Of a stretch of DNA of 64,000 nucleotides, positions 1-64,000 are shown piece after piece. Source of the DNA: Leptolyngbya iicbica LK (GTDB lineage: Bacteria > Cyanobacteriota > Cyanobacteriia > Phormidesmidales > Phormidesmidaceae). The translations under genes and the position numbers were made by a program. The stretch is taken from positions 271,794 to 335,793 of the forward strand of contig NZ_QVFV01000002.1 of the NCBI RefSeq assembly GCF_004212215.1, read 5' to 3'. Positions within the stretch are counted from its first letter, which is position 1. Each line of letters begins with the position of its first letter. The notes under the pieces were generated by a model. That model had not been told where the DNA came from, did not search any database, and saw only the letters and a program-made list of their open reading frames with translations.

Positions 1-2
1 GC

Positions 3-422
3 TGGCGCATTCAAATGACAGGCGATTGGAAAGTGCATTTTGCCCAAGACGCCATCATTCGCCATCGTCACCGCTCAACCCTCAAGGATTTGGGCAGTCA
101 GTGGCGACGCTACGGTCGATCGAATCGGTATCTGCATGAACTCTTTGATGTGCCGCTGCAACCGGAGTCGCCGCGCTTTCATGTGGCGAATCGGCTGACT
201 CGCTGGTTACTAAAAGGATTGCCGGTGGCGGCGTGGCGATCGCTGCGGGGGCAGGCTCCAGCCATTGAAATGGTGGGGCCACCGCTAGATTTATTTTGCG
301 GGCGATCGCGCGAACTGGGGCAGCGCACGGCGAAGTTGCCTGAGGCGGCTCGCGACATTGAGTGGCTAGAGGACGCGGCAGTTCAGCCTGATCCCGCTGC
401 TCAGTCGGACACCCGCAACTAA
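3..422 (+). CDS. Glycosyltransferase-like protein, C-terminal part (5' end cut by window edge)
   Basis: The frame is open from the first bases of the window, so the ATG at 15 is probably internal and the true start lies upstream. The visible 139 residues include H-R-H-R-S-T-L-K-D-L and W-R-R-Y-G-R-S, which resemble the end of family 2 glycosyltransferases, where a conserved His/Arg segment and an RYG element follow the catalytic domain. The tail (about residue 100 on) is acidic and proline-rich and probably disordered. The catalytic residues lie outside the window, so substrate and product cannot be judged. A 15-bp inverted repeat followed by TTTT starts 58 bases after the stop and could end transcription. 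The family call is inferred from a short segment. Confidence 0.5.
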   Translation, partial: WRIQMTGDWKVHFAQDAIIRHRHRSTLKDLGSQWRRYGRSNRYLHELFDVPLQPESPRFHVANRLTRWLLKGLPVAAWRSLRGQAPAIEMVGPPLDLFCGRSRELGQRTAKLPEAARDIEWLEDAAVQPDPAAQSDTRN

Positions 423-479
423 GATCCCCAAAAAGTGGCTAAACAATGGACCTCCTCTAGCCGTCAAAGTGGGCCGATC

Positions 480-542
480 AGGGGACGGGTCCCTGTTGGC
501 TCAGCCGATATGGTTAGGAGGTGGCCAAGGGACCCGTCCCCT
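480..542. repeat. Perfect 15-bp inverted repeat, terminator-like or REP element
   Basis: The arms AGGGGACGGGTCCCT (480-494) and its exact complement (528-542) enclose 33 bases. The right arm runs into TTTT, so a transcript of the plus-strand gene upstream could end here. The arm sequence (GGGGAC-G-core) resembles other intergenic palindromes in this window, such as the one at 59775-59805, which suggests an interspersed repeat as much as a simple terminator. Confidence 0.6.
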
Positions 543-595
543 TTTGATTGCGGCAACAGTTCCGTTTTGGCTGACTGGGTCGATGCCAGCAGGGC

Positions 596-2023
596 TTAGG
601 GATGACCTGAGCGACTGGCTGCCGTGAGGGGAGGACGAGATTTAGACGGTTCCGTGTAGAGTGGGAGGCGAATTTTGACCTCGGTGCCCTGCTGCGGGCG
701 GCTCTGGAGTTGGATGTCGCCGCCGTGATTTTCCACAATGACTTTGGCGATCGCGAGCCCGAGTCCCGAGCCACTGGTGGCCGAGCGCTGCCGAGCCGGA
801 TCGACCCGATAAAAGCGATCAAAAATGTGGGGCAGTGCCGCTTCTGGAATGCCCACACCGTTGTCTTTGATGGTGATGGCGATCGCGGCTTGATTTTGCC
901 ACTTCTCTTCTTCCAGCGAAATCTCGATGCGGCCATCCTCGGGGGTATATTGCAGGCTATTGCTGATGATGTTGGTAAACAGCCGCAGCAGTTGGTCCGC
1001 ATCTCCCTGGACTTGCCAATTGGGCAGGGATGTCGGTGGGCAAGGGGCCGACGGGACTCCTGCAAGGGAAACCAGGGCCGTTTCACAGGCTTGGCAGTCA
1101 AGTTGAATCTGCTTGTGATCGGCGATCATGCTCTGCTCTTCAATCACGTCGGTCAGGAGCAACGAAATATCCACCGGCTCGGCCTCAAAGGGCACCAGGC
1201 CCCCTTCCTGTCGGGCCAGAAACAACAGATCATCCACCAGGCGGCCTAGCCGTCGGGTCAGGCGTTCGATGACTTGCAGTTGCTGCTGTTGGGCAATGGC
1301 ATCGGGTTCGGGGTCGGCGAGGGCCACCTGAGCATTGGTCTGAATCACCGCGATCGGATTCCGCAGTTCGTGGGAAGCGTCCGCCGTGAACTGTTTCAAC
1401 TGTTGGTAAGACTCGCGCACGGGGGCGATCGCGATGCCCGACAACAGCCAGCCAATAAAGGCAACCGCCGAAATCATCAGACTCAGGCCCAGGGTGAGAT
1501 CTTGCAAGAGCTGACGGCTGGGCTTCGTCACCTCAAACCAGGGGTGGCTGACCCGCAGATAGCCCAAAATTTGGTTGCCCGCCACAATGCGATCGGTGAC
1601 CTGACGCACCACATGTTCTGCGTCAATGGGGACGGTTTTGCCTTCGGGGTTCACTTTGACCGGGAGGTTGAGCGGCTCCGACAAAGTGGACCACAGCAAG
1701 TCTCCGGTGGGACTAAACCACTCCAAATCAATGTGGTCGTCTTCGGTCGTAGTGGTGTTGTCTCGAAAGCTGGCTTCCACATTTACCTTGAGAGCCGGGG
1801 CAACTTTGCCCACTGCCGTGAGCACCTGCTCGTCGGAGGCGGCACCGGGCTCAATCACCAGCGATCGCTGCACAATTTCCACCACATGGTTAAGGGTGTC
1901 ATCCACCCGCTCTACCAGCGTCGTGCGCACATACCAATAGACGCCGCTGGCAAACAGCAGCAGCACGATCGCCGTCACGGTGGTGTACCACAGGGCCAAG
2001 CGGCGGCGAGTGGTTTGGAACAT
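596..2023 (-). CDS. Membrane-bound sensor histidine kinase
   Basis: This is a two-component sensor kinase of the inner membrane. A transmembrane helix near residues 12-33 and a second near 178-200 flank a periplasmic region of about 140 residues. The cytoplasmic part has the H-box D-A-S-H-E-L-R-N-P-I, an N-box (I-I-S-N-S-L-Q-Y-T-P), the G1 element D-N-G-V-G-I-P, an F-box (F-D-R-F-Y-R) and G2 (G-S-G-L-G-L-A-I), so phosphotransfer residues are present. I start it at the ATG at 2023, giving M-F-Q-T-T-R-R-R before the first helix; an upstream ATG at 2044 is in frame and neither has a clear ribosome site. No response regulator gene adjoins it, so it is an orphan kinase here. The signal is unknown. 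A relation to the cyanobacterial RppB/NrsS group is possible but unproven. Confidence 0.9.
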   Translation of the reverse strand: MFQTTRRRLALWYTTVTAIVLLLFASGVYWYVRTTLVERVDDTLNHVVEIVQRSLVIEPGAASDEQVLTAVGKVAPALKVNVEASFRDNTTTTEDDHIDLEWFSPTGDLLWSTLSEPLNLPVKVNPEGKTVPIDAEHVVRQVTDRIVAGNQILGYLRVSHPWFEVTKPSRQLLQDLTLGLSLMISAVAFIGWLLSGIAIAPVRESYQQLKQFTADASHELRNPIAVIQTNAQVALADPEPDAIAQQQQLQVIERLTRRLGRLVDDLLFLARQEGGLVPFEAEPVDISLLLTDVIEEQSMIADHKQIQLDCQACETALVSLAGVPSAPCPPTSLPNWQVQGDADQLLRLFTNIISNSLQYTPEDGRIEISLEEEKWQNQAAIAITIKDNGVGIPEAALPHIFDRFYRVDPARQRSATSGSGLGLAIAKVIVENHGGDIQLQSRPQQGTEVKIRLPLYTEPSKSRPPLTAASRSGHP

Positions 2024-2048
2024 GGCAGTAGGGGGAGCAACCATAGCT

Positions 2049-2972
2049 TTATTGTGCCGATAAATCGCTGGCTGAGGCTGAGCTGTGAATGGTCAGGGTG
2101 CCGCGATCGCCATCTAAGGTTGCCGATATCCCCACGGGCAGCGCCGCGTTGACGCCATCATGACCAAAGGGCAACTCTGCCACCACGGGAATGCCTAAAT
2201 CGCTGAGGCGATCGCGCAACACCTCCTCAACCGTGAAGCTGGGCACATTTTCCGGCGGCTCACAGCGGCTAAAGCGACCAATGGCGACGCCCCCCAGGCA
2301 GGACAATTTGCCCAACATGCGCCAATGGGTCAACATGCGATCGAGGCGATAGGGCGCTTCGGTCACGTCTTCCAGCGCGAGGATGGCTCCCGTGAGATCG
2401 GGTTCATGGGCGGTGCCCAACAGGTGGGTGGCCACGGTTAAATTCGCCGGGAGAAGAGGCCCCGTTGCTTGCCCTGTCACCCAGGTTTGGCCCATGAGGG
2501 GCGGCAGCGATCGCCCCGCCACCCAGTCAAATAACCGCTGTTGTGACCAATCTGGTTCCTCGCTGAGGGTCGTCATCAAGGGGCCATGCACGCCCGAGAT
2601 GCCTTGCTGGCCGAGGCTCCACAGCAAACTGGTAATGTCCGAAAAGCCAATCAGCCATTTGGGTTCGGCCAACGGCCACTGCCACGATTCCAATAAACGG
2701 GTGCCGCCAAACCCACCCCGCGCACACAGCACCCCCCGACAATCAGGATCTTGCCAAGCCGTCAGCAATTGCTGACGACGGTGCTCATCCGTGCCTGCCA
2801 GGTAGCCCCAGCGCGCGTCAAAACCGGGCATCAGCTTGATGTGATAGCCCTGATTTTCCCAAAGGGTGAGACTGGCTTGCAGGGCTGCCGACTCGCGGAG
2901 GGCACCACTGGGAGCCACCACGGTCAGCGCGTCACCGGGTTGCAACGGAGGTGGGCAGGTACAGGCCAGCAT
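2049..2972 (-). CDS. LD-carboxypeptidase (peptidase family S66)
   Basis: This S66-family serine peptidase is related to LdcA, which trims the L,D-bond of murein tetrapeptides during peptidoglycan recycling, and to MccF. Visible motifs are the oxyanion segment A-R-G-G-F-G-G-T-R, the nucleophile element G-F-S-D-I-T (serine about residue 112), the glutamate element L-E-D-V-T-E-A-P-Y-R-L-D-R-M-L and the histidine element P-F-G-H-D-G. The Ser-Glu-His triad is therefore complete and the length (307) is normal. It has no signal peptide and should be cytoplasmic. It lies just upstream of the histidine kinase on the same strand (4 to 25 bases apart, depending on the kinase start) and may be co-transcribed with it. 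Confidence 0.9.
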   Translation of the reverse strand: MLACTCPPPLQPGDALTVVAPSGALRESAALQASLTLWENQGYHIKLMPGFDARWGYLAGTDEHRRQQLLTAWQDPDCRGVLCARGGFGGTRLLESWQWPLAEPKWLIGFSDITSLLWSLGQQGISGVHGPLMTTLSEEPDWSQQRLFDWVAGRSLPPLMGQTWVTGQATGPLLPANLTVATHLLGTAHEPDLTGAILALEDVTEAPYRLDRMLTHWRMLGKLSCLGGVAIGRFSRCEPPENVPSFTVEEVLRDRLSDLGIPVVAELPFGHDGVNAALPVGISATLDGDRGTLTIHSSASASDLSAQ

Positions 2973-3088
2973 GAATCACCACAACTAATGGAAGTCTCAC
3001 CGGGGGGGCGATACTGTCGCAAGGGGCATCGTCTTTAGCAGAGACGGAACCCTCATGACCGCTTTTCGCGAATCGCAATCGCCTCGTC

Positions 3089-3544
3089 CTAAGGAGCACA
3101 ATCGTACCGTAAAACCGCTGCCCCAGCGGGAGTGAGCCAGATTTTGCCGATCTGCTGGCGGGTGATGCGGAGGAGTCCTTGCTCGGCTAATCCGGCGATG
3201 AGGGCCTGGCGTTGATCGTGCGGCACTTTGTAAGCAATCTGGTCAGGGTGGATGCTGCGATCGCGGCAGGACCGCAACACCCACTTTTCATCGGGGGTGA
3301 CGGGCAAAACTGACCGATCTAATTGCAACAGCATCCGACCAGTTGCCGAGAGGCCAAACCGCGTCACCACCACGTCAAAATCGACCAAGCCCTTAGCTTT
3401 GAGTTGTTGCCAGAGGCGATCGCGGCGCACGGTCGAAAGTTGCGGCAGCGGCAGCGGAACTGCTAACGCCTCGTGATTGTGCGAGGCGTGCTGCTGTAGC
3501 CACCGCAAACACTGCCACTCAGATGCCGATAACTGCAAAGCCAC
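3089..3544 (-). CDS. Conserved hypothetical protein with winged-helix-like repeats
   Basis: I do not recognise a named family. The 151-residue protein seems to hold two related segments. Each has a helical stretch followed by a K-G-L-V-D-F or Q-G-L-L-R-I turn and a strand ending in L-S-A-T-G-R or L-T-P-A-G-A. This is the pattern of MarR-like or GntR-like winged helices (helix, recognition helix, wing, then T-x-x-G). It could be a DNA-binding regulator with two winged helices, but no recognition-helix signature is decisive. It is transcribed toward the LD-carboxypeptidase gene with 116 bases between them. No cysteine cluster or membrane segment is seen. Confidence 0.65.
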   Translation of the reverse strand: MALQLSASEWQCLRWLQQHASHNHEALAVPLPLPQLSTVRRDRLWQQLKAKGLVDFDVVVTRFGLSATGRMLLQLDRSVLPVTPDEKWVLRSCRDRSIHPDQIAYKVPHDQRQALIAGLAEQGLLRITRQQIGKIWLTPAGAAVLRYDCAP

Positions 3545-4011
3545 GCCCTCACATTAAGGCCATGATAGTCATTGTGCGAAGGGGTTTATGGGGCCGCTGT
3601 AGAGCGAACTCTGCGGCGAATCACCCCAGCTTTTCCGGTTGACAGAGCCCCGGCTGATCGCACTCACGTTAAGGAATCAATGGTTATAGCAATCCAACTT
3701 TACGAAAATTTGGACTTTGTTGTCGTCGTTTAGTCAAAAGGGATAAAACTGGGCAAATTGGCAAATATTTGTCACTTTCGCCACAAAGTATCGGGTTCAA
3801 AGGCACCAAGCGGGCATTAAATAAAACAGTAGATGCATGATTATCAGCAGCGGAATTATTAATTCTACGATTAACGAATTTAGTGCTCAGGTTTTGCCCA
3901 GTGTCCGTCAGGAATCGTCGCAACGGCCACGGAGCGATCGCCTGAATCTATGCCCTGCCAACCATCGGCTGAATGGTTTTTTGACGCCTCTTTTACGCTT
4001 GGTTTGGTGTG
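3545..4011. other. Intergenic region between divergent genes
   Basis: About 470 bases between the minus-strand hypothetical gene and the plus-strand diguanylate cyclase. It is AT-rich around 3690-3860 and probably carries promoters for one or both genes. Short open frames here lack ribosome sites and plausible composition. I see no RNA gene or repeat. Confidence 0.5.
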
Positions 4012-6336
4012 ATGTACGATTCTCTCCCCTCCGATTACGCATCTTCCACCAAGAGCTCGGAAGTTTTGAAAACTGCGATGAGTAGCAATTTAGCGCCTGG
4101 TATTCCGTCGGCAGTAGCCACTTTTTTGCCGCTGTTAGAGCAGGTTGGCGAAGGGGTTCAGGTGTTTGACGAGCAGGGCTGTCTGCTCTATGCCAATGAA
4201 ATGGCGGCCAAGAATCTCGGTTTTGCCACCCAGACAGCTTTTCTCAAAGCCCATCATGATCGCTTTTGTGGCCTGCAAATCGTAAGTTTTTGCACGACCG
4301 CCGGGATGCCTCTGGCTCTCGATGACTATCCTTGTGTCCAGGCATTGAAAGGTAAACGAGTCGCCGAGCAAACGCTGCATTTTCGCGATCGCCAACAGCG
4401 CGATCGCTGTCTCGCGATCCAGGCGATGCCGCTGCGCGATGACGATGGCACTGTGCGTTATGGCGCTGTATTGAGCCGCGACCTAACCGCCAGCCAAGCG
4501 ATCGCCCAAAAGCTAGAGCAAAAAACTCGTCAACTGCGTCAGTTAGTTGATGTTGTCCCCAGTTTAGTCGCTTGTTTAGACGCTCAAGAACACCACATTT
4601 ACGCGAATGAGGCTTATCTCAAAGCGTTTCGCACCAAGGCGGTTGACTTGCCGGGCAGCCTTTTGTCAGAGATTATAGGACCAGTGCTTTATCAGCAGTT
4701 GCAAGTGCCTCTAGGGCAAGCCCTGCAGGGCGAAATTGCCGACATCTGCGTCCCCATCGATAGCTGGCAAACCCGTTTACAGTACAGCCGCGTCAGCATC
4801 ATTCCCCAACTTGAAGGGCAGGCAGTCACAGGCGTTTACTTGATTTTTAGTCAGATTGCGGCTCACAAACACACCAACGATTTATTACAGACTGAGACTA
4901 ACTTCTTCCGCCATTCCCTCGAGGCAGCCTCGGTCGGCACTTGGGATTGGCACTTAATTCATCAAGAACTGCTGTGGTCTTCGCCCCAAGAACAGTTGTT
5001 TGGGTTAACCCCTGGCAGTTTTGATGGCCGCCCCGAGACCTTCTTTAAACTCGTGCATGAAGAGGACCACGATGAACTGAAGGAGGCGATCGCTGAAGCC
5101 ATGCATACCCATCAGCAATTTGCCGCTGAGTTTCGCGTCAAGCTGCCTAATCAAAACATCCGGTGGTTGTCGCAGCGGGGGCAGGTGTTGCGCAATTCTG
5201 AGGGTCAGGTCGTGCGCATGGTGGGGGTCACCTTTGACACCACGGCTCAGCACACTGCCCAAGCATTGCTGGTGCAGCAAATGCAGCGCGATCGCCTCAT
5301 TGCCAAACTGTCCCAAGACATCAGCCGCACTGATCAGGTCGGCAAAGCCTTACCTGGCATCTTTGAAGCAGTGCGGCAGCATTTAGAGCTGGATCGTCTG
5401 GTGCTCATTGACCTGCGTGAAGACGCTGGCAAAGTCATTGCTGAGGCTCAAACCCCAGCGGTTGAGTCCATGTTTGATTGGAAAATGCGGCACCCCTGGT
5501 CGGTGAAAGCGGTCTACCTGGAAAAGTTTAAGTTGGGGCATCCGGTTGGCATTGCTGATGTCCAGCAACAGCCGTTAAGCGAGGCTGAACTCAGCTTTTT
5601 GAAATTTTTTGACGTGCAGGCAGATCTCTCAATTCCGCTGTTGGATGGTGAGCAGTTGTGGGGACTGCTATCAGCGCAATCACAACAGCCCCGCGACTGG
5701 TTGCCAGAAGAAATTCGGCTGTTAGAAACAGTCGGTATGCTCGTCAGTACCGCTATTGAGCGCGATCGCTTACATGCCTATCTCACTCGCGCTAATCGCA
5801 AGCTAAAGCGATTTGCCTATCTGGATGGGTTGACCCAAGTCGCCAATCGCCGTCGGTTCGAGCATTTTCTCCATCAAGAGTGGCGGCGACTCATGCGCGA
5901 GCAGTCACCGATGGCTCTCATCATGGTCGATATCGATCATTTCAAAGCTTATAACGACGTCTATGGTCACCAAGCTGGGGATGATTGTTTGCGACGAGTT
6001 GCGGGTATTTTGCGCAGTGCTGTCCAGCGTCCGGCAGACATCGTTGCCCGTTACGGCGGCGAAGAATTTGCTGTCGTGCTGCCCAACACCGATGTCGAGG
6101 GAGCTGAGACCATTGCCGAGAAAATTCGAGTCCTGATTCATCGGGCTCAGATTCCCCATAAGGGCTCACTCGTGAGCAAATCAATCACCCTGAGCATCGG
6201 CCTTGCAGCCCTCTATCCACACCCGCTGAAAATGCCTGACGACCTGATTAAATTGGCCGATAAAGCCCTCTATCAAGCGAAAGAAAATGGGCGCGATCGC
6301 ATCGTTGCCGCCCCCGCTAAACCCCGCCCTCATTAA
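4012..6336 (+). CDS. PAS-PAS-PAS-GAF-GGDEF diguanylate cyclase
   Basis: This is a soluble signalling enzyme predicted to make cyclic di-GMP. Three PAS-type sensor units cover roughly residues 30-160, 175-295 and 300-425; the third ends in a typical PAC segment (V-V-R-M-V-G-V-T-F-D). A GAF domain follows at about 440-590 and a GGDEF domain at 605-770. The active-site loop reads R-Y-G-G-E-E-F, the metal site M-V-D-I-D-H-F-K is intact, and the D-G-L-T-Q-V-A-N-R-R-R element is present, so catalysis is expected. No EAL domain is attached. The start is uncertain: GTG 4009, ATG 4012 and ATG 4078 are all in frame without a strong ribosome site. The ligands of the PAS and GAF units cannot be read; I see no bilin-type Cys-His. 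Confidence 0.93.
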   Translation: MYDSLPSDYASSTKSSEVLKTAMSSNLAPGIPSAVATFLPLLEQVGEGVQVFDEQGCLLYANEMAAKNLGFATQTAFLKAHHDRFCGLQIVSFCTTAGMPLALDDYPCVQALKGKRVAEQTLHFRDRQQRDRCLAIQAMPLRDDDGTVRYGAVLSRDLTASQAIAQKLEQKTRQLRQLVDVVPSLVACLDAQEHHIYANEAYLKAFRTKAVDLPGSLLSEIIGPVLYQQLQVPLGQALQGEIADICVPIDSWQTRLQYSRVSIIPQLEGQAVTGVYLIFSQIAAHKHTNDLLQTETNFFRHSLEAASVGTWDWHLIHQELLWSSPQEQLFGLTPGSFDGRPETFFKLVHEEDHDELKEAIAEAMHTHQQFAAEFRVKLPNQNIRWLSQRGQVLRNSEGQVVRMVGVTFDTTAQHTAQALLVQQMQRDRLIAKLSQDISRTDQVGKALPGIFEAVRQHLELDRLVLIDLREDAGKVIAEAQTPAVESMFDWKMRHPWSVKAVYLEKFKLGHPVGIADVQQQPLSEAELSFLKFFDVQADLSIPLLDGEQLWGLLSAQSQQPRDWLPEEIRLLETVGMLVSTAIERDRLHAYLTRANRKLKRFAYLDGLTQVANRRRFEHFLHQEWRRLMREQSPMALIMVDIDHFKAYNDVYGHQAGDDCLRRVAGILRSAVQRPADIVARYGGEEFAVVLPNTDVEGAETIAEKIRVLIHRAQIPHKGSLVSKSITLSIGLAALYPHPLKMPDDLIKLADKALYQAKENGRDRIVAAPAKPRPH

Positions 6337-6656
6337 GGCACCGGCAAGGTAACTGACGAGAGTGGATTGGGGGATGAGTGCTGAGTGCATTTGTTTGGAT
6401 GCCAGAGCTTTCAAGTCGCTCAAAAAACGCTAGGATTAGCGCCGAGGAAGCCTTTGGGAGAGCGGTTAAATCAGGCTGTTGAACGACAGCGAATTGACTG
6501 GGCGTAAAGAGACATCTCTGCTGAGTTTGAACAACCAAAAGGTCGCTGGTCTGTCGTCGTATTTGCTGACTTGGCCGCATCAACTCATGCCCCACTGACC
6601 GTCCCATCCATTGGCGTTCGTCACTTTTCCGATAAGATGCCTGCAGAGGTCAACAG
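6337..6656. other. Intergenic region, nothing recognised
   Basis: About 320 bases between two plus-strand genes. I see no strong hairpin with a T-run and no plausible gene; a minus-strand open frame here looks like chance. The last 20 bases hold the ribosome site AGAGG (6645-6649) of the GntR gene. Confidence 0.5.
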
Positions 6657-7412
6657 GTGATGACAAAATTTATGGTGCCGAGTGGGCAGGAAGCCGATAA
6701 CCAACCTTTGCATGTCGCCATTTCTGAGCAGTTAAAGGCAAAGATTGAGTCGGGCAAATATGAACCGGGTGAGCGCTTACCCAGTGAGTTTGATTTAGGC
6801 GAAGCGTTTGGTGTGAGTCGGACAACTGTGCGAAAAGCGATCGCCAACCTCATCCAACAAGGGTTAGTCACCACCCAGCAGGGCAAGGGCATTTTTGTCA
6901 CCGAGCAGCACAAAATCACCTTTTCCATGTCTAACCCGCTGATGACCTTTGATGCCGCGCTTCGGCAACAAGGCTACCAGGGGCGGGTGCAGTCGCTCCG
7001 ATTTCAGCGGGTCAAAGCCAGCCCCGAAATCAGTCATCGCTTACAACTCTCAACTCGTGGCGCCGAAGTCTATTGGCAAGAAAAAATCATCTATGCAGAT
7101 GAGTCACCCATCGCGCTAGACATGGTTTACTACCCAGAAACTATCGGCAAAAGCTTATCGGCACAGCTACAGGCCGGGTTTACCTACAGCACCCTGCTGG
7201 CCAATGGGATCGACCTCAACGCGGCCAAAGTTACTCTAGAAAGTATTCCGGCCACTTACGAGCTGAGTGAATATTTAGCCGTTCCCCTGGGCATGCCGCT
7301 GCTGGTCTTTAATTACGTGGCTTATCAAGGCAATCATCAACCGATAGTTTGCGGCAAAACTTTGTCCCGTTCTGATTGGACTTGCTACAACGCTGAAATC
7401 AATCTTGATTAA
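6657..7412 (+). CDS. GntR-family transcriptional regulator with UTRA domain
   Basis: This is a ligand-responsive DNA-binding regulator of the HutC/GntR subfamily. The N-terminal winged helix (residues about 15-80) has the family signature: P-G-E-R-L-P-S-E-F-D-L, F-G-V-S-R-T-T-V-R-K-A-I, and a wing with G-L-V-T-T-Q-Q-G-K-G-I-F-V. The C-terminal part (about 95-245) fits the UTRA effector-binding fold. Residues 1-8 include two other possible starts, but AGAGG lies seven bases before the GTG at 6657, which I use; the ATG at 6660 is an alternative. No catabolic or transport genes adjoin it, so its ligand and targets are unknown. Confidence 0.92.
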   Translation: MMTKFMVPSGQEADNQPLHVAISEQLKAKIESGKYEPGERLPSEFDLGEAFGVSRTTVRKAIANLIQQGLVTTQQGKGIFVTEQHKITFSMSNPLMTFDAALRQQGYQGRVQSLRFQRVKASPEISHRLQLSTRGAEVYWQEKIIYADESPIALDMVYYPETIGKSLSAQLQAGFTYSTLLANGIDLNAAKVTLESIPATYELSEYLAVPLGMPLLVFNYVAYQGNHQPIVCGKTLSRSDWTCYNAEINLD

Positions 7413-7551
7413 TGCGGCACTATCGCGGTGGTGCATTGACCTCAGGAAAAAGTCGCCGTCGCTCACTGGGACTGTGGCCTAATGCTGGAGCATTTGATCC
7501 TAGTTTTGTGATGCCGGATTTAGCGATCCTTTAACGCTGCTGGAAGCGTGC

Positions 7552-7746
7552 CTAATGGTCACGACGCGGGGAAGGCGCTCGCTCGCGCCAATACCAAACG
7601 ACGTAAGCTAACGCAGCTGTTTGTAACGGCAACAGCAGCAAAAAAGGTTTGGCAAACAGCGGTACTTCTACCTGGCTCAGCGTTCCTAAGCAGGCAGTGC
7701 TCATCAGGACAAGCACTAAGTTGACAGGCAGGTTCACTTTCAGCAT
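7552..7746 (-). CDS. Small two-helix membrane protein
   Basis: The open frame extends upstream to 7851 over the DUF2752 gene, but the ATG at 7746 gives a clean 64-residue protein starting M-L-K-V-N-L-P-V-N-L. It has two hydrophobic segments (about 5-23 and 28-47) and a basic tail R-E-R-A-P-S-P-R-R-D-H, as expected of a small inner-membrane protein. It lies 55 bases downstream of the DUF2752 gene on the same strand and probably belongs to that TM2/DUF2752 operon. I recognise no family and no catalytic residues. Confidence 0.5.
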   Translation of the reverse strand: MLKVNLPVNLVLVLMSTACLGTLSQVEVPLFAKPFLLLLPLQTAALAYVVWYWRERAPSPRRDH

Positions 7747-7801
7747 TAGCCTTTCTGGTTCACAAGTACGGTCAAACAGCGGGAAAAAGTCGCGGATTGA
7801 T

Positions 7802-8350
7802 TCACAGCGCGATCGCCCCTGCGACCAATTGCTGCCAGGCGATAGTGTCATCCAAGCCCCAGGGGAGCGAGGGTAACGTGTAGCGAATCCACAGGCGCAA
7901 GCCGTAATACATCACATACAAGCTCAAGAGCAGGACCGCCGATCGCGATCGCCATAGCCCCTCATACCAATGGACTAGGGAACGTCGGGTGACCAGTTCA
8001 AAGCTAGTGGCCAGGGTTAACGCCGTCGCCAACACCACAAAGACTGGGCCAAACAGGTGATAGCTCAGCGATCGTGACCAATCCCCCGCCATCAGCGCCA
8101 CCACTGATCGCGTCAGCCCACAACTCGGAGCCGGAAACCCAAACGCCCACTGAAACAGACAGGGCGGAAACGGAAACCGTAGGCCCCACTGGCTGACGGC
8201 TATGGCGATCGCTAAAGGACTCAAAAAGGTCGTCAAGGTCACGATGCGCCAAAAGGGTGACCTTAGTTGTGGCAGCACCGCTACCGGCTGATCATCCATT
8301 CCCATGGGTGGCCGATGATTTGAACAAGGCAAGCGTAAGAGCCGCTTCAT
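7802..8350 (-). CDS. DUF2752 membrane protein
   Basis: This 182-residue integral membrane protein carries the DUF2752 signature: an upstream cysteine in P-P-C-L-F, then P-A-P-S-C-G-L-T-R-S, followed by a helix and a gap to further hydrophobic segments (about four in all). The family is widespread and of unknown function; the C-G-x-T-R element is its hallmark. The gene starts 32 bases after the stop of the TM2-domain gene and precedes a 64-residue membrane protein, and TM2/DUF2752 pairing is common in bacteria. The first 20 residues (M-K-R-L-L-R-L-P-C-S-N-H) are polar, so the start may be slightly downstream. Confidence 0.8.
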   Translation of the reverse strand: MKRLLRLPCSNHRPPMGMDDQPVAVLPQLRSPFWRIVTLTTFLSPLAIAIAVSQWGLRFPFPPCLFQWAFGFPAPSCGLTRSVVALMAGDWSRSLSYHLFGPVFVVLATALTLATSFELVTRRSLVHWYEGLWRSRSAVLLLSLYVMYYGLRLWIRYTLPSLPWGLDDTIAWQQLVAGAIAL

Positions 8351-8382
8351 ATCAGCATCCCGCTAACAAACACCAGCTGAGA

Positions 8383-8646
8383 CTAAAACCATCCCTTTTT
8401 GTTTTGCACATAGGTGGCATCAAATTCTTCATCGGTTTTGGTGAGGTACAGGATGCCCTCAATTAAGCCGATGATGCCCATCACGGCCCCCCCAAAGCCA
8501 CAGGTCAAGACGGTAACCGCCAGCATGATAATGCCTTCGACCGTGTAGCCCAGCACAAACTTGTGAATGCCCAGAGCCCCTAAAAGGATGCCTAAGACGC
8601 CTGCAATAATTCTCTTGTCGCTTTTGTTGCCATCAGGATTGGTCAT
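8383..8646 (-). CDS. TM2-domain membrane protein
   Basis: This 87-residue protein has the TM2 arrangement: a short polar N-terminus (M-T-N-P-D-G-N-K-S-D-K-R), a first helix with G-V-L-G-I-L-L-G-A-L-G-I-H-K-F, the linker L-G-Y-T-V-E-G, and a second helix with a glycine-rich end. The D-K/R at the first helix and G-x-H-x-F-x-L-G are typical. The open frame runs up to 8727, but the ATG at 8646, preceded by AAAGGCGA, fits the family start. TM2 proteins are small envelope proteins of unknown molecular role. The next gene downstream is DUF2752. Confidence 0.85.
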   Translation of the reverse strand: MTNPDGNKSDKRIIAGVLGILLGALGIHKFVLGYTVEGIIMLAVTVLTCGFGGAVMGIIGLIEGILYLTKTDEEFDATYVQNKKGWF

Positions 8647-8783
8647 GCCTGTCGCCTTTGAGTTCAAAATGAATTGACCTGAGCCTAAATACTCGCGGAT
8701 TTTTGCTGACTCAGTGCCGATATTCAAAACTCTTAAAATTTTTGACCTATCCTGACGCCATGCTGGCCGCTGTAGCGGGTGTC

Positions 8784-9860
8784 TTAATTCTTCAGAAAGG
8801 TCACAAGCGCTTCGACTTTATCCCAGGCGGCACCACTTTGCAGCAGCGATCGCGCCTGGTCAATGCCATTCGCAATTTCGGCCTCAAAGCTGCCGCCTTG
8901 GGTGCGCCCAGCTACCTTCAGCGCGAGGGCTGCGTTCAAGCAGACCACATCTTGCTGGGCCTGGGTACCCTTCCCTTGCAGCAAGTCCCGCATGATAGCG
9001 GCGTTCTCTTCCAGTTCGCCGCCTCGTAGTGCGGTTTTGTCGGCGGCAACCAGACCAAAGTCACGGGGATTCAGCACTGTCTCTGTCACTGTGCCCTTTT
9101 CGAGCACCGCCAGGTCCGTACTGTCGCCTAATCCCGCCTCGTCTAATCCTTCACGCCCGTGTAGCACGATCGCCAGCGGCACTTCTAGCTGATTCAACGC
9201 TTCGGCCATCGGCGTAATGACGGCGGGATCAAACACCCCGATCACCTGTCCCGTCGTACGCAGGGGATTCACTAACGGGCCAAGCAGATTAAACACCGTA
9301 CGCACTTTCAAGGTGCTGCGCAGCGGGCCAACCGCTTTCATCGCTGGATGCCAGCCCCGCGCAAACAAGAAAGTGATGCCCACTTCTTGGAGGGCAGCCT
9401 TTGCCTTTTCGGGGGGAGCACTCAGGTCGATGCCCAGCGCTTCTAGCACATCGGCCGACCCCACCTTGCTGGAAGCTGAACGGTTGCCGTGCTTGGCCAC
9501 AGCGACCCCCGCCGCCGCCGCCACAAAGGCCACCGTGGTGGAAATATTGAATGTGTGCGACCCGTCGCCCCCGGTACCGCAGGTGTCGATGCGCGGCGTG
9601 GGCAACTCGGCATCAGCCGACTCGCCGCCTAAAGATTGAGCCTGTAATACCCGTGCCATGCCTGCCAGCTCTGCCGCTGAAACCCCCTTGGCTTGAATCG
9701 CGGCCAAAAATGCCCCTGACAATACCGGCGGAATGTCTTCTTGCAACCAACCTCGCATCAAGGCTTCGGCCTGCGGGGGGGTGAGCGATTGCTGGTCGAT
9801 GATTTGCTGCAACAGAGCTGACCAGTCAAAGGTGGGGGTATCCGCGATCGCAGTAGTCAC
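8784..9860 (-). CDS. trpD: Anthranilate phosphoribosyltransferase
   Basis: TrpD joins anthranilate to PRPP, the second step of tryptophan synthesis, in the cytoplasm. The PRPP-binding loop reads [15 protein letters not shown] (about 90-105). The family motifs [15 protein letters not shown] and [14 protein letters not shown] are intact, as is the region around G-R-E-G-L-D-E. Its length (358) is normal with a slight N-terminal extension. No other trp gene is adjacent, which is usual in cyanobacteria, where trp genes are scattered. Confidence 0.97.
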
Positions 9861-9891
9861 AGTATTTAGCCGTCAATAAACATCAAAAATG

Positions 9892-9919
9892 ACTGGCCAG
9901 ACAAAAGTATCTGACCAGT
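9892..9919 (-). terminator. Rho-independent terminator after the YggT gene
   Basis: A hairpin with arms ACTGG-C-CAGA and TCTG-A-CCAGT (10 of 11 positions paired) is followed on the minus strand by CATTTTTG. It lies 45 bases past the YggT stop and before trpD, so it should separate the two transcripts. Confidence 0.7.
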
Positions 9920-9964
9920 TAAGGCAAGGCTAAGGGCAGCGGCGGCAATTGAGGCAAGCGCCGC

Positions 9965-10258
9965 TTAAAACGCAGAGTAGGCCATGGTCGCTGCAACTTG
10001 GCTGACCCCTTGGGACACCACTTGCAACACCAAAAAGCCCAAGATGGGGGAAAAATCAATGCCGCCCAACGGGGGAATCAGCGATCGGAACAAGTTGAGG
10101 TAAGGATCCGTTAACTGACTCAGGGTCGCAAATGGCTGGCTCATCCAGTCCACATTAGGGAACCAGCTCAGCAAAATGCGAATAATCAATAAGACAAAAT
10201 AGATGTTCAAGAATGTTGCAAATGCTTGCGCAAACATTCCGACAAATGAAGATCCCAT
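9965..10258 (-). CDS. YggT-family membrane protein
   Basis: This 97-residue protein has two hydrophobic segments with the YggT motif between them: I-L-L-S-W-F-P-N-V-D-W, then Q-L-T-D-P-Y-L-N-L-F-R-S-L-I-P-P, then G-G-I-D-F-S-P-I-L-G-F. In other organisms the family is linked to cell or organelle division (chloroplast YlmG) and to thylakoid or nucleoid distribution; the exact role here is not shown by sequence. AAGGAG lies 12 bases before the ATG. It is probably a single-gene unit, given the terminator downstream and about 300 empty bases upstream. Confidence 0.9.
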   Translation of the reverse strand: MGSSFVGMFAQAFATFLNIYFVLLIIRILLSWFPNVDWMSQPFATLSQLTDPYLNLFRSLIPPLGGIDFSPILGFLVLQVVSQGVSQVAATMAYSAF

Positions 10259-10558
10259 GTATCTAATCGACTCCTTGTAGATAGCAGGCTTCTTTACTGG
10301 TCTCTAGTGTACTTGATGCCTGTCAAATGTATGTGGTGGAAATATCCTCACCAGGGCTCCTGACTTGTGCTGCTCACCTTGGGCAATGGTTAAGGGATGG
10401 CCTATTGACCGCGATCGCACCCTCTCACGACCCTAAGCCATATCCACGTTGAACAATCTGCCCACGTGACAGCTACTAAAATTTTGCGCTTAGCCAGCAG
10501 CTGCGCTCATGTTGAGTGCTGCAAGGGAGACACCACTTCCCCTAATCAAACATTGCGC
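10259..10558. other. Intergenic region, nothing recognised beyond possible promoter
   Basis: About 300 bases between the YggT start and the HxlR stop on the same strand. It should hold the YggT promoter. I see no hairpin with a T-run, RNA gene or plausible small gene. Confidence 0.4.
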
Positions 10559-10963
10559 TCACACCGAAACGGATTCTGAAACTGAGACAGACTCCGAGCC
10601 TACCAGCACATTGGGATCCATTGGACAGTTGCAAGACTCTTGCTCTAACCACTGCTCGCCCAACTGCTTCAGAGACATCATCAAGGGTTGAATTTCCAGT
10701 CCTTTTGCCGTGAGTGAATACTCAACGCGAGGGGGGACTTCAGGAAACACCTTGCGATCTACAAGCCCATAGCTTTCCAGCTCTCGTAGGCGAGCTGTCA
10801 GGGTTTTGGTGCTGATGCCCGGTAAAGCGTCTAAAAATTCATGTGTGCGGCGACTACCGGAAAAGAGCTCCCGCAAAATGAGGATTGCCCATTTGCTGCC
10901 CACAATTTCCAATACAAATTGAATGGGACAGCGAATTTCTTTGCACTGGGTTTGGTATTCCAT
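10559..10963 (-). CDS. HxlR-family winged-helix regulator
   Basis: This is a MarR-like dimeric DNA-binding regulator. The HxlR core is clear: V-G-S-K-W-A-I-L-I-L-R-E-L, then R-T-H-E-F-L-D-A-L-P-G-I-S-T-K-T-L-T-A-R-L, and the wing R-V-E-Y-S-L-T-A-K-G. Two cysteines before the core (Q-C-K-E-I-R-C-P) sit where some HxlR proteins sense oxidants or electrophiles, so a redox role is possible. I start at the ATG at 10963 (M-E-Y-Q-T-Q-C), because the frame up to 11011 adds 16 unconserved residues. The C-terminus is odd: a low-complexity Ser/Glu/Val tail encoded by a degenerate six-base repeat (10559-10600). No target gene adjoins it. Confidence 0.88.
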   Translation of the reverse strand: MEYQTQCKEIRCPIQFVLEIVGSKWAILILRELFSGSRRTHEFLDALPGISTKTLTARLRELESYGLVDRKVFPEVPPRVEYSLTAKGLEIQPLMMSLKQLGEQWLEQESCNCPMDPNVLVGSESVSVSESVSV

Positions 10964-11201
10964 AGTTCTTAAGGGGGAGACCGGGGTAAGTACAGCCATC
11001 AAGTACAACATTAGCGACCATCATGGCTGCAGCGTGCTAGAAACGCTCAAGACATTACAGTTCTTTTTATTTTTCAATGACCAAAATATCCTGCAAATGT
11101 TAAGCACAGGATACTCCGAGAAATCTTTTCGGCCTTCCTCAAATTCCCTGTATTCCAGCACTTAAGCCAGATGACAACAGATCCGGTTTGCCTGCAAAAC
11201 A

Positions 11202-11642
11202 TTAAGCCGCTGGTTCATTTAGCGATCGCCACTGCCACGTTTTCGGTGCTGTTAGCGAGCCTTCCACTTCTAAAAGTTGCCATTGCTCGTCTGCTGGAGA
11301 CTCCTGCAAAATGAGCGAAAATGGTACTTCAGATTGGGTTAAGGGCGATCGCTGAGGATACCGCAATTTATACCGATACGTCCCAGTCACTTCATAGGCC
11401 AGTTCGTCGGCCACCCGTACCTGGCGCACTCGGTCCACCTGGACGCGATTTACCGATAATTGCGGCAGCGAGGTGTCATTGGCCGATAACTGTCGCCACA
11501 AGTCGACTTGTTCCTGCTGGGCTTGCTGCGTCACTGCCGCCGTCACCACATGATGCGGAATGGCTGCTTTCAACTGTCCACATCCCGTCAGGCCAAGCCA
11601 TAAGACAGCCACCGCCAACAACAGTTGCAATCGCTTAATCAT
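11202..11642 (-). CDS. Putative lipoprotein
   Basis: I do not recognise the family. A signal peptide (M-I-K-R-L then a hydrophobic stretch) ends in a lipobox L-T-G-C at about residue 21, so the mature 126-residue protein should be membrane-anchored outside the cytoplasm. The body is mixed polar with a strand-rich centre (Y-E-V-T-G-T-Y-R-Y-K-L-R-Y). The start overlaps the end of the ABC permease gene by eight bases, so the two are likely translated together, and it may serve that transporter; it is much too short to be its substrate-binding protein. Confidence 0.7.
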   Translation of the reverse strand: MIKRLQLLLAVAVLWLGLTGCGQLKAAIPHHVVTAAVTQQAQQEQVDLWRQLSANDTSLPQLSVNRVQVDRVRQVRVADELAYEVTGTYRYKLRYPQRSPLTQSEVPFSLILQESPADEQWQLLEVEGSLTAPKTWQWRSLNEPAA

Positions 11643-12780
11643 AAGTCTGCAAACTCCTGGGATCTAACGCATCGCGCAGACCATCGCCCAGCAAATTAAA
11701 GGACAACACCGTCAAGACGATCAAAATTGCTGGTGGCCAGATTAGCCAAGGATTGAGCACCAAAATTGACGCATTACTGGCGAGCGAGAGCATATTGCCC
11801 CACGAAGGATCGGGTTGCTGAATGCCAAGCCCGATCAAACTCAGCACCGCCTCGGCCACAATAAAACTGGGAACGGCCAACGTCGCTGAAATAATCACAT
11901 AAGTTGCCGTCTGCGGCAGAATGTGACGCACGATGATGTAAATTGATTGCCCACCCATAGCCTGCGAGGCAGTGACAAAGGTCTGCGACTTTAAAGACAG
12001 CACTTGCCCTCGAATCACCCTTGCCAACCCCGTCCAACGGACAAATGAAGTAATCACAATAATCAGCAAAAAGCGCTGCGTGCTTGACAGGGTCGCGGGC
12101 AATACTGCCGCCAACGCCACCAGCAAGAAAATATCGGGAATCGTCATGATCACCTCGACCAGACGCATCAAGGCAGCATCAATCCAACCGCCAAAGTAAC
12201 CGGCAATGCCGCCGACCAACATTCCGAGAGGAAAGGTCAATGCGATACCAATCAAACCAATGCTCAGGCTAATGCGACCACCGTGGATGAGGCGACTCAA
12301 CTGGTCGCGGGCCTGTTCGTCTGTACCTAAAATATGCCAGCGACCGGGACCAATTGTGCCGAATAAATGAATGTTCCCTTGAATGCCAGGAAACAACTCG
12401 ACCTCCTGGAATCCCGGCGCTGATAACGAAAACTGAGTAGGCAAGGGCACCACCAAGCGCAACCACCGGTATTCGTCGCCCTGGACAAATAGCCGAATGG
12501 GGCTAGGTTGCTCAAAATCCACGAATACCTCACGTTCCCCAGTCTCAATCGACACCGGCCCCTGAGTGGTGGGATAGACATGCGGCCCGATGAACTCGCC
12601 CGTTGTCTGATTACGCCAATAAACCTCAGTTGGCGGCAACAAGGACGCACTCGGGGCCGAAAAGTAGGGATCATACGGAGCCGTGAATTCCGCCAGCGCC
12701 ACGGTGACGTAAAACGCTAACAGAATGAGAGCCCCCACCTGCGCTAGAGAATTCTTCCGAAGCTTTTGCCACCAGGTCAT
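11635..12780 (-). CDS. ABC transporter permease, DppC/OppC type
   Basis: This is an inner-membrane permease of the peptide/nickel (Dpp/Opp) ABC importer class. One helix lies at residues 12-32 and a long periplasmic segment at about 35-150. The binding-protein-dependent transport domain follows, with the cytoplasmic loop in E-A-V-L-S-L-I-G-L-G-I-Q-Q-P-D-P-S-W-G. L-G-T-D-E-Q-A-R-D-Q-L-S-R-L-I-H-G is the typical element before that domain. The length (381) exceeds E. coli DppC because of the enlarged periplasmic loop. No ATPase, partner permease or binding protein lies beside it, so the other subunits must be elsewhere. It sits 18 bases after the HD phosphohydrolase gene. Confidence 0.88.
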   Translation of the reverse strand: MTWWQKLRKNSLAQVGALILLAFYVTVALAEFTAPYDPYFSAPSASLLPPTEVYWRNQTTGEFIGPHVYPTTQGPVSIETGEREVFVDFEQPSPIRLFVQGDEYRWLRLVVPLPTQFSLSAPGFQEVELFPGIQGNIHLFGTIGPGRWHILGTDEQARDQLSRLIHGGRISLSIGLIGIALTFPLGMLVGGIAGYFGGWIDAALMRLVEVIMTIPDIFLLVALAAVLPATLSSTQRFLLIIVITSFVRWTGLARVIRGQVLSLKSQTFVTASQAMGGQSIYIIVRHILPQTATYVIISATLAVPSFIVAEAVLSLIGLGIQQPDPSWGNMLSLASNASILVLNPWLIWPPAILIVLTVLSFNLLGDGLRDALDPRSLQTYD

Positions 12781-12798
12781 GCCGGCCTCAAAGGTGAA

Positions 12799-13647
12799 TT
12801 AAGTTGGAACGACGCTTTTTTCGTTCTCAACCATAAACACATTTGAGTATAGATTGGCAATGATTTGTTTGCCTTCTTGGGTGAGCGACAAATATCGTAA
12901 GCCGTCTTGGATATAGGGATGCACCACATTCCAATAGAACTTGGGGTAGTTGTGCTTGAGATCGTCAGGGTGGCGATAGTTGAGGTACTTGTTCTGCCCG
13001 GTTTCTTCAAACTCGTAGAACAATGCCCCAATTTTCTTGAGGTAGCGAGGGTCGCTCAATTGCCCAATCAGGTCAGCAGCCCGAACTAAGCCAGGGAAAT
13101 ATCGCGTGTCTTGATGATCTTCTTCTTTCGGCACCGGGAATCGGGTCAGTTCGACGTTGCGCTTGATGATTTCCGAATCAATGATGCGATTCTTGCCAAA
13201 GCGCTCTTCGATGAAGAGTTTGCCGCGATCAACGTGGTAAGGCGTGAGAGAGGCATCCGAAGCACCGGGGCTGAGTTCCACCATTTCTTCGCCATTGCCG
13301 GTGGCGTAGAGATGTTCGCGATCGCGATCCATCCGGCAAACGCCCTTCACATAACCGATGTCGTGACAGACCAACGAAATGATGAAATGGAGCCAATCTT
13401 CGGTGCCCACCCCGCCTTCGCGAATTTGTTTGCCCCGTAGAATCTCTTGACCGACTAGCGTCACCAAAATCGTATGTTCTACGTTGTGATAGAGGGCATC
13501 GCTGTTGGCAATATTCTCCAGCGCCATGCTGCCCGCCCAAGCAATGATGTCCTCATAGTCAGGATTTAAGCCGCCGTAAGTCCGGTGGTATCCTGCGCGC
13601 AGCTTTTCGACGAAATCAGAGATGAGAATCTCAGTTGCATTAAACAT
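12799..13647 (-). CDS. HD-domain metal-dependent phosphohydrolase
   Basis: The protein has the HD superfamily metal site: Y-H-N-V-E-H-T (first His about residue 54), then L-V-C-H-D-I-G-Y (the His-Asp pair, about 94-95) and a downstream Asp in R-A-A-D-L-I-G-Q-L. This supports a phosphohydrolase acting on a nucleotide or another phosphate ester, but the substrate cannot be told. It lacks the RelA/SpoT or dGTPase signatures. The length is 282 and the protein is soluble. It is the first gene of a same-strand group with the ABC permease (18-base gap) and lipoprotein, though a functional link is not evident. Confidence 0.85.
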   Translation of the reverse strand: MFNATEILISDFVEKLRAGYHRTYGGLNPDYEDIIAWAGSMALENIANSDALYHNVEHTILVTLVGQEILRGKQIREGGVGTEDWLHFIISLVCHDIGYVKGVCRMDRDREHLYATGNGEEMVELSPGASDASLTPYHVDRGKLFIEERFGKNRIIDSEIIKRNVELTRFPVPKEEDHQDTRYFPGLVRAADLIGQLSDPRYLKKIGALFYEFEETGQNKYLNYRHPDDLKHNYPKFYWNVVHPYIQDGLRYLSLTQEGKQIIANLYSNVFMVENEKSVVPT

Positions 13648-14129
13648 GCCGATGCCTACCTAAACGTTCCAAAACCATTGACCGCTCTCGTTTCAGGAAC
13701 CCTTTCGACAAGATGCTAACGAGTATAGCGATAGTCTCCGTACTCACACCGTTCTTTCTAAAGAATTTAGCAGTGTTGGCAGCTAATGCCTTATGCGGGC
13801 TCGCGCTAGCTGCCAACATTGCTCGATTAGCGATCTAAAACGAATTCGCGATCGCAAAGGCTCACACTAAGTTATCTCAGCAGGGAAATGTCGAAGTGTG
13901 TGTGATTTCGGTCAAACATTCATCTCCAGTTCAGCTTACCCAGACCATCGGTGTCGCCAACGACCGCTAATGAATCACGACGAGGAACTTTGCAGCTACA
14001 TGCAGTGATGAGGAGAATCTTGCCCAAAAGATAATTTGCTGCTCGGAGTCTCTACCCCCAGTGAATTTTGGTAAAAATAACTATAATAAAAGTCCTCCTG
14101 GTTAGCCTTTTTCACTAAAACACTGTCAT
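13648..14129. promoter_or_regulatory. Divergent promoter region of nadA and the HD gene
   Basis: About 480 bases between divergent starts. It holds one strong hairpin (13774-13818, listed separately) and an AT-rich stretch just before nadA (14070-14125) suited to its promoter. I see no NrtR or NadR type operator that I could defend and no gene. Confidence 0.45.
13774..13818. repeat. 12-bp perfect inverted repeat (hairpin) between divergent genes
   Basis: Arms TGTTGGCAGCTA (13774-13785) and TAGCTGCCAACA (13807-13818) are exact complements, with about three further pairs outward if one G-U is allowed, around a 21-base loop. No T-run follows on either strand, so it is not a standard terminator. 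It may be a regulator site, the stem of a leader RNA or a REP-like element. Confidence 0.6.
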
Positions 14130-15095
14130 ATGTTTACGACTGCTCCGTCTAAGTCAGCGACCGCCAACCTCCCGTTAGACCTCTTTGCTGCGATTAATGA
14201 ACTCAAGCAAGAGTTAAATGCCGTAATTCTGGCGCATTACTATCAGGAGTCCGATATTCAAGACATTGCGGACTATATTGGCGATTCGCTCGGTTTATCG
14301 CGCCAGGCCGCTGCTACCGACGCTGAAGTGATCGTATTTGCGGGGGTTCACTTTATGGCAGAAACGGCCAAAATTCTGAATCCTGACAAGCTGGTATTGC
14401 TGCCCGATCTGGATGCCGGATGCTCATTGGCTGATACTTGTCCGCCCGATCAGTTTGCCGCGTTCAAGGCGCAGCATCCCGACCACATTGTGGTGTCTTA
14501 CATCAATTGCTCGGCCGAAATTAAGGCCATGAGCGATATTATCTGCACCAGTTCTAACGCGGTTAGTCTGATTGAGCAGATTCCTGCCGACCAACCCATC
14601 ATCTTTGCCCCGGACAAAAATCTGGGCCGCTATGTCATGCAGCAGACAGGGCGCGATTTAGTGTTGTGGCAGGGCAGTTGCATGGTGCATGAAATCTTTT
14701 CCGAAAAGAAGTTGGTGCAGCTCAAAATGACTCATCCTGAAGCCGAGATCATTGCTCACCCAGAATGCGAGGAGCCGGTACTGCAACATGCTGACTTCAT
14801 TGGCTCCACGACGGCTCTACTGAAGTATGTGCAACGGAGCGATCGCCCCCAATTCATCGTCGTCACGGAACCGGGAATCATTCACCAGATGGAAAAACAG
14901 GTGCCGAATAAGCAGTTTATTCCCGCACCGGCAACGGGCAACTGTGCCTGTAACGAGTGTCCGCATATGCGGCTCAACACTTTAGAAAAGCTATATCTAG
15001 CGATGAAACACCGCCAGCCCGAAATCACCATGCCAGAGGCGACTCGTGTGGCGGCGCTTAAGCCCATTCAGGCCATGCTGCGCATGAGCGCATAG
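14130..15095 (+). CDS. nadA: Quinolinate synthase A
   Basis: NadA condenses iminoaspartate with dihydroxyacetone phosphate to quinolinate in NAD synthesis, using a [4Fe-4S] cluster. Visible are [11 protein letters not shown] near the N-terminus, the substrate region [12 protein letters not shown], and cluster cysteines in [10 protein letters not shown], in H-P-E-C and in the C-terminal [10 protein letters not shown]. The S-S-N-A-V element is present. At 321 residues it matches cyanobacterial NadA. The gene has its own AT-rich upstream region; nadB and nadC are not nearby. Confidence 0.97.
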
Positions 15096-15258
15096 CCGTT
15101 AACCCTTAGTTAGAGAGGGTTCATGCTCCGGTGCGATCGCCATCCGTGACTTGGAGTCGTTCTTAACTGGCATCGGCCAAGCAAGGCTAATTTAGAGAGA
15201 TTGTGAGGCTCTACGACTCGGCTAATCGCTTAAATTCGCAATTGCTTGAGCTGATAGG

Positions 15259-15459
15259 TCAGTCTATAACTTTAATGCGACCATTCTGGATGGCGTCAAA
15301 AAGGCGATTAATCTGGCGTAATTCTTCCTCATCAACGCTGCCGTCGGCAAGCACCAGTTGTGAAAGGTTCTGATACTGCTGTTGGGTGATTTTTCTGGCT
15401 GCTAATAATTGGTCAACCAGATTGGTTAAAGCACAGGTGTCTTCAAATGCCCCTGACAC
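15259..15459 (-). CDS. Small conserved hypothetical protein
   Basis: The open frame reaches 15540, but an exact AGGAGG stands five bases before a GTG at 15459. I take this as the start and so predict 66 residues beginning (f)M-S-G-A-F-E-D-T-C. It is mostly helical and acidic, with L-V-D-Q-L-L-A-A-R-K-I-T, then L-V-L-A-D-G-S-V-D-E-E-E-L-R-Q-I-N-R-L-F. The D-G-S-V-D-E-E-E-L segment resembles an EF-hand-like or TerB-like acidic loop. Such short proteins are common in cyanobacteria and unassigned. It stands alone between nadA and recQ, on the other strand. Confidence 0.65.
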   Translation of the reverse strand: MSGAFEDTCALTNLVDQLLAARKITQQQYQNLSQLVLADGSVDEEELRQINRLFDAIQNGRIKVID

Positions 15460-15718
15460 GATTGCCTCCTGAAATTGCCTTCTACTAGACGTGACGACAA
15501 AGTTGTGTCTCCCAGACACTGCACCCTTGGGCCGCATCAACCGTTGAATGCTCTCAATTTAATACGAATTTCTCCATTGCAAGCTAAACGCTTCATGTGC
15601 GTTATCATCTGCGGGCTTTGGGCGCTCTGATTCTTGCTGCGTGGCTCGGTTGGGGCTCATAGCTTGCTGATCGCCGATTTCGGGCAACCTGTGATCGGTG
15701 CATCGGTAGGACAATTTA

Positions 15719-17164
15719 GTGACTAAATCGTCGGGATCTGATTTAGCGATCGCTCAAGCTCGACTCCAGAAAATCTGGGGCTATTCAGCGTTTCGACCGC
15801 CGCAAGACACGGTGATTCAAGCCCTGTTACAGCATCAAGATGCGCTAATCGTTTTACCGACTGGGGGCGGCAAGTCGCTGTGCTTTCAGCTGCCGGCGTT
15901 GCTCCAAACGGGGCTAACGCTAGTGGTGTCGCCCCTCGTAGCGCTAATGGAAAATCAAGTGCAGGAATTGCGCGATCGCCATCTACCCGCCGCAACCTTG
16001 CACAGCGAACTGCCTAAGCAGGAAAAGTTTCGGGTGCTCAAAGCGCTAGAGCATCAACGCCTGCGACTGCTCTATCTTTCCCCCGAGACGCTGCTGAGTG
16101 CAACGGTATGGGAGCAATTGACCCGAGCCGATCTGCGGATTAACGGCCTGGTTTTGGATGAAGCTCACTGTTTAGCCCAGTGGGGTGAGACCTTTCGGCC
16201 CGCTTATCGACGATTGGGCGTGGCCCGCCAAGCCTTGGAACGTAGCAAATCACGACACTCCAAAATTCCTATTGCGGCGTTTACGGCGACGGCTGATCCC
16301 CAGGTGCAGTCAAGCATCGGCGATACGTTGGCATTGCGATCGCCCCAGCTGGTGCGGCTGAGTCCCTATCGCCCCAATTTGCATCTCACCGTGCGCTCCG
16401 TTTACACGCCCCGGGGCCGCAAACAACAACTGCTGCAGTTCATCAAGCAACATCAACGACAAACTGGGTTGGTGTATGTGCGTACCCGTCGCGACAGTGA
16501 GGAATTGGCCAGCTGGCTCCGACAGCAGGGCCACCGAGCCTTGGACTACCATGCGGGACTCGACGCAAGCGATCGCCGCCATCGTGAGCAAGCGTGGATG
16601 AGCAACCAAGTCCGCATTGTCGTGGCGACAAATGCCTTTGGCATGGGCGTCAATAAACCTGATCTACGGTGGGTCATTCACTATCATGTGCCAACTTTGC
16701 TGACAGAATACGTGCAAGAAATTGGTCGCGCTGGACGAGATGGCAAACCAGCCCAAGCTTTGTCGCTGGTAAGTGAACGGACGGGATGGCTCGACCCGAC
16801 TGACCAGCAGCGATCGCAATTCTTCCGCCAACAAACTCAGCAATTGCAAACTAAGGCAGGGCAACTTAGCCGCAAAATTCCTACTGAGGGCAGCTTGGCA
16901 GATGTGCAAAAGCAATTCAAAGACGGCGCGATCGCCTTGTCTTATCTGCATAGCCAAGGCCAATTGCAATGGACAGACCCGTTTCATTACCGACTATTGC
17001 CTACCCCAGCTGCAGTCCCCGTCGTGAAGACCACGGATGATCATTCGATCAGAAAATTGCTGTATGGCCATGGGTGCCGATGGCGCACTATTGTGCAGCA
17101 GTTTGGGTTTCGTCCGGCGCGACCCGATTGGCGCTGTGGTCACTGCGACAACTGTCAGCGATAA
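15719..17164 (+). CDS. recQ: RecQ-type ATP-dependent DNA helicase, short form
   Basis: This is a superfamily 2 3'-5' DNA helicase of the RecQ family. Walker A is L-P-T-G-G-G-K-S, the DEAH box is [13 protein letters not shown], motif III is F-T-A-T-A-D, and motif VI is [10 protein letters not shown]. The C-terminus has a zinc-type cluster C-R-W, then C-G-H-C-D-N-C near residues 459-479. With 481 residues it lacks the winged-helix RQC and HRDC domains of full RecQ, so it is the short cyanobacterial form. It starts with GTG at 15719; no strong ribosome site is visible. hisA begins 88 bases after the stop on the same strand. Confidence 0.92.
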
Positions 17165-17252
17165 GTGTCGGCCCCAAAATTCCCCCATCCTAAAGACAGC
17201 GGTGGTGAAGGCAACCGATACAATAAGGACTCTGTTGCCATTGATCGCTCCT

Positions 17253-18023
17253 ATGGAAGTTATTCCCGCTATTGATTTGCTTGAAGGTCGTTGTGTTCGT
17301 CTGTATCAGGGCGACTACAACCAGTCTGAGGTGTTTGGTGAAAATCCGGTTGAGGTAGCTCAGCGCTGGGCTGATGAAGGGGCTACCCGGCTGCATCTCG
17401 TGGACTTGGACGGAGCGAAGGCCGGTAAACCGGAAAATATGCAAGCGATCGCGGCGATCGCCGCCGCTCTCAACATCCCCATTGAGGTCGGTGGGGGGTT
17501 GCGTGACCGAGATCGGGTCGCCGCCCTGTTTGACCTCGGCGTGCAGTACGCCATCCTGGGCACAGCCGCCGTCGAAAATCCAGATTTAGTTCACACCTTG
17601 AGTCAAGAATTTCCCGGCCAAATCATTGTGGGGATCGATGCTCGCGATGGCAAAGTCGCCACTCGGGGCTGGCTCGAAACCTCAGAGCTAGATGCGATCG
17701 CCCTCGCCCAAGACATGGCTGAGCGCGGCGCCGCCGCTGTTATTTACACCGATATTAAGCGCGACGGCACCCTTCAAGGCCCCAACCTAGAGGCCCTACG
17801 GGCGATCGCTGAAGCTACCTCGATTCCGATCATTGCGTCTGGCGGCATGAGTTCCGTTGCCGATCTGTTGAGCCTATTGAAACTAGAACGGCTCGGCGTC
17901 AACGGCGTCATTATCGGCAAAGCTCTCTACACGGGGGATATTGTGCTGAAAGAAGCATTACGTGCAATCGGGCCGGGGCGTTGGCAAGACGTACCAACAG
18001 ATATCGGCTCTTCTTTCGCCTAG
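17253..18023 (+). CDS. hisA: ProFAR isomerase
   Basis: HisA catalyses the ring-opening isomerisation of ProFAR to PRFAR in histidine synthesis, on a TIM barrel. The start is [10 protein letters not shown] at 17253; an upstream in-frame extension to 17037 overlaps recQ and is not conserved. The first catalytic Asp is in P-A-I-D-L and the second in [10 protein letters not shown]. The phosphate sites are V-G-G-G-L-R and A-S-G-G-M-S-S, with [11 protein letters not shown] at the end. At 256 residues it has the normal length. It stands alone, as his genes usually do in cyanobacteria. Confidence 0.97.
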
Positions 18024-18094
18024 CCCGCATCATTTCATCAATTGCTTGCCATCACGATTGATAATGTTGATGGCCTAATCTCAGCAACATCCAT

Positions 18095-18125
18095 AAAACA
18101 AAAGGTCAGCAGTGTTGCTGACCTT
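18095..18125 (-). terminator. Terminator between hisA and the convergent phasin-like gene
   Basis: Perfect 10-bp arms AAGGTCAGCA (18102-18111) and TGCTGACCTT (18116-18125) with a four-base loop. On the minus strand it is followed by TTGTTTTATGG, so it best ends the minus-strand gene at 18157; it may also stop hisA transcripts. Confidence 0.8.
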
Positions 18126-18156
18126 CCCGGCATCCTAAACATTCAAGTAACGCAAT

Positions 18157-18549
18157 CTAGCCGTTGCCTGGTTGTGACTTGAGCGCTTCCAACTCAGCTC
18201 GTAAAGTCGATAATTCTTGAGTCAACGCCTCGAGCTCAGTTTGCACAGACGCATCAGCAACGGGACTGGCATAAGCATCCACCGTCGCCTCTGATGCCGG
18301 AGTCGGCGCGAATGGGTTAGGCATCTGCCCCATCTGACTCATCAAAGAATCCACTACGGCCCGGGCTTCTCGCTCGGCATCAGTGCCTTTGGCCTCTAAC
18401 TCTTGAGCCAGCACTTCAAAATCAGAAATATTGCCAAACTTCTCTTGAGAAGCCTGCGGATCTCGCAACGCATCGACCAAAGAAGCGGTTGCTCCCAAAG
18501 TGACACGGACGCCTTTTTGAATCGTCTCAGTCAGCGTCTCTGAATTCAT
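18157..18549 (-). CDS. Helical phasin-like protein with C-terminal coiled coil
   Basis: I do not recognise a named family. The start M-N-S-E-T-L at 18549 has AAGGG six bases upstream and GGAGG further up; an upstream ATG at 18570 is less likely. Residues 1-75 are amphipathic helix (T-I-Q-K-G-V-R-V-T-L-G-A-T-A-S-L-V-D-A-L), similar in style to phasins or thylakoid-associated helical proteins. A proline/alanine linker follows, and the last 30 residues form a heptad coiled coil (L-E-A-L-T-Q-E-L-S-T-L-R-A-E-L). It is soluble, acidic and of 130 residues. A role as granule-coat or scaffold protein is inference from shape only. Confidence 0.7.
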   Translation of the reverse strand: MNSETLTETIQKGVRVTLGATASLVDALRDPQASQEKFGNISDFEVLAQELEAKGTDAEREARAVVDSLMSQMGQMPNPFAPTPASEATVDAYASPVADASVQTELEALTQELSTLRAELEALKSQPGNG

Positions 18550-18570
18550 AAGGAACCCTTGAACCTCCAT

Positions 18571-19221
18571 ATGCTGTCATTAGCGATCACGCTAGATTCT
18601 AGCGTGGAGTGGTCTTGCCTGATGCCAGGTACTGAGCAGCGAGTCCTCAACCTGCTGACTAAAAAACCAGCATGCATCCAGGCCCAGACTTCTTGAATGA
18701 CCGCCACAAGCCTTGTCCGATCATGATTTTTGATGCATGGACATTTTACTTATAAGTTCTTGATAATCGTAAAAACTCACTGTCAAAACTACTTAAAAGC
18801 GCTTTCAGCCCCACCAAAATGAGGCTTGTAAGGCGAGATCGAGGTTTACCGCAGCTTCTGGATAGTACGGGTAAACTATAAAAAAGTGTGTTTTTTGGGT
18901 GAATTCTGTCGGATTTTTGCGGAAAAAGAGTGGTAGTCAACTTGTTAGTGCGGCTACAATCATGTGAGGCAGGTCACAAACTTAGACTCAGAAGGGTCTA
19001 ATTTGCTTGCTGTAAACCAGAAGGTTTTTGTTTAGCTTTAATCTGTTGCAGTCTGTCTTTGGGTTTTAGAGACATTTTCTCGCCGCGTTTTAAGTATGGC
19101 GGTCAGGGATCTTGCTCGTTTAACCACATCTGGCCCTGAGGCCATCACAAAAACAGGGTGTTAAGCTGAACGGGCCTTTGATTTGAAAGCATCACGCACG
19201 AAGGAGCACGAGGAACGCGGC
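18571..19221. promoter_or_regulatory. Long AT-rich leader of the principal sigma factor gene
   Basis: About 650 bases separate the divergent phasin-like gene and the sigma factor start. It is AT-rich from 18720 to 19080, with several possible -10 elements such as GGGTAAACTATAA near 18870. A long regulated leader before the housekeeping sigma gene, possibly with several promoters, is plausible. Short open frames on the minus strand (18746-18940) lack support. Confidence 0.45.
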
Positions 19222-20346
19222 ATGACTCAAGCGAAAGAATTGCTCGGAGCAATCAAGCCCCAAAACGAGTTGGAGCTCTTAATTGATAGCGATAGTAGCT
19301 CATCAAAATTCGATGATTCTGACGATGCTGGCGCAGCCAAAGCTCCCGCAAAAGCGGCCAAGAGCAAGACAACTCGCCGTAGCCAAACTAAGAAGAAGCA
19401 TTACACAGAAGATTCGATCCGCCTCTATTTGCAAGAAATTGGCCGCATTCGCCTCCTGCGGGCCGAAGAAGAAATTGAGCTTGCTCGTAAGATTGCTGAC
19501 TTGCTGGAGCTAGAGCGCATCCGCGATGAGTTGATGGATGGCTTGGACCATGAGCCGACTGATGCTGAATGGGCTGAAGCCGTCGATATGCCTTTGCCCG
19601 CTTTTCAAAAGCGGTTGCATCTGGGTCGCCGCGCCAAGGACAAGATGGTGCAGTCCAACCTGCGACTGGTTGTTTCCATTGCGAAGAAGTACATGAATCG
19701 TGGTCTGTCTTTCCAGGACTTGATTCAGGAAGGCAGCTTGGGCTTGATTCGGGCGGCTGAAAAGTTCGACCACGAAAAAGGCTACAAGTTCTCCACCTAC
19801 GCTACTTGGTGGATTCGCCAGGCAATTACTCGAGCGATCGCGGATCAGTCCCGCACGATTCGCCTCCCCGTCCACCTTTACGAAACTATCTCGCGGATTA
19901 AGAAAACGACGAAGCTGTTGTCGCAAGAGTTGGGCCGCAAGCCAACTGAAGAAGAAATTGCCACCAGCATGGAAATGACTATCGAGAAGCTGCGGTTCAT
20001 CGCCAAGTCGGCTCAGCTACCAATTTCTTTGGAAACTCCCATTGGTAAGGAAGAAGATTCTCGTTTGGGCGACTTTATCGAGTCGGACGGTGAGACACCT
20101 GAAGATGAAGTTTCCAAGAGCTTGCTGCGGGAAGACTTAGAAGGTGTTTTGGGTACCTTGAGCCCGCGTGAGCGCGACGTTTTGCGTCTGCGCTATGGCC
20201 TAGATGATGGCCGCATGAAAACTCTGGAAGAAATTGGCCAGACTTTCAACGTGACACGCGAACGGATTCGTCAAATTGAAGCGAAAGCGCTGCGTAAGCT
20301 ACGTCACCCCAACCGCAACAGCGTGCTGAAGGAATATATCCGCTAA
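19222..20346 (+). CDS. sigA: Principal RNA polymerase sigma factor (group 1 sigma-70)
   Basis: This is the housekeeping sigma subunit for promoter recognition. I start at ATG 19222 (M-T-Q-A-K-E-L-L), with GAGG eight bases upstream; an upstream TTG frame from 19183 is unlikely. An acidic, poly-Ser/Lys spacer (20-70) precedes region 1.2 ([16 protein letters not shown]). The 2.3/2.4 core is [20 protein letters not shown]. Region 3 contains [11 protein letters not shown], and region 4.2 is [20 protein letters not shown]. The length of 374 fits cyanobacterial SigA (RpoD1); I judge it group 1 rather than group 2 by that N-terminal extension. Confidence 0.94.
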
Positions 20347-20380
20347 ACGAGATCGCACTTAAATAGCACACCTGCTGAAA

Positions 20381-20412
20381 CCGCCCTGGAATAGTTTTCC
20401 AGGGCGGTTTTT
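20381..20412 (+). terminator. Rho-independent terminator of sigA
   Basis: Perfect 11-bp arms CCGCCCTGGAA (20381-20391) and TTCCAGGGCGG (20397-20407), a five-base loop and a TTTTT tail. It starts 34 bases after the stop codon. Confidence 0.92.
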
Positions 20413-20459
20413 GGGTTGATTGACTATAACTTTCCGGCGGCCTGTCACCTAATGAGAGG

Positions 20460-20966
20460 TCATGGTTTTTCTTCCTCGACGCCGGAGATGACCGCCAGGG
20501 CATGGGCATAGGTGGCGAGTTCTTGCCGTAGGTTTTCCAGTTCGGCGCGGAGGGTGGGTTCTTCCGCCCAGGCTTTTTCGTGCTCCTGCGGGCTCAAGTC
20601 CCCAGTGTTTTGCGCTTCCCAGGCTTGCAGGCGCGGGTGCCATTCTGACATAAAGGGGCGCAATCCTTGATTGAGCACGGCGATCGCAATGCCCCCCACC
20701 GATTTTCGCGATGCCCCAACCTTGGGGCCCGCTTTGCGCAGAATGTCACGGGTGGTGCCAAACAATGTGTAAAGCGAACTCAGAGCTTCGCGCACGGTGC
20801 CCTGCTGGGCATCCAAAGACTGTACAGCGATGCGGGTGACCAATTCGATGTAGAGTTCCCAGGCGGCATTTTGCTCGGTAGGGTCAGCTTCCCAGGTGGC
20901 CCCTCCCATGCCAAAGGGCAAGTTCACCGACACGGACTTTAAGATAGCGGGCGGATCTTTAGGCAT
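20460..20966 (-). CDS. Conserved hypothetical protein, helical
   Basis: No function can be read. The 168-residue protein starts with a strand-like segment (S-V-S-V-N-L-P-F-G-M-G-G-A-T-W), then A-A-W-E-L-Y-I-E-L-V-T-R-I-A-V-Q, R-E-A-L-S-S-L-Y-T-L-F-G-T-T-R and L-R-P-F-M-S-E-W-H-P-R-L, and ends in a coiled-coil segment (R-A-E-L-E-N-L-R-Q-E-L). From memory, proteins with this W-x-L-Y-x-E-L-x-T-R-I-A pattern occur widely and sometimes beside bacterial conflict or caspase-like genes; I cannot check this and no such gene adjoins here. No signal peptide or membrane segment. It is convergent with sigA. Confidence 0.7.
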   Translation of the reverse strand: MPKDPPAILKSVSVNLPFGMGGATWEADPTEQNAAWELYIELVTRIAVQSLDAQQGTVREALSSLYTLFGTTRDILRKAGPKVGASRKSVGGIAIAVLNQGLRPFMSEWHPRLQAWEAQNTGDLSPQEHEKAWAEEPTLRAELENLRQELATYAHALAVISGVEEEKP

Positions 20967-21079
20967 AAGTCAAAAGAGGGCAGGATTCGTCAAACGGCTG
21001 GGCAGATGCTTGCTTCAAGTTTAATCCCATCCAGCGATCGCACTCGGCTGATTACAATGACGGTGCAGTGCGATCGCTA

Positions 21080-21346
21080 ATGTTTATGCCTGAATCCACA
21101 AAGATGTCCGTTTGGGATTACAAACCCTGGTGGTGCCAGCCCTGGTCAATTTTGTTGACGGGCGTCAGCATTATTGGCGGCAGTTGGTTCCTGTTTCACC
21201 GCTATTGGGTGACCGGATTGGTGGCAGTACCAATCCTGGTTTGGATGGGCTTCTTTTTGCTCGTCTATCCCCGTTTGATGGCGGAAGCGGGGGCATTGCC
21301 CGAGCCACCGGATATCCCCACCCCCGATAATCTGCCCAAAATTTAA
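21080..21346 (+). CDS. Small two-helix membrane protein, conserved in cyanobacteria
   Basis: The protein of about 88 residues contains S-V-W-D-Y-K-P-W-W-C-Q-P-W-S-I, a tryptophan-rich element before the first helix. A second helix contains V-P-I-L-V-W-M-G-F-F-L-L-V-Y-P-R, and the tail is proline-rich (P-E-P-P-D-I-P-T-P-D-N). I recall this arrangement in cyanobacterial and algal hypothetical proteins (DUF6737-like), but the number is from memory. Starts at 21068 (GTG), 21080, 21086 and 21104 are possible; the conserved part begins at 21104. It has no close operon partner. Confidence 0.7.
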   Translation: MFMPESTKMSVWDYKPWWCQPWSILLTGVSIIGGSWFLFHRYWVTGLVAVPILVWMGFFLLVYPRLMAEAGALPEPPDIPTPDNLPKI

Positions 21347-21498
21347 ATCGCTTGCTTGTTTCTGCTCTCAAGCCCCAGCGCCCCGCAGGATTTTCTCGAC
21401 AATTTGTTTTGATGAATACAACGCCCTAAGCGGCTCCCTCTTACAGTCTCTATTGTGATCTGAAGCACATTTACTCGGCTGAATCAGGAGCAATCGAT

Positions 21499-22866
21499 AT
21501 GGTGTGGGGTATGAGTCGAAAGGGGCGTTTTGCGCTCATGAGTTTGGGGGCGACGGCGCTATTGATAGCGATCGCCAGTTTGAGTAACGGGGTCGGGTTA
21601 GGGCAGCGGGCAATCGCGCAAACTATGGCGGACCATTACCTGGCCGCGACTGCCGATACCGTCCATTGGGGCTATTTCAGCCAAGATTTAGCACCAGAAC
21701 TCGTCATGAACTCCGGCGAAACGGTGACCGTCGAAACCTTGACTCACCACGCCAACGACGATGCCTCGCTCATGGTCATGGGCGATCCGGGGGCTGAAAG
21801 CGTATACGAGTGGACTGAAGATGGCAAAGGGGTTGACCGCCGAGGTGCGGGTTCCATCGACCCTGAAGTGTATACCGTTGGCGCGGGTGAAGGTGCGGGC
21901 GTCCATATCTTGACTGGCCCCATTTATGTGAACGGGGCTGAACCGGGCGATGTGTTGGAAGTCGAAATCCTCGATGTCGCGCCGCGTCCTAGTGCGAATC
22001 CTGACTATGAGGGCCGCACCTTTGGCAGCAACGCGGCGGCCTGGTGGGGCTTCCATTACAACGACATGCTCGAAGAGTCGCGAGAAGTGATCACCATTTA
22101 CGAACTCGACTCCACTGGCGAAGAGGACTACGCCACGGCTCTCTACAACTTTCAGTGGACGCCGCAGACTGACCCTTACGGGGTCGTTCACGAAATTATT
22201 GACTATCCTGGTGTACCCGTCGACCACGACACGGTGGAAGAAAACTACGAAGTGCTGGAAGGGGTGACGGTGCCCATTCGGCCTCACTTTGGAGTGATTG
22301 GGTTGGCCCCCGCCGAGGCGGATATTGTGGACTCGGTGCCCCCTAGCTACTTTGGTGGCAATATTGACAACTGGCGCATCGGCAAAGGCGCCACCATGTA
22401 CTATCCCGTGGCGGTCGAAGGGGGGCTGCTGTCGATGGGCGATCCCCATGCGGCGCAGGGCGATTCGGAGTTGGCGGGGACGGCGATCGAAACGTCGCTC
22501 ACGGGCACCTTCCGCGTCACCGTCCATAAGCAGGACGAACTGCCCGACACCGTCCTCGAAGATCTCTACTATCCACTGTTAGAGACGGATACTGAGTACA
22601 TCGTCCACGGCTTCAGCTATCCCAACTACTTGGCTGACCTGGGGGAGACGGCCCAGCAAGACATTTATGCCAACTCGTCCATCGACAAGGCGATGCGCGA
22701 TGCCTTCCGCAAGATGCGGCATTTCCTCATGACGACTCAAGGCTTGACCGAAGACGAAGCCGTTTCGCTGATGTCAGTGGCGGCGGACTTTGGCATTACC
22801 CAGGTTGTCGATGGCAACTGGGGTGTTCACGGCATCATTAAAAAAGAAGTGCTGCCCATGGCTTGA
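21499..22866 (+). CDS. Acetamidase/formamidase-family protein with signal peptide
   Basis: The mature part belongs to the FmdA/AmdA amidase family, which hydrolyses formamide or acetamide. It has Y-F-S-Q-D-L-A-P, G-D-V-L-E-V-E-I-L-D-V, the segment R-P-H-F-G-V-I-G-L-A-P and the core E-G-G-L-L-S-M-G-D-P-H-A-A-Q-G-D-S-E-L. Family members with known activity are cytoplasmic. Here residues 1-40 form a signal-like sequence (R-K-G-R-F then a hydrophobic stretch ending A-I-A-Q), so export to the periplasm is predicted. The C-terminal helix (R-K-M-R-H-F-L-M-T-T-Q-G-L-T-E-D-E-A) is typical. Substrate is unproven. A terminator follows. Confidence 0.9.
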   Translation: MVWGMSRKGRFALMSLGATALLIAIASLSNGVGLGQRAIAQTMADHYLAATADTVHWGYFSQDLAPELVMNSGETVTVETLTHHANDDASLMVMGDPGAESVYEWTEDGKGVDRRGAGSIDPEVYTVGAGEGAGVHILTGPIYVNGAEPGDVLEVEILDVAPRPSANPDYEGRTFGSNAAAWWGFHYNDMLEESREVITIYELDSTGEEDYATALYNFQWTPQTDPYGVVHEIIDYPGVPVDHDTVEENYEVLEGVTVPIRPHFGVIGLAPAEADIVDSVPPSYFGGNIDNWRIGKGATMYYPVAVEGGLLSMGDPHAAQGDSELAGTAIETSLTGTFRVTVHKQDELPDTVLEDLYYPLLETDTEYIVHGFSYPNYLADLGETAQQDIYANSSIDKAMRDAFRKMRHFLMTTQGLTEDEAVSLMSVAADFGITQVVDGNWGVHGIIKKEVLPMA

Positions 22867-22944
22867 TGTGTTGCGCTCGAAACAGTTGTCGTCGGGCGGT
22901 AGACCTTAGCCTTTAGCGGCAGCACGATTTAATTTCAGCGATTA

Positions 22945-22983
22945 GACGCCTTCATGAACAACAGGTTCATGGGGGCGTTTTTA
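22945..22983 (+). terminator. Terminator after the amidase gene
   Basis: A hairpin with arms ACGCC-TTCATGAAC and GTTCATG-GGGGCGT, two small bulges and a TTTTTAG tail, 78 bases past the amidase stop. It also lies 3' of the convergent nuclease gene, whose stop is at 22992. Confidence 0.75.
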
Positions 22984-22991
22984 GTTGTGCT

Positions 22992-23348
22992 CTACTCTAA
23001 ATAGGCTGCGGCCAACCCTTCGTCCAGTAACTCCTGGTTGAGGTTGTGCCATTGCTCCGCAACTCGATAGTGGACTGTGCCCAGCAGGCGACCATACTTG
23101 CCGGTGCTGTCTTTGTGAGTCTCGATGATCAGGCGGTCAGCCTGCCGGAGGCGCTGCTCCACGATGTCGCGCACAACCAAACCCTGCTCTCGTTCAACGC
23201 CGCGCAGCTCTGGGGTGTCGATGCCGTAGAGGCGAATCGGTTTGTTGAGTTGCCAAATATTGAATCCGAGGGAGAGATCGACGCGGATTGTGTCGCCGTC
23301 ATACACCGAGACTAACCGGGCTTCGTAGTGGTACAGAAATTCATCCAT
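22992..23348 (-). CDS. Thermonuclease-like (SNase) protein
   Basis: The 118-residue protein has the staphylococcal nuclease fold. Visible are Y-D-G-D-T-I-R-V (metal-binding Asp), I-R-L-Y-G-I-D-T-P-E-L (catalytic Arg and Asp), and K-Y-G-R-L-L-G-T-V (second catalytic Arg), ending in L-L-D-E-G-L-A-A-A-Y. The key Arg-Glu-Arg set seems complete, so it should cleave nucleic acid with Ca2+. There is no signal peptide, unlike secreted relatives, so it may act in the cytoplasm or be exported otherwise. It follows the vWA lipoprotein gene by 14 bases and is likely the last gene of that operon. Confidence 0.88.
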   Translation of the reverse strand: MDEFLYHYEARLVSVYDGDTIRVDLSLGFNIWQLNKPIRLYGIDTPELRGVEREQGLVVRDIVEQRLRQADRLIIETHKDSTGKYGRLLGTVHYRVAEQWHNLNQELLDEGLAAAYLE

Positions 23349-23362
23349 GGCGTTGATCGGGG

Positions 23363-25129
23363 CTACAGATTGGTTTGGAAGAGATCTTTGAGCAAGTCTT
23401 GGACGTTGTCAGTGGTGCCGGTTTTGACGGTGGATTCGCGCAGGGCAGCGATCGCGGCTAGTTCGCCCTCATTGACATCGCCATAGGCAATGGGATAAAC
23501 GCGAATGCCGCTATAGCTAATCAACTCTTCCACATCATTGAAGTTGTAGCCGCGATTGGCTTCGCCATCGGTGAGCAGTAGCAAATAAAATCGCCCTTCC
23601 GGATCAGACTGTCGCTGTTTCATCAACTCGCCCATGCCCATGAGCATGGCGTCATACATGGCAGTGCTACCGTCGGCCCGCAAATTATCGACAGCGGCGA
23701 GTAAGCGCTGATGCTGCAGTTGATCAAACGCAGCGAGGGGCAGGCGGTAAACAGCGCGATCGCCAAAGGTAATCAGCCCCACTTGATTGCCGGCATTAAT
23801 CACCGAACTCGCCACCTGCAAGCCTTCTTGCACGGCATTTAGGGGTTCCCCTTCCATTGAGCCGCTGGTGTCCACCACAGTCATGAGGTAAACCGTGCGG
23901 CCCCCGTCTTTCCGAGCCTTCCAATAGCTTTGAGCGGCGGTCAGCACCTCCCCCGAGGGAATCGGCGGAGCTTGGCCGCTTTCTAAATACGGCGTTGGCT
24001 CAAAGCCTTGCTGAGCCGCTAGCGCTTGCATCTCGCTGGCCATGGCAAATTCGCCAAACTGCGCCAAGGCTTCGGCTTGAGCGGCAGAGTTCCAATCAAA
24101 GCCGACCAGAGGATTGTTGTGGGGAATGCCGAAGGGCACGAACTGCACATTCTCGAAGCCGGGAAGTTGGATCAGGCTCTGATAGTTCTGATACTCCAGC
24201 GGAAACGCCTGTAACTTGTCGGGGTCGCGAATAAAGATCTCCTGTAAGTCGAGGGTGGTGGTGGTGGTAATCAAAACCTGCTCTTGGAAGGCGCTGAAGA
24301 CGGAATTGACTTCTGGGGATTCCAAATTGGCGACGGTTAAAGCAGCGTCTCCCGACAAGCCAGCCGATCGCCAAAACAGGCTGTACAGCAGGTTCAGCGC
24401 GGTGGAACTGGTGTAAGGGTTAGGGTAGCCTGCGGTCAGCTGTCCCGAAATCATGGCGTCGAGCACTTGGGCAAAGGTGACTTCGCCGCCACCCAGGGCG
24501 TTGTAAGCTTCCCCTTGCAGCACCAGGCCAGCGGTGTTGGGCACCAACCGAGATTGCACCGCTGTGGTGTTGACGCCCTCACTGTTGATCATCTGTACCC
24601 AGAGATCGTTGGACGGGGAATAGCCAGCGGGTTGGACGGTCCCTGCGGCCAGTAGCCTCGCCGCCGTACCCGAGGGGATCTGGCGAATCCCCACCTGAAT
24701 AGGTTGGCCGCCGCTGGTGGTGACGCCCTGTTGGTTAAAGGCGTCGGCCACTTCTACTAGCCAGCGTTCGTTCTGTTTATCCACATTGGCTTTTTCAGAA
24801 GAGCTGAAAATTTCGAGATATACCGTCTGTCCATCATTAGGCGGTTGCGCCGCGTAGAGGGGGAAATCTTCGATCGCGGGCAATGGCTCGCTGATCGTGT
24901 CGGTGCTGTAACGACTGGCGACGGCATCGGCGACAAAATCTTCTTCCCAATCGAGCCTGGGCATGACGGTTTCCAGTAAAACCGTTTCGGCTTCGGCTTC
25001 TGACTCCACCGAAGGAATGCCTCCACCGCCGACGCTTGCACAGCTCCACACCAAAGTCAGGCAAAAGCTGGCTAGCAAGGTGAACACAAAGGGACGCTTG
25101 AGCAGGGCGAATAATCGAGGAATCAGCAT
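23363..25129 (-). CDS. Lipoprotein with solute-binding-like and vWA domains
   Basis: A signal peptide (residues 1-30) ends at L-V-W-S-C, a lipobox-like site, so it is probably anchored in the periplasm. Residues about 70-385 look like a bacterial extracellular solute-binding fold (Y-L-E-I-F-S-S-S-E-K, W-V-Q-M-I-N-S-E-G, F-V-P-F-G-I-P-H-N-N-P-L-V-G-F). Residues about 405-585 form a von Willebrand A domain with a full MIDAS: V-D-T-S-G-S-M-E-G-E, D-G-S-T-A-M-Y-D-A and L-T-D-G-E. A metal-dependent protein-protein role in the periplasm is likely. It is the middle gene of a three-gene group (5-base and 14-base gaps). No transporter subunits are nearby, so the solute-binding part may be re-used for another role. 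Confidence 0.86.
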   Translation of the reverse strand: MLIPRLFALLKRPFVFTLLASFCLTLVWSCASVGGGGIPSVESEAEAETVLLETVMPRLDWEEDFVADAVASRYSTDTISEPLPAIEDFPLYAAQPPNDGQTVYLEIFSSSEKANVDKQNERWLVEVADAFNQQGVTTSGGQPIQVGIRQIPSGTAARLLAAGTVQPAGYSPSNDLWVQMINSEGVNTTAVQSRLVPNTAGLVLQGEAYNALGGGEVTFAQVLDAMISGQLTAGYPNPYTSSTALNLLYSLFWRSAGLSGDAALTVANLESPEVNSVFSAFQEQVLITTTTTLDLQEIFIRDPDKLQAFPLEYQNYQSLIQLPGFENVQFVPFGIPHNNPLVGFDWNSAAQAEALAQFGEFAMASEMQALAAQQGFEPTPYLESGQAPPIPSGEVLTAAQSYWKARKDGGRTVYLMTVVDTSGSMEGEPLNAVQEGLQVASSVINAGNQVGLITFGDRAVYRLPLAAFDQLQHQRLLAAVDNLRADGSTAMYDAMLMGMGELMKQRQSDPEGRFYLLLLTDGEANRGYNFNDVEELISYSGIRVYPIAYGDVNEGELAAIAALRESTVKTGTTDNVQDLLKDLFQTNL

Positions 25130-25134
25130 AGGGG

Positions 25135-25791
25135 TTAGGTGGGGTCGTCAGCAGCGGTTTGCAAGGTGGTTTTGTTCGCTTCGATGAGCAATTGCAGGCG
25201 ATCGGGCAGGGCTACACTCGCATTGGCATCGGCGGAGAGTTGCGCCAGGACAATTTGGTCGCGTAAAGCCTGGAGCTGATGATGGGTTTCCTGAAGGCGA
25301 TCGCAACTCTTCTCCAACTGTTGCTGAGTCAGGGTGCGGTATTGCTCGGTTTGCACTTGTTCCAACGCCACAGTGCTGCCAGCGATGTTGGCGGCGAGCC
25401 CTTCGACGGTGTACAGCGCTTCTAACAGATCGGGTATCAGGGTCGAGTCGCGCTCGGCAATTTCGGCAGCGGCGGTCTGACTCTCGCTAGACCATTGATA
25501 GGCATTCACCCAGGGACTTTGCATATCGATGCCGGGAAATTTCGCGGAGATCGCATCCAAATGCTCCAACATGACGGTGCGATCAAGCAGATTGCCTGTG
25601 GTGTTGAGGCGATCGCCCCGAAACTGGAAAAACCACGCGCCCAACATGCCGACGGCAATGATGGCTCCCACCACTACACCCACCCATTGGAAGCCGGTAA
25701 ATACGACGAGCGCCAAAAAACCCAAACCGGCCCCGACTAATAAAAAGGTGGTTTGGGGATATCGAAATGCGCTACGCCAGCGAATACTCAT
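25135..25791 (-). CDS. Membrane protein with two helices and coiled-coil tail
   Basis: I start at ATG 25791 (M-S-I-R-W-R-S); the frame upstream to 25911 is not convincing. Two adjacent transmembrane helices (about residues 16-34 and 38-55) are followed by a soluble 160-residue part. That part holds long heptad stretches (Q-Q-L-E-K-S-C-D-R-L-Q-E-T-H-H-Q-L-Q-A-L-R-D-Q-I) and a W-S-S-E-S-Q-T-A-A-A-E-I segment. No enzyme motif is visible. The stop lies five bases before the start of the vWA lipoprotein, so the two are likely co-translated. The two could form an envelope complex joining a membrane stalk to a metal-binding vWA protein, which is inference from context. Confidence 0.72.
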   Translation of the reverse strand: MSIRWRSAFRYPQTTFLLVGAGLGFLALVVFTGFQWVGVVVGAIIAVGMLGAWFFQFRGDRLNTTGNLLDRTVMLEHLDAISAKFPGIDMQSPWVNAYQWSSESQTAAAEIAERDSTLIPDLLEALYTVEGLAANIAGSTVALEQVQTEQYRTLTQQQLEKSCDRLQETHHQLQALRDQIVLAQLSADANASVALPDRLQLLIEANKTTLQTAADDPT

Positions 25792-26153
25792 GCGATCCAA
25801 TCGAAAATTGCTGGTCTGATCATACCCATGACTTTGGGTCGCGATCGATTTCTTTACGCGCCGTGAAGGGGAACGAGCTTGCAGTTCCCAAACTGCTTGA
25901 CCTGATCCCAAGCTTAAGTAAGCTGCAGATGATAGGTGCCGCTGCTCATTCGGGGCTGTAGAGGGCTAGCAGTATCAAACCCCAACAATCGGGGATGCTA
26001 TGTTCAAGCAATTTCTTAAATGCTCGTGATGATCCTCATCAAAGTCAGCAAATCTCTAAAATAGAGGTTTAGCGATCGCCCATACTTCTGAAGCAGGAGA
26101 TTAGAATAGTGCGTGTTGCTACAAATTTTGTCGTTTATTGCTTGTGAACACCG
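25792..26153. promoter_or_regulatory. Divergent promoter region of leuA and the membrane protein gene
   Basis: About 360 bases between divergent genes. A TAGAATAGTG element at 26102-26111 lies a plausible distance before leuA for a -10 box. I see no leader peptide rich in leucine codons and no T-box-like structure. Confidence 0.4.
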
Positions 26154-27785
26154 ATGAGTAACCAACCCCAGCCTGACCGCATCTTAATCTTTGACACCAC
26201 TCTTCGCGACGGTGAGCAATCTCCCGGCGCGACGCTAAACGTGGATGAAAAGCTTACGATCGCGCGGCAGCTGGCACGACTGGGGGTGGACATCATCGAA
26301 GCGGGGTTTCCCTTTGCGAGCCCCGGCGACTTTGAAGCGGTAAACAAGATTGCGGCTCAGGTCGGGACGGAGGATGGCCCCACGATTTGTGGTTTGGCCC
26401 GAGCTACTAAGGGCGATATCGAAACGGCGGGTCGGGCGATCGCCCCGGCGGCCAAAGGTCGCATCCATACCTTCATCGCCACTTCCGACATCCACATGCA
26501 GTACAAACTGCGCAAAACCCGCGAAGAAGTGCTCGCCATCACGGAAGAAATGGTGGCTTACGCCAAAACCTTCACGGACGACATCGAATTTTCGCCGGAG
26601 GATGCCGGACGTTCTGACCCCGAGTTCATGTATCGCGTGTTGGAAACGGCGATCGCGGCAGGGGCCACCACCATCAACATTCCCGATACCGTTGGCTACT
26701 TGACCCCGTCAGAATTTGGCGGTCTCATTCGCGGCATTCGGGAACACGTACCCAACGTGGATCAGGCGATCATTTCCGTCCACGGCCACAATGACTTGGG
26801 CTTGGCCGTCGCCAACTTCTTGGAAGCGGTGAAAAACGGGGCGCGTCAACTGGAATGCACCATTAACGGCATCGGCGAGCGGGCCGGTAATGCGGCGTTA
26901 GAAGAGTTGGTCATGGCGCTACACGTCCGCCGCAGCTTCTATAATCCGTTCTTTGGTCGCCCCGCTGAGTCGGAGGCACCGCTGACGAATATTGATACCA
27001 CCGAGATTTATCCCACGTCTCGCTTGGTTTCCAACCTGACGGGCATGTTTGTGCAGCCGAATAAGGCGATCGTCGGGGCCAATGCCTTTGCCCACGAGTC
27101 CGGCATTCACCAAGATGGCGTGCTGAAAAACAAGCTCACCTACGAAATCATGGATGCGGAGTCCATCGGCCTCAACAAAAACCAAATCGTGTTGGGCAAG
27201 CACTCGGGCCGCAACGCCTTCCGCACCCGGTTAAAAGAACTGGGCCATGAACTGGGTGATCAGGAACTGAACCGTGCCTTCTTGCGCTTTAAGGATTTAG
27301 CGGATAAGAAAAAGGTCGTCACCGATTGGGATATTGTGGCGCTGGTGAATGACGAAACCCAGCAAGCGCCTGAGCATTTCCATATCGAGTTAGTACAGGT
27401 CTCTTGCGGCGACCACGCCTGCCCCACCGCCACCGTGACCCTGCGCACCCCTGAAGGTGAGGAACTGACGGACGCGGCAACGGGGACTGGTCCCGTGGAT
27501 GCGGTGTATCGCGCCGTCAACCGCGTCGTCAACATTCCCAATGAACTGATTGAGTTCTCGGTGCAGTCGGTGACGGCGGGTATTGATGCGATCGGGGAAG
27601 TGACGATTCGCATTCGCCATGAAGAGCGCGTCTTTTCTGGCCATTCCGCGAACACGGACATTGTCGTGGCTTCGACCCAGGCGTATCTGAACGCGCTCAA
27701 TCGCCTGTACGCCTCGATTCAAGGCGGCAAGACCATCCATCCTCAAAAAGATGAAATGGCCACCGCAGCCACGGCGCGCATCTAG
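26154..27785 (+). CDS. leuA: 2-isopropylmalate synthase
   Basis: LeuA condenses acetyl-CoA with 2-oxoisovalerate, the first committed step of leucine synthesis. The catalytic barrel begins [14 protein letters not shown], the classic signature, and has the metal site [10 protein letters not shown] and the N-G-I-G-E-R-A-G-N element. The C-terminal regulatory domain (about 395-525), which binds leucine in the family, is present. At 543 residues it is the usual cyanobacterial length, and the active-site residues are intact. A strong terminator follows. Confidence 0.97.
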
Positions 27786-27823
27786 CGATCGTTAGGCTGA
27801 TCACGATTCTCCCCATAGTTTTA

Positions 27824-27860
27824 GAAAGGCACGCAGCAATCTACTGCGTGCCTTTCTTTA
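27824..27860 (+). terminator. Rho-independent terminator of leuA
   Basis: Perfect 13-bp arms GAAAGGCACGCAG (27824-27836) and CTGCGTGCCTTTC (27844-27856), a seven-base loop and TTTCTTTA. It lies 38 bases after the stop and also faces the convergent CHRD gene. Confidence 0.93.
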
Positions 27861-27924
27861 TGGGCTCTAGCCTTGGCTATTACTGAGATCTCTCAGGGGA
27901 CGTTAGCCCCCTGGAGAGAATTCA

Positions 27925-30672
27925 CTACGCTGGCGTAGATGCCGGTGTAGTTGCGTCTAGCGACAGCACAAAATCATTGAAGTCGAAGTCAGTGAAGTCT
28001 TCAAAGCGCCAGACATTGCCATCACGCTCAATGCGACCCATGCCGCCAATGGCATCGTCAATGGTGACCAGGTTATGGATATTGCCATCGACCAGTAGCG
28101 CTGGGGCATAGTAAGCGCCGCCCGCTAGCAGGATGTCTTCCTCCACCGTTGAGAGATTCCCCACCGTCAGTTCTATGCCTTCGAGCAAACTGGTGCGGAC
28201 GGCATCTTCGTAGCCGCTGTCGCCAGGCTTTAGCCCTGCGACTTGGCCTTGAGCGTCGGTTGCATAGAATTGGAGAATGTTGTCGAAAGCTGCTTCGCGA
28301 GACAAGGTCAGTTCAGCGGTGACTTCACCATCAAAGCCTGTGAGGTCGAGTAATTCGGCGATCGCGGGTTTATCAGGCGCATCTGATATCGACGCCAGCC
28401 CCTGAAAATTGATCTCACCATCATCCCCAATCATGCCCAGATTAGTAGCCAACCCAGTTGCCAGATCAACGGTGTATAGAGAAGCATTCGACACCACAAA
28501 GGCCGTGTTGTCATCGGGTGACGCCGACACAATGTCGAAACCGCCCAGGGTATCGATATCGAATCCTAAATCGCCAATAGTTTGCAAGACGCCATCATTG
28601 GGTGGATTTTGTAGCAACAGACTGTCGAGGACGGCATCAATGTCATAGAGCTGAGTCGCGTCTGTACCCGCAAAGGCGTTGGTGTAGGCAGCGGCGGTCA
28701 CGGTGGGATTCACCCCAGCGTTGGCATCACCCGCGGCAAAGGCCAGATCACCATCGACAATCACCTCGCCAGTATCAACATTGATGCGGAAGTCTTGCTC
28801 GTTGTCTCCCACCAGGCGGAGGCGATCGGCCACAGGATTAAAGTCAAATCCTGAAATGCTGTCGCCCTCAAACGGTAGAGACAACGTACTCACGAATTCC
28901 GCCACATTATCGCTGGTTGCCAGGTTGCGAAGGATGGGGCCATTCTCCCCCGCTGCCCCCTGGTGTAGGTGCACCGCACTTTGAGGATTACCTTCGACAT
29001 CGGGGGCTCCTACTGGCAGTAGCGGACTGGTCAGCTCGCTAAAGGTGCCCTCAGTGGTGAGCTGGTTAGTTGAGTCGTCGTAGATGATCCCGAAGCTACC
29101 GATCGCAGGGCTATCGGGTGGCGTAACGGCCCCCACTTGCTGACTTTCCTCGATCGCAATGCCGCTGGCGACGATATCGTTTTCTAACTCAATATCGACT
29201 TGACCGCGCAATTCGCCGCTGCCGAAGTCTGCCGTATGTAGGTTGATGTAAAACGCATCATCCAACAGCAGCGCTTCTTCCTCGTCGGTGAGGGTAAATG
29301 CCCCGGAGAAACTGCCGCTGGGATCGACGGTAAAGTTTCGCACGATCGGCCCATTCGCCCCCGCCATGGCATTATGCAGGTGAATCGCACTCTGGGGATT
29401 GCCTTCGGCATCCGTTGCGCCCACCGGCAATAGGTCGCTGGTCAAGTCGCTAAAAGAACCCGTAATGGTCAGCGCGTTGGTGGCATCGTCATAGATCACG
29501 TCAAACATCCCGGTAGCGGGACCGTCGGGCACCACGGCTCCGACTTGCTGCGCCTCTGACATCACCAGTCCGGTGGCAACGACGTCGTTTTCCAATTCAA
29601 CGGCTACTTGGCCCCGCAGTTCGCCCCCATTAAAGTCTTGGGTGTGCAGGTTGATGTATAGTTCGCCATCTTCTAACAAGACCTGCTCGGCATCAGTCAG
29701 GGTAAAAGACCCGCCAAAGTCGCCACTGGCAAACCCTGTAGGGTCAAGGGTGTAAAGCTCGTTGGTGGACGTCAGGCCATAGATCAACCCGTTAGCCGGT
29801 CGAGTATCAATACCCAGCAAATTGCCGTTAATTCCGGTCACGGGAATCGACATCGTGTCTTCTGGGCTGGTCGGGTCGAAGGCCACTAGGGCGTTGTTAT
29901 CCGTGAGGGCAAAGAGTTGTGTGTTAGCAGCTGCTCCGGTGAAGAGGGGCTGAATCGTGCCTGCTGCGACGGGGGCGGTAATGCGGAAGGCTTCGCCGTT
30001 GCCCAGGTCTAATCCGGGAGGGGCGTTGCCCATAGCAGCGGCATCGATCGCCGCTGAAATTTCTGTGGGAATCGTCAACCCGTGCAGCACAATCTCTCGG
30101 TTGGGCAGCGGCGTCAGGTTGTTGTACTGACGCAACTGATCCGGATCGCTCAAGTCAAAGGTGTAGGTCGTGTCGAGGTTGAACTCTGAGCCCGAGGGAA
30201 ACAGCTCAGCCGGGTTGATTTCGCCCGCGCCAGCCAAGTTTAAGAAATGGGTGAGCGGGGGGGTGCCATCAGGGGCGGCTTCAATTTGTTCAGAGGTCAG
30301 ATTCAGCACTACGGGGCCGTAGTTGGGCCGACCTTCCAAAAAATTGAGAAAGCCATCGCCATCTAAATCGCTATCTGCCAGAGTGGGCAGGATGGAATTA
30401 GCCGGATCGCCGCCCGTACCATCAAAGAAGCTGCCATCACCTTGTTGCAGCAGGGGGCGATCGGCATTGCCTGCAAACTGTCCGTGGATATGGGCAACGT
30501 GGATACCGCCAATATCCATGAGATCTTCCAGACCCGTCGCTGCGAGCTGTACGCGCAGGGTACGAGTTGTACTGGTGGGTGCATCGAGCGTCAGGATGGC
30601 TTCACCCATTGCCATGGAGTTAAAGGGCTGAGCTCCATTTAGCGTGAATAGATTGGTCGTAAACTGTTGCAT
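27925..30672 (-). CDS. Multidomain CHRD / DUF4394 / DUF4114 surface-type protein
   Basis: This is a 915-residue beta-rich, acidic, cysteine-free protein. A CHRD-like segment lies at 5-65 (H-V-A-H-I-H-G). A DUF4394 propeller begins near 240, is interrupted at about 310 and resumes at about 584 (S-G-F-D-F-N-P-V-A-D-R-L-R-L-V), running to about 765. The interruption (28923-29742) holds two tandem units of about 135 residues. Each contains F-T-L-T-D-x-E, Y-I-N-L-H-T, G-E-L-R-G-Q-V and A-I/V-H-L-H, which is CHRD sequence in permuted order. Residues about 785-906 resemble DUF4114 (F-E-D-F-T-D-F-D-F-N-D-F-V). No signal peptide is visible, so a non-Sec route such as type I secretion is possible. Adhesive or matrix function is inference. 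It lies downstream of the ferritin-like gene. Confidence 0.82.
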   Translation of the reverse strand: MQQFTTNLFTLNGAQPFNSMAMGEAILTLDAPTSTTRTLRVQLAATGLEDLMDIGGIHVAHIHGQFAGNADRPLLQQGDGSFFDGTGGDPANSILPTLADSDLDGDGFLNFLEGRPNYGPVVLNLTSEQIEAAPDGTPPLTHFLNLAGAGEINPAELFPSGSEFNLDTTYTFDLSDPDQLRQYNNLTPLPNREIVLHGLTIPTEISAAIDAAAMGNAPPGLDLGNGEAFRITAPVAAGTIQPLFTGAAANTQLFALTDNNALVAFDPTSPEDTMSIPVTGINGNLLGIDTRPANGLIYGLTSTNELYTLDPTGFASGDFGGSFTLTDAEQVLLEDGELYINLHTQDFNGGELRGQVAVELENDVVATGLVMSEAQQVGAVVPDGPATGMFDVIYDDATNALTITGSFSDLTSDLLPVGATDAEGNPQSAIHLHNAMAGANGPIVRNFTVDPSGSFSGAFTLTDEEEALLLDDAFYINLHTADFGSGELRGQVDIELENDIVASGIAIEESQQVGAVTPPDSPAIGSFGIIYDDSTNQLTTEGTFSELTSPLLPVGAPDVEGNPQSAVHLHQGAAGENGPILRNLATSDNVAEFVSTLSLPFEGDSISGFDFNPVADRLRLVGDNEQDFRINVDTGEVIVDGDLAFAAGDANAGVNPTVTAAAYTNAFAGTDATQLYDIDAVLDSLLLQNPPNDGVLQTIGDLGFDIDTLGGFDIVSASPDDNTAFVVSNASLYTVDLATGLATNLGMIGDDGEINFQGLASISDAPDKPAIAELLDLTGFDGEVTAELTLSREAAFDNILQFYATDAQGQVAGLKPGDSGYEDAVRTSLLEGIELTVGNLSTVEEDILLAGGAYYAPALLVDGNIHNLVTIDDAIGGMGRIERDGNVWRFEDFTDFDFNDFVLSLDATTPASTPA

Positions 30673-30840
30673 GAGTAATTTGCTCTAGCTTTTATTTACA
30701 TCATTCGAGCGATCGCAGACGGCTGGAACAGACCCGCCAGCCGCCACGACAAGCTGTGGGAGATCGGCCACCCTGGGGACGGGATGGCGATGCGATCTCC
30801 CCGAGTCAGCAATTTGAAAAAACAGGGTTAGCGGTTTTCG

Positions 30841-31509
30841 TTAAACCTTCAGGACCCATTGGTCGCGAGTGTCGGCACTGACAAAGGCTGCGGGGACATA
30901 CTCAATTGCCATGCCCAAACTGATGAAGGCGGCGCGAATCGTAGTAGCGTGGGAAGCTTCGGCGGCGGCGATCGAGGCTCCGGCAGTGACCAGGGCTGGT
31001 GTCATTAAGCGGGCCACTTCATTGGCATAGGCGATCGCCGCATCGGTTTCCAGGGCTAGGGCCAACTTGGCGATATTCACATCTGAATCCAGGCCACCAT
31101 CGCCCCGCTCTAAATAGCTAGAGAGGTCATAGCTAGACTCGGCCATGACGGGCATACCCCCGAGGTCGCCAATCACCTGAGCCAAGGTGTCGCGGTGAAT
31201 CATGTGATCGGCTTGATTAGCCAGGGCAATATTCAACACCGCTTGTCCCACATCGGAATCACTTAGCTCACCAGCCGCCGCACTGTAGGCCCAAATCGCC
31301 TGGTGCTCGTAATACAGTGCCCCGTTCAAAATCTCGACATCATTCATGGCCGCGTCGCTAGACATCATGCCAGCTTGGGCGGGCCGTTTGGTCAAGGCCG
31401 CGAAACCCAGGGCCCCCGCGAGCCCGGTGACCGCGCCGCCAGCGACTAATCGACGCCGAGACACCCCTTTGGCCAACTGAGTTGAGGAGTTAACGAGAAA
31501 CTTGTTCAT
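30841..31509 (-). CDS. Tat-exported ferritin-like domain protein
   Basis: The N-terminus carries a twin-arginine type signal: S-R-R-R-L-V-A-G-G-A-V, a hydrophobic stretch and A-Q-A-G as cleavage site at about residue 46. The mature part is a four-helix ferritin-like fold (Ferritin_2 type): L-Y-Y-E-H-Q-A-I-W-A-Y with the first Glu and His ligands, then Q-A-D-H-M-I-H-R-D-T-L, T-D-A-A-I-A-Y and A-A-E-A-S-H-A-T-T-I-R. The paired Glu and E-x-x-H motifs suggest a di-metal site, though activity is unproven. It is divergent from the ECF sigma factor gene and precedes the CHRD gene by about 170 bases, so it may share regulation with either. Confidence 0.87.
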   Translation of the reverse strand: MNKFLVNSSTQLAKGVSRRRLVAGGAVTGLAGALGFAALTKRPAQAGMMSSDAAMNDVEILNGALYYEHQAIWAYSAAAGELSDSDVGQAVLNIALANQADHMIHRDTLAQVIGDLGGMPVMAESSYDLSSYLERGDGGLDSDVNIAKLALALETDAAIAYANEVARLMTPALVTAGASIAAAEASHATTIRAAFISLGMAIEYVPAAFVSADTRDQWVLKV

Positions 31510-31652
31510 GGGCTTATCCTTTAAGCGCTAACATCATGGACGGGCTTGCTCTTGCAGAACCCAACCTTCATACGAGCAATCGCTGTAATCGGATTGCCGA
31601 TTTCTCAAGAAATCCAAATTTCTGCCTTAGTCGTATTATTGGCAGCCCTCAT

Positions 31653-32237
31653 ATGCCTCCGTTCATGACCCGTTCAGACGCTGCTGACTCAGATAGCGAT
31701 CGCGAGTTGGTTCTCAAGCTGCAAGCGGGTGATACTGACGCTCTGGCCCTGCTTTATGACCGCTATGCCCCCATGGTCTACACCCTGGCGCTGAAGATGT
31801 TGCAAAATGCGGCGGAAGCCGAAGACCTGACCCAAGAAGCCTTTGTCAATTTTTGGCAGCAGCAAAAATACGACCCCAATCGGGGAAGTGTGGGCAGTTA
31901 CCTGGCTACTTATACGCGATCGCGGGCCTTAGATCGCCTGCGCGTCGGGGGCGGACGTCGCAACATTATGAAAAAGGTGGAGCGCATGACTGGGGCCACC
32001 CCACGTCCCGCGACACCGTTAGAACAGGCGGCCCAAAGCGAACGCCAGCAACGACTGCGAGAGGCCCTCGATCGCCTGTCACCCGCCGAACGAGAAGTGC
32101 TCGAAATCGCTTATTTTGAGGGTTTGAGCCAGTCACAAATTGCCCAACGGCTGGGCCTGCCCCTCGGCACGGTCAAAACTCGCTCCCGCCAGGGATTACT
32201 CCGGCTGCGCGATGACCTCGGAAATGATCTTCTTTAA
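31653..32237 (+). CDS. ECF-type RNA polymerase sigma factor
   Basis: This is a small sigma factor with only regions 2 and 4. Region 2 is L-Y-D-R-Y-A-P-M-V-Y-T-L-A and A-E-D-L-T-Q-E-A-F-V-N-F-W; region 4 is L-S-P-A-E-R-E-V-L-E-I-A-Y-F-E-G-L-S-Q-S-Q-I-A-Q-R-L-G-L-P-L (broken here only for length), then G-T-V-K-T-R-S-R-Q-G-L. I use ATG 31653 (M-P-P-F-M-T-R-S); ATG 31665 is also good, and the frame to 31536 is unlikely. The stop overlaps the start of the next gene by one base, so sigma and anti-sigma factor are translationally coupled. It resembles cyanobacterial SigG or the SigK group, which I cannot separate. Confidence 0.93.
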   Translation: MPPFMTRSDAADSDSDRELVLKLQAGDTDALALLYDRYAPMVYTLALKMLQNAAEAEDLTQEAFVNFWQQQKYDPNRGSVGSYLATYTRSRALDRLRVGGGRRNIMKKVERMTGATPRPATPLEQAAQSERQQRLREALDRLSPAEREVLEIAYFEGLSQSQIAQRLGLPLGTVKTRSRQGLLRLRDDLGNDLL

Positions 32238-33013
32238 TGGCGTCCTTTTCTTTCATGAACTCCAATCCGCTCCCCGACAATTGGCGATCGCTCCTGGCTG
32301 GTTATGTCCTCAATGATCTGACCGCAGAGGAAACTGCCCAGGTGCAAGCATGGCTGGCCCAGTATCCCGAGGTTGCCACCGAATTAGCGGCGCTAGAGGG
32401 ATCTTGGCAAGCCCTTCCAGAAAGCTTGCCCCTGCAATTGCCGCCCCCACAATTGCGCGATCGCGTCCTAACTGCTGGGCCGTCTTCACCGGTCAACCGT
32501 GAAGCCGCCGCGACCTCTCGCCCATCGACACCTCGCCCCCCTCGTCGCGTTTGGGGGTGGGCTGGCTTGGGCTTGGGTTGGGCCGCCACTGCGGTGGCAC
32601 TGATCAGCGTGGCAGCAGAAAATCAGCGTCTCCGGCAAGAGCTGATCCAAAGCGAAGCCGTCGTCGCCAGCTTTAGCCAGCCGGACAATCGCCTTTATAC
32701 CCTGGCGGGAACTGCCGCCCAACCCCAGGCCAGTGGTCGCTTAGTCGTTGATCCAGAGCGTGAAACCGCCCTGATTTTTACCGAGAGCTTGCCGCCGCTG
32801 ACGGCCAATCAAGCCTATCGGCTGTGGGCGATCGCCGATCAAGAACCGCTCTTTTGTGGGCAGTTCAACCCGATTGCCGAACAGGCGAGCAGTCAGTGGC
32901 AATTGCCCGACATCGCGTGCGGCGCCCCCGGCGTACAGATGCTCATCACCGCCGAATCGACTGATGCCCCACCATTACCAGCGGGACCGTTGGTATTACA
33001 GAGTCAGTCTTGA
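32237..33013 (+). CDS. RskA-like membrane anti-sigma factor
   Basis: The N-terminal cytoplasmic part (about 1-85: S-L-L-A-G-Y-V-L-N-D-L-T-A-E-E) is an anti-sigma helical domain without the zinc H-x3-C-x2-C motif. One transmembrane helix lies at about 105-122 (W-G-W-A-G-L-G-L-G-W-A-A). The outer part is an RskA C-terminal domain (R-L-V-V-D-P-E-R-E-T-A-L-I-F-T, Q-A-Y-R-L-W-A-I). It should hold the upstream ECF sigma factor inactive at the membrane until an envelope signal triggers proteolysis. The ATG at 32237 overlaps the sigma stop; ATG 32255 is an alternative start. It contains two periplasmic cysteines (F-C-G and A-C-G), which might form a redox-sensitive disulfide; this is inference. Confidence 0.9.
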   Translation: MASFSFMNSNPLPDNWRSLLAGYVLNDLTAEETAQVQAWLAQYPEVATELAALEGSWQALPESLPLQLPPPQLRDRVLTAGPSSPVNREAAATSRPSTPRPPRRVWGWAGLGLGWAATAVALISVAAENQRLRQELIQSEAVVASFSQPDNRLYTLAGTAAQPQASGRLVVDPERETALIFTESLPPLTANQAYRLWAIADQEPLFCGQFNPIAEQASSQWQLPDIACGAPGVQMLITAESTDAPPLPAGPLVLQSQS

Positions 33014-33059
33014 GCCGTAGGAATGGGACGCGATCGGAGCAACCGCAACTGCAGTCAGC

Positions 33060-33989
33060 TTAAGTCAGACGGCAGACACTCTCGCCACCGCGCTCGATAT
33101 AGCCACAGATCATCCCCGAGGTGGAATGGCCAAACGCACAGCGTCCGTGGCGATCGATAACAATCACGCCCCCCAAGCCCTGCACGCGATCGACGAGATA
33201 ATTGATGCCGGCAGTGGCTGCCTCAGCCGCATCCATCCCTTTGAAATGGACATAGTCCGAAATCATTTTGCTGAGCACCGTGCGCTGAAACTGTTCGCCA
33301 TAGCCCGTGGCCGACACCGCACAGGTGGTGTTGTCGGCAAAGACCCCCGCCCCAATAATGGGACTGTCCCCCACGCGCCCCCAGCGCTTATTCACAATGC
33401 CCCCAGTCGAGGTGGCGGCAGCAAGGTTGCCTTCGTTGTCTCGGGCGACAGCGCCGATCGTGCCAAACTTGTGCTGGGGCTCAGCATCTTCGTGATCGAG
33501 CATCATGCCCCCGGCTTTTTGCGCCTCGCGCCACTGCCGAATCCGCGCATCAACGACGAAATAATCATCCGTCATGATCTCAACGTTGCAGATGTTGGCA
33601 AATTCCCGCGCGCCTTTGCCGATGAGCATCACGTGCTCGCTCTTTTCCAACACGCGGCGGGCCAGGGTGATGGGGTTTTTGACATTGGTAATTCCGGCGA
33701 CGGCTCCCGCTTCCAGCCCGGTGCCATCCATAATGGCGGCATCCATTTCTACTTCGCCATACTCGTTCAACACCGAGCCATGTCCCGCATTGTAGAGGGG
33801 ATCATCTTCTAAATGCCGTGCACAATATTCCACGGCATCTAAGGCCGAGCCACCTTGGGCCAAAATCTGTCTCCCCCCTTCCAAAATGCGGCGGAGGCTA
33901 TGGATAAAGTCGTCTTCACTGCCCTCCCGGCGGATATGCTCTAACGCGCCGCAGCCACCGTGAATCATGAGAGAAAAGTTATCAGGCAT
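33060..33989 (-). CDS. Isoaspartyl peptidase / L-asparaginase (Ntn hydrolase)
   Basis: This is a plant-type asparaginase that self-cleaves and removes isoaspartyl residues from peptides. The start is M-P-D-N-F-S-L-M-I-H-G-G at 33989; the upstream extension to 34067 is not conserved. The family element I-H-G-G-C-G is near the start. The catalytic threonine sits in H-K-F-G-T-I-G-A-V-A-R-D (about residue 176 of this start), followed by A-T-S-T-G-G and R-W-G-R-V-G-D-S-P-I-I-G-A-G. All key features seem intact, and the length of 309 is normal. It runs convergent with the anti-sigma gene and is divergent from a small HTH gene. Confidence 0.93.
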   Translation of the reverse strand: MPDNFSLMIHGGCGALEHIRREGSEDDFIHSLRRILEGGRQILAQGGSALDAVEYCARHLEDDPLYNAGHGSVLNEYGEVEMDAAIMDGTGLEAGAVAGITNVKNPITLARRVLEKSEHVMLIGKGAREFANICNVEIMTDDYFVVDARIRQWREAQKAGGMMLDHEDAEPQHKFGTIGAVARDNEGNLAAATSTGGIVNKRWGRVGDSPIIGAGVFADNTTCAVSATGYGEQFQRTVLSKMISDYVHFKGMDAAEAATAGINYLVDRVQGLGGVIVIDRHGRCAFGHSTSGMICGYIERGGESVCRLT

Positions 33990-34085
33990 ATCATTAAGGA
34001 AGAATGCAGTCGGGAAGTATTTGACGTTACCACACTTAAAATGAGTATGCGCTAAGGAGCGCGTCACCCTTTACATGAAACTGTC

Positions 34086-34367
34086 ATGCTTACTCTTGAC
34101 CCCACCATTTGTCGAGAATCGACGTTGTCTGAGTGCGAGATCGGCGAAACTGAGACACTCCAGATTCGCACAGCGTTGATGTTGTCATTACAGGAAGCGA
34201 TCGCACAGCAGGGATGGACTCCTGAAGAAGCCGCCAAAGCGTTAAAACAAACGCTGCCGCGCATGCAAAACCTCATTAATGGCGAAATCAGTCGCTTTAG
34301 CATTGAGCAGCTCATTCAACTGCTGGCCCTCACCGGACGGGGAGTACAGATTTCTGTGGTCAACTGA
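34086..34367 (+). CDS. Small XRE/HTH_37-type DNA-binding protein (antitoxin-like)
   Basis: This 93-residue protein has a helix-turn-helix of the HigA/HTH_37 kind: L-Q-E-A-I-A-Q-Q-G-W-T-P-E-E-A-A-K-A-L, then L-P-R-M-Q-N-L-I-N-G-E-I-S-R-F-S, then L-I-Q-L-L-A-L-T-G-R-G-V. Such proteins usually act as antitoxins of HigB-type toxins or as phage-derived regulators. No toxin gene is adjacent on either side, so it is an orphan here. The start is ATG 34086, with no strong ribosome site. A terminator lies 54 bases downstream. Confidence 0.8.
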   Translation: MLTLDPTICRESTLSECEIGETETLQIRTALMLSLQEAIAQQGWTPEEAAKALKQTLPRMQNLINGEISRFSIEQLIQLLALTGRGVQISVVN

Positions 34368-34774
34368 GTGGCACGCCACCCATGACATGATTTTACGAGT
34401 GTTTGCTAAAAGACACCGAGAAACGCCTCATTTGGGGCGTTTTTTATTAGGGGATCATAACTTCTTGAAGCCAACACTTAAAAATACGTGTGCTTTCATG
34501 ACTGCCAGCGGCCTCTTTCGATACGCTTATGAGGCTAGTTTTCGCAACCGTCGAGATGGCTTTGCTGTCTGGTCAATAAGCCTTGTTTTTAGGGCTAAGT
34601 GCAGTTCGATTGAGCTGCTAAAAATGGCTCGGCGATCGCCACCATGTCGTCCTTCAACTAGCGTTGTGTTTCCATTGCTAAAAACTTCGGCTCCGGTGGG
34701 CACGAGCTAATTGGGGCGTTGTTTGGTGATCTGGCTAATTGGCATTGCTCTATTTCAGTAAGTGATATGGCCCT
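34368..34774. other. Intergenic region with terminator
   Basis: About 400 bases between two plus-strand genes. A clear terminator lies at 34421-34447. The rest holds no supported gene, and an overlapping open frame (34279-34710) looks like chance. The last 50 bases probably contain the promoter of the ATP-grasp gene. Confidence 0.5.
34421..34447 (+). terminator. Rho-independent terminator of the HTH gene
   Basis: Arms AACGCC and GGCGTT (with CC/GG and flanking A/T extending it) around TCATTTGG, followed by TTTTT. It stands 54 bases past the stop. Confidence 0.85.
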
Positions 34775-35869
34775 ATGAAAATCTACAACCACGACATTAC
34801 TCTCTACACCCATGATCGTGACCCCAGCGTCGAACTGTACGCTGGCAGAGCCCTAGGGCTGACGAATACACAAGACAAAATTCAACTAGCTCAGTCTTTA
34901 CAAAGTGAATGGGATGCCATTGTCGATCACTATGCCCAGATTGGTTTACCCCACACCCACGACGTCATTTGGAATTCATCTTTTGAGGTGATCAATCAGT
35001 TCCCCGATCGCGAAATCAGCGTCTACTTTTTTGGCGATGTGATTAATGAGCACGATACCTATCGTCAGCTGTTCCACCAATGGGACGGCAAATACCGCGA
35101 AATTGTTGAGTTCGTCAATTCCAAAAACAACTTCATTCAGCTATCAGAAGAAATTGGCATTCCTGTGCCCAAAACTTTGCGCTTTGCCAATTTGGCTGAG
35201 GCCCAAGCGTCTGACGAAATCATGTTTCCCTGTTTCATAAAGCCAGCTGTTTCTGATCATGGGGTGGGCATTCAGCGCTGTGCTAATGCTGAGGAACTGG
35301 CGCAAGCGTTTGCCACCCTCGTGCCCGAAGAACCCTTACAAATTCAAGAAGAGGTGAATGCCTCGGCCTTTTTGAATCTGCAATATCAGGTGAGGGAAGG
35401 GCAGATCGAACCGCTGCTGGTGTCGGAGCAGGTGCTCGATGGCTGTGTTCACAAGGGCAATCGCTACCCTTCGAGTCATGAACCCTGGGACAAAGTCGCG
35501 CCGTTTGCTGAGTGGATGGGCGATCGCGGCATGAAGGGGATCTTTGCCGTGGACGTGGCGGTGGTGCCCGAAGCAGCAGGCACTCGCTATGTGGCGATCG
35601 AATGCAATCCCCGCTTCAACGGGTCGTCCTACCCAACCATGGTGGCCAAGCGACTCAACATCCCTCAATGGAGCAGCGGTACTTACAAGACCCAGCTGCG
35701 ATCGCTCAACGAGCTAGATCTCCGAGATATCGCCTATGATCCGGCCACTCACAAGGGCGTGATTTTGATTAACTGGGGCATTATTCAAGCGGGCAAACTG
35801 AGTGTGCTCTTTGCGGGCACTGAAGCTGAGCAAGCAGAACTCGAAACAGCGCTCTTACAGCGACTTTGA
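34775..35869 (+). CDS. ATP-grasp domain enzyme of unknown substrate
   Basis: The 364-residue protein has the ATP-grasp fold. The lid and ATP site include F-P-C-F-I-K-P-A-V-S-D-H-G-V-G-I-Q and L-Q-I-Q-E-E-V-N-A. The metal-binding end reads V-A-I-E-C-N-P-R-F-N-G-S-S-Y-P, typical of carboxylate-amine ligases. The N-terminal 110 residues contain S-F-E-V-I-N-Q-F-P-D-R-E-I and differ from D-Ala-D-Ala ligase. It should form an amide or ester bond from a carboxylate using ATP, but the two substrates cannot be read. ATP-grasp ligases serve in mycosporine, peptide and cofactor synthesis; no pathway gene lies beside it. It is a monocistronic unit with a terminator behind. Confidence 0.87.
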   Translation: MKIYNHDITLYTHDRDPSVELYAGRALGLTNTQDKIQLAQSLQSEWDAIVDHYAQIGLPHTHDVIWNSSFEVINQFPDREISVYFFGDVINEHDTYRQLFHQWDGKYREIVEFVNSKNNFIQLSEEIGIPVPKTLRFANLAEAQASDEIMFPCFIKPAVSDHGVGIQRCANAEELAQAFATLVPEEPLQIQEEVNASAFLNLQYQVREGQIEPLLVSEQVLDGCVHKGNRYPSSHEPWDKVAPFAEWMGDRGMKGIFAVDVAVVPEAAGTRYVAIECNPRFNGSSYPTMVAKRLNIPQWSSGTYKTQLRSLNELDLRDIAYDPATHKGVILINWGIIQAGKLSVLFAGTEAEQAELETALLQRL

Positions 35870-35977
35870 GCGGCAGCTTGTTGGAACCAATTGGCCCCAG
35901 AGCGCTCAAAGTCAGCATCAGATTTTTATCGTATTGCGCAACAATGCTTGCTGCCGCCAGTCCTATTTTGTTGAGCT

Positions 35978-36016
35978 AAAAAAGGCGCTTCCATCGCTGA
36001 CGGAAGCGCCCTTTTG
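35978..36016. terminator. Bidirectional terminator between convergent genes
   Basis: Perfect 9-bp arms GGCGCTTCC (35984-35992) and GGAAGCGCC (36002-36010), with A-run on the left and CTTTT on the right, so it can end both the plus-strand ATP-grasp transcript and the minus-strand secreted-protein transcript. Confidence 0.9.
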
Positions 36017-36048
36017 GGATTCAAACTGTGCTGACTTGGCATTCGCTT

Positions 36049-36549
36049 TTAATCGATGAAGATGCCGCCACCTTCGCTAACGACAATGCTTCTCGTGACT
36101 AAGTCGGGATTCTCATAAAATGCTGTGGGTTCCAAATGTTGGAGAGAAATCGTGGCACTCATACCGTCCTCAGCGACAGACGACACTTCCGCATAAGTCA
36201 AGCCGCCATCTAATTGCCGAAACCCAATAAAGGATGGCAGATCATCAGTCGTAAAACTGACTGACTGATTCGGAGCAATCTCTTCAAACCGACTATTACC
36301 CGGCACCATGAAAGAAATCACAGAGGGGCTGTCGTTCATTAGGGTCAGTTCGACCCCACCGTCAACTGGAGTAATGTATGCTTCGGCTTCCTTGCGATCG
36401 CTGACGGCAGGCGTGCTCATGAGTGAGATTGACTCTGGCGCTTGAGACGAGCTGGCTTTCAATGTATTTTGGCTAAGTAGTACAGCAGGAGTCGCCACCA
36501 AAACAGCTGTACCTAACATCAATATTTTCTTGGATTTGAGAAAGTTCAT
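36049..36549 (-). CDS. Secreted hypothetical protein
   Basis: I start at ATG 36549, preceded by AGAGGAG at seven bases; an upstream ATG at 36582 lacks this. The signal peptide is M-N-F-L-K-S-K-K-I-L-M then a hydrophobic stretch with a likely cut after L-K-A-S. The mature part of about 130 residues is beta-rich, with one fold repeat suggested by G-G-V-E-L-T-L-M-N-D and F-R-Q-L-D-G-G-L-T-Y, and the C-terminus is glycine-rich (S-E-G-G-G-I-F-I-D). It has no cysteine and no recognised domain. I infer a periplasmic or extracellular small protein. It is monocistronic. Confidence 0.75.
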   Translation of the reverse strand: MNFLKSKKILMLGTAVLVATPAVLLSQNTLKASSSQAPESISLMSTPAVSDRKEAEAYITPVDGGVELTLMNDSPSVISFMVPGNSRFEEIAPNQSVSFTTDDLPSFIGFRQLDGGLTYAEVSSVAEDGMSATISLQHLEPTAFYENPDLVTRSIVVSEGGGIFID

Positions 36550-37024
36550 ATGTAACTCCTCTTGCTTCAAAAGCAGATGCATTCTATGGCTAAGCAGGTC
36601 GACCCAAATGAACGTAACTCTCTACCGATGAAGACTCCGCCGCGAAACTCAAAGCTCGACTGAGGGATGCGATATTAAACCGATCTTCACGGGCAGCAAA
36701 CGCCTAAGGCTACCTACTTAAAACCGTGCTCTACTGACTATTAACTTAAAATATTGATGATTTTTTCTAATCCACCGAAATGGGTAAGAAAGTCAAACGC
36801 AATACATTGGTTAGAGACCCAAAATCAATCTGTCTGACTTTTGACCAGGGTCACGACTTTGAATCTGTACAACTTTTGACCAGATCGTGAGGCGTGGTTT
36901 ATGGTGCTGATTTCGTTAACTAATTGATAAATAGAGCTATATAAATGGAATGCTGGGCCAATGGTGCCCATTCGATACGCACGATCATGCTTTCTGGCAA
37001 TGGTGACTCGACATAAGCCGATCT
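36550..37024. other. AT-rich intergenic region
   Basis: About 475 bases between two minus-strand genes. It holds the promoter of the secreted-protein gene and the 3' end of the Fur gene. The stretch 36720-36790 is strongly AT-rich. I found no RNA gene or supported open frame; a 72-codon minus frame at 36825-37043 overlaps the Fur end and looks spurious. Confidence 0.45.
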
Positions 37025-37513
37025 TTAGCTCAAGCCAGCGCATTTAGAGCACAATCCTCGGACAGTAAATTGACAATCTAAGAGAGAAAAGCCGTGGTCT
37101 AAGGCTTCTTTACTGCCTAAAGAGAGAATGGCGCTGTCTTCAAATTCCGTTACCGTACCACATTCAGTACACACCAAATGGTGATGGTCCCCCATGAGCG
37201 GATTGCAAAATTCATAATACTTGCGGCCTTCTGACAAGGTCAATTCCCGCAAAATTCCTAGATCTACTAACAAATGCAGAGCTCGATAAATGGTTGAAAA
37301 TCCAATTTTTTCGCCGCTTGCAGTCAGCTTGTCTTGTACGTCTTCAGCACTCAGATGCTCGCCTTCGGGCACTTCTCGTAGGACCTGCAAGATCTTTTGC
37401 CGCTGGTCAGTGATGCGAAATCCTTCCTGATTCAAGAGCATGCGTAGCACTTCGGCTGGATTGTCTTCTAAATAGAGCCTTTCTGAGATGTTAGAGGAAT
37501 CGGATTGGGTCAT
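37025..37513 (-). CDS. Fur-family metal or peroxide-responsive regulator
   Basis: This is a winged-helix repressor of the Fur superfamily with 162 residues. The DNA-binding part has R-I-T-D-Q-R-Q-K-I-L-Q-V-L and F-S-T-I-Y-R-A-L-H-L-L-V-D-L-G-I-L-R-E-L. The metal part has G-D-H-H-H-L-V-C-T-E-C and a second C-S-K-C at the C-terminus, so a structural Zn(Cys4) site is expected. The DNA-binding part is closest in style to cyanobacterial FurA, but FurA, Zur and PerR cannot be separated firmly. It is transcribed divergently from dps with about 230 bases between, which suggests iron or peroxide control of Dps; that is inference. Confidence 0.9.
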   Translation of the reverse strand: MTQSDSSNISERLYLEDNPAEVLRMLLNQEGFRITDQRQKILQVLREVPEGEHLSAEDVQDKLTASGEKIGFSTIYRALHLLVDLGILRELTLSEGRKYYEFCNPLMGDHHHLVCTECGTVTEFEDSAILSLGSKEALDHGFSLLDCQFTVRGLCSKCAGLS

Positions 37514-37560
37514 GATTGCTAAGCTATTGAAAGCGGTTTTCGATATGTCCTGAAATGGCT

Positions 37561-37585
37561 TATTGATAATGGTTTTCGCTATAGA
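37561..37585. promoter_or_regulatory. Possible Fur-type operator in the fur/dps divergent region
   Basis: The stretch TATTGATAATGGTTTTCGC lies between the divergent Fur and dps genes and loosely matches the GATAAT-type half of a Fur box. The right half diverges. The call rests on position and partial motif only. Confidence 0.25.
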
Positions 37586-37741
37586 AAAATATTTTGAAGA
37601 AATGAAGATTTTTGGAGCTTAATTAACTCTCGGTTGAGCAAAATAGGTCAGCTAGTAGCGTTAAGATTGAAGAGCGTGTTGAGAGCTTAATGTCAGATTT
37701 ATCTCTAAAGACTGCTGTTTGCCCATAACGAAGGAATGACT

Positions 37742-38278
37742 ATGCCGATCACCGAAACTCATTTGCAAGCCTATAGTGAGGTTGCTGACAATCCGATTTT
37801 GCTGGAAAAATCGGTTACTGAGCCCATTGTGGAAGGTCTGGGAATTGCATATGCCAGCTTTATGGGGCTGTATATGCAATATCAAAAGCATCACTTTGTT
37901 GTGGAAGGTTCGGAGTATTACATGCTCCACAACTACTTTTCTGAAAGCTACGAAGAAGTGCAAGAACATGCCCATGAAGTGGGTGAGCGTCTGCATGGCT
38001 TGGGCGGCGTGCCCCCAACGTCGTTTGGCAAGTTGGCGGAGCTGTGCTGTTTTACTCCCGAAGATGACGATGTCTATCGCTGTCGTCTGATGATTGACCA
38101 TGATTTGAAGGCAGAACAGAGCGTGATTCAAATGTTGCGTCGCTTGGCTGGACAAGCCGAGAGTTTGGGCGATCGCGCGACTCGTTACCTGTTAGAGCAG
38201 CTACTGCTCAAAACTGAAGAACGGGCTTATCACCTAGAGCACTTCTTGACACCCGATAGCCTGAAGCTAAGCTGGTAG
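37742..38278 (+). CDS. dps: Dps DNA-protection / iron-storage protein, His-type ferroxidase centre
   Basis: Dps forms a 12-subunit shell that oxidises Fe2+ and protects DNA from peroxide. The start I use, ATG 37742, follows AAGGA by six bases; ATG 37736 is alternative. The ferroxidase region has Y-Q-K-H-H-F (His 51), M-L-H (His 63) and [10 protein letters not shown] (His 78, Glu 82). In most Dps proteins the residue at the third of these positions is Asp; His is known in some cyanobacterial Dps (for example DpsA of Thermosynechococcus), where zinc binding and O2 use were reported. The protein has 178 residues and no DNA-binding lysine tail. It is divergent from the Fur gene, with a terminator behind. 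Confidence 0.93.
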
Positions 38279-38305
38279 TTTTCCACCGTCATGGAAGCCA
38301 TTGTC

Positions 38306-38340
38306 CCGTACGCTCCCAGTTAGGGGGCTGCGGGCTTTTT
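38306..38340 (+). terminator. Probable terminator of dps
   Basis: An imperfect hairpin (CCCGTACG-CTCCC with GGGGG-CTG-CGGG, loop AGTTA) runs into TTTTT, about 30 bases past the dps stop. Confidence 0.6.
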
Positions 38341-38374
38341 AATGCCTAAATAAATGGCGGCTGGGGATATCACG

Positions 38375-38476
38375 TTAGCTGAAGTAAACGGCTTTGAGAA
38401 TCCAAGCGCTCATCAGTAGATAGGCCGCAACTAGTAGCCAATGGCTCCAATTTTCGGGGTCAAAGCTGTGGGACAT
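38375..38476 (-). CDS. 33-residue single-helix membrane peptide
   Basis: This small gene is below the size usually listed. Its ATG (38474-38476) overlaps the TAA of the upstream ferredoxin-like gene in the form TAATG, so translation should be coupled. The peptide is M-S-H-S-F-D-P-E-N-W-S-H-W, then a hydrophobic helix L-L-V-A-A-Y-L-L-M-S-A-W-I-L, then K-A-V-Y-F-S. It has a short polar start and one membrane helix, the pattern of cyanobacterial small membrane subunits such as those of photosystems, cytochrome b6f or NDH-1, but I cannot match it to any. The coupling and composition argue that it is real; a chance overlap cannot be excluded. Confidence 0.6.
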   Translation of the reverse strand: MSHSFDPENWSHWLLVAAYLLMSAWILKAVYFS

Positions 38477-39129
38477 TAGGCATATTTGGTGACTATGGTG
38501 AGCGCGTTATCGGGAGTGACCCCGCTGATCACTTTTTTGGAGTGAGAGAGTTTGATATTCGGCCCTTTTTTGCAGGCTTTGAGGCAGCCAACGCCTTCAA
38601 CTGAGACGTGTTGCAAATTTGGGTCATCAGCGATCGCGGTCTCTAATGACTGCATAATTTGTCGCCCGCCCTGCTTAAAGCATTTGCCCTTGCGGCAGAC
38701 CTGTACACATAGGGGCTTGGGCGCGGATGCCGATGGCTCAGTTGGTGCGATCGCTGAAGCTTCTGAAACCGCTGCTGTATCGACGTTAGGGGATGAAGTC
38801 GGGACGAACTGACGCGCCTGCCAGTTTTCCTGCAAGTCAATCCGCTCAGGCTCTGATAAGGGCAGAATGTTGATGCCGCGCCACTGCTCAGCTTCGCAAT
38901 AGGCCCAGACCTGCACAAAGTCCCCAGGGGTTAACTCACGCACTAAAACTGGGCGCAGATATTTTGGCAACTTAATTGAGTAAGTTGCGGTCTCGGTTTG
39001 CAGACAGACGCCTTTGATTTTGCCTTTGGGCGATCGCAGCACGTCGATAAATTGGCCCTTGAGTACGACGCCTTGAGGACGTTGCAGTTGGGCACTGGCG
39101 ACACGGTCGAGGTCAGGGGTTCTTTTCAT
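38476..39129 (-). CDS. OB-fold-like protein with C-terminal [2Fe-2S] ferredoxin domain
   Basis: I start at ATG 39129 (M-K-R-T-P-D-L), within an ATGA overlap with the upstream gene. Residues about 20-110 look like a small beta-barrel (V-V-L-K-G-Q-F-I-D-V-L, G-D-F-V-Q-V-W-A-Y), possibly an OB fold. A proline-rich linker follows. Residues about 140-217 form a thioredoxin-like [2Fe-2S] ferredoxin: V-C-R-K-G-K-C-F-K-Q-G-G and V-G-C-L-K-A-C-K-K-G-P-N, giving four cysteine ligands. It is a soluble electron carrier or regulatory protein of unknown partner. Such proteins are conserved in cyanobacteria. The neighbours before and after overlap it by a few bases, so three genes form one unit. Confidence 0.82.
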   Translation of the reverse strand: MKRTPDLDRVASAQLQRPQGVVLKGQFIDVLRSPKGKIKGVCLQTETATYSIKLPKYLRPVLVRELTPGDFVQVWAYCEAEQWRGINILPLSEPERIDLQENWQARQFVPTSSPNVDTAAVSEASAIAPTEPSASAPKPLCVQVCRKGKCFKQGGRQIMQSLETAIADDPNLQHVSVEGVGCLKACKKGPNIKLSHSKKVISGVTPDNALTIVTKYA

Positions 39130-39374
39130 ACAGTTACCGTCATTTTCCAACAGGTTTCGAGAGCAGCGATCGCGGCCTCGCGAGGCAACGTCACACTGCG
39201 CACCACGCTCCAAATTTGCAATACAGCGGTAGGACTCAGGGCTGCAACTCTTAGCGGTTGGCCGCAGTCACAGGCACAGGGCACCGATAAATCCTGTAAA
39301 CGGCTGTAAATCATCCAGCGATCAACCGGGTCGAGGGTGAGCGCTACGGTCGGGTCGGGCGATGTCATTTCCAT
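39126..39374 (-). CDS. Small conserved cyanobacterial protein with Cys motif
   Basis: This 82-residue protein has P-V-D-R-W-M-I-Y-S-R-L-Q-D-L, then the cysteine motif V-P-C-A-C-D-C-G-Q-P-L and a helix with W-S-V-V-R-S-V. Three cysteines in C-x-C-x-C form could bind metal or a cluster. I recall the C-A-C-D-C-G-Q-P-L element from uncharacterised cyanobacterial proteins, without a function. Its stop overlaps the start of the [2Fe-2S] protein gene (ATGA), so the two are translationally coupled and likely act together. Confidence 0.72.
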   Translation of the reverse strand: MEMTSPDPTVALTLDPVDRWMIYSRLQDLSVPCACDCGQPLRVAALSPTAVLQIWSVVRSVTLPREAAIAALETCWKMTVTV

Positions 39375-39690
39375 ACAGTTAAGTGGCTTTAAAGCGGGTG
39401 AAGGTCGATAGTGCGGCAGACAACATTAGTGAAAACTGTTCTGAACAAATAGAGGTGAGTCCTAGGCAAGAGCCGGAGCCAATCAGCCTGAGGGCCAAGA
39501 ATCCCTTAAGTTTCCGAGGCCTCCGGGACGACTAGAGTTCTCTATAGCCACATCCTCAACGTCTTCCTTAATGACTTTCATTAACAATAAGGTAGCCAAT
39601 CTCTGGCTTTAATGCAAGCAGTTTGCAATAACGAGTGGCTGATGAGAGCGCTGTTGCTGAATTGCCTAGTTCAAAATCTGGCAGCGAGTC

Positions 39691-39721
39691 CATGACGGCG
39701 ACCTTGAGCGTTGCCGTCATG
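39691..39721. repeat. Perfect 9-bp hairpin
   Basis: Arms CATGACGGC (39691-39699) and GCCGTCATG (39713-39721) with a 13-base spacer that adds two more pairs. No T-run follows. It may be an operator or a REP unit. Confidence 0.5.
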
Positions 39722-39888
39722 AGGTAACGAAGTATGAATCGATGTTGTAGAGGCAGCGGTTCTCGGTCGGCTCAAACGATTGGCTGAGGAGTGGTCTAAG
39801 GAAACCAGCGTCGGTTCTGGTCCCAAGCTTGGGAGAGGGGTTTTGAAGAGATGGGGTTCAGAGACTTGCTCCAAGAATAGGCCCTACC

Positions 39889-39953
39889 AGGGACCGGGTG
39901 CCTTGATTGATGATTGCGGTTTGGCGGCTGAGGCGAATAGGCACCCGGTCCCT
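39889..39953. repeat. 14-bp inverted repeat
   Basis: Arms AGGGACCGGGTGCC (39889-39902) and GGCACCCGGTCCCT (39940-39953) are exact complements, 37 bases apart. The core GGGACCGGGTG resembles, in composition, the palindromes at 480-542 and 59775-59805, so it may be one of a dispersed family. Confidence 0.6.
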
Positions 39954-40028
39954 AACACCCCAGAGAACGCCCCGTTTGATCGTTGGGGGTGTCGCGACAG
40001 TGCCATGGACGGATTGGTATAGTCCGCC

Positions 40029-40064
40029 CAAAAAACTCCCGCCCCGGTTGCCCAGGGACGGGAG
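40029..40064 (-). terminator. Terminator of the psbA-like gene
   Basis: On the minus strand the arms CTCCCGTCCC and GGGGCGGGAG (nine of ten paired, plus a loop) are followed by TTTTTTGGG, about 67 bases past the stop codon. Confidence 0.85.
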
Positions 40065-40130
40065 ATAACACACCTATTCGGAGGCAAACTGGTGAAGGAC
40101 TGCGCTGAAATATCTGATCAGCGATCGCCC

Positions 40131-41216
40131 TTAATGAATTTCTGGCACGGGCACCGCATCACCACTGGCGAGTAACAGCGGGAAGTGGTGAGCATTCGGC
40201 GAGTGCATCGCCTGAATCCCTAAATCAGCGCGATTGATAATGTCGGCATTGGTCGCAATAACGCGGCCTTGGGCGTCCAAAATGGAATGCTGAAAGTTGA
40301 AACCGTTGAGATTGAACGCCATCGTGCTGACGCCCAGGGCGGCAAACCAGATGCCCAGAGTGGGCAAGGCCGCCATCAAAAAGTGGAACGACCGATGATT
40401 TGCACTCGCAGTCGTGGGAATCAACACCCGCCCTAAATAACCGTAGTGGCTGGCGAGATAGTTGTACGTGGGCTCTTGTTGCCCAAATTTATAACCGGCA
40501 TCGAGCGATTCTGATTCACTGGTCTCGCGCAGCAAACTTGATGTCACGAGGGAACCGTGGAGAGCGCTGAGCAGCGCGCCTCCAAAGATCCCAGTCACCC
40601 CTAGCATGTGGAATGGGTGCATCAAAATATTGTGCTCGGCCTGGAAGGACAGCATGAAATTGAAGGTGCCGGCAATGCCCAGAGGCAACCCTTCAGAAAA
40701 GCTGCCCTGCCCGATGGGATACACCAAAAGCACGGCGGTGGCCGCAGTCACCGGAGCCGAAAACGCGATCGCAATCCACGGTCTGAGCCCCAGACGATAG
40801 CTCAGTTCCCACTGCCGCCCCAGATAGGCCCAGACGCCAATCAAAAAGTGAAACACGATGAGCTGGTAGGGGCCACCGTTGTAGAACCATTCCGCCAGGG
40901 AACTGGCCTGCCAGACCGGATAAAAATGCAGGCCGATCGCGGCAGAAGTGGGTACCACTGCGGCGGAAATTAAGCTATTGCCATCGGTCAACGCGCCCAT
41001 CACTGGCTCGCGAATGCCGTCGACATCAACCGCTGGAGCCGCAATAAAAGCCAACACAAAACATACACTAGCGGCACAAATGGTGGGAATCATCAGGATG
41101 CCAAACCAGCCAATATAAATGCGGTTATTGGTGCTGGTCACCCACTGGCAAAATCTTTCCCATAGACTAAACAGATCGAGTTCTGTTTGCCGTCGAGTAA
41201 AGGTATTCATCCCCAA
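40131..41216 (-). CDS. psbA: Divergent D1 protein lacking Mn-cluster ligands (rogue/sentinel type)
   Basis: This is a D1 homologue of 361 residues, the photosystem II reaction-centre subunit family of the thylakoid membrane. Kept residues (standard D1 number in brackets) are D64 and D66 (59, 61), Y166 (TyrZ 161), E194 (189), H195 (190), H203 (198), H220 (215), H257 (252), H278 (272), H338 (332), H343 (337) and A350 (344). Changed are D170 to E175, E333 to S339, D342 to L348 and N87 to Ala. F255 is Leu, and there is one inserted residue and altered sequence in the QB loop around S264. Loss of these Mn ligands argues it cannot support normal water oxidation. It fits the rogue/sentinel D1 class; the ChlF (chlorophyll f synthase) class is less likely because several ligands remain. 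Tail after A350: 11 residues. Confidence 0.93.
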
Positions 41217-41965
41217 CTCCTTTTGAGATATTGTTCAGGCAATTCTCAGTAAATCGGCGTCGCTAAATCAGCCATAAGCTGGGTCTGCATAAATCAAGCA
41301 TCATGAACGATGATCAATATCTAGGCAGCGGCTTGATGGGCAGTGCAGAGAGGGACTGTAGCGACCCGCCGTAGGACAAAACTCCGAAAAATGGCAGAAA
41401 TAATATAGGCGAAATGGCAGTGCTGAGGAGATTTGTCTTGAGGCTATTTACTGACTTACTTCCTATTTTGCAAAAAGTAAAAGAAGCCACGGAGAGTATG
41501 TTGGCAAACTTGAATATCTGTAGCGTTAGTTCATAAATTAGTCTGACTCAATTTATCTAGCCCCCACTGAAGATAACGTGGCGCTGGCGCAGAATATAGC
41601 GACGAAGTGACCGCGATCGCCCTACCTGGCCTCAACACATACAACTTCAAAATCCGATAGCTTACTTTGCAAAAATGTGAAAACCCATTACAGCTTTAGG
41701 GGGCGCTCGGCAAGGTGGTTCGGGCGATCCCCGACAATGAAAATAACGTCTGATAAGCGTTTGCGGGAAATACTGCTCAATTTTCGGGTGCTACAGCGCC
41801 GCGTAGATCGCTCCGTACATCCCCATGCTGCGGACTGCTATAGACCACTGCGGCTTGCAGGCACGGTGTCTGCCCTAGCCCCTGGATGAATTAGCGATTT
41901 TAGGATGCGTCCTGAACGAGTGGTATAGCGATCGTTCAAATTTGTTGCTCACGGAGACAATTCTC
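41217..41965. promoter_or_regulatory. Upstream region of the psbA-like gene and a plus-strand gene
   Basis: About 750 bases between divergent genes. The AT-rich stretch 41440-41570 probably holds promoter elements. A 70-codon plus-strand frame at 41677-41889 has unlikely composition and no ribosome site. I see no other gene or repeat. Confidence 0.4.
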
Positions 41966-42379
41966 ATGGCAATTTCGCAGGGAATTCGATGTTCGGGATG
42001 TTTGCCTGGCCCTGGCAAACCGAGCCCCATGATGTGGGAATTGGTGCCGACCCAAATCAAGATGGTTTTACAACAAGAAGGCTGTAATTTACTGCGGCAT
42101 TGGGCGCGGCGGCAGCATCGTTCATATGTGCGCTTTCAGTATGCGCCATTGGTTTATAAAGGCGATTTGTTTTATCTACAGCGGTGGTCAGCGACAGAGT
42201 GGCATGTCTCGCCGAGTCAGCTCATTTTTCCTAATGAAGGTTGGCCTTGTTCTGAACTGACGCGACAACATGGCGGGCATTTATCTTTTATCGTGCGGCG
42301 CACAATTGCTCAGTTATTTCCCGATCCGGAGCTGCACTTTAGCGATCGCACCCCCAACAGCTTAGTCGCCCTCTCGTAG
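41966..42379 (+). CDS. Hypothetical protein
   Basis: I start at ATG 41966 (M-A-I-S-Q-G), with GGAG nine bases upstream; a TTG frame to 41942 is less likely. The protein has 137 residues. It has four cysteines (C-S-G-C-L-P-G-P-G-K near the N-terminus, E-G-C-N and P-C-S-E), a basic centre (R-H-W-A-R-R-Q-H-R-S-Y) and otherwise strand-rich sequence. No family is recognised. The first C-x-x-C might bind metal. It ends inside the 3' end of the convergent CbbY-like gene (18-base overlap). Confidence 0.6.
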   Translation: MAISQGIRCSGCLPGPGKPSPMMWELVPTQIKMVLQQEGCNLLRHWARRQHRSYVRFQYAPLVYKGDLFYLQRWSATEWHVSPSQLIFPNEGWPCSELTRQHGGHLSFIVRRTIAQLFPDPELHFSDRTPNSLVALS

Positions 42380-43174
42380 CCGTTTGACCACGCAGCTAGC
42401 GTTAGCAGGCTCAGTCATAGAGACGAGCGATCGCGCCACCGATAAATCGAAATAAGGCTGCGTGAGAAAGTGTCCCCAGAGACTCTCGCAAGGTTGGTCG
42501 GGCTTGCCCAAATGATTGAGCACGAGGGCGGCGGCGGCAAAATTTTGGCGCTTAGTGTATTCGTTCACTGTAATCACCGTGGTGAGGCCAGCTCCCTGAG
42601 CGGCGGTGAGACCGTGTTCGGTGTCTTCAATGACGAGACAGTTCTGAGCGTCAAGGGCCATCTTATCCAGCACGTAATGATAAATATCAGCGGCTGGTTT
42701 TTTGCGGGGCACAATGTCCCCCGCCGCAATGACTTCAAACCAGCTGGGGGCGTCGGGCGCTAGAGCAGTTTCTAAAAGCGCCAACGCATTTTCCAGGCGG
42801 CTCGTGGTGGCGATCGCTAAGCGGACATTTTGTTGCCGAGCCTCATTGATTAAGCGCTTAATGCCTGGCCGCAGTGAGATCTGACCGGCCTGTAGTAGCG
42901 CTGTGTAGTAACCGGTTTTCGCGTGGTGGAGTTCGGCAATAAGGTCATCCAAATCGCGATCGCTAGGCAGCGGCGGCGCATATTTGTCGATAAAGAAGTG
43001 GATGCGCTCTTTACCGCCTGCCACTTGCAACAACACGCCGTAAATGCCCTCTGACCAGTACCAAGGCAAGCCCGCTGCGGCAAAGGCTTGATTAAACGCC
43101 ACTCGATGACCGTCGCGTTCGGTTTCGGCTAGGGTGCCATCCACATCAAAAATGAGCGCTTGCAAAGTCGTCAT
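42362..43174 (-). CDS. HAD-family phosphatase, CbbY-like
   Basis: This 270-residue HAD hydrolase has motif I F-D-V-D-G-T-L-A-E-T-E-R-D-G-H (nucleophile Asp about residue 9), motif II A-I-A-T-T-S, the lysine of motif III in R-K-K-P-A-A-D-I-Y and motif IV V-I-E-D-T-E-H-G. The E-T-E-R-D-G-H-R-V-A-F-N element is typical of the CbbY group. In plants and Rhodobacter CbbY dephosphorylates xylulose-1,5-bisphosphate, a misfire inhibitor of Rubisco. A matching role in this autotroph is plausible, though no Calvin-cycle gene is adjacent (rbcL is 9 kb away). It overlaps the convergent gene at its end by 18 bases. Confidence 0.87.
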   Translation of the reverse strand: MTTLQALIFDVDGTLAETERDGHRVAFNQAFAAAGLPWYWSEGIYGVLLQVAGGKERIHFFIDKYAPPLPSDRDLDDLIAELHHAKTGYYTALLQAGQISLRPGIKRLINEARQQNVRLAIATTSRLENALALLETALAPDAPSWFEVIAAGDIVPRKKPAADIYHYVLDKMALDAQNCLVIEDTEHGLTAAQGAGLTTVITVNEYTKRQNFAAAALVLNHLGKPDQPCESLWGHFLTQPYFDLSVARSLVSMTEPANASCVVKRLREGD

Positions 43175-44229
43175 AATGATTTCTCAGGTAAATACGGGTG
43201 ATTAAACAGAGTCGTCCGATGCATCGGGATGAAGGGCGATCGCCGCCATTTCCAAAATTATCCTTGCCCGCGACCATTGCCTCGTCTTGACTGAGTCACT
43301 TCCCAGCCTGGTGTCAGAGCAGGAGTGCGGGCAAAGGGCATTATCCCTCAAGGTTCCCTCAGTAAACGATTTCGACTCGGCTCAACTCAAACGGGTGCGG
43401 CATCGGCGCTCAGAAGCAGTGAGATTTAGGTATATTTACAAACTCTGGCAGAGCTGGCCGTAGGGGGCTTAGTTTAAAAGCACCGAGCGATAATTCCCCA
43501 GGTATCTGTTTAGCGTCAGGCTGCTACTGATCCCCCTAAAGCCCTGTGGGCATGGCTGCGCTAAAACAAGGGGGACTTCGAGCCGGCATATTCTGAGCCC
43601 CCTTGGCAAGGGGGCAGCGACAGCGGGGGATCTAAAGCCCCGCTAAACAGATACTTCCCTAGCGGCAATGATTGCCTCGGTCTGTAGCCATGGCGTGACG
43701 TGATGTGTGAGGATACATCCAGTCTCCGTGTTATCTCGCATGTGAGTGGGTGACTCATTAGCGGTGGCTCAGCGTCAACGCCCCGCGATTTAGGGTGGAA
43801 TAGGGGACAGCGCATTTCAACAAAAGTCTATGATGACGATGCCACTGGGTGCGTTGGGAGACTCCGCAAATTTATCAAGGATTATTACTGCGTCATGCTT
43901 ATCGGGACGCCCTAGTGAATCATAAAGATGCGCGAATAGTTAGCTAGTCGTTAGGTCTGAGGATATGGCGATCGCTTCGCCTGGAGGCGGGTCTCATCAG
44001 ACTTTTCTGTTATGTGTCAAGCTCTAGTTGGGCCGCTAATGTACTATCCCACCTTGGTCCTCGGAGGCGATGGTCATCACTCTCCCCCAGTATCCGTTCT
44101 TACAGGGGTGATGTTGCTAAGCGGGCGGCGGTGGTGATGGGGCTTTCTGAATGACTGAACTATAGCGCTCTAGCGATCGCTCATATGACTCTACTCGTCA
44201 GCGTCCACCCTGTTTGACCCTTCATTGTG
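43175..44229. other. Long intergenic region with foldback repeat
   Basis: About 1050 bases upstream of cph2. Apart from the inverted-repeat element at 43502-43654 I see no gene: open frames are short and lack ribosome sites. The last 150 bases should hold the cph2 promoter. Confidence 0.5.
43502..43654. repeat. MITE-like foldback element
   Basis: Perfect 14-bp outer arms GTATCTGTTTAGCG (43502-43515) and CGCTAAACAGATAC (43641-43654) frame a 125-base core with further partial complementarity (GATCCCCCTAAAGCC against GGGGGATCTAAAGCCCC). The CCCCCT/AGGGGG core is a common dispersed repeat type in cyanobacteria. No coding capacity. Confidence 0.7.
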
Positions 44230-47200
44230 ATGCTTCCCCACTCCCCCATGCCGCCGCAATCTAACCTGGTTGATGAAATTGCTGTTCTGATCAACGAGGC
44301 GAAAGATCTACCCACACTGCTGCAACAAATCGCGGTTAAAGTACGGGGCTTTTTGGCGGTCGATCGCATCAAGATTTATCAGTTTGCAGCGGATGAGAGT
44401 GGCGCGGTCGTGGCCGAAGCGATCGATCAGCAACGGTTGCCTTCCCTGCTGGGGCTACACTTTCCCGCGACCGATATTCCTCCCGAGGCGAGGCGGGAAC
44501 TGTGCCATTCACCCCACGGCACGCTCATTGATGTGGCCAGCAAATGTAAGATTCGGTGCCAGGGATTACTCGCTCATACCGGGCATGTCCTTCAGCCCAC
44601 ATCAGGCGTCGAGACCTTTGAGCCAGTCGATCCTTGCCATCTGCAATATTTGCTCAACATGGGGGTGCTCACGTCCTTAACTATGCCGATTTTGCAAAAG
44701 CAGGCCATGTGGGGATTATTGGTCGCTCACCACAGCTCATCAAAGCGATTTTCCGATACGCAACTCGCCACCCTGGAACTGATCACCAAAGAAATCACCC
44801 TCTGCATTGCTCAAAAAACATTGCAGCAAGCGGCCCAGCGCCAACAAGTCGAAGAGGCTTTTTTGCAACGGGTAGAAACCGTGTTTCACGGGTATCAGCC
44901 GCACTGGACTCCCAGCTCGCCCCCGGTGGTCGATCGCCTGACTCCCCTACTGAACGAAATGCTGACCCTGTTTCGGGCTGATGGCAGTGCCGTTTATTTT
45001 GCTCCGAGCTTGGTTTTAGAGCAGCCGCGCGTTTATAGCCAAGGCTGTGCCACTGAGCAGCTCGCCGCTTTGGTCGATTACATGCCCTGGCAGATCTTGT
45101 TGCAGGGCCAGGTGTCGTCCCCTCGCTCGTTAGATCAGGTGCCGCCCGATGCCCCGACGATGCCCCAGATCGTGACGCAAATGTATGAGCGGGATGATCT
45201 CGCCGCTGATGAGACGATTCACAACGCCTTAGCGATCGCCCAGGTTGGCGCGTTACTAATCATCCCCATTCACTCGCATCAACACTGGTTAGGCAGCATC
45301 GTGTTGCTGCGACAAGAACGGCAGCTCGAAAAACTCTGGGCGGGCCGCCAACGCGACGATGACCGCAATACGCTGCCTCGACAATCGTTTGCCGCCTGGT
45401 GCGAACATCAGCACACCACGCCCCCCTGGCAAGCCGCCGATTATCAACTTGGGCAAAAGGTGGGACATCATTTTTATATTGCATTAGTGCGACAACACCT
45501 CGCTCATTTAATTGACTATCAAGCCGCTCACGATGGCTTGACGCAGCTGCCCAATGCCGACTTTTTTCGCGGGCAGCTGGTGTTGGCGATCAATCAAGCC
45601 ATCACGACTGGGGAACTGCTGGCCACTATCATGATTGACCTCAACCACTTTAAGCGGGTGAACAACGCGCTGGGGGTGATGGCGGGTGACTATTTGTTGA
45701 AGGAAGTGGCCCAGCGGTTGCAAAGTGGACTGCAAGCGCGATCGCTGACCGATGCGATCTTGTCGCGCTGGCACGGTGACTGCTTTATCTTGCTACTGCC
45801 CAATGTGGTCGACAGCCAGAGCGTTAAGCAACACTGCCAGTGGTTGTTAGAACGGCTGCAAGACCGATTTATCGTCTGTGGCGAAACGGTGCAGCTCACC
45901 GGCAATGCTGGCATCACCTTTGCCCCCTATGACGGCGATACCTACGAGCTGATCATTCAACATACTGAGCTGGCCTTGAATGAGGCCAAAAAACAGGGCA
46001 TTGCCGCCTGCGTCACTTACGACGCGGACATGAGTCGCCATACCCTGAGCCCGCGCCTAGCCCTAGAGTCGGCCCTGAGCCATGCCCTAGAGCGGCACGA
46101 GCTGCAACTGCATTATCAGCCGCAAGTCAATGTCGAGACGGGCGAAATTTGGGGATTTGAAGGGTTGCTCCGCTGGCATTCGCCTGAGCATGGTCAGGTC
46201 TCGCCAGCGGTGTTTATCCCCATGGCCGAAAATCTGGGACTCATTCGCCAGCTTGGTTTTTGGGTCTTTCGCACGGCCTGCACCCAAGTCGTGGCCTGGC
46301 AGCGACAAACTAACCTCAGCTGTCGCATCAGTGTCAATCTCTCGCCCCACCAGTTGCGCGACCCGGATTTGTGTCAGCACTTTGAGCGCATTTTGGCCGA
46401 GACTGGCGCTCGGCCCCAAGATCTGGGGTTAGAAATCACTGAAAGCACCGTGATGGATGACTATGAGGCTGCCGTGTTTACCCTGGGTAAATTGCGGGCC
46501 ATGGGGTTTGAGATTGCCATTGACGATTTTGGTACGGGCTATTCTTCCCTCAGCGTCTTGCGAACTTTGCCCATTGATACGTTCAAAATTGCACAGCAAT
46601 TTTTGCAGGGCATCTTGTCTTCTGCTAAAGATGCTGCGCTCTATCAGGTCATTGTCAGCCTGGGCACCTCGTTAGATTTGACGATCCTTGCCGAAGGCGT
46701 GGAAACCCAAGCCGAATGGGATTTTGTGAAGTCGGCTGGGGTGCACATTGTGCAGGGCTATTTTTCTGGCAAACCGATGATGGCGGGGCTGGTGCCGGGC
46801 TGGCTGCAACAGCAACGGCGACGGAGTCAGCTGAGTACTGGTTTGGACTCGGCGCCAATCGTGCTACCTAAGCCTGAGGCGGAGGCGACGGCAGCCCTCT
46901 CGTTGGTGACTCATTTAACGGCGGAGCCGACTTATCCCAACCTAGAGCAGGCCATTCAACAAGGGCTGATGGAATATCACCAGATTCAAGACCTGATGCA
47001 ACAGCAAACTGAACGCGAGCATTTGGTGCTGGAAATTGCCAACAAGATTCGCCAATCGCTGGATCTGGGTTACATCCTCGAGACGTTGGTGACGGAGGTG
47101 CGCCAGGTATTGGGGTGCGATCGCCTGTTTCTCTTTCAGTTTGATGAGCATTGGGCCGGTGAGGTGACCGTTGAGTCGGTGAGTGATCCGGTTTATTCCA

Positions 47201-48057
47201 TCCTGGGGGAATGGATCGACGAGCCTTGTTTTCGCAATGAATATGTGAAGCTCTATCGTCAGGGCCGGGTTCGGGCGATCGACGACATTACCCAAGTCGG
47301 GTTGCATGCCTGCCATTTGCACATGTTGCAGCAGTATCAGGTGAAGTCTAATTTAGTGCTGCCCATTCTGTATCAGGATGACTTGTGGGGCTTGATGATT
47401 GCTCACCAGTGTGATGCGGTGCGCCACTGGCAATCGAGCGAAATTACGTTGATGAAAGAGATTGCCGTGCAGGCAGCGATCGCCATTCATCAGGGCGAGA
47501 TGTATCAGGAGTTGCAGGCCGCCAACGCCAGCCTCGAGCAGTTGGCTCACCTCGATGGGTTGACGCAGATTCCCAATCGCCGCAAATTTGACGAGCATTT
47601 GGCCCATGAATGGCGCCGCGCTCTGCGATCGCACCAATCGCTTTCGCTCATCCTGTGTGATATTGACCATTTCAAACAATATAACGACTCCTATGGTCAC
47701 CAGGCGGGCGATTATTGCCTCCAGCAAGTGGCCCAAACGTTATCGCAATTGGTGCAGCGGCCTAGCGACTTGGTGACCCGCTACGGCGGAGAAGAGTTTG
47801 CCATCGTGTTGCCCGACACCACTGCCGAAGGTGCCCTGCATTTAGCACAAAAGCTACAGGCCCATGTGCGGGCATTGTCCCTGCCCCATCAGCATTCCGC
47901 GTTGGGCGTCGTCACCATCAGCTTAGGGGTCGCAACCCTGCTGCCCCAGGCCGGTCAGAGCCCCAACCAGTTGATTGAGGCGGCTGACCAAGCGCTGTAT
48001 CAAGCGAAGGCCGCTGGCCGCGATCGCTGCTGTGTCCAGACTGCCAGCCCGGTATAA
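44230..48057 (+). CDS. cph2: Cph2-type phytochrome-like cyclic di-GMP protein
   Basis: Domain order is GAF1 (about 15-195), GAF2 (210-430), GGDEF1 (435-605), EAL (615-860), GAF3 (925-1095) and GGDEF2 (1105-1270), the order of Synechocystis Cph2, with almost the same length. GAF1 has F-P-A-T-D-I-P-P and the bilin cysteine in P-C-H-L-Q-Y. GAF3 has A-C-H-L-H-M with a second cysteine 28 residues earlier in E-P-C-F, the dual-Cys layout of blue/green cyanobacteriochromes (here E instead of D in D-x-C-F). GGDEF1 is degenerate (W-H-G-D-C-F). The EAL has E-G-L-L-R and D-D-F-G-T-G-Y. GGDEF2 is intact (Y-G-G-E-E-F). It should couple light quality to cyclic di-GMP. GTG 44227 is an alternative start. Confidence 0.93.
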   Translation: MLPHSPMPPQSNLVDEIAVLINEAKDLPTLLQQIAVKVRGFLAVDRIKIYQFAADESGAVVAEAIDQQRLPSLLGLHFPATDIPPEARRELCHSPHGTLIDVASKCKIRCQGLLAHTGHVLQPTSGVETFEPVDPCHLQYLLNMGVLTSLTMPILQKQAMWGLLVAHHSSSKRFSDTQLATLELITKEITLCIAQKTLQQAAQRQQVEEAFLQRVETVFHGYQPHWTPSSPPVVDRLTPLLNEMLTLFRADGSAVYFAPSLVLEQPRVYSQGCATEQLAALVDYMPWQILLQGQVSSPRSLDQVPPDAPTMPQIVTQMYERDDLAADETIHNALAIAQVGALLIIPIHSHQHWLGSIVLLRQERQLEKLWAGRQRDDDRNTLPRQSFAAWCEHQHTTPPWQAADYQLGQKVGHHFYIALVRQHLAHLIDYQAAHDGLTQLPNADFFRGQLVLAINQAITTGELLATIMIDLNHFKRVNNALGVMAGDYLLKEVAQRLQSGLQARSLTDAILSRWHGDCFILLLPNVVDSQSVKQHCQWLLERLQDRFIVCGETVQLTGNAGITFAPYDGDTYELIIQHTELALNEAKKQGIAACVTYDADMSRHTLSPRLALESALSHALERHELQLHYQPQVNVETGEIWGFEGLLRWHSPEHGQVSPAVFIPMAENLGLIRQLGFWVFRTACTQVVAWQRQTNLSCRISVNLSPHQLRDPDLCQHFERILAETGARPQDLGLEITESTVMDDYEAAVFTLGKLRAMGFEIAIDDFGTGYSSLSVLRTLPIDTFKIAQQFLQGILSSAKDAALYQVIVSLGTSLDLTILAEGVETQAEWDFVKSAGVHIVQGYFSGKPMMAGLVPGWLQQQRRRSQLSTGLDSAPIVLPKPEAEATAALSLVTHLTAEPTYPNLEQAIQQGLMEYHQIQDLMQQQTEREHLVLEIANKIRQSLDLGYILETLVTEVRQVLGCDRLFLFQFDEHWAGEVTVESVSDPVYSILGEWIDEPCFRNEYVKLYRQGRVRAIDDITQVGLHACHLHMLQQYQVKSNLVLPILYQDDLWGLMIAHQCDAVRHWQSSEITLMKEIAVQAAIAIHQGEMYQELQAANASLEQLAHLDGLTQIPNRRKFDEHLAHEWRRALRSHQSLSLILCDIDHFKQYNDSYGHQAGDYCLQQVAQTLSQLVQRPSDLVTRYGGEEFAIVLPDTTAEGALHLAQKLQAHVRALSLPHQHSALGVVTISLGVATLLPQAGQSPNQLIEAADQALYQAKAAGRDRCCVQTASPV

Positions 48058-48134
48058 CGCTGCACCGCTCCATGCTTGCGGCCACCCGACTGGGGCAATT
48101 AATGAACCCATTAAGCCGTGATCTCACCGCTTCC

Positions 48135-48971
48135 TCAACAGCCCGCATCGCCCACGACGGTAATATTCACCGGGCCACCGGGCACCCCTTCCAAAATGAG
48201 TTGTCCCTGTTGAATGTTGACCGATTCGTACCCTTTTTCTGACCCGACGCTAGCGGTCACATCCACCTCGAACTGGCCGTCGTTACTGACAAAGCTTTGG
48301 GTGGCCGATTGACCGTAAAATTCCGGTCCCGACGCGGCGGTGCGGCGAAATTCCGTCATGGTGCCGTCCAGCTTCATCCACATCGACTCACTCGGCAACC
48401 CGTTGAAAAAGATAAAACTGCCGGGCTGGTCGGCGGGCCATAGGGTCATGCCACAGCCGCCACTGCCCATGGCAAACAGTTCGTCGGTAGTAAAGGCATC
48501 GACATGCTCGCCAAGGTTCGAGCCAGCGGTGTCGCCACCAGTACTGATAAAGTCGCCACGAATCCAGCCTTCGGCCCCGGACTCATCAAATTTGACGTAA
48601 TACCAGGTCAAGTCGCCCTCGCCCGGCGCCGCCCGCAGCAACTGCACCGCATCGCCCACCAACCCATAGCCCGGAGAACTGGATTGGGTGGTGGGTTGCG
48701 ATCGCAAGTTGATTTGCGCCTCGGTTTGTTGCGCGATTAATGTGGCGGCCTGGGGCGGACTAATGGCCGTACCCGCCGCCCCGGAGGATGTCGCGTTCTC
48801 AGGAGCCTCGGTTGACGACTCGGTTTCGGGGGGGTCCACGGTTTCCGTAGTGGGTGCTTCCGGCTCAGTCGGGGACTCTGCTGGCGTCGAGTCGCCCCCG
48901 CCACAGGCGGCCAGCAGGCTACTACTCAACAGCAGACTGATACTCATGCTGATAATGCGATCGCGGGTCAT
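48135..48971 (-). CDS. Lipoprotein with SH3b-like domain
   Basis: A signal peptide ends in the lipobox L-A-A-C, so the protein is membrane-anchored outside the cytoplasm. A low-complexity Pro/Glu/Thr/Ser segment (about 28-70) precedes a bacterial SH3-like domain (about 80-145: I-N-L-R-S-Q-P, then W-Y-Y-V-K-F-D-E-S-G-A-E-G-W-I-R-G-D-F-I). The C-terminal 110 residues are beta-rich with an unrecognised fold and two cysteines. SH3b domains often bind peptidoglycan or peptides. It is convergent with cph2 and probably monocistronic. Confidence 0.82.
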   Translation of the reverse strand: MTRDRIISMSISLLLSSSLLAACGGGDSTPAESPTEPEAPTTETVDPPETESSTEAPENATSSGAAGTAISPPQAATLIAQQTEAQINLRSQPTTQSSSPGYGLVGDAVQLLRAAPGEGDLTWYYVKFDESGAEGWIRGDFISTGGDTAGSNLGEHVDAFTTDELFAMGSGGCGMTLWPADQPGSFIFFNGLPSESMWMKLDGTMTEFRRTAASGPEFYGQSATQSFVSNDGQFEVDVTASVGSEKGYESVNIQQGQLILEGVPGGPVNITVVGDAGC

Positions 48972-49085
48972 AGGCAGGTTCCAGGACGATGAATCAATGA
49001 TAGAAACTGCACCACTGGGATGACGGCACTGCGCAACAATGTTTTGTGATGCCGGTGTTATGGGACAAAAGCGAGCGGTGGCGAT

Positions 49086-49667
49086 TTAGGGCGATCGCCA
49101 GGTTTGGCGGATCTGGATGGCCGCCGCCAAGCTCAGCACATCACACTGCCACTCCGGCAAAATCAACGTCATCAAAATCTCTTCAACGCTGTTGATCAAA
49201 CACAGGGCGATCGCTAACCACACCAGTTGATCATTGCCAAACCCAAACAGGCCAACGGTGGCGACCAGCAGCGTCAACCCCCAGATTTTGGCCGTATAGG
49301 TATGCAAACTGGGCAACTTTTGAAACTTGATCAAGTTGATAGCAAATAAACTGAGCTGAGCCGCCACGGCGACTAACAGCGGCATTTGAAACGTGCTCAA
49401 CGTTTGCGGAAACACCAACCAAACACTGAACGCAATACACACATACAAACTAATATCGGCCCAGCTATCTGCAATGCGCAGCCGCTCGGTGCTGACGCCT
49501 AATCTGCGGGCAATGATGCCGTCAAAAATATCGGACAACACCGCAATGACATACCCCACCACAAACGCTATGCCGGTGTGATGATCGAAGGCGTCGAGGA
49601 GCAGTAGAGGCGCGATCGCAAACCGCAGGCCCACTAACAGCATGGGAATATTTTCAGGCTTTAGCAT
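49086..49667 (-). CDS. CDP-alcohol phosphatidyltransferase family membrane protein
   Basis: This enzyme family transfers a phospholipid head group from a CDP-alcohol or CDP-diacylglycerol in the membrane. The signature D-x2-D-G-x2-A-R-x8-G-x3-D-x3-D appears as S-D-I-F-D-G-I-I-A-R-R then A-D-S-W-A-D; all four Asp are kept, but the Gly before the third is Leu. About five membrane segments span 193 residues. The acceptor (glycerol-phosphate, inositol-phosphate or another) cannot be told. No operon partner is obvious. Confidence 0.83.
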   Translation of the reverse strand: MLKPENIPMLLVGLRFAIAPLLLLDAFDHHTGIAFVVGYVIAVLSDIFDGIIARRLGVSTERLRIADSWADISLYVCIAFSVWLVFPQTLSTFQMPLLVAVAAQLSLFAINLIKFQKLPSLHTYTAKIWGLTLLVATVGLFGFGNDQLVWLAIALCLINSVEEILMTLILPEWQCDVLSLAAAIQIRQTWRSP

Positions 49668-49897
49668 CGCAACCTCATCACCAGCTTCAAGGGGTCGATT
49701 TCTCTAAACTGCAACAGAGATGCCGTGAAACAGTTAAATCGCTAGCAACTCGTCAAACTCAATCTTGAATGTGGCTGAGCAAATGGCAAGCAATATTGTC
49801 CGCTACCCGCGACTGGCACAAAGCCATCCGTGGCAGGGGTCGGTCGGTTAAAATGCCCGAAATTCGGGAGAACTGCTGATGCCAGGATTTTGTGATT

Positions 49898-50209
49898 ATG
49901 AAGCGCTTTGCTGATTATCAAGGCCGCCCAATCCGGCTGACAGATGAAAGGTTGGCACATATTCTCCAGCATCCTGAAATGGTTAACATGGAGGCAGCTA
50001 TTCCCACAGTGCTGAGGCATCCAGAGGTGGTGAGACAATCTCGCACGGACATGACCGTCTCCCTTTACTATCTTTATCAACGGGCGACTTTAGTGGGCGA
50101 CAAGTGGCTCTGCGTCGTCGTGAAATATCTGGCAGCGGACGCCTTTGTCATCACCGCTTACCTCACTGACAAACTCAAACCAGGAACGCAAGTATGGCCC
50201 AATCCGTAA
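49898..50209 (+). CDS. PBECR-like small nuclease-type protein (toxin candidate)
   Basis: The 103-residue protein starts at ATG 49898 (M-K-R-F-A-D-Y-Q-G-R). It contains R-L-A-H-I-L-Q-H-P-E-M, then V-L-R-H-P-E-V-V-R-Q-S, Y-Y-L-Y and C-V-V-V-K-Y-L, and ends in F-V-I-T-A-Y-L-T-D. This is the pattern of PBECR-type (phage Barnase-EndoU-ColicinE5/RelE-like) proteins, which are often toxin-like nucleases. The downstream DUF2283 gene overlaps it by 16 bases, the usual partner arrangement, so the pair could act as toxin and antitoxin. The catalytic His can be pointed to only tentatively. Confidence 0.7.
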   Translation: MKRFADYQGRPIRLTDERLAHILQHPEMVNMEAAIPTVLRHPEVVRQSRTDMTVSLYYLYQRATLVGDKWLCVVVKYLAADAFVITAYLTDKLKPGTQVWPNP

Positions 50210-50412
50210 AAATTTGGTTTGATGCGGAAGCAGACTTCTTGGAAGTTCTATTTTCTGATGCCCCAGGGTTCATGCGCGAAACCGATAACGACGCCATCAT
50301 GGAACGGGTTGACTCGCAGGGCAACATTCTCGGCTTTTCGGTGCTCAATGTTAGCCAGCTCGCCAAAGACAAACCGCTCTATGCCCAACTCCTTGCTGAA
50401 AACATGGCATGA
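50194..50412 (+). CDS. DUF2283 protein (antitoxin-like partner)
   Basis: This 72-residue protein matches DUF2283: I-W-F-D-A-E-A-D-F-L-E-V-L-F, then M-E-R-V-D-S-Q-G-N-I-L-G-F-S-V-L-N-V-S. Members usually follow a small PBECR- or DUF4258-like gene and are regarded as antitoxin-like. Its ATG at 50194 lies inside the end of the upstream gene (16-base overlap), supporting a coupled unit. It is soluble and has no cysteines. Confidence 0.85.
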   Translation: MAQSVKIWFDAEADFLEVLFSDAPGFMRETDNDAIMERVDSQGNILGFSVLNVSQLAKDKPLYAQLLAENMA

Positions 50413-50446
50413 GACGAAAAGCGGTATCGGGTAGAGTAACGACGGC

Positions 50447-50851
50447 ATGAGTTTTATTTTCATCAGTTACAGCCGGCAAGACCAAGCCTATGTGAGCACA
50501 TTGGTGCAAGCGCTACAGTCGCACCGCTTGCCTGTGTGGATTGATGACCGCATCGACTACGGCACCACTTGGCCGAGAGTGATTCAGGATCACTTGGAGC
50601 AGTGCGCGGTATTTGTAGTGGTGATGTCGCCGCGATCGGAAGACTCCCACTGGGTGCAATGTGAGCTGAGCCTCGCCCTAGAACTGAAAAAGCCGATTTT
50701 TCCGTTATTGCTAGAAGGGCGACGCTGGCTATCGGTGGCGGCGATTCAGTCGGTGGATGTGCTCGGCGGTCAATTACCACCTGCTCGCTTTTTTGACACG
50801 GTACGGGGATATTTCCCGACCGCAACGGTGGCCGAATCGCTGCCCGTGTAG
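50447..50851 (+). CDS. TIR-domain protein, first half of a TIR-GUN4 frame
   Basis: The 134-residue protein is a TIR-type domain: F-I-S-Y-S-R-Q-D at the start, W-I-D-D-R-I-D-Y-G-T-T-W, V-M-S-P-R-S-E-D-S-H-W-V-Q-C-E (with the Glu/Trp region common in bacterial TIR domains), L-E-L-K-K-P-I-F-P-L-L-L. Bacterial TIR domains often degrade NAD as defence effectors; a catalytic Glu is plausible in C-E-L-S. The frame ends in TAG (50849-50851), yet the same reading frame continues through a proline-rich linker into a GUN4 domain. So this may be one gene, TIR-linker-GUN4, cut by a nonsense codon, or two coupled genes. Confidence 0.85.
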   Translation: MSFIFISYSRQDQAYVSTLVQALQSHRLPVWIDDRIDYGTTWPRVIQDHLEQCAVFVVVMSPRSEDSHWVQCELSLALELKKPIFPLLLEGRRWLSVAAIQSVDVLGGQLPPARFFDTVRGYFPTATVAESLPV

Positions 50852-50854
50852 ACA

Positions 50855-51430
50855 GTGGTGGAGGAACAAATTCCACCTTCCCCGGCAACTCCGGTTAGGA
50901 CTGCCAAACAGCCAACACCCACGACTCAAGCAGTGGAGCTGAAATCGGAAAAGGGAGTTGACTATTTGCGATTACAGGACTTGCTGAAGATGGGAGAGTG
51001 GAAAGCGGCTGACCAAGAAACCGCTGACCAAATTCTCAAGGCAATGGGCAAAGATAGTTGGTGGCAGATCGAGAGTAAAGACCTATTAAACTTTCCCTGT
51101 GCGGACTTGAAGACGCTTGATCAGTTGTGGGTGAAGTACAGCAACGGCAAGTGGGGCTTCAATGTCCAAAAACAGATTTATGTGGCGTGTGGTGCGAAGC
51201 TGGATGGGAAGTATCCTGGAAATGAGATCTGGCGAGAATTTTGCTGTCGAGTCGGTTGGAGAAAAGGAGGAAGTTACCTTAACTATTCTGATTTAACCTT
51301 TAACCTCAAAAACTCTTCAGCGGGAGAATGTCCCACGGTGTGTGGTGTGAAAGGGTTGTTGGAAGGAGGGTTGGGGAGGGATGGTAAAGGTTTCCTTCTC
51401 TTCTCTCGCATCCAGACTTGTAAGCTGTAG
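50855..51430 (+). CDS. GUN4-domain protein, second half of a TIR-GUN4 frame
   Basis: The ORF is in the same frame as the TIR gene, separated only by the TAG and one codon. An unstructured proline/threonine linker (1-30) is followed by a GUN4 domain (about 32-155): D-Y-L-R-L-Q-D-L-L-K-M-G-E-W-K-A-A-D, W-W-Q-I-E, D-L-K-T-L-D-Q-L-W-V-K-Y-S-N-G-K-W-G-F, Q-K-Q-I-Y, R-V-G-W-R. GUN4 binds protoporphyrin or Mg-porphyrin in chlorophyll synthesis, but in many cyanobacterial proteins it is fused to kinase, caspase or TIR units as a sensor or effector-associated module. The start (GTG 50855 or 50858) has no ribosome site, which favours a broken fusion or translation re-initiation. Confidence 0.82.
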   Translation: MVEEQIPPSPATPVRTAKQPTPTTQAVELKSEKGVDYLRLQDLLKMGEWKAADQETADQILKAMGKDSWWQIESKDLLNFPCADLKTLDQLWVKYSNGKWGFNVQKQIYVACGAKLDGKYPGNEIWREFCCRVGWRKGGSYLNYSDLTFNLKNSSAGECPTVCGVKGLLEGGLGRDGKGFLLFSRIQTCKL

Positions 51431-52209
51431 CAGATAAGCGCTTCAGCCTGATCTCAAAGACCTATTGTTGACTTCCTCCACACGGAAAACTAGGTGTTTC
51501 GGCGATCTCTTACCTGGCACCTGAGATCACGTCGAATCGGTGAATTGCAAGGCAGCAATTTCGGACCGTAGGGTGCGTTCGCGTTTAGCAACGCACCCAT
51601 TCCCATCGACAGCAACTCAACAACCAGGCGATGGTGCATTACGCTGCGCTTTAGCGTAGCCATGCCCAAAGGGCTATATGACACCCTACGGATGGGAATT
51701 TCTTTTCCAGAGGCATCGCGCTGCGCCAACCATGATTCAACGCGGTGGCTCAGAGCCCCGATGGGCCGCTCACCATATGCTTAAGACAATGTGTGAAAAG
51801 GTGATGGGCGCAGGTTTCTGGGTTTATTGTTTGGGCAATGAAAAATCTCTGCGGATGGCTGCGATCGCTTCGAAGCAGCCGAGATTTACATCGTGAGACA
51901 TCACGCAAGATTGTGTGATGGCATCCCATAATATTTATTTATGAATATATACAGATCTTCCAAAATCAGGCTTATCGGAACGCTGATAGTATTCTAAAAA
52001 GCATAGGGAATTGCAGGACTCCCGAAATCCAGTACTGGAACCCGACTGAGGCAAGTTTGCCGCTGGGCCGCTGGAGTGCTAATTACCAACTGCCACCTGC
52101 CTTGGAGCAAGATTTGCATCTTCAACCCATTGCAGCTTATTGAGGCGTCCCCGTTGTTTTGCAGCGAGGGATTGCGTGGTGTCTTTACGAACCTCACAGG
52201 AAGGGAGAT
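51431..52209. promoter_or_regulatory. Region upstream of the Rubisco operon, with inverted-repeat element
   Basis: About 780 bases without a supported gene. It holds the repeat element 51566-51691 and, nearer rbcL, an AT-rich stretch (51930-51955, AATATTTATTTATGAATATA) that is a candidate for promoter or LysR-type regulator (RbcR/CcmR) binding. This last point is inference. A short palindrome CATCAC-GTGATG lies at about 51900-51921. The ribosome site AAGGGAG is at 52201-52207. Confidence 0.5.
51566..51691. repeat. MITE-like element upstream of rbcL
   Basis: Terminal arms CCGTAGGGTG (51566-51575) and CACCCTACGG (51682-51691) are perfect 10-bp complements. Inside is a 9-bp hairpin GGGTGCGTT/AACGCACCC (51571-51598). 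GTAGGGTGCGTT...AACGCACC is a widespread short repeat type in cyanobacteria. No coding capacity. Confidence 0.7.
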
Positions 52210-53640
52210 ATGTCTTACTCACAGACGACGACTCAGTCAAAAGCTGGTTATAGCGCCGGGGTTAAGGACTATAAGCTGACTTATTACACCCCCGATTACA
52301 CCCCCAAAGATACGGACATCTTGGCCGCGTTCCGGATGACGCCGCAGCCGGGTGTACCCCCCGAAGAATGCGCCGCAGCGGTTGCCGCAGAATCTTCCAC
52401 CGGTACCTGGACGACCGTGTGGACGGACTTGCTGACCGATATGGATCGCTACAAGGGCCGTTGCTACGACATCGAGCCCGTTCCCGGCGAAGATAATCAA
52501 TATATTTGCTACGTGGCCTATCCTCTCGATCTGTTTGAGGAAGGTTCCGTCACCAACTTGCTGACCTCCTTGGTGGGTAACGTGTTTGGTTTTAAAGCGC
52601 TGCGGGCACTGCGTCTAGAAGACTTGCGCATTCCCGTCGCTTACTTGAAGACCTTCCAGGGTCCGCCCCACGGCATTCAGGTTGAGCGCGATCGCTTGAA
52701 CAAGTATGGTCGTCCGCTGCTTGGCTGTACTATTAAGCCCAAGTTGGGTCTGTCGGCCAAGAACTATGGTCGGGCCGTTTACGAATGTCTCCGGGGTGGT
52801 CTCGACTTCACCAAAGACGACGAAAACATCAACTCTCAGCCCTTCCAGCGCTGGCGCGATCGCTTCCTGTTTGTGGCTGATGCCATCCACAAGTCCCAAG
52901 CAGAAACCGGCGAAATCAAAGGTCACTATTTGAACGTGACCGCTGGCACCTGCGAAGAAATGCTGAAGCGGGCCGAGTACGCGAAAGAACTCGAAATGCC
53001 CATCGTCATGCATGACTTCTTGACGGGTGGTTTCACCGCTAACACTACGTTGGCTCACTGGTGTCGCGACAATGGCATGTTGCTGCACATTCACCGTGCC
53101 ATGCACGCGGTCATCGACCGTCAAAAGAACCACGGTATCCACTTCCGTGTCTTGGCTAAGTGCTTGCGGATGTCTGGTGGTGACCACATCCACACTGGTA
53201 CCGTTGTGGGTAAGTTGGAAGGCGATCGCGCGGGTACTCTGGGCTTCGTTGACCTGCTCCGCGAAAACTACGTTGAGCAAGACAAGTCTCGCGGCGTTTA
53301 CTTCACCCAAGATTGGGCGTCCATGGGTGGCGTGATGGCTGTGGCCTCCGGTGGTATTCACGTTTGGCACATGCCTGCCCTGGTGGAAATCTTCGGCGAC
53401 GACTCCGTCCTTCAGTTTGGTGGGGGTACCTTGGGTCACCCCTGGGGTAACGCCCCCGGTGCAACCGCCAACCGTGTGGCACTGGAAGCTTGTGTCCAGG
53501 CTCGTAACGAAGGCCGCAACTTGGCTCGCGAAGGTGGCGACATCATCCGCGAAGCTTGTAAGTGGTCTCCCGAACTGGCTGCTGCCTGCGAACTGTGGAA
53601 GGAAATCAAGTTTGAGTTCGACACCGTTGACACTCTCTAA
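52210..53640 (+). CDS. rbcL: Rubisco large subunit, form IB
   Basis: RbcL is the catalytic subunit fixing CO2 onto ribulose-1,5-bisphosphate, in carboxysomes in this group. The start is M-S-Y-S-Q-T-T at 52210, with AAGGGAG two bases upstream; an in-frame extension to 52159 is not conserved. The active-site lysine segment [10 protein letters not shown] (carbamylated Lys), [18 protein letters not shown], and loop 6 T-V-V-G-K-L-E-G are present. It has 476 residues. It is first in the operon rbcL-rbcX-rbcS, the beta-cyanobacterial order. Codon use is as for a highly expressed gene. Confidence 0.99.
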
Positions 53641-53832
53641 ACTCGCTGAGCGGTACTTCGGTGCCGTGGCGACAGGTAAGGGCGCGTTAGTCACCTGAAT
53701 CGAGGGCAGCAAATTCGCAGAAAACTGTGAGATTGCTGCATCAGCTACCGAAACGAAAGAAGTTTCGAGCTTAGATTCAGGGCTACTAACCGCCCAGTGG
53801 TGGGGTTGATGTCAACCGTTCGGAAACCTCTG

Positions 53833-54249
53833 ATGGACCTCAAGAAGTCAGCTAAAGACGCCGCCCAGGTGCTCACTAGCTATCTGACGTTTCAAGCTGT
53901 GAAAACAGTACTGAATCAGCTGAGGGAAACCAACCCAGCCCACGCCTATTGGCTCAACTCGTTTTCCACCAAAGAGGCATTGCAAGATGGGGAAGCTTAT
54001 CTGCGTGACCTCTTGCAGGAAAGGCCGGAATTTGCCATCCGAATCATGACCGTGCGGCAAGCAATTGCCGAAGAGATCTGCGAGTTCTTGCCGGAAATGG
54101 TTTTGACTGGCATTCAGCAAGCCAATATGGAATACCGTCGTCAGCATTTAGAGCGCATTACTCAGCTTGGTTCGGTGCAGCACGCAGCCGATGAGGAAGT
54201 TGATCTGCCTCAAGAATCGGCAGCTGACCCTGAAACGACTTCTGAATAG
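53833..54249 (+). CDS. rbcX: Rubisco assembly chaperone RbcX
   Basis: RbcX helps fold and assemble RbcL into its eight-subunit core by gripping its C-terminal tail. I start at ATG 53833 (M-D-L-K-K-S-A-K-D-A), the usual RbcX start; an upstream ATG at 53797 adds 12 residues. The core T-S-Y-L-T-F-Q-A-V-K-T-V-L-N-Q-L-R-E-T-N-P, then F-L-P-E-M-V, is conserved, with residues for the peptide groove. The acidic tail (last 25 residues) is variable. It lies between rbcL (192-base gap) and rbcS (99-base gap). Confidence 0.95.
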   Translation: MDLKKSAKDAAQVLTSYLTFQAVKTVLNQLRETNPAHAYWLNSFSTKEALQDGEAYLRDLLQERPEFAIRIMTVRQAIAEEICEFLPEMVLTGIQQANMEYRRQHLERITQLGSVQHAADEEVDLPQESAADPETTSE

Positions 54250-54348
54250 TGCGCCGTCATCCAAATCAGACTTGTGCATGGTCACTAATCAAGTGCACAT
54301 GCTTCCGGCGCTAAGCCGATTGTTAATTAGTTAACCCAACGGAAAATC

Positions 54349-54690
54349 ATGAAAACTCTGCCTAAAGAGCGTCGTTACGAAACCCTTTCTTACTTGCCAC
54401 CTTTGACTGATGCTCAGATCGAGCGTCAGATTGCCTACATCCTCAAGATGGGCTATTTCCCTGCGGTTGAGTTCAACGAGACCTCTGATCCTGAGGTTTA
54501 TTACTGGACCATGTGGAAGCTGCCGATGTTCAACGCTTCCAGCACTCAAGAGGTCTTGAGCGAAGTGCAAGCTTGCCGCTCTGAGTACCCCGACTGCTAC
54601 ATTCGCGTCGTCGGCTTCGACAACGTGAAGCAGTGTCAAATCACCAGCTTTATCGTGCATAAGCCCGGTGCGAGCAGCTATCGCTACTAA
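54349..54690 (+). CDS. rbcS: Rubisco small subunit
   Basis: RbcS caps the RbcL octamer to complete the L8S8 enzyme. The 113 residues contain [23 protein letters not shown] and [12 protein letters not shown], all family hallmarks. The length fits cyanobacterial RbcS without the insertion loop of plants. It closes the operon, with a strong terminator behind. Confidence 0.98.
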
Positions 54691-54724
54691 CGTGATCTGG
54701 GTCAAGTAGTTCTGATGAGTGAAA

Positions 54725-54746
54725 GGGGCAGCAATGCCCCTTTTTT
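54725..54746 (+). terminator. Rho-independent terminator of the rbc operon
   Basis: Arms GGGGCA (54725-54730) and TGCCCC (54735-54740), a GCAA tetraloop and TTTTTT. Flanking AAA/TTT lengthens the stem. Confidence 0.92.
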
Positions 54747-54853
54747 ATGTTTAGCCTATGCTTGGCAGGTGTCTCAGCGTTGACTCAATCACACCTCAAG
54801 CTGATCTGCTCTGGATTGGGAAGTCTAGGTTTTCCTGGTGAGGTATTTGCTGG

Positions 54854-55231
54854 ATGACGAATCTGGAAGATCCGAATGCCGTGGCAAGGCAGGTGATGGC
54901 GCAAGATGACCAGCATAGTCACGCTGAAATCGGTGCGATTCAACACTTGATGATGTGTGCCAGGCTGACCGAAGCGGGGGTGCGAAAATTTCAGCAGCAG
55001 ATCCAGCTTTATCAAAGTCGGCATACCTTAAATCGAATGTTGCTGGAGGCTGGCGATCTGAATCTGATTCGTATCAATGCCATCAATATTGCGTTCAGGG
55101 TTTTGAACGAGGCAGAAAATCCACCCGTTGATCAGCCAGCTGACAGCCAGCGAGACCATCAACAGAGGGTGAGAGATTATCGCCGATATCTCAAGGTCTT
55201 GCTGTCAGATTTCAGTTTGAGCAGTCTTTGA
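54854..55231 (+). CDS. Hypothetical protein, helical
   Basis: I do not recognise a family. The 125-residue protein is helical and polar: L-E-D-P-N-A-V-A-R-Q-V-M-A-Q-D-D-Q-H-S-H-A-E-I-G-A, then M-L-L-E-A-G-D-L-N-L-I-R-I-N-A-I-N-I and a charged linker with D-S-Q-R-D-H-Q-Q-R-V. The start is ATG 54854. It follows the rbc operon on the same strand but beyond the terminator, so it is probably separately transcribed. Bestrophin starts 113 bases downstream. Confidence 0.6.
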   Translation: MTNLEDPNAVARQVMAQDDQHSHAEIGAIQHLMMCARLTEAGVRKFQQQIQLYQSRHTLNRMLLEAGDLNLIRINAINIAFRVLNEAENPPVDQPADSQRDHQQRVRDYRRYLKVLLSDFSLSSL

Positions 55232-55344
55232 ACCCAGCCGCATATTGTAAGGCTGTGAAGTGAGACGAATTTGAGTTAACTGTTAGTCTGACTCTTGACT
55301 GTGCTCTAACGATAATGGTGTTAGAAATATTGAGGAGATGACGG

Positions 55345-56310
55345 TTGCGATCGCCCTTGCCTACCCCTAGCTTGAGCTTGTTCAAACATCGCCCCTGGTT
55401 TCGGGTGTTGTTTCGTTGGCGGGGGTCGGTGGTGCCCGCAGTGCTGCCGCGATCGCTGATCTGTGCAGGCTTTGGGCTATTCATCACCTACCTCTATCAA
55501 GCCGGTTTCTCGGTTTCGTTTAGCAGTTTGGGCAACATTGTGCCCAGCATTGTGTTGGGTTTGCTCTTGGTGTTTCGCACCAATACGGCCTATGAGCGCT
55601 TTTGGGAAGGGCGCAAACTGTGGGGCCAACTCGTCAATACCAATCGCAATTTGGCCCGGCAGATTTGGGTGGCAGTGCAAGAAAATACGGCCAGTGACTG
55701 TGATGCTAAGGTCCATCATTTACATCTGCTGGTAGCATTTGCGAGAGCTATGAAGCATCATCTCCGCTGTGAGCCGTTGGATGAGAAATTTGCCGCAGTG
55801 GTCAGTACAGAGGAATTTGCCAAGTTGCAAACCATGCAGCACCCGCCCTTGGAGATTGCCTTCTGGATTGCGGACTATTTGCAAGCATCGTTTAATCAGG
55901 GGCGGCTGAATGCCTACCAATTAACGACTTTGCATCATCAAGTCGATACCTTAGTGGATGTGTTGGGGGGATGCGAACGGATTTTGAAGACGCCGATTCC
56001 GCTGGCCTATGTCATTCACCTGAAGCAGTTATTGCTGCTGTATTGTTTGGCCTTGCCCTTTCAAATGGTGAGTGTGCTGGAATGGTGGACCGCGATCGCG
56101 GTTGGCATCATTAGCTTTGCCGTCTTTGGCATTGAACAAATCGGCATTGAAATCGAAAATCCCTTCGGACACGATCCTAATGACCTGCCCCTCGATAGCA
56201 TTTGCGACACGATGCAGCGCAATATTGAAGATCTGATCACGCTAAAGCCCGACAACTGCCGTTGGCACGAGCCCGACGCAGCCACAACGACCTCTTCTGC
56301 TCCGGTTTAG
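55345..56310 (+). CDS. Bestrophin-family anion channel
   Basis: Cyanobacterial bestrophins are pentameric anion channels in the membrane; plant relatives at thylakoids carry chloride or bicarbonate. It has F-R-T-N-T-A-Y-E-R-F-W-E-G-R-K-L-W-G (the family hallmark), N-R-N-L-A-R-Q-I, P-I-P-L-A-Y-V-I-H and G-I-E-Q-I-G-I-E-I-E-N-P-F-G, with about four membrane helices. The only good start is TTG at 55345, with GAGGAG eight bases upstream; ATG 55338 is out of frame. Being next to the Rubisco genes makes a bicarbonate role attractive, but that is inference. Confidence 0.9.
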   Translation: MRSPLPTPSLSLFKHRPWFRVLFRWRGSVVPAVLPRSLICAGFGLFITYLYQAGFSVSFSSLGNIVPSIVLGLLLVFRTNTAYERFWEGRKLWGQLVNTNRNLARQIWVAVQENTASDCDAKVHHLHLLVAFARAMKHHLRCEPLDEKFAAVVSTEEFAKLQTMQHPPLEIAFWIADYLQASFNQGRLNAYQLTTLHHQVDTLVDVLGGCERILKTPIPLAYVIHLKQLLLLYCLALPFQMVSVLEWWTAIAVGIISFAVFGIEQIGIEIENPFGHDPNDLPLDSICDTMQRNIEDLITLKPDNCRWHEPDAATTTSSAPV

Positions 56311-56363
56311 GCTAAAACCGCGACGATTCCTCTCTTCATTGGGGTGTCATTTTAGAGGGAGGA

Positions 56364-57755
<1,392 letters not shown>

Positions 57756-57815
57756 GGTGGGCAGCGGCGCACGGCCGTGCGCCCGTACAGGATGGTTGGG
57801 GGATGGGGTCGGTAG

Positions 57816-57881
57816 GGGCGAGGCATTTTGTGAATCACATGGTTGGCCAATCCAAGACATGACAACCAAAATGCCTCGCCC
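57816..57881. repeat. 15-bp inverted repeat, GGGCGAGGCAT family
   Basis: Arms GGGCGAGGCATTTTG (57816-57830) and its complement (57867-57881) frame 36 bases. The sequence GGTAGGGGCGAGGCAT plus the right-hand ACAGGATGTT is shared with the element at 62321-62392, so this is one repeat family. A 15-base direct repeat CGCCCGTACAGGATG occurs at 57780-57794 and 57877-57891. Confidence 0.8.
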
Positions 57882-57910
57882 GTACAGGATGTTACGGAAC
57901 ATTCGACAGA

Positions 57911-58693
57911 TCACGCGGGAATGGCGATGTCGGATGGGCGGGCGGTGAGCCAATCGCGAGTGCGTTTCACCCCGCCAAACGTATAAATGTGGAAATGGTC
58001 GATGCGTCCCGCCAGGCCGTCTACTAGATAATCCGGCGGTTGCACGGTGAGCAGTTTGCCGAGGCGACCCGACTGATTTCGTAACCCTAGCAAACTGGTT
58101 TTGACGCCGCAGAGTTGTGCAAACTTCAGTAACGTCGCGGGGGTGGTGGGGCCAGGAATACCGAGGTAAATCGGTAGGGTGTTGAAGGCTTCAATGCGAT
58201 CGAGCCAGCGATGAATGGTTGGCATATCCAAAGACCATTGGGTCATGACAAACATCTCGGTGCCGGTATCGCGGGCGTACTGATTTTTTAGAGCGAGCAG
58301 GCGATCGCACTCCCGTTCATTCAGCACGGGCATTCCCTCCGGGTGTCCGGCCACACCGACCCGCAGACCCCCAAACAGTCCGGTTTCCAGCAGATCCAAC
58401 GTTGAGGTGAAGGGACCGAGGGGGCGATCGGGACTACCGCCGATCAGCAGCACTTGACGAATATCCGCTTCGGTTTTGAGAGCCGTTAGATAGTGGGTGA
58501 GGTGGGGGCGATCGCGCATACTGCGAGCCGGAACGTGAGCGATCGGCTCATATCCCAACTGTCTCAACCGCACCGCCTGCGCCACCACTTCCCGACAGTC
58601 CACTCCTGGTAGATAGGTGATCGAGACCTCCCGTACCTGCTGCGGCAAGGCCGAGACATCGACTTTCGGCGTCACTTCCATCGAAAACTGCAT
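57911..58693 (-). CDS. Methylenetetrahydrofolate reductase-like protein
   Basis: The 260-residue protein resembles the flavoprotein MetF barrel: M-E-V-T-P-K-V-D at the start, [31 protein letters not shown] and Y-L-G-I-P-G-P. MetF reduces methylene-THF to methyl-THF. It is a little short and lacks the usual N-terminal catalytic Glu context, so it may be a divergent relative. In this cluster, methylene-THF would come from the DMGDH-type reaction. It is followed by sdaA 155 bases downstream on the same strand. Confidence 0.82.
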
Positions 58694-58798
58694 AGCGATT
58701 GCTCACATCTGGGACTGCAATACATCCAAGTCATAAATTCTGAGCTTTGAGTTGAGCAGCCATTCAAAAGTCAAAACTATGAACTCAAAACTTCCTGC

Positions 58799-59731
58799 CT
58801 ACGGCTTCATGCTGAGATAACGTTTGGGGTCAGCCCTGGGATTCCGCCGCTTAAGATTGATCGTGCTTTGATACACCAGCGACACCCCGATCGCGGCAAT
58901 GACCAAACCCAACCCGTCAATCCACGTAATGCTGTCGCCAAAGAGTAGTGAGCCGAGTACCAGTGTGGTCGGCGGAGTCAGATACATCAGGCTCGCGACA
59001 CGGGCAGCGGTGCGATGCTCCAGCAGTTTTAGCAGCAGCCCATAGGAGCCAATCGACAACATGATGACCAGCCACGCTAACGCAAACATGAACTGCCCCG
59101 TCCACTGCACCTGCACGTCTTCAATCAGCACGGCCAGGGGCAAGAGGAAGATCACACTGGTCGTCGCTTGCACAAATAAACTATTGACAATCCGTAACCG
59201 CACGGCTTGGTTACCGTTGAGATGGCGTTGATACAGCGTCGATACGGTCATACTGGCCGCCGCTACAAAGGGCAATACATACCCCCAGGGCGATACGCCA
59301 GCACTACCCTCTAGTTTGGTAATCACGACCATTACCACGCCAACAAGTCCAATACAGGTACCCCACCACTGCACGGGCAAAATCTTTTCTCCCAACACTG
59401 GGCCGGATAATACGCTGGTCAACATCGGCTGTAGCGCCGTAATCAGCGCCACAATCCACGGAGAAACACCCAATGCAATGCCCCCTAGCGCAGCACTCAG
59501 CCACACAGCATGGGCGAGGACGCCAATCAGGGCGGCGCGAGCGATCGCCGCCCGACTAGCAAATTGAAAATCGCCGCGTATACACAACCAGCAGCCCAAC
59601 AATCCCGCCACAATGGCATATCGAATCAATAACAGCGTGAATGGCCCCGCATAGGGCAACCCATACTTGGCGCCAATGAAGCCAGAACTCCATAGCAGCA
59701 CAAACAGTAGCTCAAGTCCGATCACCGGCAT
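58799..59731 (-). CDS. EamA/DMT-family membrane transporter
   Basis: Ten membrane helices in two EamA repeats fit the drug/metabolite transporter superfamily; the start is ATG 59731 (M-P-V-I-G-L-E-L-L-F-V-L-L-W-S-S). Repeat 1 has G-F-I-G-A-K-Y-G-L and repeat 2 L-G-S-L-L-F-G-D-S-I-T-W-I. DMT proteins mostly export metabolites or amino acids, though some import. Here, between the dehydrogenase and MTHFR-like genes, it might handle a methylated amine or product; the direction cannot be told. Confidence 0.87.
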   Translation of the reverse strand: MPVIGLELLFVLLWSSGFIGAKYGLPYAGPFTLLLIRYAIVAGLLGCWLCIRGDFQFASRAAIARAALIGVLAHAVWLSAALGGIALGVSPWIVALITALQPMLTSVLSGPVLGEKILPVQWWGTCIGLVGVVMVVITKLEGSAGVSPWGYVLPFVAAASMTVSTLYQRHLNGNQAVRLRIVNSLFVQATTSVIFLLPLAVLIEDVQVQWTGQFMFALAWLVIMLSIGSYGLLLKLLEHRTAARVASLMYLTPPTTLVLGSLLFGDSITWIDGLGLVIAAIGVSLVYQSTINLKRRNPRADPKRYLSMKP

Positions 59732-59774
59732 CTGCAATACCCCACAAAATCGAGTGCAGCACAATCCAGCCCAG

Positions 59775-59805
59775 GGGGACGCACCCTTCAAAAGGGTGCG
59801 TCCCC
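59775..59805. repeat. 14-bp tight hairpin downstream of the DMGDH-type gene
   Basis: Arms GGGGACGCACCCTT (59775-59788) and AAGGGTGCGTCCCC (59792-59805) are exact complements around a three-base loop. It lies nine bases past the stop of the minus-strand gene, but no T-run follows, so it may stabilise the 3' end of the message or be a REP element. Confidence 0.75.
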
Positions 59806-59814
59806 TCTCGGTGC

Positions 59815-62238
59815 TTACAACAGCTTGTCCACCACCGTGGCGGCGAAAGATTGACCGAAATACTCCACCGAAACCTTTGTGCCGGGTTGGGCATATCCCA
59901 ACGGCAAATAGGCGTACACCACACAGCGCCCCAAACTGTAGCCGTAGCCCGCGCTGTTGGCATAGCCCAGCACCTTGCCATCGGCGATCGCGGGCTCCTT
60001 GCCCATCACCACCGCTGTCGGATCATCTAGCGTCAGGAAGCACAGCTTGCGGCTGGCGTATTCCTTCCGTTGCAGCAAGGCTTCTTTCCCGATGAAATCC
60101 CCCTTGTTCGGTTTCACCGCAAAACCCAATCCCGCTTCGTAAGGGTCGTACTCGGTGTGGATGTCGGTGCCCCACAACAGGAACCCCTTCTCCAATCGCA
60201 GCGTTTCGAAGGCGGCCAGCCCCGCCGCAATGATGCCGTGCTCCTGCCCGGCGGCCCAGAGGGTATCCCACAGCTTCAGCCCACACTCCGTTGGCGCATA
60301 AATTTCCCAGCCTTCTTCACCAACGTAGGACACCCGCGAGGCCAGCACCGGAATGTTGCCGATGCGGAGCTGCTGGTTGGTGAAGAACTTGAACTGCGGC
60401 TTCGACACGTCCGTTTGCGTCACCGCTTGCAACACTGCTGGCGCTTTTGGCCCCCAAAGGCCCACACAGCAGTAGCTCGACGACACATCGATGATGCGCA
60501 CTGAACCGTCGGTAGGCAAATGCGCCTGCATCCACGCCAGGTCATGCCCGTGAACGGAACCGCCCGTGACGACCCAGTATTTCTCCTCGCCCAGACGGCT
60601 CACCGTCAGGTCACACATGATGCCGCCGTTCTCGTCCAGCATGGCGGTGTAGATGACTTTGCCGATGGGCTTATCGACATCGTTGGCGCAGAGGGATTGC
60701 AGATAAGCTACGACCCCCGGCCCCGTCACTTCAAATTTGGCGAAGGGCGTGAGGTCGTACATTGCCACCTTTTCCCGCGTTGCTAAATGCTCAGCGCCTT
60801 GAATGGGCGACCAGTGCTTCGCTTCCCAGCCATGGCGCGGCGGCACGTCGTACGCTTCCAGCAAGGCAATGTTGGACTTGAACCACTGAGGTCGCTCCCA
60901 CCCGGCACTAAAGATGAACTGGGCACCGAGTTCCTGCAAACGGGGGTGAAACGGGCTGACCCGTAATTCCCGCGAGTGGAGTTGCTGATCCAGCGGGTGA
61001 ATGATGTCGTAGACCTCGTCGTACTGCTGGGCTCCGGCGCGGGTGATGAAGTCGCTACTCTTGCATACTTCGGGGAAGCGGTGAATATCCATCTCGTGAA
61101 TGTCGAGGCTGGGCACGCCCGTGGTCATGAGTTCCGCGACGATTTTGCCCACGCCGCCCCCGTGGGTGACCCACACCGCCTCCGCGACCCAAAAGCCTTT
61201 CGCTTGGGTAGATTCCCCAATGACGGAACCGCTGTCCGGCGTGAAGGAGAACATACCGTTGATTTTGTAGGTCAGTTCAGCCCCCTTAAGGGCGGGGAAG
61301 AGTTCGGTGGTGGACTCCCAAGCCGGGCCGAAGTGCTCTTCAGTAAAGGGGTTGACTGAGGGCATGACAGGCGCTTCGGCGTAGGGCAGAATGTTGTCTG
61401 GATCGACCAACAGCGGTTCGTGTTGGTAGGAGCCGATGCCCCAGCAATCACCATGCTGGCGGAAGTAAATGGCGTGATCCTGATGACGCACCATGGGGAA
61501 GTTGACTTCCTCGGTTTCCCCCGCCAGTTCAGGAATCGGCGCGGTTTTGACATACTGGTGCTGCACCGGAGTGAGGGGGATGACTTCACCCACCATGCGG
61601 CCAATGCGTGGTCCCCAAATGCCCGCACAGACCAGCACTTTGTCGGTTTCGATGCGGCCTTGGTCGGTGACGACAGCCTTGACCTGTCCATTAACCACCT
61701 CAATATCTATCACCGTGGTGTTGCCGTAAAAGTCCGCTGCGCCTGCTGCGATCGCATCATTGGCTAGGGCTTCAGAGGCGCGCAGGGCTTTGGCAATGCC
61801 GTCAGAGGGCACGTAGTAGGCCCCGAGGATTTTGGTGGCGTCGATCAGGGGAACCTTGGCTTTGACTTCCTCCGGCGTGAGCAGCATCGCGTCGTCAACG
61901 CCCCAGGCTTTGGCCCAGCCTAGCTTCCGCTTGAGTTCTGCCATGCGCTCTTCGGTGTAGGCGACTTCGATGCCACCGACGGGATAAAAGGCAGGGCCTT
62001 CATCGGTGCTGAGTTGGCTGTACAGTTCGACGGTGTACTGGGCCAGCTTGGTCATGGTCTTGGAGGCGTTGGTTTGGAAGACCAGACCAGGGGCGTGGGA
62101 GGTAGAGCCGCCCGTGGCAAAGAGAGGGCCTTGTTCGACGACGACGATATTTTTCCAGCCTTGTTTGGCGAGGTGGTAGGTGGTGCTACAGCCAACGATG
62201 CCAGCACCGATAACGACGAGGGTGGCGTGGGATTTCAT
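59815..62238 (-). CDS. FAD-dependent dimethylglycine/sarcosine dehydrogenase-type protein
   Basis: It oxidatively removes a methyl from an N-methylated glycine, passing the one-carbon unit to tetrahydrofolate. The N-terminal FAD domain has V-I-G-A-G-I-V-G (about 9-16) and the S-T-S-H-A-P-G-L element, where the homologous His in DMGDH links FAD. The C-terminal half is a GcvT-like THF-binding domain (from about 430: V-A-M-Y-D-L-T-P-F-A-K-F, then G-E-E-G-W-E-I-Y, R-L-E-K-G-F and G-K-E-A-L-L). The 807 residues fit the family. Dimethylglycine, sarcosine and related amines are possible substrates. The Rieske oxygenase gene lies upstream. Confidence 0.93.
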   Translation of the reverse strand: MKSHATLVVIGAGIVGCSTTYHLAKQGWKNIVVVEQGPLFATGGSTSHAPGLVFQTNASKTMTKLAQYTVELYSQLSTDEGPAFYPVGGIEVAYTEERMAELKRKLGWAKAWGVDDAMLLTPEEVKAKVPLIDATKILGAYYVPSDGIAKALRASEALANDAIAAGAADFYGNTTVIDIEVVNGQVKAVVTDQGRIETDKVLVCAGIWGPRIGRMVGEVIPLTPVQHQYVKTAPIPELAGETEEVNFPMVRHQDHAIYFRQHGDCWGIGSYQHEPLLVDPDNILPYAEAPVMPSVNPFTEEHFGPAWESTTELFPALKGAELTYKINGMFSFTPDSGSVIGESTQAKGFWVAEAVWVTHGGGVGKIVAELMTTGVPSLDIHEMDIHRFPEVCKSSDFITRAGAQQYDEVYDIIHPLDQQLHSRELRVSPFHPRLQELGAQFIFSAGWERPQWFKSNIALLEAYDVPPRHGWEAKHWSPIQGAEHLATREKVAMYDLTPFAKFEVTGPGVVAYLQSLCANDVDKPIGKVIYTAMLDENGGIMCDLTVSRLGEEKYWVVTGGSVHGHDLAWMQAHLPTDGSVRIIDVSSSYCCVGLWGPKAPAVLQAVTQTDVSKPQFKFFTNQQLRIGNIPVLASRVSYVGEEGWEIYAPTECGLKLWDTLWAAGQEHGIIAAGLAAFETLRLEKGFLLWGTDIHTEYDPYEAGLGFAVKPNKGDFIGKEALLQRKEYASRKLCFLTLDDPTAVVMGKEPAIADGKVLGYANSAGYGYSLGRCVVYAYLPLGYAQPGTKVSVEYFGQSFAATVVDKLL

Positions 62239-62320
62239 GGCAGTCTCCGGGGTATGGGTGGGTAGGAGGGAGGATGGGTGGCAGAGTGGGGGGATATCGC
62301 TTCACCCCACCCCCGATCGG

Positions 62321-62392
62321 TAGGGGCGAGGCATGGTCGGAATCGCTCATCGTACATACCCAAAACGTATTGGCGACCATGCCTCGCCCCTA
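62321..62392. repeat. 19-bp perfect inverted repeat, GGGCGAGGCAT family
   Basis: Arms TAGGGGCGAGGCATGGTCG (62321-62339) and CGACCATGCCTCGCCCCTA (62374-62392), exact complements. It shares GGTAGGGGCGAGGCAT and ACAGGATGTT with the copy at 57816-57881. It lies between the Rieske and DMGDH genes. Confidence 0.85.
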
Positions 62393-62428
62393 CAGGATGT
62401 TTCGGATGGGTGCGATCAATGCTGGCGA

Positions 62429-63631
62429 TTATTCGCCGATCGCCTGAGCGACCATTTGCTGAAAGCGATAGACCGCTTGCTCTAACTCTGGGGAAAAACA
62501 GCCGCCATCAAAGCGGGGGGAGTAGCGACCCTGCTGCAGGCGCTCGATCATCTCAATGTCTTCGTCGTTGGTGTCTTGCCAAAGGTCGATGGGCAGGTGG
62601 CGCAGCGCCTGATTTTCCGGCGTCATTGCCGCATCACCGACAAAATAAAAGCTCATGCGCTCTCGGGTGGTGTCATGACTGAGGGGATTCACCGAAAACA
62701 CCAGGAAATAGTCGGGGTGGACGCCCAGCATCAGGTTGGGAAAGACGGTGACATATTCGGCGACGGTGTCTTTATGGTGTGCTTCTAAGTTGGCGAAGGT
62801 GGGGAGCGATCGCCCCTCGATCACGCCGCTCTTGTATAGCAGACTGCCCTGACCCACATGGATGTCGCCCACCTCAAAGCGAAAATGATCTTCCATGCGT
62901 GAGCAACTGTTCAGCGCTGGATGCACCCAGGTCAGGTGATAGCTTTCAGAAAAGTTTTCGATCGCGAGCTTCCAATTGGCTTTGCAGGTCAGACCGACCT
63001 CGCGAGGCTCGCGGCGTAACTGCTGGAGGTCATAGGTGGCCCAGCGCTCGATCACCGGCTGCAAATATTCCTCCAGCGGAGGCGCATCCCCCGCAATATT
63101 CACAAATACTAAATCGAGCCATTGCTCACAGCGAATCGGCTTGAGCCCTTTGGCCGTGCGGTCAAAGCCGTCGTAACTGTCCTGGTAGTAACCCCCAAAG
63201 TGGGGGGTGCTTTTCAATTGGCCATCTAGCTTGTAAGTCCAAGAGTGATACGGACAGCGAAGATTGCCCTGCACATTGCATGGGGCATTCACCAACTGCA
63301 AGCCCCGATGGCTACAAATGTTGTGAAAGGCACGGAGCGTGCCCGCGCGATCGCGCACCAAGGCGATCGGCATCCCTGCCACTTCCGCAGGCAGCACATC
63401 CCCAGGATTAGGCACATCTGAAGCCAACCCCACAAAGACCCAATAGTGACTGAACACAGTCTCGCGCTCTCGCTGCAAATAGTGGGCACTGGTATACGCG
63501 GCGGCAGGCAAACCCGTCTGGCGATAATCATCTAAGTGGATCACTTCCACATCATTTGATTCCTGAGTGGGCTCAGGACACTCAATCAGAGTCAAATCAG
63601 GGGGATAAACTGCAATATTTTCCTGCGTCAT
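62429..63631 (-). CDS. Rieske oxygenase alpha subunit, glycine-betaine-monooxygenase-like
   Basis: I start at ATG 63631 (M-T-Q-E-N-I-A-V-Y); the frame up to 63727 is unlikely. The Rieske cluster has C106-x-H108 (C-S-H-R-G) and C126-x2-H129 (C-P-Y-H-S-W). The mononuclear iron site has H232 and H237 in E-N-F-S-E-S-Y-H-L-T-W-V-H-P, with a later Asp in L-W-Q-D-T-N-D-E. At 400 residues it fits the GbcA/stachydrine/choline-monooxygenase type, which removes N-methyl groups or hydroxylates quaternary amines. A partner reductase (GbcB-like) is not in the window. It heads the five-gene cluster, with betaine to dimethylglycine as the likely reaction. Confidence 0.9.
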   Translation of the reverse strand: MTQENIAVYPPDLTLIECPEPTQESNDVEVIHLDDYRQTGLPAAAYTSAHYLQRERETVFSHYWVFVGLASDVPNPGDVLPAEVAGMPIALVRDRAGTLRAFHNICSHRGLQLVNAPCNVQGNLRCPYHSWTYKLDGQLKSTPHFGGYYQDSYDGFDRTAKGLKPIRCEQWLDLVFVNIAGDAPPLEEYLQPVIERWATYDLQQLRREPREVGLTCKANWKLAIENFSESYHLTWVHPALNSCSRMEDHFRFEVGDIHVGQGSLLYKSGVIEGRSLPTFANLEAHHKDTVAEYVTVFPNLMLGVHPDYFLVFSVNPLSHDTTRERMSFYFVGDAAMTPENQALRHLPIDLWQDTNDEDIEMIERLQQGRYSPRFDGGCFSPELEQAVYRFQQMVAQAIGE

Positions 63632-64000
63632 ATTTTGCCTCGATGGCTGTGCCTGGGTACAAGTTCTGCAAAAACGACCTATAAAAACAGCTCGAACATG
63701 CCAATGTCGAGCCAAAACAAAAACCAATCATTTCACTTGTCATCACAAGATCAGAAAACTTGTCATAACAAGACTTAAGAAAGGAAGATAATGCCCTCAA
63801 AAAAGCAATAATGTTTTCTGTCTTACAATTCTAAATTTATTTTCTTATGAGTCGCTGACAAATGATCTCCTCAGGGAATCCTGAAATATTCCCTTTTGGC
63901 AAGGGTTTGGAGCTGTTGTGGGCATATTGCCCAGGCACTCCGTGTTCAATCCAAGACTTGTAGTGACAACTGTATCGCCAAAGACAGTTTTCTCTGGCTG
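63632..64000. promoter_or_regulatory. Upstream region of the Rieske gene, window end
   Basis: About 370 AT-rich bases. It should carry the promoter of the minus-strand cluster. Near 63770-63840 there are A/T runs on both strands. No supported gene is present up to the window edge. Confidence 0.4.

Follow-up and report, generated by a model that had tools for sequence, protein, structure and literature searches.

The rogue psbA gene and its signals

The window, as we call the whole stretch of 64,000 nucleotides of the Leptolyngbya iicbica LK genome analysed here, carries on its minus strand a psbA-like gene for a D1 protein of the rogue (Group 2, or sentinel) type. Residue numbers are those of Synechocystis D1. 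The gene and its features are listed below, each with the evidence by which it was recognised.

40131..41210, minus strand: psbA-like gene for a rogue (Group 2, sentinel) D1, 359 amino acids, ATG start, TAA stop (reading frame, TIGR01151, residues, tree)
41217..41224, minus strand: ribosome-binding site AAAAGGAG, 6 nt 5' of the ATG at 41210 (sequence letters)
40392..40469, minus strand: segment of the QB (DE) loop, D1 residues 245-269, with an extra residue after H252, L255, P261, A264 and S265 (alignment, translation)
40167..40205, minus strand: C-terminal ligand segment H332-A344 (H332, S333, H337, L342, L343, A344), followed by a short extension (alignment, translation)
40030..40064, minus strand: intrinsic terminator, a GC-rich hairpin followed by TTTTTT, about 67 bases past the stop codon (fold and letters)

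The minus-strand frame from 40131 to 41216 has no internal stop and encodes a full-length D1. The initial annotation had taken this whole frame as the gene. The frame stands, but the TTG at 41216 is an unlikely start codon: it lies directly 3' of the ribosome-binding site, and from the sequence the ATG at 41210 is likely the true start. The protein matches the NCBIfam psbA model TIGR01151 with 604.5 bits, just above the cut-off of 596.05, and the GC content of the gene (0.54) equals that of the whole window. Downstream, the terminator hairpin folds with −24.1 kcal/mol (z −5.0), and none of 200 shuffled sequences did equally well; a consensus terminator scan did not return the hairpin at 40030..40064. 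With this strong hairpin and its six T behind the stop codon, the gene probably terminates its own transcript.

Between the window gene and the rogue locus L130, dN/dS is 0.063, at a dS of 2.9 that is near saturation. Two other rogue pairs give 0.092 and 0.060, which indicates purifying selection, and five more pairs yield no value, their dS being saturated.

Membership of the rogue clade

We compared the window protein with 40 other rogue sequences. The 41 rogue rows consist of 18 seeds (the window gene and 17 loci) and 23 rows added by profile score. The seeds were picked by eye from 80 loci. A87 and the QB-loop insertion were among the criteria, a circularity for which a tree without the trait columns serves as the control. 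The main tree has 78 rows, comprising 41 rogue, 5 ChlF, 4 far-red (FRL) and 28 standard or Group 3 (G3) sequences, three PDB chains among them. They were selected from 137 distinct D1 sequences, and the 59 left out are further standard-type rows. Also left out were the fragment L005 and the partial open reading frame of L115, and the seed L011 is represented by its identical copy L131. The tree contains neither a Group 0 (Gloeobacter) row nor the published PsbA4 of Cyanothece 51142.

In this tree the 41 rogue rows form one side of a single branch with support 99/94. The five ChlF rows are a separate group (100/100), and the four far-red D1 rows fall within the standard rows. Removing the trait columns (positions 87, 170, 181 and 189, the DE loop, and everything from residue 317 onward) leaves the rogue clade with support of 96/91. 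In a quick tree extended by two plasmid-borne Nostoc rogue D1, a named ChlF and a named far-red D1, all 43 rogue rows are again on one side (SH-aLRT 98). The window protein is 68–77% identical to the rogue rows, 63–70% to standard D1, 62–64% to far-red D1, 71% to the one Group 3 row and 49–53% to ChlF. Judged by the long end branch of its own (0.4 in the 78-protein tree), it is a rather divergent member of the clade.

By sequence, the window gene belongs to a known family, that of rogue (Group 2) D1. The rogue or sentinel identity proposed in the initial annotation is thus upheld by the clade, by the loss of E333 and D342, by E170, which Group 2 allows, and by the absence of the ChlF motif; the tree it had called for places the gene in the rogue clade and outside standard D1, with and without the trait columns. 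According to PMC4773611, Group 2 D1 proteins carry either E170 or D170.

Full-length profile scores of D1 proteins from 39 related genomes fall into two groups separated by a gap (at least 670 versus at most 638 bits), and the high-scoring, rogue kind is found in 10 of the 39 genomes, in one of them as two copies. In a sample of the phylum, a rogue D1 is present in at least 16 of 386 genomes, a lower bound, as five candidates were scored per genome under a strict cut-off. One relative, genome G019, has two different rogue D1 genes (L126 and L131), which sit on separate branches of the clade.

The donor side

At the positions relevant for the Mn4CaO5 cluster the window protein has A87, Y161, E170, N181, E189, H190, H332, S333, H337, L342 and A344. 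The first reading of these residues was correct throughout, both for those changed (E170, S333, L342, A87) and for those kept (Y161, H190, E189, H332, H337, A344). Compared with the standard ligand set (D170, E189, H332, E333, H337, D342, A344), E333 and D342 are absent.

Across the clade, E333 is lost, D342 is lost and N87 is replaced by Ala in every one of the 41 rogue rows. H337 is kept in all 41 and H332 in 39. Position 344 is more variable (A in 24 rows, S in 15, F in one, a stop in one), as is position 170 (E in 23, D in 17, Q in one). The window protein is unlike most rogue rows in that it retains both E189, kept in 7 of 41, and N181, kept in 4 of 41; the carboxylate pair E170/E189 is found in only six. 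Its C-terminus has lost D342, yet L343-A344-S345 and an extension remain. In this it would also differ from PsbA4 and from atypical D1 as described in print, whose cleavage motif is reported as lost. The rogue frame L154 (G185) stops at a TAG after L343, in place of A344, and has no extension.

Not all of these changes carry the same weight. Of the ligand losses proposed at the outset, those of E333 and D342 are genuine; E170 is a conservative change, present in 23 of the 41 rogue rows, and is not a loss in the same sense. PMC10535343 states that D170E has little effect, yet the same paper cites a D170E photosystem II that oxidises Mn without evolving oxygen. E333D is described there as abolishing oxygen evolution. 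Loss of normal water oxidation in the window protein is predicted, with good support, from the absence of E333 and D342 and not from E170. The earlier expectation that normal oxygen evolution is unlikely is therefore retained on the strength of these two losses, which all 41 rogue rows share. Since the window protein keeps E170, E189, H332, H337 and A344, more than most of the clade, partial Mn binding is possible.

The reaction-centre residues are kept in the window: the P680 ligand H198, the TyrZ-H190 pair, and the non-haem iron ligands H215 and H272. Two other rogue loci, L134 (G027) and L153 (G361), read MHPASWLGV where MHPFHMLGV or MHPLHMLGV is usual, so that the P680 ligand H198 becomes Ser.

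The acceptor side

All 41 rogue rows carry a single additional residue in the QB loop; none of the 32 standard, far-red and Group 3 rows or of the five ChlF rows has one there. The alignment puts it after H252, and in 24 of the 41 rows it is a Tyr. H252 is kept in all 41 rows if the insertion sits after it; an insertion before H252 would shift the histidine by one. The distance from 'SLV' (residue 217) to 'NLNGFNF' gives the same answer independently of any alignment, with 80 residues in all 41 rogue rows and 79 in 28 of the 32 standard, far-red and Group 3 rows, the other four having 81 or 84; the comparison covers these rows, and the NLNGFNF motif was not found in the five ChlF rows. Hence, the extra residue first seen in the window is confirmed by both the alignment and the loop length.

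The substitutions are similarly widespread. S264 is absent from all 41 rogue rows (A in 27, G in 13, N in one), position 255 is Leu in 38 and position 261 is Pro in 40. Position 265 is Ser in 24 rows, including the window, and the A264-S265 pair of the window protein is found in 17. In the comparison rows S264 is present in 28 of 32, and the remaining three with Glu and one with Ala have longer loops. The window protein has L255, A264 and S265, in line with the differences around positions 255 and 264 noticed initially. It had also been thought that the QB-side changes could be new. They are real but not peculiar to the window gene: in sequence, they mark the sampled rogue clade as a whole. 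A description of QB changes in rogue D1 was not found in the open-access literature, a search outside of which the group's primary papers fall; the passages it led to deal with ChlF or with the physiology of PsbA4. The literature covered treats the rogue variant chiefly in terms of the Mn ligands it lacks.

What these changes do may be judged from the wild-type pocket and its mutants. S264 and the backbone of F265 form hydrogen bonds to QB, and S264 also bonds to H252, as described in PMC10535343. S264K is reported to impair QA reoxidation, and S264A is listed among the changes that raise sensitivity to photoinhibitory light (PMC6170454). In Chlamydomonas the QA-to-QB step has no driving force once F265 is changed to Ser, and the cells are still able to grow autotrophically, according to PMC11645544. 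With A264 and S265 the window protein resembles S264A and F265S, which are single changes in a water-splitting D1, whereas the window combines both naturally with an insertion and with missing cluster ligands. The behaviour of the mutants at positions 264 and 265 suggests that QA-to-QB transfer would be slow in rogue photosystem II.

One could also argue that the pocket has changed less than its sequence implies. PMC12096807 describes the regions T248-L258 and S264-F265 as structurally well conserved across D1 groups in AlphaFold models, which would not fit a heavily rebuilt pocket in Group 2. In addition, a shift in the register of the loop could let the Ser at 265 do the work of S264. Our own AlphaFold2 run on an 18-row alignment had a mean pLDDT of 44.9, too low to model the QB loop.

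Genome, neighbourhood and nitrogen fixation

The window comes from a cyanobacterial assembly of 5.7 Mb that is 99.99% complete. The matches to PF00124 in it comprise two full-length D1 genes of the ordinary kind, the rogue gene, one full-length D2 (TIGR01152, 777.9 bits), a piece of psbA and the end of a psbD. The psbA piece (L005, contig C1 of this genome) is the 5' part of an ordinary gene running into N. The psbD piece (L006, contig C6) is a 3' end at a contig end; over 104 residues it does not differ from the full-length D2. The genome probably has at least one further psbA and at least one further psbD copy that are incompletely assembled.

The initial annotation had proposed a search for nitrogenase and far-red genes elsewhere in the genome. 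A complete nif cluster is present (nifB, nifS, nifU, nifH, nifD, nifK and a fused nifEN), and there is no ChlF-like match among the PF00124 matches of this genome.

On both sides of the rogue gene (window positions 37025-39213 and 42362-48057) lie genes for a Fur-family regulator, DpsA, a HAD hydrolase and a GGDEF/EAL protein, along with one for a protein with weak 2Fe-2S ferredoxin similarity. No conserved neighbourhood was seen at the rogue loci compared. Window open reading frames of at least 80 amino acids that lie outside the psbA stretch found no match at the 17 other rogue loci (thresholds E 1e-8 and more than 30% identity), and when the flanking families of 17 rogue loci were compared, none was common to more than four. 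In a comparison of window frames of at least 150 amino acids with twelve loci, the only matches were those of two window frames, one of them the GGDEF/EAL protein, to a single frame of L129.

Rogue D1 and nitrogenase tend to occur together. Among the relatives, nifD is found in 9 of the 10 rogue genomes and in 11 of the 29 others (Fisher p = 0.008); within the window's family f1 the counts are 7 of 8 and 4 of 16 (p = 0.008). These counts include two nifD fragments at contig edges (G020 with a rogue gene, G026 without), and leaving them out gives p = 0.025 for the relatives and 0.032 for the family. In the phylum sample, 13 of 16 rogue genomes and 58 of 370 others have nifD (p = 4e-8), a figure that takes two draws of 386 as the same genomes, their handles agreeing wherever shown in both. 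All of these tests treat genomes as independent and ignore kinship. No nifD match was found, at the levels used, in the rogue genomes G009 (relatives), G152, G185 and G259 (phylum sample). Since four rogue genomes are without a nifD match, rogue D1 is not tied to nitrogenase.

The window protein agrees with published rogue D1 (PsbA4 of Cyanothece sp. ATCC 51142 and PCC 7822) in these points: the C-terminal Mn ligands are lost, position 170 is Glu or Asp, TyrZ and H190 are kept, the protein branches apart from ChlF and standard D1, and the genome has nif genes. Experiments on psbA4 point in more than one direction. Its expression in the dark, reported for Cyanothece 7822 (PMC4320622), supports the sentinel idea. 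Provided as the only D1 in Synechocystis, psbA4 is stated to give a non-photosynthetic strain (PMC9640542). Deleting it in Cyanothece 51142 had small effects, and electron-transport regulation is described in the same paper as independent of psbA4. The mild deletion phenotype speaks against a large role and leaves the sentinel role weakly supported. PMC9640542 proposes for PsbA4 complexes an unidentified, possibly enzymatic role.

A photosystem II that probably does not split water

We think it probable, with a probability of about 0.8, that the window gene is a known rogue D1 whose photosystem II is inactive in water oxidation and is probably also throttled on the quinone side. Within photosystem II, rogue D1 would substitute for the ordinary protein. 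With Ala in place of N87 and no carboxylate at either 333 or 342, rogue D1 could not hold the Mn4CaO5 cluster in its normal form. The complex should still separate charge, given that H198, TyrZ-H190, H215 and H272 are kept. With slow transfer from QA to QB, the charges would mostly recombine within the complex. The likely use of such a complex would be to keep photosystem II assembled and free of oxygen production during nitrogenase activity, in darkness or under low oxygen. The sequence, the clade, the residues, the terminator hairpin and the nif genes of this genome are observed; from them and from the literature we infer the assembly, the lack of oxygen evolution by the window member, the slow transfer, the timing of expression and a role during nitrogen fixation.

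A more specific version, which we put forward tentatively and consider somewhat less probable than its opposite, is that the family is closed at both ends: water oxidation is lost, and a conserved, rebuilt QB pocket removes the driving force from QA to QB, leaving a self-recombining plug that exports no electrons. If this is the case, then the plug would keep the complex assembled and harmless during oxygen-sensitive work such as nitrogen fixation. A QB-site change that marks the sampled clade would also be a directly measurable handle on the function of this photosystem II variant.

Other explanations

The strongest competitor is that rogue photosystem II oxidises something other than water, for example Mn(II), or has an unknown enzymatic role of the kind ChlF has. 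The window protein keeps Y161, H190, E170, E189, H332, H337 and A344, and both the Mn-oxidising D170E photosystem cited in PMC10535343 and the enzymatic role suggested for PsbA4 complexes in PMC9640542 fit this idea. We nevertheless regard it as improbable. Only 7 of the 41 rogue rows retain E189, and 24 retain A344, which argues that normal Mn binding is no constraint on the clade, and the QB changes would point to little net electron output.

It is far less likely that the window gene encodes a chlorophyll f synthase (ChlF, Group 1, or super-rogue D1) or another far-red D1. Like the window protein, ChlF is a D1 paralogue without cluster ligands and has F147, and of the five other genomes sampled from the genus, three (G001, G002, G003) have ChlF-like genes, judged by residues. 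Six ChlF sequences, the five in the tree and the named ChlF from the FaRLiP cluster of Fischerella NIES-4106, have Q127-D128, E130, F147, Q252 and D298 and no His at 332. At these sites the window protein has L127, G128, Q130, F147, H252, N298 and H332. The QD motif, present in all five ChlF rows and the named sequence, is absent from all 41 rogue rows, and where the window keeps H252, N298 and H332 all five ChlF rows have Gln, Asp and a residue other than His; the Fischerella protein agrees with the sampled ChlF at these five positions. Identity to ChlF is 49–53%, as opposed to 68–77% to the rogue rows. Nor does the gene lie in a FaRLiP cluster, its nearest named neighbours being those for the Fur-family regulator, DpsA and the others given above. 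The missing Q127-D128, the kept H252, N298 and H332 and the separate clade rule out ChlF, which the initial annotation had named as the main alternative and for whose specific residues it had suggested looking.

A low-oxygen D1 (Group 3, D1') can be rejected as well. Phe at 147 is shared with the chain of PDB 7yq2, the sole Group 3 row, which we take to be a Group 3 D1, but this row has D170, E333 and D342 and sits with the standard rows, so that ligands and tree place both speak against it.

Finally, it is very improbable that the gene is an ordinary psbA in decay or an artefact (a pseudogene, an assembly error or the base-calling error at the changed codons that had been raised as a concern), even though another psbA copy in the assembly runs into an N gap. 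The frame is intact, dN/dS is low, and ribosome-binding site and terminator hairpin are in place. Rogue rows from independent genomes share A87, S, A or G at 333, a residue other than Asp at 342, and the insertion.

Rogue and other psbA genes on plasmids and in phages

Rogue psbA genes are also found on plasmids. One (L159) is on plasmid pNSMS102 of Nostoc sp. MS1, which is typed as conjugative, and another (L160) is on plasmid3 of Nostoc carneum NIES-2107; in the plasmid search both matches examined as rogue candidates proved to be rogue. Plasmids are a possible route for the spread of the family. In the phage search the best 10 of 512 records were all annotated as D1.

Other members of the D1 family are carried by plasmids too. 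The mobilizable plasmid pNsp_g of Nostoc sp. ATCC 53789 has a frameshifted ordinary psbA at which no gene is listed (L161). Plasmid2 of Fischerella sp. NIES-4106 carries a far-red cluster (L162) with ChlF, a far-red D1, apc genes, psbD, psbC and a CP47 gene.
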